Shown: in pieces, positions 1-26,471 of the stretch
How positions within the stretch are numbered: position 1 is the first letter of the stretch
Layout of the letters: every line of letters starts with the position of its first letter
Origin: a virus
Virus record (IMG/VR): IMGVR_UViG_3300006929_000096
Location: 1 to 26,471 of that record
DNA length: 26,471 nt
Direction: 5' to 3' (one strand)
The notes under the pieces: model-generated
Database searches by the model: none
Told to the model about the DNA's origin: nothing
What the model saw: only the letters and a program-made list of their open reading frames with translations
Made by a program: the position numbers and the translations under genes

Positions 1-16
1 AGACGGGAGAAACACC

Positions 17-235
17 ATGCTAGATTTCAGCCAATTACCTGATCCGGTCGAATCAGAGATCGACGGCATCGTCAACGAAGTCGTTACTGAAGTCTTCTGT
101 ATTGTCGAATTTGAGTGCCACGGCACCACGCCCGACGATGAGGTCAGGGGCGATTTGCCAAGCGAGGCAACAAGTAGAAAAATCGACAGGCTCGCGGAAG
201 CCCTGAAAGAAAGGCTAATGGATTTTAAGGAGTAA
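17..235 (+). CDS. small hypothetical acidic protein (72 aa)
   Basis: I do not recognise this protein. It is acidic, with no Cys pair, signal peptide or membrane segment, and its last 25 residues look helical. A good ribosome site (GGGAGA) sits 7 bases before the ATG, which supports it as a real gene. It is convergent with the long - strand gene that ends at 225, and the two overlap by 11 bases with no terminator between them. Upstream sequence is cut off by the window edge, so it may be the last gene of a + strand operon. A chance ORF cannot be fully excluded. Confidence 0.55.
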   Translation: MLDFSQLPDPVESEIDGIVNEVVTEVFCIVEFECHGTTPDDEVRGDLPSEATSRKIDRLAEALKERLMDFKE

Positions 236-1724
236 GCAAGCCTCGCTGAAAATCCTTAACCCCTTGTATCAATTTTTCTGTCACCTCTTGCGTCGGCTTT
301 AACCTATCGAACATATAATTGTGTCGGTACAGCGGCTTGTCTTCTCTCACCATTTTAGCCGCAAAATCAGGGAACAAAACACTGCGCGGTATTGGCACCT
401 CTAGACCGCCAAGATAGTCGCCGCCAATGTGGTGACTGTAACTCTTATGCGGAAGTTTTGTTTGGCTCGTCGGTATCACTTTAGACTGTGGGAAGCCCAT
501 AAAATCAAAACCCGATAACGGGTCGGATTGGCCGCGCTTGAGATGCCGGAAGCGGTCGTCTGTTATGGCATGTCGCAGCGAAACCGCGTCAGGTGCGCCT
601 TCTAATTTTGTGATTTTATTTAAATCCAGTGTTTCCATAAATAACTTGCGATGCATCGGGCTGCGGTCAAACAGTTCCTTTTCTTTTCCATCAAAAGCCT
701 TAACCGTCTGTATTTTTCGGGGCGCCACATACGGCTCCCCGCTTTCTTTTGCTTTCTTTTTCGCCACCTCTATGGCGTCTTTGTTTGCCTTTTTAATGCC
801 AGCGTTGAACCGCTCAAGAATTGCATCCTGAGTCTTTTTCGGCATCCCGTATATGTCGTGCGTTTTATACAAAAGATCGATGCCTGCATGAGCATAATCA
901 CTACCCGTACCAGCCATCGGCGTGCCAACGCCAACCGCTCTATCGCCTATGTCGTCAAATAACGACTTATAACGGCTAATTACACCTTCGCCAGATGCCC
1001 AACCGCCCACGTCCGGCATGTAGTGGTAGCCGCCCTGCACTTGATACGGGGCGTTGTGCATATTCTGCCCAGCAAATTTAGATATGATCTGACGGCTGGT
1101 ACGGTCACCCGGCACCGGCACCAATATCTTGCCTAGTAGACCCTCAATGTTGATCTGGCGGTCGCGCGGCCCCGCAGTCTTCGGGGTGGTCGTTACCAAG
1201 TCGGCGTCAAGCTGCCGCAGCCGATCGATCGGCACTTTTAAACCTTTGCTGTATGGCGTCGGGAAACCTTTTTCTTGCCCTCTCGCGCCGATCTCCGCTA
1301 CTTGAGGCGCCATGTAGTCGGCGCGCGACAAGCCAAAAAAAGCATCCTCGCTAATACCAGATTGCCTGGCCCCGCGCTTTATTTCGTCCTCTAGTTGGGT
1401 TCGGCGGATCGCGTTAGCAGCAAGCGATCCTGCGGGCGCGCTGCCGGTCAACAGGCCGCCGCCCATAGTGTTTAAGGCAAACTCCGCAATGTCTTTGTAA
1501 GTCGGTTTGTAGCCTTTGCCGACCGCGCCGGGGAGCATCAAAGAGTTCAAAAAGTCTAACCCCCCCTGCGGCATACCCATAGTAAAGCTGCCGCGTCCGG
1601 TGTCGTCGCCGCCGACCTCGACTATCGGCCAATACTGTTCGCGATACGTGACGTTAGGGTCTAATAAACCCGCCAAAATCTTTTTGCGCGGGTCAGCGAA
1701 CAGGCCGGTCGGCTGGTTTGTCAT
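225..1724 (-). CDS. large phage protein of unknown function (499 aa), last gene of the terminase operon
   Basis: This 499-aa soluble protein is the last gene of the - strand packaging operon, downstream of TerL. No enzymatic motif is certain. The N-terminus (about residues 40-105) is rich in Gly/Ala/Met and weakly hydrophobic. The middle (about 225-275) holds Gly- and Tyr-rich segments with a Trp-Ala-Ser triplet, a pattern I associate with internal domains of very large phage virion or ejected proteins. A Lys-rich stretch follows at about 305-345. There is no signal peptide. The ATG at 1724 lies inside a 45-aa overlapping gene. Its position suggests a virion-associated or co-ejected protein, but that is inference. 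Confidence 0.75.
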   Translation of the reverse strand: MTNQPTGLFADPRKKILAGLLDPNVTYREQYWPIVEVGGDDTGRGSFTMGMPQGGLDFLNSLMLPGAVGKGYKPTYKDIAEFALNTMGGGLLTGSAPAGSLAANAIRRTQLEDEIKRGARQSGISEDAFFGLSRADYMAPQVAEIGARGQEKGFPTPYSKGLKVPIDRLRQLDADLVTTTPKTAGPRDRQINIEGLLGKILVPVPGDRTSRQIISKFAGQNMHNAPYQVQGGYHYMPDVGGWASGEGVISRYKSLFDDIGDRAVGVGTPMAGTGSDYAHAGIDLLYKTHDIYGMPKKTQDAILERFNAGIKKANKDAIEVAKKKAKESGEPYVAPRKIQTVKAFDGKEKELFDRSPMHRKLFMETLDLNKITKLEGAPDAVSLRHAITDDRFRHLKRGQSDPLSGFDFMGFPQSKVIPTSQTKLPHKSYSHHIGGDYLGGLEVPIPRSVLFPDFAAKMVREDKPLYRHNYMFDRLKPTQEVTEKLIQGVKDFQRGLLTP

Positions 1725-1830
1725 TTTTCACTTTCTTAGGACGCCCACGCTTGGGCGGCGGTGGCTTGCTGCGGTCGCGCGTGTAAACCATCGTAAACGG
1801 TTGCGCGTTGCGCGGGATTTCAACGCCCAC
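1693..1830 (-). CDS. small basic protein with AT-hook-like motif (45 aa)
   Basis: This short frame starts at a GTG that overlaps the last 11 bases of the 35-aa gene and ends 32 bases inside the 499-aa gene. It encodes a proline-rich basic protein. At residues 23-33 it has four prolines followed by KRGRPKK, which resembles an AT-hook (minor-groove DNA-binding) core. An ATG at codon 14 (1791) is an alternative start. Its exact fit between two genes and the strongly basic motif argue for a real gene, but it is short, has only a weak ribosome site and overlaps both neighbours. If real, it may bind packaged or host DNA. Confidence 0.4.
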   Translation of the reverse strand: MGVEIPRNAQPFTMVYTRDRSKPPPPKRGRPKKVKNDKPADRPVR

Positions 1831-1927
1831 GCTTTTTCACCTTCTTGCCCGTTTTCTTGGCGTATGCGCTGGCTGCCTTGCGGCCTGCCTTGGTATAGGC
1901 GAAATGCTTTTTTCCGACTTTAGGCAT
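1820..1927 (-). CDS. tiny highly basic phage protein (35 aa)
   Basis: The ATG overlaps the stop of the 375-aa gene by one base (TAATG), a translational-coupling junction. The product is 35 residues, almost half Lys/Arg, and begins MPKVGKKHFAYTKAGRKAA. Short proteins of this type (MPxVGKKxFxYT start, Ala/Lys body) occur in the structural regions of many marine podophages; their function is unknown to me. The extreme charge suggests binding to DNA or to an acidic partner. The gene just upstream ends in a strongly acidic tail. There is no membrane segment. Confidence 0.7.
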   Translation of the reverse strand: MPKVGKKHFAYTKAGRKAASAYAKKTGKKVKKRGR

Positions 1928-3054
1928 TATTCAGCAAACCCTCCGTCATAGCCGCCATCCTCATCGCCGCCAAACTCGCCAGGGTCAAAACCTTGGCCGA
2001 AATCCTCCGCAAACGAACCGTAATCAGCGATATCGTTAATGCTAACAACGTCGGCTGTATCATCCAGGTATTGACCGCCGCCGAGAGCGTCGAAAGCCCC
2101 TTCGGGGTCTATACCGAATCCGCCCAAGTAATCTTCGCCGGGGTCTTGGTCGCCAATAGCTTTGTTGTAGACTTTGGCTATTTTTAACGGTGTGCTTAAA
2201 AATCCGCCGAATGGAAGGCCAAAAATAATGGATGCCGCAAGCTGTGACGCTGGCGACAGTTGGTCGTCCATGCCGGGTGCGTTTGCCTGATCGCCGGTAT
2301 CGGCGTCGTTGGGATCAATCACGCTTGCCATCGCTGCGGCGGGGATATCCCCAACGCCCCAAATCGCTGGGTCCGACCAGATTGTGGAATCGCTCGTTAC
2401 AGAACGCGGGCGGCTGGTTGTTGTGCGTGGTGCTAAAAGGCCGGTCGCGGCGGCTGGTGTTGATGCGGAAATCGGTATGCCAAAATCGTCGTATTGGAAC
2501 GGACTAGCCGGTAACCCAAAAGACGCTGCCGCTGCGGTCGGTGCCGGGGCTGTGACAGGACCGCCGCGACCAAGGATTGGGTCAGGCAACCGTTCAATCG
2601 CGGCTGATGCGTCGAATATCGCTTGCAGGCGGCCCATCTGTTCCGCAGTCGGGCGCGAAAGAATCGGGTCAGCGGGCGGCGCTGGCTGACTTGCCCGCAT
2701 CTCCGCGATGACCGCCGCCGGGGGTAGAAATTTAACTGATTTGTACGGCGTGCCTGTCGCCTTGTCGGCGTATGTCGAGCCGCCGATTTCTTCTTCCAGC
2801 GCGGCGGCTTTGTTAATAGTGGCGTAGTTTTCTTGGCTATGCGGCTGGCCGGTTAGCAGGTCAGGATCAGGATTTTGATCCGACAGAGCGTAAGCGCCAA
2901 AGTCGAACCCCGGCCATTGGTATGTTTCACGTTCCTCGCCCTCTAAACCCAACTGATTTAGCTTTTGCAGCCGATAATCCGGCTCTGATATTTTGCCTGA
3001 AAGATAGTTCCAGGTGAGCGCATCCAGATGCGGCGCTGACGGATCAAACGACAT
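1927..3054 (-). CDS. phage protein with acidic Gly/Asp-rich C-terminus (375 aa), downstream of TerL
   Basis: I do not recognise a family. The N-terminal ~75 residues look folded (MSFDPSAPHLDALTWNYL start, with helical and Tyr/Trp-rich segments). The middle (about 90-260) is Ala/Pro-rich and probably flexible. The C-terminal ~60 residues are a Gly/Asp/Glu-rich acidic tail. The ATG at 3054 overlaps the TerL stop by 11 bases. An in-frame upstream start would add 25 Arg/Thr-rich residues that lie inside TerL and look like read-through. The stop is coupled to the 35-aa basic gene. The position after TerL suggests a virion or scaffold-like role, which is inference; no portal fold is visible. Confidence 0.75.
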   Translation of the reverse strand: MSFDPSAPHLDALTWNYLSGKISEPDYRLQKLNQLGLEGEERETYQWPGFDFGAYALSDQNPDPDLLTGQPHSQENYATINKAAALEEEIGGSTYADKATGTPYKSVKFLPPAAVIAEMRASQPAPPADPILSRPTAEQMGRLQAIFDASAAIERLPDPILGRGGPVTAPAPTAAAASFGLPASPFQYDDFGIPISASTPAAATGLLAPRTTTSRPRSVTSDSTIWSDPAIWGVGDIPAAAMASVIDPNDADTGDQANAPGMDDQLSPASQLAASIIFGLPFGGFLSTPLKIAKVYNKAIGDQDPGEDYLGGFGIDPEGAFDALGGGQYLDDTADVVSINDIADYGSFAEDFGQGFDPGEFGGDEDGGYDGGFAE

Positions 3055-4450
3055 ACGACGTATCCGGCGTAAAATGACGGTTCCAGGCGTATCGCGTGCC
3101 GTGCGCGCCGACGACTGCGTTGGATGCAAACGTCAAGCAGAACGCATCTGCTAAATCAGGCGATTTAATGCCGCGCTTGCGCATCTCATCCTTGCTTTCA
3201 ATCTTAATTTTGCCTGAACTGGTGAATGCGAAGCGCGGAGCGGCTAATTCGGCGACCAACATCTGGTCGTCGGGAATGTGGCAGTCTTTTGCCTCAAACC
3301 ATTCGCGGCAGCGATACCAAAGCTCATCGCGCAGCCGCATGTATTTCTGACCCATACTGGCGCTTTCGGCGACGTTGATGCCGCGCGCCGGGAGATCAAG
3401 TTCGATGCAACGGTCAACGACGCCCGCGCCGATGCCAATTACGTCAATACAGATTTCTTCAGGGCGGTCCATGATGGGGGTCGCGTCATATTCGGCCTGG
3501 ATGATGCCGCACAATTCCATCGTTGATTTGTCGCGCCAAGTCTTGGGCGGCTCCAACAGCGTGTTGCCACGGCGTTTCGCAAGTGCGGACCTGTCGCTGC
3601 CGTAGCGGGCGCAATCGACGCCCCATATTACGGGAGCCGTTTCCGATGCTTCAACGTCGCGTACTAAGGCCGCCTCGATGAGGTGCAGCGGCACAAGCGT
3701 ATCCTCGTCCGCCTGCGGAAACTCGCCCAAAACGCGGACGCGATAACTGTTACTGCTTTCGCCGTAGCGCAGGCCCATGTCCCTGATGAAATCAGGGCTA
3801 ACCAGTGGGTTATCCTTGCAGCTGACCCGGCGGGTCCACCAATCTTGTGAAAGCTCCGTATGGGTGCGGTAGAAAAAGCCGCTGGCGCGCACAGGGTTGC
3901 CAAGCATTAGCGTGGTTGCGTTGTGGCCGCTCATGCTGCCCGCCGCGCTCTCAAATACCTCTTCGGGAACGCCGCTGGCTTCATCGACTATAAGAAGCAC
4001 GTTCTCGCTGTGGACGCCCGCCAAGGATTCGGGGCGCTCCCTGCTACTTGTACGGGCGCTGCAAAAAGCCTCCGTGGGGCTGGATTTCAGTACAATTCTG
4101 TCGCTGGTGGCCTCGAATAGCTGATTAATGGCAGGGGGTAGTTCCTTTAAGCGGCTTTTTGTTTCCGCGAAAAGTGCGTCATAAAGTTGCGCGGCCGTGG
4201 GGGCCGTCACGACGACCTTGGCCGGGTAGCGCGTGGTCATAAACCAGAGCAACAAAGTTGCGGCGCAGCTTGACTTGCCGACGCCGTGGCCGCTGCGGAT
4301 GCTTAACCGACGTTCGCCGCTGGCGATGGCACGCATAACGTCTGCTTGCCACGGGAGCGGTTCCATGCCGATGACGTTGGCGCAGTAGGCAACAGGATCA
4401 TCGCGGTAACGGGCAATGAATGCGGCCCATGCTGAATTTTTTTCAGACAT
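3044..4450 (-). CDS. terL: terminase large subunit (packaging ATPase and nuclease)
   Basis: This is the DNA-packaging motor: an N-terminal ATPase translocates DNA into the prohead and a C-terminal RNase H-like nuclease cuts the concatemer. From the ATG at 4450 (468 aa), Walker A is SGHGVGKS at 53-60 and Walker B is LLIVDE at 152-157. The nuclease acidic residues fit Asp279 (GVDCARYG), Asp336 (IDVIG) and Asp432/435 (SPDLADAF). Length is normal for the family. The frame is open upstream to a GTG at 4516, but those 22 residues look non-conserved and no Shine-Dalgarno precedes either start, so the start is uncertain. It lies unusually far (192 bp) from TerS. Confidence 0.95.
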   Translation of the reverse strand: MSEKNSAWAAFIARYRDDPVAYCANVIGMEPLPWQADVMRAIASGERRLSIRSGHGVGKSSCAATLLLWFMTTRYPAKVVVTAPTAAQLYDALFAETKSRLKELPPAINQLFEATSDRIVLKSSPTEAFCSARTSSRERPESLAGVHSENVLLIVDEASGVPEEVFESAAGSMSGHNATTLMLGNPVRASGFFYRTHTELSQDWWTRRVSCKDNPLVSPDFIRDMGLRYGESSNSYRVRVLGEFPQADEDTLVPLHLIEAALVRDVEASETAPVIWGVDCARYGSDRSALAKRRGNTLLEPPKTWRDKSTMELCGIIQAEYDATPIMDRPEEICIDVIGIGAGVVDRCIELDLPARGINVAESASMGQKYMRLRDELWYRCREWFEAKDCHIPDDQMLVAELAAPRFAFTSSGKIKIESKDEMRKRGIKSPDLADAFCLTFASNAVVGAHGTRYAWNRHFTPDTSYVV

Positions 4451-4642
4451 TTTTTGAAAATGCGTCCCAAACGTGCGCGGATGGTATAAAAATAGTATCG
4501 CCCCGCCGCGCGTCACGAAGGGGGGGGGGTCGTATCACATGATACTATTAGCGCCTGATATTCCAGACGTTCGCACACAAGGCGCGACACATACCCAATG
4601 ATATCAAAGGTTTAGTGTGTGCGTTCGCAAATAACTCGCAAA
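4451..4642. promoter_or_regulatory. repeat-rich intergenic region between terS and terL
   Basis: This 192-bp gap separates two genes that usually abut. It holds a run of ten G (4520-4529). A 9-bp inverted repeat, AATAGTATC (4491-4499) and GATACTATT (4541-4549), flanks the run, and a smaller hairpin GTATCA/TGATAC lies at 4532-4545. Near 4624-4644 are two copies of the TTCGCAAAT-type motif that is also found in the attP region. No convincing gene lies here. It probably carries regulatory sites for TerL, but no promoter could be assigned with confidence. Confidence 0.5.
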
Positions 4643-5116
4643 TCAGCTTTTCGATCCGACTGTTTTCCCGATTGGCACCACGTTCTCGGCATCAACTGGC
4701 GCTTTAGCCAGCGTTTGCAGTGCGGATAGATGTTCTTCCGCGCTAGATTCATGCGTAACACGTTGTTTTTCAACGAATAATCCGGCCAAGCGACCCAGCT
4801 TTTCGAGCGATGAGGCCAGAGCTGCGGGATTGCCGCCCGCCTCGGCCAGCGCAGCCGCCCGACGCAGCCCGCTCCCCACTTCCTCAAGCGTTATCTGCTG
4901 GAAATCGGACTGTTGCTCTTTAATTTCCTTTATTTTTGCGGCGACCTTGTGGTTCTCTCGCACCAATTCGTGCGCAGTCCGGCCTATTGTTTTCTCGGAC
5001 ATTTTCTCACAATTATATACATCGCGGTATGCCTGAGAGGCATTGCCGCCGTTCGACACATATCTCCGGGCGAATTTCTCCTGCTTTAAGGTTAAATTAG
5101 GGTAACCGTTCGGCAT
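4643..5116 (-). CDS. terS: terminase small subunit
   Basis: This is the DNA-recognition subunit of the packaging terminase (Terminase_2 type). Residues 8-60 match the family's N-terminal helix-turn-helix: LTLKQEKFARRYVSNGGNAS, then a Tyr-rich helix and the T-I-G-R-T-A-H-E-L segment. The remainder is helical, as expected for ring oligomerisation, with a variable C-terminus. Two adjacent ATGs occur (5119 and 5116). GAGGG just upstream is better spaced for 5116. A - strand terminator immediately precedes the gene, so packaging genes form a separate transcription unit. TerL follows after a 192-bp gap. Confidence 0.88.
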   Translation of the reverse strand: MPNGYPNLTLKQEKFARRYVSNGGNASQAYRDVYNCEKMSEKTIGRTAHELVRENHKVAAKIKEIKEQQSDFQQITLEEVGSGLRRAAALAEAGGNPAALASSLEKLGRLAGLFVEKQRVTHESSAEEHLSALQTLAKAPVDAENVVPIGKTVGSKS

Positions 5117-5127
5117 CATTCCCTCAC

Positions 5128-5168
5128 AAAAAAAGCCGCCAACCGGCGACTTGTGCGGCGTAGCCGCA
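5128..5168 (-). terminator. rho-independent terminator before terS
   Basis: Read on the - strand, a stem GTCGCC/GGCGGC (one G-T pair, GGTT loop, forward 5135-5150) is followed by seven T (5128-5134). A second 6-bp hairpin, TGCGGC/GCCGCA, lies just upstream at 5154-5168. It closes the replication operon before the terminase genes. Confidence 0.75.
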
Positions 5169-5203
5169 ATCTAGTAATTCCGTACCAGATTTAGTGTGCG
5201 TCG

Positions 5204-5626
5204 TCAACAATTACTCAACACCTTGTACCACAACGTCAACATCGCCCGCTGAAACCGCCGCTTCGCCGTCGCCGGATGCACACCCATCACGCCACCAATC
5301 TTCCGCCACGCAGGCCCACGCTCACGCCCTACCGCAGAGTGCGCTGCCATCCACACCAGGCGCGCATCCTCGACCGGCATGTGCTTGGTCAACTCAATAG
5401 CGACATCCCAGCGTGTGACCTCCGCAGCGCTGGCGGGCGACGGCCGCACTTCAACCTCATTATAGCCATAAGCCAGACCCGGTTCCGGCAGCACATCCGG
5501 CCACCCGCCACGCACACGCAAATCGTAAGCACGCGGCATTTTCCGCTCCGCTTCCGCCGCCGCAAAAAACAGACCCGCCAGCCCGCGTTCATCGCCGACC
5601 AAATCCTTCACCTGACGCCAATCCAT
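5204..5626 (-). CDS. DUF6362-like HTH protein (140 aa)
   Basis: The protein resembles the DUF6362 family of prophage HTH proteins. It has an N-terminal helix ending in a Leu/Pro-type segment, a Trp-Pro plus Tyr-Gly segment (about 42-57), and a C-terminal helix-turn-helix (about 104-135, WRKIGGVMGVHPATAKRRF) reminiscent of sigma region 4. Such proteins are thought to be DNA-binding regulators; the molecular role is not established. The ATG at 5626 is preferred over an adjacent TTG. It is the last gene before the terminator and the first after the GC-rich repeat block, so it could act on that block or control late genes. Confidence 0.7.
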   Translation of the reverse strand: MDWRQVKDLVGDERGLAGLFFAAAEAERKMPRAYDLRVRGGWPDVLPEPGLAYGYNEVEVRPSPASAAEVTRWDVAIELTKHMPVEDARLVWMAAHSAVGRERGPAWRKIGGVMGVHPATAKRRFQRAMLTLWYKVLSNC

Positions 5627-5639
5627 CAATTTGCGCCAA

Positions 5640-5795
5640 AGCGGAAAGGTACTAGCGCCGCCTTACTCTGCGCAGCAAGCGCGCACCAAGCGCGCGCTAA
5701 CGCGCTTGGAGTGCGCGTGCGCAGTAAGCTAGTACCGTTATTTTCTGCGCGCGCACTTTTTGCGCGGTAAGCGCGCACTAAGCGCGCGGCAACGC
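5640..5795. repeat. GC-rich direct and inverted repeat block; candidate replication origin
   Basis: A 156-bp non-coding block sits directly after the primase-helicase stop. Two 29-bp direct repeats (5675-5703 and 5767-5795) match at 25 of 29 positions, each with two AAGCGCGC cores. The first copy lies in a nested hairpin. Outer arms are GGTACTAGC (5648-5656) and GCTAGTACC (5728-5736). Next come CTTACT..TGCGCA and TGCGCAGTAAG. The innermost stem pairs CCAAGCGCG with CGCGCTTGG around a 6-base loop. An AT-rich patch (5736-5745) separates the copies. An origin beside its primase is a common layout, but a structured attenuator is also possible. Confidence 0.65.
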
Positions 5796-7661
5796 TCACT
5801 GTTCTAAACCGGGTAAATTCGACCAATTTACGAACAATCCGCGCTCTTCGCGCCGCCGCACCGGGTTCTTATATTCACGCATTTCAAGCACCTCATTTGC
5901 CATCCACGTCCGCAAAATTGCCTTCGCCGCACCCTCTTTCACGCCACTATCCAGAATCACATTTCCGGCCCATCGTTCAGTTGCACCACGCGCTGTCGCG
6001 ACGAACCGCTGCCCGTCATCAAGCCCGTCGCCAATCGTGGTTAAAATGTGGCGCGCTCGATCTACCCCCATACCGTCGAACGGATCTGGCGGCGTCCACG
6101 TATCAAGCACGCCGACGTAATCGCCACTCGCCAACTCAACAGAGTGTCGCTCGTACCACGTCGCCGATTCAGCCGGCGCACTCATGTTCGCCTTCGCCTC
6201 ATCCACGCGAACGAACCACGACTTCCGCCCGCGCTCGATATCGAACGCTTCGGCCTCTTTGTCGCTCATCCCCGTAATGGTGCGTGCCGACCGCACGGCA
6301 CCACTAAGCGCTCCCGCACCGCGTGCCGTATTAATGTCACCCGCTACGGTCACGAACCCCGACGGCGGCTTGCGCGTATGATGAACCAGATCCACAGCTG
6401 CACCGCAGCGCTTGGCGATGTCGCCAAATACATCAAGCACGGCATCTATCTGCTTGTTGTCATTTTCCTCCGCATAGTGAGATTTCACGAACGGATCGAC
6501 CTGCAGAACACTTATGTCGTGCATTTCCATTTGCTCGCGCACCTGGGCGGCGACCGGCGTAGCCACGACGACGCCAGCGCGGTTGCGCTCTGCGACGATC
6601 ATCTTGCAGTCGCGGCCGCTGTCCAGAAACAGCCAGTTCTCTAGCTCGACAGGCGGAATGCCGAAATGTTCGCAGATCGCCCAGCAACGCCGCATCAGCT
6701 CATCGCGCGGGTCTTCCAGATTGTAATGCCACACCTTGACGCGGCGGCTTATCTCATGCCCCAGCAACGGCCTACCCGTCGCCAACGCTATCGCTTCAGT
6801 TAATGAAAGCGTCGTTTTGCCAACGCCGCCTGGAGACACCGTTGCGGAAACATAGCCACGTATCAAATGCCGCCCGTAGAGCCACTGTCGCGCCTCTGTG
6901 GCGCGCATATCGTTCGCCATGAACTTTGACGCCCGCATCCGCAGCGGTTCATGCTTGCGCACCTCCTGCAGCAAATTCGCGGAGTCATTTTTCTGCAGCC
7001 AATCGCTGACATCGGCCTTATCGCCAAGGTCTGAACATAGTGGTGCAATCGTCACGCTTTTAGCCAAAGGCGCTAGCGCTTCGCGCGCGTCCGCAGCCTT
7101 CGCGGCGCCTGCCTTGTCGTTATCGGGAATAATGTAGACGCTTTTGCCCGTAAAACTGTCGGCGATATCCGACCAGCGGCTCGGTCCCTTCCACGTCGCC
7201 GCAATACCGGCCTCGATCAGCGCATCAACGTCCTTTTCACCTTCAACGATGACAACTTCCGCAGCGTCCTTAAGCACGTCCAACCGATAAGGCACGCGCT
7301 CAACTTCACCAAGACCCCACTGCCATCCGCCATCAACCGGACGCCGCTGGCGAAAGTCCTTCGGCCAGTATCGCAACACTTGATAGAGCAGATCGCCGCG
7401 CGCATCGTGATAGTCGTACTTGCGGACGATGATTGGCCTTATATCAAGTGTAAAACTTTCCTCCTCCTCCCAAAGCCCACGATCACGAAGTGCCGATATC
7501 ACTGAACGCTGGTCACAACCAGCGTGACAGTGGACAAGCGTCGTGCCGTCTTCCTCGCCTATGGATAGACTAGGATTGCGGTCGTCGTGCGCGGGACACC
7601 GCGCCACCCATCCGGCACCGCTGCGCCGTGCGCCTAATCCGCGCGCTATTGCTTCCGCCAT
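5796..7661 (-). CDS. primase-helicase (zinc finger, TOPRIM and RecA-like domains)
   Basis: This is a bifunctional replication protein. Residues 20-50 carry a CHC2-like zinc site (RCPAHDD with C22 and H25; HCHAGC with C45 and C49). A TOPRIM domain follows, with VVIVEGEKD (Glu140) and IIPDND (Asp180/182), as needed for primer synthesis. A RecA/RepA-like ATPase begins near 265 with Walker A SPGGVGKTT (276-284) and a downstream VLQVDPF Walker B-like strand. The last ~100 residues contain a winged-helix-like segment. The ATG at 7661 overlaps the previous stop by one base (TGATG). Length fits phage DNA primase/RepA fusions. It probably acts at the repeat block just downstream. Confidence 0.92.
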   Translation of the reverse strand: MAEAIARGLGARRSGAGWVARCPAHDDRNPSLSIGEEDGTTLVHCHAGCDQRSVISALRDRGLWEEEESFTLDIRPIIVRKYDYHDARGDLLYQVLRYWPKDFRQRRPVDGGWQWGLGEVERVPYRLDVLKDAAEVVIVEGEKDVDALIEAGIAATWKGPSRWSDIADSFTGKSVYIIPDNDKAGAAKAADAREALAPLAKSVTIAPLCSDLGDKADVSDWLQKNDSANLLQEVRKHEPLRMRASKFMANDMRATEARQWLYGRHLIRGYVSATVSPGGVGKTTLSLTEAIALATGRPLLGHEISRRVKVWHYNLEDPRDELMRRCWAICEHFGIPPVELENWLFLDSGRDCKMIVAERNRAGVVVATPVAAQVREQMEMHDISVLQVDPFVKSHYAEENDNKQIDAVLDVFGDIAKRCGAAVDLVHHTRKPPSGFVTVAGDINTARGAGALSGAVRSARTITGMSDKEAEAFDIERGRKSWFVRVDEAKANMSAPAESATWYERHSVELASGDYVGVLDTWTPPDPFDGMGVDRARHILTTIGDGLDDGQRFVATARGATERWAGNVILDSGVKEGAAKAILRTWMANEVLEMREYKNPVRRREERGLFVNWSNLPGLEQ

Positions 7662-8005
7662 CAAAATGGAATCTCATCATCAAGTTCTTCCAGCCCTTGA
7701 AGGCGCGCTTCGACCACTGTCTGCAGTAAACAGCGACCGAACTGCACCAGTTCCTCACGCGTAAGCACGGCAAGGTCCGTTTTACCTAATGAATCCAAGT
7801 ATTCGCCGCCATTACATATGCCGCGCCAGATGTGTTGATCTTCCTGTGTAGTAAAATCTGTCATCAATTTCTCCCGCTCGTTAAGTAACTGGTGACCGCG
7901 CGAACAAAACCATCGCGCCCTACCCGGCTTCCGGCGCAACGCTGGATCGAAACCAAATCCGCGCTCCGGCTTAAAACAGACGAAACACAGCGCCCGACTC
8001 GTCAT
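7661..8005 (-). CDS. DUF6511-like zinc-binding phage protein (114 aa)
   Basis: The N-terminal ~40 residues hold a probable zinc site: C7 and C10 in CFVCFKPERGFGFDP, then C34 in FCSRGH. This pattern resembles the phage DUF6511 family, whose function is unknown. The C-terminal part (about 48-114) is helical and acidic, ending in EELDDEIPF. An acidic phenylalanine-terminated tail of this kind recalls SSB C-terminal tips, so an interaction with replication proteins is possible, as inference only. The start overlaps the 58-aa zinc-finger gene by 35 bases, and the stop is coupled to the primase-helicase. Confidence 0.7.
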   Translation of the reverse strand: MTSRALCFVCFKPERGFGFDPALRRKPGRARWFCSRGHQLLNEREKLMTDFTTQEDQHIWRGICNGGEYLDSLGKTDLAVLTREELVQFGRCLLQTVVEARLQGLEELDDEIPF

Positions 8006-8147
8006 CTATCTCTCCCGCTCCATCGCAACTGCTACATGCAACCTCATGCACCCGATATGCCTGCCACGGCCCATTACTATTGACGCCACCGTCCACCACT
8101 TCGCGCTCCAGCCATCCCTCGCCGTCGCATGTCGGACACGGCTTCAA
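7971..8147 (-). CDS. small double CxxC zinc-finger protein (58 aa, TTG start)
   Basis: This short gene lies between the methyltransferase and the DUF6511-like gene. It starts at TTG overlapping the methyltransferase stop (TTGA) and reads CPTCDGEGW at 4-12 and CSSCDGAGEID at 38-48. Two CxxCxGxG knuckles about 30 residues apart are the signature of DnaJ-type zinc fingers. Conservation of both knuckles and exact placement make it convincing despite its length and the non-ATG start. It may be a DNA- or protein-binding adaptor in the replication operon. No J-domain is present. Confidence 0.7.
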   Translation of the reverse strand: MKPCPTCDGEGWLEREVVDGGVNSNGPWQAYRVHEVACSSCDGAGEIDDESGAVFRLF

Positions 8148-8842
8148 AATTCAAGTCCGCTTTGGCGCGGTGCCTCTGGCGGCGCGACGAACAAATCAGG
8201 TTGTTTGTAGGCGTCTTCGATGCGTTTGCAGGCAATGTCGAAATAACGCGGCTCTAATTCGATGCCGATAAATTTGCGGCCTAGCTTGGCGCAGGCGACG
8301 CCTGTCGTGCCGCTGCCCATGAAGGGGTCAGCAATTATGTTACAATTACTCGGCAGACGAGTTACGCACCATCGCATCAACGACAACGGCTTCTGTGTTG
8401 GGTGGCACTTCTTTAGGCCATTAGGGGATAAATCAAAAACCCGTGACGCCTCGCGCCATTGTGAACACCAAGCCATTTCGCAGTCATTAAAATGCATCCC
8501 GCGAATGCCTTTGTTCCAGATAAACATTTGTTTGGTTCTACGAAGTAAATCCAGATAGTAATTCGCACCCCACAGGATCTGATGTCGGGACATGCCACGC
8601 ATTAAATCAACATGCGCGGACGTGATTGGCTTATCCCATGCTTGAGTTTTGTCGCTATCAAATGGCCTTGCCGCATTTGTGCCGCGATTATTCCAATCGC
8701 CAAGCCCATAAGGCGGATCAGTCACTACAGCATCAACCGGCTCAAGCGTCGGCATGATTTCCAGACAATCGCCCTGATACAGCGTGCAATCGCCTATGAC
8801 GACGGGGTCGAATTTTTTCCTATTTTGTTGCATCACAGCCAT
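8144..8842 (-). CDS. DNA methyltransferase, N6-adenine or N4-cytosine type
   Basis: An S-adenosylmethionine-dependent exocyclic-amino methyltransferase. The catalytic DPPY motif (about residues 42-45) comes first, and the SAM-binding FMGSGTT motif with a downstream GIELEPRYFDIA strand comes near the C-terminus, the order seen in beta-class enzymes. At 232 aa it is minimal, with no obvious extra target-recognition domain. No restriction partner is present, so it is an orphan phage methylase, likely protecting phage DNA or tagging regulatory sites. Starts at 8842 and 8833 are both possible, and neither has a clear ribosome site. It heads the - strand replication operon, divergent from the + cassette. 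Confidence 0.9.
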   Translation of the reverse strand: MAVMQQNRKKFDPVVIGDCTLYQGDCLEIMPTLEPVDAVVTDPPYGLGDWNNRGTNAARPFDSDKTQAWDKPITSAHVDLMRGMSRHQILWGANYYLDLLRRTKQMFIWNKGIRGMHFNDCEMAWCSQWREASRVFDLSPNGLKKCHPTQKPLSLMRWCVTRLPSNCNIIADPFMGSGTTGVACAKLGRKFIGIELEPRYFDIACKRIEDAYKQPDLFVAPPEAPRQSGLEF

Positions 8843-8856
8843 CCGGTCGCTATAAT
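8828..8856 (+). promoter_or_regulatory. promoter for the + strand three-gene cassette
   Basis: A perfect -10 box, TATAAT (8851-8856), follows a 17-bp spacer after TTGCAT (8828-8833), a half-matching -35. It would start transcription near 8863, about 50 bases before the first + gene. The -10 box overlaps the region just upstream of the divergent methyltransferase start, so the two operons could be co-regulated. Confidence 0.6.
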
Positions 8857-8913
8857 ACGACCATTAGAGGAACGGCGACGGGCCGACCTCAAAACGGCGA
8901 AAGGGCCGAAAAA

Positions 8914-9279
8914 ATGTTTGAACGCGCAGACGCAGAAGCGAAAGCAAGCCCGGTTGGCAAACTCCTCATAGACGCCGGTTTCATCCCCACGCATACCGGC
9001 GGTGGATGCCGCGCTTGGGAAAAGATTCTCAATGATGGCGACCAGCTGTTGGTTACGCATGAGGATATGGAATTGCTTGGCGATCCCAATACCCGGCGAT
9101 GGCTCATCGGACGCTATAGCGATGATGATTTTGTTGACGATGGTCCCTTCACCCTCGCGACGGCGCTGAAAGAGGTCGCCAACTTGCCGAAACCGGATGC
9201 TGATTTGGCTGAGTGCATCCGAAACGGTCACACCGATACGGGTAGAGGCGTTTGCGCTGATTGTGGGACGTTCCTTTAA
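8914..9279 (+). CDS. conserved-looking hypothetical phage protein (121 aa)
   Basis: First gene of a + strand trio. It has a Gly-rich THTGGGCRAWEK segment (about 26-37), an acidic central part (RYSDDDFVDDG) and a C-terminal CxxC (ADCGTF) preceded by another Cys at about 101, a possible metal site. The Gly-Gly-Gly-Cys segment, followed by strands and an Asp-Phe motif, recurs in small phage proteins of unknown function. No membrane or signal segment. A 303-aa frame lies opposite but looks like a shadow. The next gene begins directly after its stop. Confidence 0.7.
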   Translation: MFERADAEAKASPVGKLLIDAGFIPTHTGGGCRAWEKILNDGDQLLVTHEDMELLGDPNTRRWLIGRYSDDDFVDDGPFTLATALKEVANLPKPDADLAECIRNGHTDTGRGVCADCGTFL

Positions 9280-9528
9280 ATGCACAAAACAAAGATAAAA
9301 AATCTTGTTGAAGCGAAGCGGTATATTGAAGCGCTTCACAAGTCGGGGAAGGACTTTCATTTTGACGACGACCCCGCCGACATCATTGAATATGCGACGG
9401 GCTTGCGCTCGTTTACTGATGAAGAAAGCGCGGAGATTTCCAAGCGCGTTGACGAAATGTATGCAATCGATTGGGGCAAATTTGAATGCCCTATCGGTTA
9501 CCTTTTGCATATTCGGGAAGGTAAATAA
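9280..9528 (+). CDS. small acidic phage protein (82 aa)
   Basis: Second gene of the + trio, starting at the base after the previous stop. Residues 26-33 read FHFDDDPA. A Thr-Asp-Glu-Glu helix and DEMYAIDWGKFECPIGYLL follow at about 57-76. I have seen this arrangement (acidic patch, DEMYA-D-W, Cys-Pro-Ile-Gly) in small phage proteins of unknown function. It has no catalytic motif. The net charge is negative, so binding to a basic partner is conceivable. Confidence 0.7.
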   Translation: MHKTKIKNLVEAKRYIEALHKSGKDFHFDDDPADIIEYATGLRSFTDEESAEISKRVDEMYAIDWGKFECPIGYLLHIREGK

Positions 9529-9738
9529 TTGACGCGTGACGAATTGATCGCTTGCGGCGAAGCCCTCTATGGGCCTCGCTGGCAAGCGCCGCTCTCCCGT
9601 GACCTCAATGTCGCGGTTCGCACGGTCCAGCGTTGGGACGCTGGCGACCGTGCTATTCCCAAAACGCTTACGGATGACTTGCGCGCGCTTTTGATTGTGC
9701 GGCGCATCAGCATCGATGAATTGCTGGACATGCTCTAG
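9529..9738 (+). CDS. small HTH DNA-binding protein (69 aa, TTG start)
   Basis: Third gene of the + trio. A helix-turn-helix occupies about residues 17-46: a Trp-Gln-Ala-Pro-Leu-Ser-Arg-Asp-Leu helix, a Val-Arg-Thr-Val-Gln-Arg-Trp recognition helix, then an Asp-Arg-Ala-Ile-Pro turn. It is similar to small XRE-like regulators of phages. The start is TTG, with GGAAGG eight bases upstream and no ATG available. It probably regulates its own cassette or the flanking operons. Its stop is only 2 bases from the convergent cytosine methyltransferase stop. Confidence 0.75.
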   Translation: MTRDELIACGEALYGPRWQAPLSRDLNVAVRTVQRWDAGDRAIPKTLTDDLRALLIVRRISIDELLDML

Positions 9739-9740
9739 CA

Positions 9741-11069
9741 TCACAGCCGCTCCACCATCGCGATACGTTCGCCGATCCAGCGCATCACGGGCACCGCCAT
9801 TGAATTGCCCAGCGCCTTGTAGCGCGGCCCGTCAGGACACAACTCTGGCGGCTTACCGCGCCACGCGATCTGTGTGTAATCGTCAGGAAAGCCTTGAAGC
9901 CGTTCGCACTCGCGCGGCGTTAGTCGCCGCACGGCGTAGCGGTGCGCGACAGATTGCGGAACCTGTCTAGCTTCAAGCGTGTAAGCGGTATCGTCATTGC
10001 GGTAACCCTTACCGTCAGGCCCGTTTTCCGGGTTTTCAGATGTTGCGCGCTCCTGTATCGCCATCGCTGTCTGCGTCGTGTCGAAGACAACGCCAAGCCC
10101 GCGATCCATCGCGCCGAGCGGATGCGTTACCTCGCCGGTATCAGGGTCTTGTCGATTATGGAAAGCAAAGAGCGGAACCCCGCGACCGGTGCCGTCTTCG
10201 CTGGCGTCGAATCCTTCGCCGCGCAGCGCGTGCGTGATCATTGTCTGACCTTCATCAGCCGTCGTATTGACGCCTTTGTGCATGCGCGCAGTTAGTGGAT
10301 TTGCTGTTTTCGGGATGGTTGGCGCAACACCGCCGACGGTTTGGACGGCGATCACCGGATCTTGCCCCCTGCTTTCTCCGGTTCGCTCTACGCCGCGACC
10401 ACTGTTGACTAGGCTTGGCGCAACGTCGTGAGTTATGTCGCCGGGGAACCCGCTACACTGGTTAGCGCCGACCGTAAGGCTATCGGCAACTCTTTGCCCC
10501 GCTTCTCGGCGCGGCGCAATATCCCCTGACAGGCTTTCGCGCTCAAAAAGAACCGCTGCGGCACGTCGCCAGTTTCCAAGATGTCCGACAACGAAGACGC
10601 GACGCCGTCGCTGTGGAACTCCGAAGTTTTGAGCGTCAAGCGTTCGGTACGCCCACCCATACCCGAGTTTTTCCAGCCCTCCAAGGAAGGCTCCAAAGTC
10701 CCGTCCTTCGCCGGATGACAGGACGCCGGGGACGTTCTCCCATACCAGCCAATTGGGCCAATATCGTGCAGCAATCGCGAGATAGGTGAGTGCGAGGTTT
10801 CCGCGTGGGTCAGCAAGGCCCGCTCGAAGCCCCGCGACTGAGAAACTTTGGCATGGGGTTCCGCCGACGAGAACATCGATAGCTGGGTCATCAGGCCAAT
10901 CCTTGAATTGTGTCATGTCGCCATAATTCAGCGAGTCAAAATGCGTCGCGAAAACTGCGGCCGGGAATTTCTCGATTTCCGCGCACCAGGCGAACCGCCA
11001 GCCCAGCCCTTGCCACGCCAATTCTGGCGCACCAATCCCGCTGCAAACCGATCCGACTGTGAGCGTCAT
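9741..11069 (-). CDS. DNA cytosine-5 methyltransferase
   Basis: It transfers a methyl group from SAM to cytosine C5 in DNA. Conserved motifs in order: I, CSGIGAPELAW (9-19); IV, GGTPCQSFS with catalytic Cys73; VI, WENVPG (110-115); VIII, QRRRRVF; IX, RRLTPRECERLQGFPDDYT; X, ALGNSMAVPVM. A long variable region between VIII and IX should set the target site. At 442 aa it is full length. The ATG at 11069 overlaps the previous stop (ATGA), which decides the start. No cognate endonuclease is nearby, so this is an orphan methylase, probably for protection against host restriction. Confidence 0.95.
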   Translation of the reverse strand: MTLTVGSVCSGIGAPELAWQGLGWRFAWCAEIEKFPAAVFATHFDSLNYGDMTQFKDWPDDPAIDVLVGGTPCQSFSVAGLRAGLADPRGNLALTYLAIAARYWPNWLVWENVPGVLSSGEGRDFGAFLGGLEKLGYGWAYRTLDAQNFGVPQRRRRVFVVGHLGNWRRAAAVLFERESLSGDIAPRREAGQRVADSLTVGANQCSGFPGDITHDVAPSLVNSGRGVERTGESRGQDPVIAVQTVGGVAPTIPKTANPLTARMHKGVNTTADEGQTMITHALRGEGFDASEDGTGRGVPLFAFHNRQDPDTGEVTHPLGAMDRGLGVVFDTTQTAMAIQERATSENPENGPDGKGYRNDDTAYTLEARQVPQSVAHRYAVRRLTPRECERLQGFPDDYTQIAWRGKPPELCPDGPRYKALGNSMAVPVMRWIGERIAMVERL

Positions 11070-11872
11070 ACCCCGCACATGCCTTCGCATTCGTTCTCGA
11101 AAAAATTGAGTTGCCCAAGGTCTTCAAGATTTCGGAAATCGACCTCGGCCAGAGGTTTGCAGGAGCGGTGGACGTATTGCTGTTCTTTATATCCCTTTAG
11201 AATGGAACCGTTCTCGCGGATCGCGTGGTCGAACTCGACCGCAGCCGCAAATGAATCGGGATCATTTATTTTCATGTCGCGCCAGAGCGCATCGTTGTGA
11301 AATGGACAGGCAACGCAGGCGCTTTTCGATAGCGTTCGCCCTAGATAATGGCGCGAGAACCACACCTCGCAGTCATTGCGGCTTATGCGGGCGTCAATGA
11401 GCGGGAATATGTGAGTGTAAAACGGGTGACGCGACGGCTTCATTCGGGGCGCTTCGTCGGTGCTAATTCCCATCCATAAGTTAATAACGGAATGCTTCGG
11501 TGCGCGTTGCCGGTACTTCAATCCAATCAATTCTCGCAGTTTCTTGCGTACAGGACTTATTTTGTATTCAGCGGTGCATCCCCGCCGGCCCATGCCGCCT
11601 TTAGCGGTGAATAAAGGCATAGACGCAAAACGTTGCCCTGTTGTATTTCGACCTGCAAGATGATCCGCCCGTATATCACCAGCGGTAACGCGGTACACAG
11701 GAAACGGCAATTGCTCTTCAAGCCAATCCAAATGCGTGTAAACGCCCTTCGGCTCAAATTGCGTGTCCGCGAATATGGCGCATTCCGGCATCGGCGATAG
11801 TTCGCCGCGCGCCGCCATCAGAGCCATGACCGACGATTGCACGCCTGCGCCGAGTGATATGACGTTAATCAC
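11066..11872 (-). CDS. PAPS-reductase/PP-loop family protein (268 aa, GTG start)
   Basis: A member of the phosphoadenosine-phosphosulfate reductase superfamily, whose PP-loop activates substrates with ATP. The loop is SLGAGVQSS (6-14), followed by the IFADTQ strand (33-38) and a GGMGRRGCT Cys (C99) with a Lys/Pro segment after it. C186/C189 (CVACPFH), C238, C262 and C266 could bind a metal or Fe-S cluster. Phages carry this subfamily often, but its reaction is not established. True sulfate assimilation is unlikely in a phage. DndC-like sulfur modification or another base or tRNA change is possible. It is coupled to both the exonuclease (GTGA) and the cytosine methyltransferase (ATGA). Confidence 0.85.
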   Translation of the reverse strand: MINVISLGAGVQSSVMALMAARGELSPMPECAIFADTQFEPKGVYTHLDWLEEQLPFPVYRVTAGDIRADHLAGRNTTGQRFASMPLFTAKGGMGRRGCTAEYKISPVRKKLRELIGLKYRQRAPKHSVINLWMGISTDEAPRMKPSRHPFYTHIFPLIDARISRNDCEVWFSRHYLGRTLSKSACVACPFHNDALWRDMKINDPDSFAAAVEFDHAIRENGSILKGYKEQQYVHRSCKPLAEVDFRNLEDLGQLNFFENECEGMCGV

Positions 11873-12741
11873 GCCATCGCCTCGCGCACATGAAACCCGT
11901 CGCAGCCGGCGGCTTGTTGGTCAGGCGTCAGGATCGCGTCATGTTTTCCACAGTGCCATTGCGGTCCATCGACCGGCGTTGAAAAACGGCATGTGCGACA
12001 ATTCTTTTGCACTGCCACACCCTCATGGCACACGTCGCGATAATCACACCACTTGCACGCAAACGCCTTTGGCGACTCCGACACGCGTTCCGGCAATTCG
12101 TTGACGTTCTCGACCATCGACCGCAGCCGTTCCGCGAAATATTCGGCCTCATCAACGTTTAATTCTGTGCGGCAACTATCCCAATTGCGGCACCCTGCGC
12201 TTGCGACGACCAGCCAGTGCCGCTTGAACCCGCCGTAAAGCATGTAAAGTTGACCTTGCACCCAATACGTGAAGTCCCACTCTTTGAGCGTCGCCTTCTC
12301 GCCATCGCGCTCCTTTATCTTTTTGAACTGCGCAAACTTCCGCTCGTTTACAATCTTGCATTCCCAGACGTGCGGCGTTTTTGGCGCGACCGGCAGCTGA
12401 TGCACGATGCCGTCAAAGTGACCGCGCAAATGCCCGCCCGCATCAACGACCTCGAACTGTCTTCCGGTTTCGGGATCCACCGTCTGCAGAAGCACGTCAT
12501 CGACCATTTGGATGCGCGCAGCGATAACGTCTTCGCCGCGATTGCCGTCATCAATTGCGCATAACCCTCGCGCCGCAATCGCTGCAGCTGACGCCCACAG
12601 CCACGAATACCATTGCTGTCGCGGGCATCTGCCAGCGGTTGACATGCCAAGGTGCAGCCGACGCGGTCGCGCCGCATCACGGCGCTCCATCTCGGCGTCG
12701 GCGGCGTTCAATACGGAATCTGAATAGTCAATTTTTACCAT
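11869..12741 (-). CDS. Cas4/RecB-like PD-(D/E)XK exonuclease with C-terminal Cys-rich module
   Basis: A probable phage recombination exonuclease. From the ATG at 12741 (290 aa): N-terminal C39 (GRCPRQ), nuclease residues Asp110 (GHFDG) and Glu127-x-Lys129 (WECK), a QxxxY motif at 162-166, and C229/C232/C238 (CKWCDYRDVC). With C39 these form the 4Fe-4S set typical of Cas4/AddB-type nucleases. Extra cysteines C248, C251, C264 and C280 make a second, zinc-ribbon-like module. It follows the SSB gene, consistent with 5' resection for Sak4 annealing. The start has no Shine-Dalgarno and directly follows a terminator-like hairpin. Confidence 0.88.
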   Translation of the reverse strand: MVKIDYSDSVLNAADAEMERRDAARPRRLHLGMSTAGRCPRQQWYSWLWASAAAIAARGLCAIDDGNRGEDVIAARIQMVDDVLLQTVDPETGRQFEVVDAGGHLRGHFDGIVHQLPVAPKTPHVWECKIVNERKFAQFKKIKERDGEKATLKEWDFTYWVQGQLYMLYGGFKRHWLVVASAGCRNWDSCRTELNVDEAEYFAERLRSMVENVNELPERVSESPKAFACKWCDYRDVCHEGVAVQKNCRTCRFSTPVDGPQWHCGKHDAILTPDQQAAGCDGFHVREAMA

Positions 12742-12744
12742 GAG

Positions 12745-12787
12745 AAAAAAAGGGGGCGGATGCTTAAGGGGCAAAGCGCCCGCCCCC
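12745..12787 (-). terminator. strong terminator between DUF669-like and exonuclease genes
   Basis: On the - strand, an 8-bp perfect stem GGGGGCGG/CCGCCCCC (12780-12787 with 12752-12759) and a 20-base loop are followed by seven T (12745-12751). The T run ends three bases before the exonuclease ATG. It would cut off the downstream genes unless read through. Confidence 0.8.
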
Positions 12788-12794
12788 TAGTCCA

Positions 12795-13277
12795 CTAGCC
12801 CGCGCGCCAAGCGGGCGCTGGAACCGGTTCGGCGGCTGCAGGGCTAGCGACAGGCGCGGCTGGGGCAACGGGAGGGGTGCCAACAGCTACTGCCTGATTT
12901 TGAACGGGCGCTGGCGCGCTAAAACTTTTGATTTCGTTTTTTTTGGGATCGCCTTTTTTGAAGCCGACATAGACGCCAATGCGACGTGCGATCAGCTGAT
13001 CCGTATCTGCAATATGTGACATGCCAAGCGCTCTGCCGATCTGTTGCAGTTTTTCCATCGCGATGTTTTTTGCTACTTCGCTTGGGTGCTTGTAGTTCAG
13101 GTATTCCCAAACACTTCCATGGCCGTCGATGCGTACTTGGATGCAGAGTTGTTCGTGACCAGCAGCCGACATTGGGAAAGAAATTTCGACAATATCGCCG
13201 ACGTAATCGCCCGCTGGCAGCGGCTCATAGCTATGGCTTGTAGCCTCGGCGGGAACGTCCAAATTTAATGCAACCAT
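12795..13277 (-). CDS. DUF669-like single-stranded DNA-binding protein
   Basis: This resembles the DUF669 family, SSB-like proteins found with phage recombinases. The N-terminal ~110 residues form a beta-rich fold (LPAGDYVGDIVEISF, a Glu-Gln-Leu-Cys-Ile-Gln-Val strand) plus a helix around LQQIGRALGM. The C-terminal ~40 residues are Ala/Pro/Val-rich and flexible. The start at 13277 is fixed by AGGAGA seven bases upstream and by a one-base overlap with the previous stop (TAATG). It should coat ssDNA and load the Sak4-like ATPase upstream. The gene ends just before a strong terminator. Confidence 0.85.
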   Translation of the reverse strand: MVALNLDVPAEATSHSYEPLPAGDYVGDIVEISFPMSAAGHEQLCIQVRIDGHGSVWEYLNYKHPSEVAKNIAMEKLQQIGRALGMSHIADTDQLIARRIGVYVGFKKGDPKKNEIKSFSAPAPVQNQAVAVGTPPVAPAAPVASPAAAEPVPAPAWRAG

Positions 13278-14023
13278 TATTTGTCTCCTGGCGTGATGGC
13301 GTTGACGAGTGCAGACCACTCCAGCGGCAATTCGTCCGGTAGCGGGTATCGCGTTTTCGCTACGAAGTTCGGGCGCGAAGTGCAGCGCAGAACGCGTTCG
13401 CCACTGCCAACCGCCTTGACCTTTTTCTGTCCGAAGTTCGTAGTGGTTTCTTTTGTCGCGACACGCATGTTTGCGAAGCCGACGACATCAGAAAATTCGG
13501 TATATAAATCCGCCGCCTTTTTGTGCAGCTTGATTTCAAAGCGGTCGAACGCTTCGGTCGTCGGGTCTTCAAACCGCTTGACCTGACTGTGCGCCAGTAA
13601 AACGCACGCCATGCCGCGCTCACGACGCAGTCGCGTCAGCTTGCCGAGCAAGGCACGGTGATGAGCTAGCGCTGCGACATAGCCCTTGCCATAGCCCATG
13701 TCCTCGATTGAGTTTATTTTCTGGTCGGCGCAAACGCTGTCGTGCGTTAGCGTTTCAAACCAATCAAGACTGTCAATTGTAACGACCGTGTAATCGTGTT
13801 TTTCATTTAGCAGCTGATCCAGCGCCGCCATCACATCGGCGGTCGAGGTAGCCAGCGGGAAGCGATCAACGCCGACCACGTCAGCGCCTTCCTCGGTCGG
13901 TATAAAAATGCAACCGGCACCAGCGCCAGCCGCAAATGTGGTTTTCCCGACACCAGGCGGGCCATATATTGAAATGCGCGGTGGCTGAATAGCAGCACCC
14001 GTCACGACACCATCAAGTGGCAT
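13277..14023 (-). CDS. Sak4-like RecA-fold recombination ATPase
   Basis: A 248-aa RecA-like core ATPase with Walker A GPPGVGKTT (21-29) and Walker B VVTIDS (80-85). It has the small size and C-terminal beta-rich region of Sak4-type phage recombinases (AAA_24). These proteins pair with DUF669-like SSBs to anneal or exchange strands during phage recombination and replication. GAGAGGA lies eight bases before the ATG. It overlaps the nuclease gene upstream by 11 bases and is coupled to the SSB gene downstream, which supports the assignment. A different AAA role is less likely. Confidence 0.87.
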   Translation of the reverse strand: MPLDGVVTGAAIQPPRISIYGPPGVGKTTFAAGAGAGCIFIPTEEGADVVGVDRFPLATSTADVMAALDQLLNEKHDYTVVTIDSLDWFETLTHDSVCADQKINSIEDMGYGKGYVAALAHHRALLGKLTRLRRERGMACVLLAHSQVKRFEDPTTEAFDRFEIKLHKKAADLYTEFSDVVGFANMRVATKETTTNFGQKKVKAVGSGERVLRCTSRPNFVAKTRYPLPDELPLEWSALVNAITPGDK

Positions 14024-14345
14024 TGTTTTTTCCTCTCGTTATTAGGTCGATGAATAGGTCTTCCTTGACCACGTACAGGCGCGGCGCTCTGTCGGCTCTG
14101 ACCACGACGACGCTTGCGTCGTCTTGTTCAAACGCGCGATAGATCACGCCAAACCCGTTTTTGCGGCGCTTGCATTCGACGCGCAGTCCCTCGACCACGA
14201 CATCGCCAGCGAAATCCTCACCAAGCTGATGCTTGTAAGCGCCACTCGCGAAGACGCGATGCGCCTGCAAGCCCTTCGCCTTGCAAGCGTCTACGACTTC
14301 GTATTCCAATTCGCGGCCACGGTCTTTGTTTCTGCGGCCGCTCAT
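14013..14345 (-). CDS. Holliday-junction-resolvase-like PD-(D/E)XK nuclease (110 aa)
   Basis: A small Hjc/RRC-like nuclease. Motifs: basic N-terminus, Glu12 (GRELEYEV), Asp48 (DFAGDVVV), Glu57-x-Lys59 (VECKRR), then a Gly-Phe-Gly-Val-Ile-Tyr helix and a VVVVRAD strand. The order and spacing match archaeal-type resolvases and phage relatives that cleave branched DNA. The ATG at 14345 overlaps the Cro stop (ATGA), which decides the start; an upstream in-frame ATG at 14360 would lie inside Cro. It probably resolves recombination intermediates made by the Sak4/DUF669/exonuclease set. Confidence 0.83.
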   Translation of the reverse strand: MSGRRNKDRGRELEYEVVDACKAKGLQAHRVFASGAYKHQLGEDFAGDVVVEGLRVECKRRKNGFGVIYRAFEQDDASVVVVRADRAPRLYVVKEDLFIDLITRGKNNAT

Positions 14346-14545
14346 TGCGCGCGTTCCCACGCTGCCTGTAGGTCATCCAACGTGACCTTGCCTTGCGTGA
14401 CCGATATTATTTTTGAGATACGACGTGGCGCTGGTCGGCATCGCCCACGGCACCAGTGGCTCACGGTTTCCCGCTTGACGCCGATCCGCTGCGCAAAATC
14501 ATCCTGCGTCAGATTGTTCTCAACCAACCAATCACGTAAAAGCAT
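14342..14545 (-). CDS. Cro-like HTH repressor (67 aa)
   Basis: A helix-turn-helix covers about residues 13-33 (LTQDDFAQRIGVKRETVSHW) and matches the XRE/Cro fold. It is divergent from the S24 repressor, the classic place for Cro, and it is first in the recombination operon. The ATG at 14545 is preferred. An in-frame ATG at 14596 would add 17 hydrophobic residues and place the operator inside the gene. No Shine-Dalgarno is visible, so translation may start from a short leader. It likely binds palindromes in 14553-14687. Confidence 0.85.
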   Translation of the reverse strand: MLLRDWLVENNLTQDDFAQRIGVKRETVSHWCRGRCRPAPRRISKIISVTQGKVTLDDLQAAWERAQ

Positions 14546-14552
14546 GATCGTG

Positions 14553-14571
14553 ACGTAAAATAAATTTACGT
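14553..14571. promoter_or_regulatory. 19-bp palindromic operator at the cro promoter
   Basis: Inverted arms ACGTAAA/TTTACGT flank a 5-base spacer, directly downstream of the predicted cro -10 box. Repressor binding here would block the - strand recombination operon. CACGTAAAA recurs at 14533. Confidence 0.65.
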
Positions 14572-14598
14572 TATAGACAACATCAATTATTGCCACAA
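14570..14598 (-). promoter_or_regulatory. promoter of the cro/recombination operon
   Basis: On the - strand, TTGTGG (14593-14598) and TATAAC (14570-14575) are spaced by exactly 17 bp. The -10 box matches consensus at five of six bases. It drives the operon from Cro towards the cytosine methyltransferase and overlaps the 19-bp operator. Confidence 0.65.
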
Positions 14599-14600
14599 AC

Positions 14601-14630
14601 GTGTATAAGCGTGTACAAGCGTGTACGTGT
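14601..14630. repeat. three tandem 10-bp repeats upstream of the cro promoter
   Basis: GTGTATAAGC, GTGTACAAGC and GTGTAC(GTGT) lie head to tail, one DNA turn apart, so the same face repeats. Each begins with GTGTA, the half-site also found in the palindrome at 14669-14687. They probably bind a regulator cooperatively. Confidence 0.6.
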
Positions 14631-14638
14631 TGCGTTTT

Positions 14639-14654
14639 GTGTCAGCGGTGACAC
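14639..14654. promoter_or_regulatory. palindrome with 6-bp arms (GTGTCA/TGACAC)
   Basis: A 16-bp inverted repeat with a 4-base centre lies between the divergent repressor genes. Its half-site GTGTCA differs from the GTGTAAA half-site nearby. It is a candidate weaker operator. Confidence 0.5.
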
Positions 14655-14668
14655 ATTTCACGACGTTC

Positions 14669-14687
14669 TTTACACAAGTTGTGTAAA
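14669..14687. promoter_or_regulatory. perfect 19-bp palindrome, main repressor operator
   Basis: TTTACACAA and TTGTGTAAA flank a single G. The symmetry is perfect and it lies 39 bp before the S24 repressor start. It is the best candidate for CI autoregulation. TTTACA within it also resembles a -35 box for the repressor, but no clear -10 was found. Confidence 0.7.
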
Positions 14688-14725
14688 TGATCTTTTGCTA
14701 ATTTTAGGCTAACGCGGGACCATTG

Positions 14726-15346
14726 ATGAAACGACGGAATCGAATCCGTTTATTGGCAGCAGAACGGGGATTGACGATAGCCGAATTGGCGATAGCAATT
14801 GATATGCAACCTCATACTTTACGCCGCTACTCACGGCATGAGGCTGAACCGAAAATTGAAATCGCTGAAAAAATAGCAAATTATTTTGGTGTCACTCGCG
14901 ACCATGTCATAGGCGACGAGACAGACATCAAGCCACTACCTCGGCAAACGAATGGTCATAAAATCCCGGTTTACGGCGCTGCACAAGGCGGCACGGGGTT
15001 TGATGTGACAGACGTAGCGACTCCAGTAGACATGCTTCCTACGCCACATTACGTGGCGAACGCCAACGACGCTTATGGCGTTTTCGTGGTAGGCGAGTCG
15101 ATGGAACCGCGCTTCATTGAAGGTGAGATCGTCATAGTCCACCCCGGCAAGCCCGCCCGTCGTGGCGATTGGGTTGTCGTTCAGCTCCAGGCTGGCGACG
15201 AACAGCACGCCATCGTCAAACGGTTCAAGAGCATGTCGAGCGATCACATCATTCTGGAACAATTGAACCCAGCGCAAGAGGTTCGATTCGTGCGCGGTGA
15301 CGTGATCGCGTTACACAAAATCGTGGGCGTTCAGTTGGCGACGTAA
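14726..15346 (+). CDS. CI-like phage repressor with S24 (LexA-type) peptidase domain
   Basis: The lysogeny repressor. The N-terminal HTH is about residues 17-60 (LTIAELAIAIDMQPHTLRRY). The C-terminal S24 domain has catalytic Ser125 (VVGESMEPRF) and Lys165 (HAIVKRFK). It should dimerise on palindromic operators and undergo RecA-stimulated self-cleavage during SOS. The linker reads PVYGAAQGG (81-89) without the usual Ala-Gly or Cys-Gly pair, so cleavage could use another bond or be weak. The ATG at 14726 is preferred to a TTG one codon earlier. It is divergent from Cro and upstream of the early operon. Confidence 0.92.
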   Translation: MKRRNRIRLLAAERGLTIAELAIAIDMQPHTLRRYSRHEAEPKIEIAEKIANYFGVTRDHVIGDETDIKPLPRQTNGHKIPVYGAAQGGTGFDVTDVATPVDMLPTPHYVANANDAYGVFVVGESMEPRFIEGEIVIVHPGKPARRGDWVVVQLQAGDEQHAIVKRFKSMSSDHIILEQLNPAQEVRFVRGDVIALHKIVGVQLAT

Positions 15347-15355
15347 TATTTATTG

Positions 15356-15384
15356 TTGACATATACACCATCATCCATCGATAA
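15356..15384 (+). promoter_or_regulatory. early promoter after the repressor gene
   Basis: A perfect -35 box, TTGACA (15356-15361), is spaced 17 bp from CGATAA (15379-15384), a weak -10. The -10 lies inside an inverted repeat, as expected for a repressed phage promoter. It drives the seven-gene + operon. Confidence 0.6.
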
Positions 15385-15403
15385 ACACTTACCGTTATCG
15401 ATG
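15376..15403. promoter_or_regulatory. inverted-repeat operator over the early promoter
   Basis: Perfect 9-bp arms CATCGATAA/TTATCGATG are separated by 10 bp and cover the -10 box and likely start point. The arm sequence differs from the immunity-region palindromes, so a different regulator may bind, for example one of the HTH or RHH proteins of this operon. Confidence 0.6.
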
Positions 15404-15416
15404 TGATGAGGAAGGT

Positions 15417-15536
15417 ATGGTCAAGGATATCTGCGAAGGTTTGATCTTCGCACTGACTTTAGTAGCACTTTATTTCGCCATGAATTTCGGTTGCCTGTTA
15501 AGCGACCGCTGCGCCGCCACGCTGGGGGTGTTATGA
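15417..15536 (+). CDS. small membrane peptide (39 aa)
   Basis: The first gene of the early operon is too short for usual gene finders. The ATG has a strong ribosome site (GAGGAAGG). Residues 8-28 are a single hydrophobic segment (GLIFALTLVALYFAMNFGCLL) preceded by charged residues, with a short Cys-containing tail. The stop overlaps the next start (ATGA). A one-pass peptide expressed early could act on the host membrane or in superinfection exclusion, but the function is unknown and this is inference. Confidence 0.65.
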   Translation: MVKDICEGLIFALTLVALYFAMNFGCLLSDRCAATLGVL

Positions 15537-15724
15537 GCGAAGCAAAGTTGCTCACAGTCAAAGAATTGTGTGTTTACTTATTTGACGATTTTACGCCGTC
15601 ATTGCGGAATCGCGTCTACCATTTGCTTGAAACCAATGACGTTCCGAAAATAAAAGACGGCCGCAACTGGTATGTAAATCGTAGTGCGGTTGACAAGCTG
15701 ATTGGCGCAGACAGTGACGTGTAA
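15533..15724 (+). CDS. excisionase-like/MerR-type HTH protein (63 aa)
   Basis: Residues 5-55 fit a winged HTH of the excisionase or HTH_17 type: LLTVKELCVYLF, then a loop, RNRVYHLLETNDVPKIKDG, NWYVNRSAVDKLI. This fold is typical of phage Xis or small regulators. The ATG at 15533 overlaps the upstream stop; an in-frame earlier ATG at 15491 would lie inside the membrane peptide gene. With an integrase in the same phage, a Xis role is plausible, acting at the attP region near 18.6 kb. Confidence 0.7.
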   Translation: MSEAKLLTVKELCVYLFDDFTPSLRNRVYHLLETNDVPKIKDGRNWYVNRSAVDKLIGADSDV

Positions 15725-16049
15725 GGTCTGCGGCGGCAATGAATATGTGCGCGACGGCGATGCCACGCGCGCGTGTCCAACATGCGTGCCTGACGCCAAA
15801 TCAGATAGCGGCCCCGCTTACTATAAAAAAGGTGAAGTGGAAACGTGGGACTACGTCATCGACGTGGTGCGCGACAACCCCGGCGATGAAGGTTTTCTTG
15901 CCGGCAATGTCATCAAGTACGTGAGCCGATACCGCGATAAGCATGAGAACCCGGTCGAGGATCTGACCAAGGCGAAAGCCTTTTTAAACAAACTCCGCAA
16001 TCTGGTGATCGCGAAACAGCTGCAAGCGGAGATCAATAATGAGGAGTGA
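15714..16049 (+). CDS. DUF3310 (nucleotide-kinase-annotated) protein with N-terminal zinc ribbon
   Basis: Residues 2-25 hold CKVCGG and CPTC, a four-Cys zinc ribbon. The rest matches DUF3310: a Tyr/Trp-Asp-Tyr-Val-Ile-Asp start, GFLAGNVIKYVSRYRDKHENP and EDLTKAKAFLNKL. DUF3310 proteins are often labelled nucleotide kinases of T7-like phages, but the activity is not well proven. The GTG start at 15714 overlaps the previous gene by 11 bases; a TTG at 15702 is an alternative. It is probably an early nucleotide-metabolism or host-takeover factor. Confidence 0.85.
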   Translation: MTCKVCGGNEYVRDGDATRACPTCVPDAKSDSGPAYYKKGEVETWDYVIDVVRDNPGDEGFLAGNVIKYVSRYRDKHENPVEDLTKAKAFLNKLRNLVIAKQLQAEINNEE

Positions 16050-16206
16050 TGAAGTCGCCATCAGCGTCGAACAGCGACCAGGCGGCGGCGCGCTTCTGCG
16101 CATTCGCAGCTGGGGCAAAGACAAGTGGGAGGGCAGCGATATCAGGCTCGTCCTTACGCCTGACTTACGGGATTACCTCATCACAGAATTAAACGGCACG
16201 CAATGA
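16039..16206 (+). CDS. small hypothetical protein (55 aa)
   Basis: An ATG inside the end of the DUF3310 gene opens a 55-residue frame whose stop overlaps the next ATG (ATGA). Both junctions are typical of the operon. The protein is mixed-charge: a beta-like GGGALLRIRSWG segment (about 15-26), then LTPDLRDYLITEL. It has no recognised motif. The coupling on both sides is the main evidence. Confidence 0.6.
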   Translation: MRSDEVAISVEQRPGGGALLRIRSWGKDKWEGSDIRLVLTPDLRDYLITELNGTQ

Positions 16207-16484
16207 ACTGGCAGACGATTGCAATAATGCACACGCGCATCGCTGGCTTCGGTCGCTTTGAACTAACAGACGAAAGCAAAGTTGTCTCGAAAGCGCTGAA
16301 GCAATCCAAACAGAAATATCTAGCCACTCATTACGAAATGGCTCAACGGGACGAAATTTGGCTATTCCACAGGCGGATCGACAAGAAGACGTTTGAGATC
16401 GTTGTCGCGCCGCGAAAGCAAAGGGGCAGACATGAAGAAGCGATCTTTAAATCAACACATCAGCTGGATAAAAGGGCGGTTTAA
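16203..16484 (+). CDS. hypothetical basic protein (93 aa)
   Basis: The start overlaps the previous stop (ATGA). The protein is basic (many Lys/Arg), with helical segments around KVVSKALKQSKQKYLATHYE and a beta-rich EIWLFHRRIDKKTFEIVV stretch. No known family was recognised. Its last 53 bases overlap the next gene in another frame. Nucleic-acid binding is possible from charge alone. Confidence 0.6.
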   Translation: MNWQTIAIMHTRIAGFGRFELTDESKVVSKALKQSKQKYLATHYEMAQRDEIWLFHRRIDKKTFEIVVAPRKQRGRHEEAIFKSTHQLDKRAV

Positions 16485-17052
16485 AAAACGACTCAACTTT
16501 TACCAGGATCGCGGGTTGACCGTTTCGCCAACCGCGCACACGCTCTTATATCAAAATCGGCGATACATGATTGCCGTTATGACGAACGCCATACGTGCTA
16601 TCCGAGCGCCGGGTGACGAAAGTCCGTTGATGAATAAATGGCGGGGGACAAGCTCAAAAAATAATGACATTTGTTACGACATACAGAAAATTTTAGTTGA
16701 CCAACAAACTGCGAGTTTGGCGCAGTTGACGTTCTCCGCTGAAAAACACGGCAGTCGGGAAAGCGTCCGACGCGTCGTGGCGCACGGCATCGATTTGGGG
16801 TTGCTGCAAAAAGACGGCGATCAATTTTCTCTAAGCGAAGCATATGTCAACGAGTTGTTTGACAGGTCGATTATGCGAATCCGGCATCCCGACGTTGTGA
16901 AGTTGGGCATGTTCACGTCGGCGATCAATGTCGTTGAAAATATAATTCAGAACGCCGACAAGATGAACAAAGATCCGGCGCATCCGCTGGCTAGCAATCT
17001 GACACTAACGGAAGCCATCGCAAACGGCGATTATGATGACGAAATTGATTAG
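16432..17052 (+). CDS. putative winged-helix DNA-binding protein (206 aa)
   Basis: The start at 16432 has AAGGGG upstream. The N-terminus is very basic (MKKRSLNQH and a Lys/Arg-rich helix). The middle (about 95-140) looks like a winged helix: a LAQLTFSAEKHGSRESVRRV helix pair, then GIDLGLLQKDGDQFSLSEAY, which resembles MarR-like recognition helix and wing. The C-terminal ~45 residues are helical and acidic. The family is unknown. The context of early regulators suggests transcriptional or replication control. Confidence 0.6.
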   Translation: MKKRSLNQHISWIKGRFKKRLNFYQDRGLTVSPTAHTLLYQNRRYMIAVMTNAIRAIRAPGDESPLMNKWRGTSSKNNDICYDIQKILVDQQTASLAQLTFSAEKHGSRESVRRVVAHGIDLGLLQKDGDQFSLSEAYVNELFDRSIMRIRHPDVVKLGMFTSAINVVENIIQNADKMNKDPAHPLASNLTLTEAIANGDYDDEID

Positions 17053-17063
17053 GCAGAGAAGTG

Positions 17064-17300
17064 ATGACCAGACGGCAACCAAATAATGACGCGCAAATAT
17101 TAGTGCGCACGACTGCAGGCACGTCTAACGCGCTAGACAGAGTTGCAGAAAGATACGGCGTCAGGCGGACACGGGTTGTTAGGGAGATGCTTACGAAATG
17201 CCTGGAAGCGCTAGGCGAACCAATCATTGAGCCTGACCAACCTATTGATGGTTTTGTTGAAAAATTAGCCCGCGATTTGGCAGGCAAACAGACCAACTAA
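17064..17300 (+). CDS. ribbon-helix-helix-like regulator (78 aa)
   Basis: Residues 10-45 fit a ribbon-helix-helix or CopG-like fold: strand AQILVRTTAG, helix SNALDRVAERYG, helix RRTRVVREMLTKCLEAL. The C-terminus is an acidic linker and helix. ATG (17064) and GTG (17061) starts are adjacent, with GAGAAG upstream. As the last gene before a terminator, it may repress its operon or another phage promoter. It is convergent with the integrase. Confidence 0.65.
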   Translation: MTRRQPNNDAQILVRTTAGTSNALDRVAERYGVRRTRVVREMLTKCLEALGEPIIEPDQPIDGFVEKLARDLAGKQTN

Positions 17301-17305
17301 AAAAG

Positions 17306-17333
17306 AACCCCGGCAATGCCGGGGTTTTGTGTT
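17306..17333. terminator. bidirectional terminator between the early operon and integrase
   Basis: The stem AACCCCGGC/GCCGGGGTT (17306-17314 and 17318-17326) has a 3-base AAT loop. TTTT follows on the + strand; on the - strand a CTTTTTTAG tract follows. It serves both convergent units. Confidence 0.85.
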
Positions 17334-18460
17334 TAGGCGAACGCCTTAGCGTGTCGTTCGCTGATTTCTTTGTCACGCCGGGAGTCATCGAGCCAGTGAC
17401 CATAAATATCGATTGTTGTGCTTATGTTGGCATGTCCCATCAGGCGAGAGACAACACCAATTTCCTCACGCGCATTAAAAAGTAAAATCGACGCGTAATA
17501 ATGTCGCAAATCGTGCCAACGTATGCGCGGAACGCCAGCCCTGTCACAAGCCTTATGTAGTATTTTCTCTCGCCAATTATTGTTATACCCGTGAGTTCCT
17601 ACAGTAGAAGGAAACACTAAATTTTTAGATCGCTGCGCTAGCGGCTGCGACAATTTCCACAAACGCAGATCATCAACCAGTTGTGGGTTCAAATTAACGG
17701 TGCGATACCCTGCCAAAGTTTTGGGCGGGCCGACGCTCCTATCCTGCTTTAATGATTTGTTGACTGTTACGTGTCCCGTCGTCAAATCGATGTCGTCCCA
17801 AGTGAGGGCTAATTGCTCACCCATGCGCAAGCCCGTTTCAGTGGCAAACTTGATTCTCAATCGATAATCCGTAACGTTCGCACGATTGGATTTGCCGTTT
17901 TCGATTATTTTTTTGATATCGTCTTTTGAAATCCGATCCATTGGTTGCGATTGTTTGATGGGTTTTTTCGGCTTTTTCACAAACGTCGGATTGCTTGGGA
18001 TAATTTCACATTCATAAGCCCACTTGAAAAAGCCGTGTAGAGCGCCAAACCATTTTTTTCCAGTTGTCCACGCACGCTCTTTATACAGCTCGTTGATAAT
18101 TTCGTTTTTGATATGCCCCACGCGAATTTCCCCGACGCGCATATCGTTGATCTGTTTTTTGTCGATGACATATTCACCAATCGATTCGAGCTTTATCTGC
18201 TTCTCAATAACTGATCTTTCAACAAGCTCTTTTCGCTTCGCCCGCCCCATTTCGTGTTCGATATATTTGACAACCAAATCCTTGAACAGCGGAGTCAATG
18301 TCGGGTCGGCATATTCACCGCGTGTTAAATATTGCTTGTTCACGTTCTTAAGCAACGCACGTGCCGCGCGCTTGCCGTCAGGCGTTTTTGGGAATCTTTT
18401 TTCGCGCCCATGTGGGCGGCAATCCGCTATATAGTGCGTTTTAGTTGTTCGTATTTTCAT
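17333..18460 (-). CDS. int: tyrosine-family phage integrase
   Basis: A site-specific recombinase that integrates the phage at attB. The catalytic set is complete: Arg212 (GLRMGEQ), Lys247 (PPKTLAG), His316 and Arg319 (HDLRH), His343 (MGHANISTT) and nucleophile Tyr353 (DIYGH). The N-terminal ~165 residues hold an arm-binding segment and a SAM-like core-binding domain. At 375 aa it is typical. GAGAGGAG precedes the ATG at 18460. The promoter just upstream carries a 15-bp palindrome. The neighbouring non-coding region is a candidate attP. Confidence 0.95.
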   Translation of the reverse strand: MKIRTTKTHYIADCRPHGREKRFPKTPDGKRAARALLKNVNKQYLTRGEYADPTLTPLFKDLVVKYIEHEMGRAKRKELVERSVIEKQIKLESIGEYVIDKKQINDMRVGEIRVGHIKNEIINELYKERAWTTGKKWFGALHGFFKWAYECEIIPSNPTFVKKPKKPIKQSQPMDRISKDDIKKIIENGKSNRANVTDYRLRIKFATETGLRMGEQLALTWDDIDLTTGHVTVNKSLKQDRSVGPPKTLAGYRTVNLNPQLVDDLRLWKLSQPLAQRSKNLVFPSTVGTHGYNNNWREKILHKACDRAGVPRIRWHDLRHYYASILLFNAREEIGVVSRLMGHANISTTIDIYGHWLDDSRRDKEISERHAKAFA

Positions 18461-18846
18461 AATGCAACTCCTCTCAATGCAGTGTATATATAGTAAATAT
18501 TATTTACCTTACAAACAAAAAAATGATGTCCGCACCGATTTGCGAATTTCATTTTCTGCGAGAGATTTGCGAATTATTTGCGAAATAGACGGGAGAGCGA
18601 CATTATGGATGATACTAACTATTTGTAATTTAACGATAATAATGTCTCTCCGCGTTTTATGGGTGTTGCGCCCTGGATGCGAACATGACCCAAAATAACC
18701 TTTCGCAACATCAAGGACTTACGCTGCACCTCGCAGAAAACGGTCATTTTTCTGTCGTACACCAGTATACTACGATGTAGGTCGATGGTCAAAAATGTAC
18801 CGTTTTCTTGCGAGTATTTTGCGAAGTTCGCAAATGTGTGCGGGCA
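18461..18846. other. candidate attP region (non-coding, repeat-rich)
   Basis: A 386-bp stretch without genes lies between int and the lysis cassette. ATTTGCGAA-type motifs occur at 18537-18548, 18564-18575 and 18576-18586, and as a perfect inverted pair TTTGCGAA-G-TTCGCAAA at 18818-18834. Two larger inverted repeats lie between: GGAGAG(CG)ACATTAT (18592-18606) with ATAATGTCTCTCC (18639-18651), and GAAAACGGTCATTTTT (18736-18751) with AAAAATGTACCGTTTTC (18791-18807), around the palindrome AGTATACT (18764-18771). Arm-like sites outside with inverted cores inside mirror lambdoid attP layouts. The exact crossover core cannot be set without attB. Confidence 0.65.
18485..18514 (-). promoter_or_regulatory. 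integrase promoter with embedded 15-bp palindrome
   Basis: On the - strand, TTGTAA (18509-18514) and a TATATATA box (18485-18492) are spaced 16-18 bp. The spacer contains a perfect palindrome, GTAAATA-T-TATTTAC (18493-18507 forward), a likely operator for int control. Confidence 0.55.
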
Positions 18847-19164
18847 TCACTCCTTGGCGGCGCGGATCTTGTCACGCAAAACGCCGTAGTCTGTAACCAT
18901 GCGCGCAAGCGCTGAACAATCTGCTATCACGGTATCGCGGGCGCAGGGCGGGCCGAGCCGTTCCAGCTCGTCAGCCGCCAGATCCTGCACCGCATCGGCA
19001 TAGTCAACAATCGGCGGCGCTACAATCACGGGCTTACCCTTCTCAGCGGCTAGGTAATTGAGGGCTGCGCCGCCGAGTGATCCGGCCGCCGATAACGCGC
19101 TAAAACTTTCGGTTACGCAGCCGGTCAACAGTGTCATCGACAGAGCGATCATCGTTGACCGCAT
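18847..19164 (-). CDS. outer-membrane lipoprotein spanin (o-spanin, Rz1-like)
   Basis: A short lipoprotein signal peptide (MRSTMIALSMTLLTGC, lipobox LTGC at 13-16) targets the outer membrane. The mature part holds a Pro-containing segment (KPVIVAPPIVDYADAV) and a helical C-terminus. It starts inside the i-spanin gene in another frame (65-base overlap), the classic Rz/Rz1 arrangement. The o- and i-spanins fuse inner and outer membranes at the end of lysis. The ATG at 19164 is chosen because it puts the lipobox at the right distance; upstream in-frame starts lack a signal. Last gene of the lysis operon. Confidence 0.82.
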   Translation of the reverse strand: MRSTMIALSMTLLTGCVTESFSALSAAGSLGGAALNYLAAEKGKPVIVAPPIVDYADAVQDLAADELERLGPPCARDTVIADCSALARMVTDYGVLRDKIRAAKE

Positions 19165-19282
19165 CCATCTTTTCTTCAGCCTCGCGCACCGCGCCTTCAT
19201 GTCGCGCATGAATAATCGCCCGCGCGGCAAAAAAGGCGACGGCTCCAACACCACCCAAAATGCATAACCAAACAACGGTCAA
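19100..19282 (-). CDS. inner-membrane spanin (i-spanin, Rz-like; 60 aa, TTG start)
   Basis: One N-terminal transmembrane segment (VVWLCILGGVGAVAFFAARAII, starting at residue 3) is followed by a charged helical tail (REAEEKMDAVNDDR), as in i-spanins. The only start that keeps the membrane segment is a TTG that overlaps the holin-like stop (TTGA), with AAGG upstream. It is short for an Rz protein, but the following o-spanin overlaps it out of frame, which strongly supports the pair. Confidence 0.75.
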   Translation of the reverse strand: MTVVWLCILGGVGAVAFFAARAIIHARHEGAVREAEEKMDAVNDDRSVDDTVDRLRNRKF

Positions 19283-19461
19283 GACTCGCCTTTCTCTTTG
19301 ACCAGCATCCCCGCGACGCCAGCCAAAGCGCCAACCGCTGTGATAATGTGTACCATCATGTCTTCCGGCAGATTGATCCCTACCGCCATGAGTATGGAAG
19401 CGAGACCCGCCATCGAACTCGGTTCTTTGAGGCGTGCGAGCAAAAGTCTAACCAATACCAT
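19279..19461 (-). CDS. holin-like small membrane protein (60 aa)
   Basis: A Lys/Arg-containing N-terminus (VRLLLARLKEPS) is followed by two hydrophobic stretches (about 17-30 and 36-53: MAGLASILMAVGI; MVHIITAVGALAGVAGMLV) and a charged tail KEKGES. This matches a family often annotated as phage holins. It would form the membrane lesion that releases or activates the endolysin. The strong site AAGGAG lies at the right distance. It sits between the peptidase and the spanins. Confidence 0.72.
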   Translation of the reverse strand: MVLVRLLLARLKEPSSMAGLASILMAVGINLPEDMMVHIITAVGALAGVAGMLVKEKGES

Positions 19462-19472
19462 TGTCTATCTCC

Positions 19473-19856
19473 TTAGTAAGTCCAGAGCGCTGGACGGGGC
19501 AATTTTTCGGTCACATTGTCGAGGTGAATTATTCGCCGACTATGCGCCCCGCGCTGATTGACGCCGACGCCCTGGATGTCGTCGTGCGTCAGCGCAATCC
19601 GCAACAGGTTCAGCGCGCGCGATCCGCTGATCAAGATATCGGCGGCTTGGCCGGTCGAGTGCGCTCCAGGCGCCTGCTTCTTCGCTTCGATTGGATGCTG
19701 CGGACAACGGTATCCGCTGGTGATTTTCATCGCGCCGAACTCATCGCGGATCCGCTGCAGCAATGCGATGAATGCCGGATCCATCTCGACCGCGCCGCAG
19801 CCGCACTGGCAACGGAACTCATCGGGGCCAAAATTTGCGTAATCGTCCCAATTCAT
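19473..19856 (-). CDS. peptidase M15A-type endolysin
   Basis: A zinc peptidase that cleaves peptidoglycan stems. The signature is SGYRCPQHP (47-55), GAHSTGQAAD (64-73) and IHLD (110-113), giving zinc ligands His66, Asp73 and His111. At 127 aa it is a single-domain lysin without a signal peptide, so it needs a holin. An N-terminal CQCGC cluster (16-20) is common in this group. The ATG overlaps the previous stop (ATGA). It is central to the lysis cassette. Confidence 0.9.
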   Translation of the reverse strand: MNWDDYANFGPDEFRCQCGCGAVEMDPAFIALLQRIRDEFGAMKITSGYRCPQHPIEAKKQAPGAHSTGQAADILISGSRALNLLRIALTHDDIQGVGVNQRGAHSRRIIHLDNVTEKLPRPALWTY

Positions 19857-20149
19857 AGTTGGTCAACCTTCCGCCGAATCCATTCGATATCTTTGCGAAT
19901 TGCTTCTAGCTCGCGACTTCGGCGGTCCAGCTCTGATGGACTTAAGATTGAAGACAAAATTGACATGCGTTGATCTTGCATTTCACTCGCCGTCGTCAGC
20001 TTGTCTAGGCGCACATCTTGCGCGTCGAGGCGCATTTCCAGCTTGTTGCTGTCTATCTCCAGTTTTTTGATTTGGTGCCGAGCGACGAAACCGGCACCAA
20101 TCACGCTAGCGATTAGGCCAGCCACTGGAATCAAATCCGCTACGTTCAT
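19853..20149 (-). CDS. membrane-anchored coiled-coil protein (98 aa)
   Basis: Residues 4-24 form one hydrophobic segment (ADLIPVAGLIASVIGAGFVA). The rest (26-98) is strongly coiled-coil with Leu heptads and charged residues, ending in DIEWIRRKVDQL. This topology resembles XhlA-like or spanin-like lysis accessory proteins. The ATG at 20149 overlaps the nuclease stop (ATGA); longer in-frame starts lie inside the nuclease gene. It is a lysis-cassette accessory by context, with exact role unknown. Confidence 0.65.
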   Translation of the reverse strand: MNVADLIPVAGLIASVIGAGFVARHQIKKLEIDSNKLEMRLDAQDVRLDKLTTASEMQDQRMSILSSILSPSELDRRSRELEAIRKDIEWIRRKVDQL

Positions 20150-20523
20150 CGTCGTGTCGCCGTGAGCCAGGAATCGAGTTCTTTTTGTTCCGTAAAAACG
20201 CTTGCTGTGATGCGCGTGCTGGTGCCACGCACTAGATCGACATGGCGAAAGTGAACGCGCCGCAAATTCAAGGCAACGAACGCAACGACATCGCAGTGGC
20301 TTAATGGACGTCTGTCTATGCCCGTGCGCGTTTTGAAGTGGAATGAATTGGGCCGCTGCAGATCGAAGTCGCCACTGGTCTTGACCTCGACACGCCAAAC
20401 ATCGTCGTGATGCCATGCAACTAAATCAAAGTGGTCAGCGTGGACAACAGCGATTTGCACGCCGATCTGTTCCAAACTGCAGGCGACCAGGTACTCGCCA
20501 GCGCGCCCAACGCGCGAACTCAT
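20146..20523 (-). CDS. PD-(D/E)XK nuclease-like protein (125 aa) within the lysis cassette
   Basis: A small nuclease-fold protein. It has Glu10 (GRAGEYLV), Asp33 (HFDLVAW) and Glu46-x-Lys48 (VEVKTS), the full PD-(D/E)XK active site, followed by a beta-rich middle and a helical C-terminus. The GxAGEY opening resembles phage and mobile-element endonucleases of this fold. A nuclease among lysis genes is unusual. It could degrade host DNA at lysis, act in packaging or exclude other phages; none is proven. Its stop overlaps the next start (ATGA). Confidence 0.72.
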   Translation of the reverse strand: MSSRVGRAGEYLVACSLEQIGVQIAVVHADHFDLVAWHHDDVWRVEVKTSGDFDLQRPNSFHFKTRTGIDRRPLSHCDVVAFVALNLRRVHFRHVDLVRGTSTRITASVFTEQKELDSWLTATRR

Positions 20524-20524
20524 C

Positions 20525-20827
20525 TTAACTCTTTGGGCCGACCGGTTGCGGCTCGACCGTCTGCCACTGCGTACCCTTTTGGCCGATCAGCATAACGCAG
20601 CTCATCATGTCGTTTGGTCGCACCAAAATCACGGTCCAGCCGTCCGGTCCCGCCCAGATTTCCAACATCCTGTTTGCCATATCTATGCCACGACCGGTCA
20701 GTCCTTCTTTGTGCTCCCTTAACTTCGCTGTCATCTCTGTATATGGGCCGCACACCTGTTGCTGCGCTGCCGCTGGCAGGCACAAAAAAACCGCCGTAAT
20801 GGCGGCGGCAATCGCAACGCGGGTCAT
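20525..20827 (-). CDS. secreted/periplasmic protein with signal peptide (100 aa)
   Basis: The first ~22 residues are a signal peptide (TRVAIAAAITAVFLCLPAAA) with an Ala-x-Ala type cleavage site before Gln-Gln-Gln. The mature ~78 residues have two Cys that could form a disulfide (CGPYTEM; DMMSCVMLIG) and a Gly-Leu-Thr-Gly-Arg-Gly / Trp-Thr-Val-Ile pattern that I associate with small periplasmic proteins of unknown function in alphaproteobacteria and their phages. The ATG at 20827 overlaps the upstream stop (ATGA); 20836 is an alternative. It may aid lysis or exclude superinfecting phage, as inference. Confidence 0.72.
   Translation of the reverse strand: MTRVAIAAAITAVFLCLPAAAQQQVCGPYTEMTAKLREHKEGLTGRGIDMANRMLEIWAGPDGWTVILVRPNDMMSCVMLIGQKGTQWQTVEPQPVGPKS
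20784..20805 (-). terminator. terminator-like hairpin inside the signal-peptide coding region
   Basis: On the - strand, CCGCC-ATTAC-GGCGG is followed by seven T. The 5-bp all-GC stem and U-run fit an intrinsic terminator, but it lies in codons 11-17 of a gene. It may attenuate lysis transcription or be a by-product of the Ala-Phe-rich signal sequence. Confidence 0.35.
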
Positions 20828-20970
20828 TTTCGCCATCGCTGCCTAGCCCACATGCAAAAGCGGGCAATGTACCAGACGATTGAAATACCAGCGGCCACCG
20901 CAGGCAAAAACTCAAGGAACGCGCCGAACGCTGTGGCCGCAGCCGCCAGATCGCCGAGTTCGCGGCTCAT
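20824..20970 (-). CDS. holin-like small membrane protein (48 aa)
   Basis: An amphipathic N-terminus (MSRELGDLAAAATAFGAFLEF) leads into one hydrophobic segment (LPAVAAGISIVWYIARFCM) and a basic end (WARQRWRK). The LPAxAAxxSIxWYIxR pattern resembles small holins of T7-like and marine phages. It starts just after the fibre-associated gene (TAACATG). If it is a holin, the phage has two candidates, this one and the 60-aa protein at 19279-19461. A longer in-frame start at 21033 lies inside the previous gene. Confidence 0.7.
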   Translation of the reverse strand: MSRELGDLAAAATAFGAFLEFLPAVAAGISIVWYIARFCMWARQRWRK

Positions 20971-20971
20971 G

Positions 20972-21355
20972 TTATTCAGCCGCCCACTTTGCAGGGACGC
21001 CCGCCAAAATCGGCGGCTGCTTTTGGTTGTCAATTTTAATTTGCAAGTGGGCCTGCAATGAAGCCTCGGCCTCGGCTCCTGTTATGTCTTCTACATCGTC
21101 GCCACTGGCATCGTTCTGGGCCTTTGCTAAGGCTTCAAACGTCCAATCTTTTACTTGCTCAATCGTGACATCATCGAACGGCGTAAAGCTGCCGTCTGGC
21201 TCCGCGAGTTGGACAGCGCCATACCCGTCCGAGGAATATTCCCCGTCCACGGCCACGAGCCGGTAGTGGCTGATGACAATCACGCCCTCGCGACCGGCGT
21301 CGTCGGCCTGCGCTTTGCGGTCCAAGGATTCGCAACGAAATGTGAAATCAGTCAT
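20972..21355 (-). CDS. small virion/tail-fibre-associated protein, DUF7936-like (127 aa)
   Basis: The core reads HYRLVAVDGEYSSDGYGAVQL, then SFTPFDDVTIEQVKDWTFEAL, then a Gln-Lys-Gln-Pro-Pro motif before a Trp near the end. This pattern matches a family found beside tail-fibre genes in marine phages (DUF7936-like as I recall). AAGGAG lies eight bases before the ATG. The gene follows the fibre by 16 bases, suggesting co-expression as a fibre accessory or minor virion protein. No chaperone activity is shown. Confidence 0.7.
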   Translation of the reverse strand: MTDFTFRCESLDRKAQADDAGREGVIVISHYRLVAVDGEYSSDGYGAVQLAEPDGSFTPFDDVTIEQVKDWTFEALAKAQNDASGDDVEDITGAEAEASLQAHLQIKIDNQKQPPILAGVPAKWAAE

Positions 21356-21371
21356 TTAATAACTCCTTGGT

Positions 21372-23477
21372 CTATAGGTTGTTAGCTACTGCCGCGCTGG
21401 AAAGAATTTCGACGTAGGCGGTGACGCCGTGAACTGTGCTGCCCGTGACATCAACGGTCACTTGGCGATTTGAGCCGCCTTGCGTGAGAGTGAAAGCCTG
21501 ATCGATGTCGGTCTGAGTGCCAGCCTGAGCATTTGCGGTGTTAGCATCGACGCTCACCACGTAGGTTTGCTCACTATAATGTTGTGTCGCGAGTGCTGCG
21601 CCGCCGCGACCGGTCACACGTACTTTGATAACAGCGCTCGAGTAGGCCGCGAATGTGGCTTCAACGATATCGACATTTGTCGGATCGCTGCCCACGGCTC
21701 GGACGTACTGCCAGTAACGTCCATTCGTATCAGCGCCGGTGCTTCGGATAACCGTGTCACCTGCGACATCCAGCTTGGCTTCGGCTGATGAATTGCCAAG
21801 GACAAGGTTGCCCGATCCGTCTATGCGGCCCTTCTCATCGCCGACTTGGAATACGATGGTATTTGTGTATGCGTTGCCGCCGCCGAGATATAGCGTACCC
21901 GCCGAATCAGCTACGCCATAGACGGCATTGCCGCCAGCGTTTTTGCCGTAGACGCCGCCTGTAAATTTCGCAGCGCCTGTCGCACCGTCGATAAGTACGA
22001 CCTCATTACTGCCATCAAAGTTATTCTTGTCCGCTGACGCGATAATGAACTTACCCAACCCGGCATCCGCACCTATGGACCATCTCGCATTTGTGGCGGC
22101 TGCATCTAGGATGATAATCGCGTCTGAATCGGTCCATCCGCGTGTCTGAACAATCAGTCTCGCGGGGCTGCTATTCCCCACATGATTGTTTTTTACCCTC
22201 AAAATTTGCGCCGAACCGTTAAGTGCTTGCGTGAATTCGGCGTCACCAGTGACTAGCAGCTTGGTCGATGGAGCCGAACTGCCGCCTATATGCATGTTGC
22301 CTGACGTGGATAATAAAACAGCATCGGTGTTGTTGGGCGCAAAAGTAATTGGGATTCCGCTTGCGGCACGCAGTTCTATGTCTGTGCTGGTGCCGCTGCC
22401 TAAAAGGGCAGCTTTATTTCCAAGCCCGCCCCGGTAGGCACCGTTACTGCGGACCTCGAATACGGCTCCACCGGCGGCACCCGAACCTCCATTCGCAATG
22501 ACGTTAATTACATCTGTGCCTGTTCCACCGGGGCCAAAAGTCGGTTCGCCAGTGACGGTAAGGTTGCCTCCAAATGTGGCTGCGCCGGTTCCGTTGAAGG
22601 TGTAACTTGACCCGCCAAAATGCAGGACGCCACCAACGCCTCGTGCGTAGGCTGCCGTGCCGCCACTGCTGCCTGAATCATGCCAAACCAAATAGTCCTC
22701 ATTCGGGATGGCAATCGGAGTTGCTGCGGCGGGTGCCGCGCCGTTCACGCCGATCAGGCCGCTTATCGTGCCTGTCGTCGTGATCGCGCTGCTGCCGTTG
22801 TCAATCGCGCCGAATCCGCTCGTAATCGACCCGCTGTTGAGCGCGCCTGTGGTGACAATGTTCGACCCACCGACGCTATGGCTGGAGAAATACGTCGATA
22901 CGGTATCGACGTTTGTCATCCGCATCGTGCCAGCGTCGTTGATCAGTATGCCGTCGCCAGATGCGACCGCAGTCGTGCCGCGTGCTGTGCCGCCGTCGAT
23001 GAGATTTATTTCAGCGGCAGTGGATGTGACCGCCGTCGACCCTAAAGTGAACTGCGAATCTGGGACGACTAGGCCAGCGGCCCCGGCCAAGATTAGATCG
23101 TCAGCCGATGTATCCCAGAGCAAATACGCAGAGGCAGTATCGCCAAATAGCTTGAAGTCGTAACCCGTATCATCCACCCCAACAGTAACTGTATTGTCAA
23201 TTTGAACAGCGCCGTCAATATCAACAGCATCCAGATTTGTGGTGCCGTCCACGTCTATGCTTCCTGACACGTCCAAAGACCCGGCATCGACTTCGCCGGT
23301 TACGGTCAGCGCAGTAACCGCCTGCGAGCCGCTGACCCAATTGGCCGTATGCGCCATCAACTCGCGGATGGCATTATTGACGTTTGAAGGAGCCATGCCC
23401 TCGGCAATTGAAATTGATCCAACATCGAGATTGTTGGCAGCTGTCGTGTCGTACTGCGTGACGTTTGATTTCGGCAT
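21372..23477 (-). CDS. tail fibre/receptor-binding-like protein (701 aa)
   Basis: The N-terminus (about 1-55: a Leu-Asp-Val-Gly-Ser-Ile start, AEGMAPSNVNNAIRELMAHT) is the conserved virion-attachment type seen in marine phage fibres. A long repetitive beta-rich shaft follows: LDVSGSIDVDG-like repeats at about 65-95, then Gly/Thr/Ser-rich triple-helix-like segments to about 560. The last ~140 residues (from about 562) form a different, Val/Thr-rich beta domain, a likely receptor-binding tip. Length and composition fit a trimeric fibre. It starts after a terminator and has GAGGTAA upstream. Confidence 0.85.
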   Translation of the reverse strand: MPKSNVTQYDTTAANNLDVGSISIAEGMAPSNVNNAIRELMAHTANWVSGSQAVTALTVTGEVDAGSLDVSGSIDVDGTTNLDAVDIDGAVQIDNTVTVGVDDTGYDFKLFGDTASAYLLWDTSADDLILAGAAGLVVPDSQFTLGSTAVTSTAAEINLIDGGTARGTTAVASGDGILINDAGTMRMTNVDTVSTYFSSHSVGGSNIVTTGALNSGSITSGFGAIDNGSSAITTTGTISGLIGVNGAAPAAATPIAIPNEDYLVWHDSGSSGGTAAYARGVGGVLHFGGSSYTFNGTGAATFGGNLTVTGEPTFGPGGTGTDVINVIANGGSGAAGGAVFEVRSNGAYRGGLGNKAALLGSGTSTDIELRAASGIPITFAPNNTDAVLLSTSGNMHIGGSSAPSTKLLVTGDAEFTQALNGSAQILRVKNNHVGNSSPARLIVQTRGWTDSDAIIILDAAATNARWSIGADAGLGKFIIASADKNNFDGSNEVVLIDGATGAAKFTGGVYGKNAGGNAVYGVADSAGTLYLGGGNAYTNTIVFQVGDEKGRIDGSGNLVLGNSSAEAKLDVAGDTVIRSTGADTNGRYWQYVRAVGSDPTNVDIVEATFAAYSSAVIKVRVTGRGGAALATQHYSEQTYVVSVDANTANAQAGTQTDIDQAFTLTQGGSNRQVTVDVTGSTVHGVTAYVEILSSAAVANNL

Positions 23478-23490
23478 GAAATTACCTCGT

Positions 23491-23512
23491 AAAAAACCCG
23501 CCGGGTGGCGGG
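23491..23512 (-). terminator. strong terminator before the tail-fibre gene
   Basis: On the - strand, CCCGCC-ACCC-GGCGGG is followed by six T. It lies between the 710-aa gene and the fibre gene, so the fibre is either read through or has its own promoter inside the upstream gene. Confidence 0.85.
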
Positions 23513-23517
23513 CTGGG

Positions 23518-25650
23518 TTACTGCTGCGGGATGGTTGCTATCCCCGGCGACAGATTAGATAAAAGTCGTTGTGCTTGGCTTTGCACTCTTTGAGTTCTTG
23601 GCCGTGATGCTTTTAAGGCGCTAGTTATCATCGCTAGGAATTTGGCCGGGTCCACGCCTTGGCGAGCCATAATTTTAGCAATTTCCACGGCTTCCTCGTC
23701 CGCCATCTTTCGGACCTGCTCTGGCGACCGACCCAAAGTAGTAGCTGTGGCTTCCCGTGCGGCGGCTACCCCTTCGCCACGCCGCAGCCTTTCACGTACG
23801 CCACTTTGAGCCGCGTCCTTAAATTTTGCATCGTATAATTGACGACCTAACGTCTTGGTATTTTGAGCAACACTAGCTTTTAGACTAAAGCCGGATGCCG
23901 CTTGATCGAGTTTTTTGAATAGCCGTTTGGCGGCTTTCCTTCCTATAACAAGCGCGACTTTTTCACGGTTGGCGCTGCTCGACATATCCTTCAGAAGTTT
24001 GAAAGCTTCGCGCGCGTCCATATTCATATCGGTAAAGGCAAGTTTTACATTCTTGATGCCCTCGTCTATTTGTGAGCGTATTCCCATTGCGGCAAATTTC
24101 TTTTCCAACCTATTCATACCGGCGACAGTTTCGGCCACCTCTGACACGGTTAGGCTAGGCCGCAAAACCGTATTGCCAAACTTTATAGCTTGTACCCTTT
24201 GGATAGGGTCTTGGGCAGTTTTCAAGGCAATGTTGTACTCTGGGACAAGATCGCCAGTGAGGTTCCTAATCTCGCGTGCGAGGTTTTCATAAGCGCGGCC
24301 AACAGCTGACGTGCCGCCCATCGCGCCTTTCCCAGCCTCTACATTTGCCCTCTCATTTAGACCGCGTTTTATATAATCTAATTGCCGAACATCGGGCAGC
24401 CGCTCAAACGTATTGTCCGCCTTTAGAATAATTTGCGCCGATAGCGGTTCCCCATTTAACCGCATTAATTTATTGGCAGCGGCAATTACGTCAGCGTCCA
24501 CCCTTTTTCTTACAATCCTTTCAAGTATTTGCCCTTTGTCAGATGCATAATTTATAGGCTTAGAATAGGCTGCCCTGTACGTTGCCGACCGATTACTGGC
24601 AGTTCCTTGCCTGATTTGCCTCTGTGTTCTGGCAACCCCAACAGGTCGGCCCAAGGTTTCGTCAAGCGCCTGATTGGCTAACTTTGATGATTGGGCGGCT
24701 CTAGTTTCAACTACCTGCCTAACGATTGGAGCAGCTGCCGGGTTCTGTCCTAAATAATCAAACAAACCCGCAGATGCAGGGCCGACTTCCGGCAAGATAG
24801 CATTGGGCGGCAACGATCCTTGCCGTAAATAGCCGCCGGTTTTGTCCGCTTCTAATACCTCGCCTAAGACTTCAAACGCGGGTCGACTCATTCCCGCTTT
24901 GCGAGCTGCTGCGCCGGTCCCGGCAAACCTGTCATAAACAGAGGATATTGCCTTCCCGGCCAAAGGTGCGGCTGCCCCAAATGGTGCTGATATCGCTGCA
25001 GTCAACCCAGCTTGAGGAAGCATGTTGTTTTCTGCGGCTCCAGCCCCGTATATAGCGCCTTCTCCAGCAGCCACGCCGCTGCCTGCCGCCATTTTGCCGC
25101 GCAACGATGACGGCATTGTGGCGAGGCGCGCGCCCGGTGTTGCGAAGCCGGTATGCAACGCCCCGGCAAACTCTGCGCCGCCAGCCATCAAAGGATTTTG
25201 CTTGCGGAACTGGTCCAGCTTGCCGCGTTCGCGCGATAAATACATATCCGTTAATTCATCATAGCTGCGAGTTGGGTATTTGTTGGCTAACGTAGCCAAC
25301 GCGGCTGCGCCTTGCGCTGTAAGTTCGTCCGCCCAACCAAAGCCGCCGCCCTGCCCATAGGCCCGCAATAGACCTTCGCCAGTGCCTACCTCATCGCCTG
25401 ATATTCTTCCCCCAAGACGTTCGCCACGTTGTTCAGCAGTCTCGTCTTCGCGGTATTCCAAATAACTCCGACGAAGCATAATTCCGAGAGCGGAGTTTTT
25501 TGTCTTTTCTATATCGACTACTTCCGGTGGCAATTGTTCTTTTAACGCTCTGAGAAGTTCTTCTTCGGTGGCGTTGGCAGGGCCATCTATTTCTGCCGTT
25601 CTTCCGTCAGAAAGATCGACTTCAAATGTTTCTAAGGCTTCTTTGTTCAT
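23518..25650 (-). CDS. large virion-associated/ejection-like protein (710 aa)
   Basis: Residues 7-38 (ETFEVDLSDGRTAEIDGPAN plus Ala-Thr-Glu-Glu-Glu) form a short beta-alpha module that recurs at the start of large phage virion proteins. About residues 155-240 are Gly/Ala-rich and weakly hydrophobic (AAGSGVAAGEGAIYGAGAA), as in DNA-ejection proteins that enter membranes. The rest (about 250-710) is mostly helical and Lys/Arg/Glu-rich. No enzymatic motif is visible. The ATG overlaps the previous stop (ATGA). By context it is a structural or internal virion protein of a podovirus-like tail; this is inference. Confidence 0.72.
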   Translation of the reverse strand: MNKEALETFEVDLSDGRTAEIDGPANATEEELLRALKEQLPPEVVDIEKTKNSALGIMLRRSYLEYREDETAEQRGERLGGRISGDEVGTGEGLLRAYGQGGGFGWADELTAQGAAALATLANKYPTRSYDELTDMYLSRERGKLDQFRKQNPLMAGGAEFAGALHTGFATPGARLATMPSSLRGKMAAGSGVAAGEGAIYGAGAAENNMLPQAGLTAAISAPFGAAAPLAGKAISSVYDRFAGTGAAARKAGMSRPAFEVLGEVLEADKTGGYLRQGSLPPNAILPEVGPASAGLFDYLGQNPAAAPIVRQVVETRAAQSSKLANQALDETLGRPVGVARTQRQIRQGTASNRSATYRAAYSKPINYASDKGQILERIVRKRVDADVIAAANKLMRLNGEPLSAQIILKADNTFERLPDVRQLDYIKRGLNERANVEAGKGAMGGTSAVGRAYENLAREIRNLTGDLVPEYNIALKTAQDPIQRVQAIKFGNTVLRPSLTVSEVAETVAGMNRLEKKFAAMGIRSQIDEGIKNVKLAFTDMNMDAREAFKLLKDMSSSANREKVALVIGRKAAKRLFKKLDQAASGFSLKASVAQNTKTLGRQLYDAKFKDAAQSGVRERLRRGEGVAAAREATATTLGRSPEQVRKMADEEAVEIAKIMARQGVDPAKFLAMITSALKASRPRTQRVQSQAQRLLSNLSPGIATIPQQ

Positions 25651-26471
25651 TTTATTTTTACCCTAAAAACACGAGTCCCTGTTTGTGTAACACCACCGAA
25701 AGCGCTTTTTTCTTGGCCGAAATATTGTCGCCAAGTTAGACGGTTAGGATTTAGCGTGTAGGGTTCTACATCATCGCGGACAAATCTATTTTTCTGTTCA
25801 TCAAAGCGCGATGCTTTCTTGCCGTGGACGAATATATCTTCCCAATTTGTATATAAATGCCAAGCTTCTTCCGCACCCGCAAGATCACCAAAATTGGCAT
25901 CGGCCCATGCTTCCATAAACTGGACTTTATCTTTTGCATTTTGATATGCGGCCAGAGTCCCCCTAATAATGCGGCGGTTTGCCTCTGGCGATTTGTCTGG
26001 TCCGGGTCCAGCCCCTTTAAACATTGCAACGTCTCTATCTGACGCGGCACCCGGCAGACCTTGCCTCATTAGAGGGGTTGTGGCGTCTTGAATTGCAAAC
26101 ATTGTTTCTAAGTCTGGGGAAAGTGCGCCCATTGCCCTGGACCCCGGAATTTTGAACCCCGCACCCATTTTGCCGCCGTTGGCAACGTAGCTATCCATAA
26201 CAGCTTCAAACTGCTTAAATTTTTCTGCCATCGATGCAAGCGGCACTACTTGCTCTCTTAAAACTGCCAGTCTTTTTTCTGTGTTTTCCCGATTCTTTGC
26301 ATACGCCTCGTTTTGGGAGGCTGGAGGTAAGACAGAAATCGAGCGCGGCAGTTCGCCTGACGGCCAAAATTTCGCGCCACGCGCTTCGGCGGGGGCAAAA
26401 GTAGGACTAGCAGGTGGCGCAGCAGGTGGCGCAGCAGGTGGCGCAGCAGGTGGCGCAGCAGGTGGCGCAGC
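25647..26471 (-). CDS. virion-associated protein, 5' end missing (274 residues visible)
   Basis: The frame is open from 26471 to the stop at 25647, so the gene is cut by the window edge. The first visible residues are five exact copies of Ala-Ala-Pro-Pro, then a Pro/Ser-rich linker, a charged helix (about 50-70) and a mixed domain containing ADANFGDLAGAEEAWHLYTN and a Trp-Arg-Gln-Tyr-Phe segment. A GTG at 26246 could start a shorter protein, but the continuous upstream reading frame with sensible residues argues against it. The downstream gene is coupled (ATGA). It is probably a structural or ejected protein. Confidence 0.7.
   Translation of the reverse strand, partial: AAPPAAPPAAPPAAPPAAPPASPTFAPAEARGAKFWPSGELPRSISVLPPASQNEAYAKNRENTEKRLAVLREQVVPLASMAEKFKQFEAVMDSYVANGGKMGAGFKIPGSRAMGALSPDLETMFAIQDATTPLMRQGLPGAASDRDVAMFKGAGPGPDKSPEANRRIIRGTLAAYQNAKDKVQFMEAWADANFGDLAGAEEAWHLYTNWEDIFVHGKKASRFDEQKNRFVRDDVEPYTLNPNRLTWRQYFGQEKSAFGGVTQTGTRVFRVKIK
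26412..26471. repeat. 12-bp tandem repeat, 5 exact copies at window edge
   Basis: The unit AGGTGGCGCAGC repeats five times exactly and runs to the last base. On the - strand it encodes Ala-Ala-Pro-Pro. The true copy number may be higher because the window ends here. Confidence 0.9.

Follow-up and report, generated by a model that had tools for sequence, protein, structure and literature searches.

Phage P1 circularises its terminally redundant DNA by Cre recombination at loxP, beside pac, and the cosB element of phage lambda also uses IHF. Recombination of the attL × attL type is known from the bench. The way in which a temperate phage whose terminal repeats are short circularises its linear DNA for integration is, to our knowledge, poorly explained. 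Lambda attL, as measured on NC_001416, consists of the overlap, the IHF site, 8 bp and then tandem arm sites 10 bp apart. It is competent for synapsis only with exactly two arm-core bridges (PMC4880445). Sinorhizobium phage phiM5 has been described as temperate (PMC10386132).

The window (the whole stretch of DNA analysed here, a linear virus record of 26,471 bases) is probably a fragment of a genome. Between its terS and terL genes lies what, judged from sequence, is very probably a second, attL-like site of the integrase that this phage encodes. Compared with lambda attL (core, IHF site H', arm sites P'1-P'2-P'3), the parts occur in the same order and orientation, with a 7-bp overlap, tandem arm sites spaced by roughly one turn of the helix and an IHF-to-arm distance of exactly 9 bp, against 8 bp in lambda. 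Unlike lambda attL, the gap site lies inside the phage and not at a prophage end, has a core-to-IHF distance about 9 bp shorter, carries two arm sites, and does not share its overlap with attP of the same phage. Like loxP in P1, it sits beside the packaging region, where a tyrosine recombinase could circularise DNA. It differs from the P1 system in that the integrase is the only recombinase on the contigs (one tyrosine recombinase on each integrase-bearing contig searched), and in having arm sites and an IHF site where lox is a simple 34-bp site. An IHF consensus in a terminase-adjacent packaging region is shared with lambda cosB, but the gap repeats match attP arm sites instead of any known terminase sites, and the gap also contains a core-type dyad.

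TerL of phiM5 is 54% identical to that of the window, and an element composed of a C-run, a G-run and an AT-rich stretch is common to both. In phiM5 an exact 357-bp direct terminal repeat ends just past this element. By analogy, the element is presumed to be a packaging or terminus element in the window, where the second-site unit adjoins it, just inside; the gap site may likewise lie within a direct terminal repeat. In phiM5 itself, which has an integrase and terminal repeats, no second integrase site was recognisable in the terS-terL region. The phiM5 octamer CTGACAGC was ruled out as an arm site because of its approximately 40 copies genome-wide (L119/L277, 44 kb), a strong over-representation that may be Chi-like. 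Contig L058 ends at 18389, a few bases from the position homologous to the phiM5 repeat boundary, and this may be a true genome end; contig ends were set aside as evidence for genome ends, as the cases were too few. A search of the open-access literature found no description of such a second integrase site.

An inverted repeat linking the terS-terL gap and attP

An earlier note on the window reported that the reverse complement of positions 4624-4644 matches 18564-18584 at 20 of 21 bases. The match (GATTTGCGAGTTATTTGCGAA and GATTTGCGAATTATTTGCGAA, respectively) is exactly as described, inverted and about 14 kb apart. Each copy carries ATTTGCGA twice, 11 bp apart, in agreement with the report of two motifs at equal spacing, and the gap copy does overlap the terS stop, covering the last two bases of the codon; the gap extends for about 190 bp to the terL ATG. 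The motif ATTTGCGA was found seven times in the window, with 2.4 copies expected: three in the attP cluster and one there on the opposite strand, two in the terS-terL gap, and one at 17504 within int. No other non-tandem 20/21 repeat pair of this length was found within the window. An equally good pair was present in 4 of 60 first-order Markov shuffles of the window, so the match by itself is suggestive and not decisive. The claim that chance is very unlikely holds once relatives are included, because other phages share a different sequence pair between the same two places, which places the repeat far beyond chance. The IHF-type site in the gap is the sole exact match to the IHF consensus in the window.

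The cluster at 18.5-18.85 kb lies directly upstream of int, and its arm-type repeats flank a 220-bp middle. This cluster, in which a core beside int is flanked left and right by arm sites, is attP. A homologous layout with tRNA-derived cores was found in G007-G009 and G016, in which the tRNA 3' end lying between the two arms identified attP. The host integration target of the window phage was not found. An AlphaFold model of Int (pLDDT 83) has strands at residues 2-5, 9-13 and 20-24 and a helix at 27-47, and was matched by Foldseek to full-length lambda Int (1z1b) with an E value of 7.5e-10. The catalytic residues aligned. In the model Int is of the lambda type and comprises an N-terminal domain, a core-binding domain and a catalytic tyrosine recombinase domain.

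Table 1 Features of the terS-terL gap and of the attP-int region in the window
Feature	Position	Strand	Description
terL, terminase large subunit	3044..4450	-	ATG at 4450; ORF open to GTG 4516
C-run + G-rich segment + AT-rich stretch	4483..4529	-	C-run at 4520-4529; conserved upstream of terL
Core-like site	4570..4586	-	CGCGC-CTTGTGT-GCGAA; 7-bp spacer at 4575-4581; attP counterpart TGCGC-CCTGGAT-GCGAA
IHF-type site	4602..4614	-	TAAACCTTTGATA; reverse complement TATCAAAGGTTTA = WATCAANNNNTTR
Tandem integrase arm-type pair (reported 21-mer)	4624..4643	-	ATTTGCGA GTT ATTTGCGAA; 11-bp spacing; 8-mers recur clustered in attP
terS, terminase small subunit	4643..5119	-	Terminase_2, PHROG 51
int, tyrosine integrase	17333..18460	-	Predicted N-terminal three-strand-plus-helix, core-binding and catalytic domains
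attP arm, int side	18538..18583	+	ATTTGCGA at 18538, 18565 and 18576; CTGCGAGA at 18557
attP core (presumed)	18667..18683	+	TGCGC-CCTGGAT-GCGAA
attP arm, far side	18805..18835	+	CTTGCGAGTATTTTGCGAA pair and inverted ATTTGCGA at 18828

Gap motifs and unit geometry in other phages

Relatives were collected via TerL. Most contigs in the comparison were metagenomic and partial, and alphaproteobacterial prophages with distant terS relatives were left out because their terminases were too dissimilar. The earlier note took absence from close relatives as evidence against the site, and the ATTTGCGA pair is indeed literally absent from relatives with a terL 90-95% identical (L124-L128). Their integrase differs, however (approximately 35% identical where checked), and with a different integrase and other attP arms this absence is expected.

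The motif in the gap was instead that of each phage's own attP, phage by phage (TTTGCGAA, TTGTAAAC, TTGGCACN, TTGTGACC, TGTGATGC and TAGGCGCC). G008, which has another integrase, carries GATTTGTAAACTATTTGTAAAC at the equivalent terS-terL position; its 8-mer TTGTAAAC occurs seven times in 29 kb, with two copies in the gap and five in attP, where the copies form pairs 11 bp apart with 252 bp between pairs. When gaps were searched without bias against their own genomes, the best matches fell in attP (the top four in G008 and the top two in G009, G007 and the window). In the reverse search from attP, the gap ranked first in the window, G008 and G009, and second in G007. Across 19 phages the sum of own-attP/own-gap matches was 277, whereas the permutations averaged 172 (s.d. 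11.6); this excess of 9 s.d. was equalled in none of 20,000 permutations, and likewise in none of 20,000 with a thinned set. Counted genome-wide in the relatives, as the note had proposed, the motifs were concentrated in attP (3-6 copies of the 8-mer) and the terS-terL gap (usually 1-2), with 0-2 copies elsewhere (0.2-1.2 expected). The one exception to the gap count, L039, has one mismatch there. No arm pair was evident in the gap of the G002/G004 branch, which has a single TTGTAAT only, and the own-gap ranks were 2 and 4; the core-like dyad in the G004 gap nevertheless matches G004 attP.

In G016, whose integrase is 48% identical and whose terminase genes are unrelated, an arm pair lies beside TATCAATGACTTA in the terS-terL gap, and the unit is flipped as a whole with respect to terL. 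This case established the geometry of the unit: the arm pair (11-bp spacing), 9 bp, and the IHF consensus. A scan for geometry only, with no motif sequence supplied, recovered the known cases together with L218, a contig without an integrase, and a new integrase locus, L069. In L069 the terS-terL interval contains the predicted pair (TTGGCAC), and TTGGCACT was found in six copies in attP, one in the gap and none elsewhere. A looser scan (6 of 9 IHF letters, two mismatches) gave many chance matches and served only to nominate L064 and L082, both of which were verified. A loose motif match in L067 was discarded because it fell within coding sequence.

From 80 integrase loci, all 23 that hold both terS and terL had the arm pair in the gap between them, and the unit was found with two unrelated terminase types. 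The exact IHF consensus is present in the window and much of its clade; no IHF consensus was recognisable in the gap sites of L035, L038 and L042. Pelagic relatives without an integrase (terL 56% identical) have terS joined directly to terL with zero gap, and HTVC034P, of the other terminase type, is also without a terS-terL gap. A literal scan of the collection for the ATTTGCGA pair returned 36 mostly unrelated contigs, of which L107 alone had it at the terS-terL gap (ATTTGCGATTTATTTGCGA at 3768-3786; terL 51% identical, terS unrelated). In this 4.8-kb contig without an integrase, ATTTGCGATTTATTTGCGA is oriented opposite to the window, and no IHF site lies at 9 bp.

Other repeats and rearrangements were also seen. 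Tandem 12-bp repeats of the GCGCCACCTGCT type occupy 26408-26471 of the window, up to the contig end, and are possibly why the contig stops. Arrays that are possibly iterons were observed in G004 (L157 1061-1141, five copies of GGCGTAACAG at 12/27-bp steps) and G008 (L162 9565-9801, six copies of CATCACAG). In L209, L211, L136 and L219 the packaging locus is rearranged, and an unrelated coding region precedes terL in place of terS and the gap.

Core-like dyad and overlap

Beyond the IHF site, almost every gap carries two 5-bp half-sites in inverted orientation, separated by a 7-bp spacer. In 84% of 31 gap sites the centre of such a dyad lies 35.5 or 36.5 bp from the start of the IHF site; at other offsets the same dyad was found in 0-3% (maximum 13%). 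In the window the centre of the 5-7-5 dyad is 36 bp away from that start, and its half-sites have one and no mismatches of 5 with the attP core. In most phages checked, the gap half-sites had 0-1 mismatches with the attP or tRNA core. The attP core of G008 is asymmetric, and only half of the half-site match is seen there; the gap dyad of G016 matches its tRNA core poorly. A 'B' motif of G007-G009, ATGACCGTCAGGTWA, was considered as the site of a separate regulator and rejected, since in the gap it makes up the dyad's left half. Inverted copies of this 14-mer, which starts the gap dyad, also lie at the two outer edges of the G007-G009 attP (L161 14157-14170 and 14505-14518, which is G008; L164).

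The attP core in the relatives is a tRNA stem, and the 7-nt loop serves as the overlap. In every phage compared, the 7-bp overlap of the gap differs from that of attP, for example TCAGG-CTCATAA-CCTGA in attP against TCAGG-TAGATGA-CCTGA in the gap of G007/G009, and ACGGG-TTCGAGC-CCCGT against ACGGG-GTATGCC-CCCGT in L056. With such an overlap the gap site should not recombine with attP, and could do so with its own copy. The difference favours circularisation weakly, because a mere binding site would differ by chance too.

Possible functions of the gap site

In sequence terms, the gap site is present, has a defined geometry, co-varies with attP and is widely conserved. Int very likely binds it, and we infer with high confidence that it does so together with the host protein IHF. 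The best explanation overall, which we consider moderately probable, is a complete second attachment-like site whose two copies would be recombined with each other by Int and IHF. Circularisation or monomerisation of the DNA by this recombination is the favoured function, at about an even chance. If the linear genome is terminally repetitive, a copy at each end would allow incoming DNA to be circularised before integration; alternatively, adjacent copies in a multimer would be resolved to circles, as by Cre at the loxP beside P1 pac. If packaging proceeds as in phiM5, the site would stand at both virion ends, and Int-mediated recombination between the two copies could close the genome.

The main rival, which we regard as possible but unlikely, is a regulatory complex of Int and IHF that masks or organises the packaging region without recombination, for example to block terminase cutting of DNA meant for integration, or packaging of an unexcised prophage. 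The position of the site next to the packaging element, the conserved IHF site, the use of IHF by lambda cosB and the retention of the IHF site in some relatives without a clear arm pair are all consistent with such a complex. The constant 7-bp spacer between inverted core-type half-sites is the geometry of strand exchange and argues against it, as does the inversion of the whole unit in G016. The same two features bear on the shared operator for late packaging genes proposed in the earlier note: this may describe a function of the site, but the 7-bp-spaced dyad exceeds the need of an operator and the G016 unit is inverted.

That note had also suggested a second integrase or Xis site. The integrase part is strongly backed by a motif that tracks the attP arms across many phages and by the IHF and core-like sites in the gap; an Xis site is less probable, since 11-bp tandems of the motif stand to either side of the attP core, like integrase arm sites. 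Recognition of both repeats by another DNA-binding protein of the phage, whether Xis/RDF, an RHH or Cro-type regulator, or TerS, is accordingly improbable: such genes are present in the window and sequence alone cannot name the binder, but the flanking tandems (10-12 bp) follow the fashion of arm sites, the core-like half-site co-varies as well, and the unit accompanies two unrelated TerS/TerL sets. An evolutionary relic, left by an integration module once at the packaging locus or by attP pieces copied there and now without a role, would fit the degenerate parts in a few relatives, and is still less probable given that several arm specificities match their own attP and that the geometry is fixed across diverse phages. 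A chance repeat or ordinary operator, for which the shuffled windows leave some room, is contradicted by all the comparative evidence and can be dismissed.

The complete attachment-like site, if it functions as proposed, would provide a recombination site within the terminal repeat, served by the resident integrase, that explains circularisation before integration, and attL × attL-type recombination would acquire a role in nature. In temperate phages from two or more terminase lineages, a single integrase may serve both for integration at attP and for circularisation or monomerisation through an overlap-incompatible, attL-like site at the packaging locus, within the terminal repeat, a proposal we hold to be evenly balanced. 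Even if purely regulatory, the site would connect integration and packaging directly and physically. As the element is easily recognised from its geometry and its self-match to attP, the terminase gap predicts the attP arm motifs, and the reverse, in uncultured phages.
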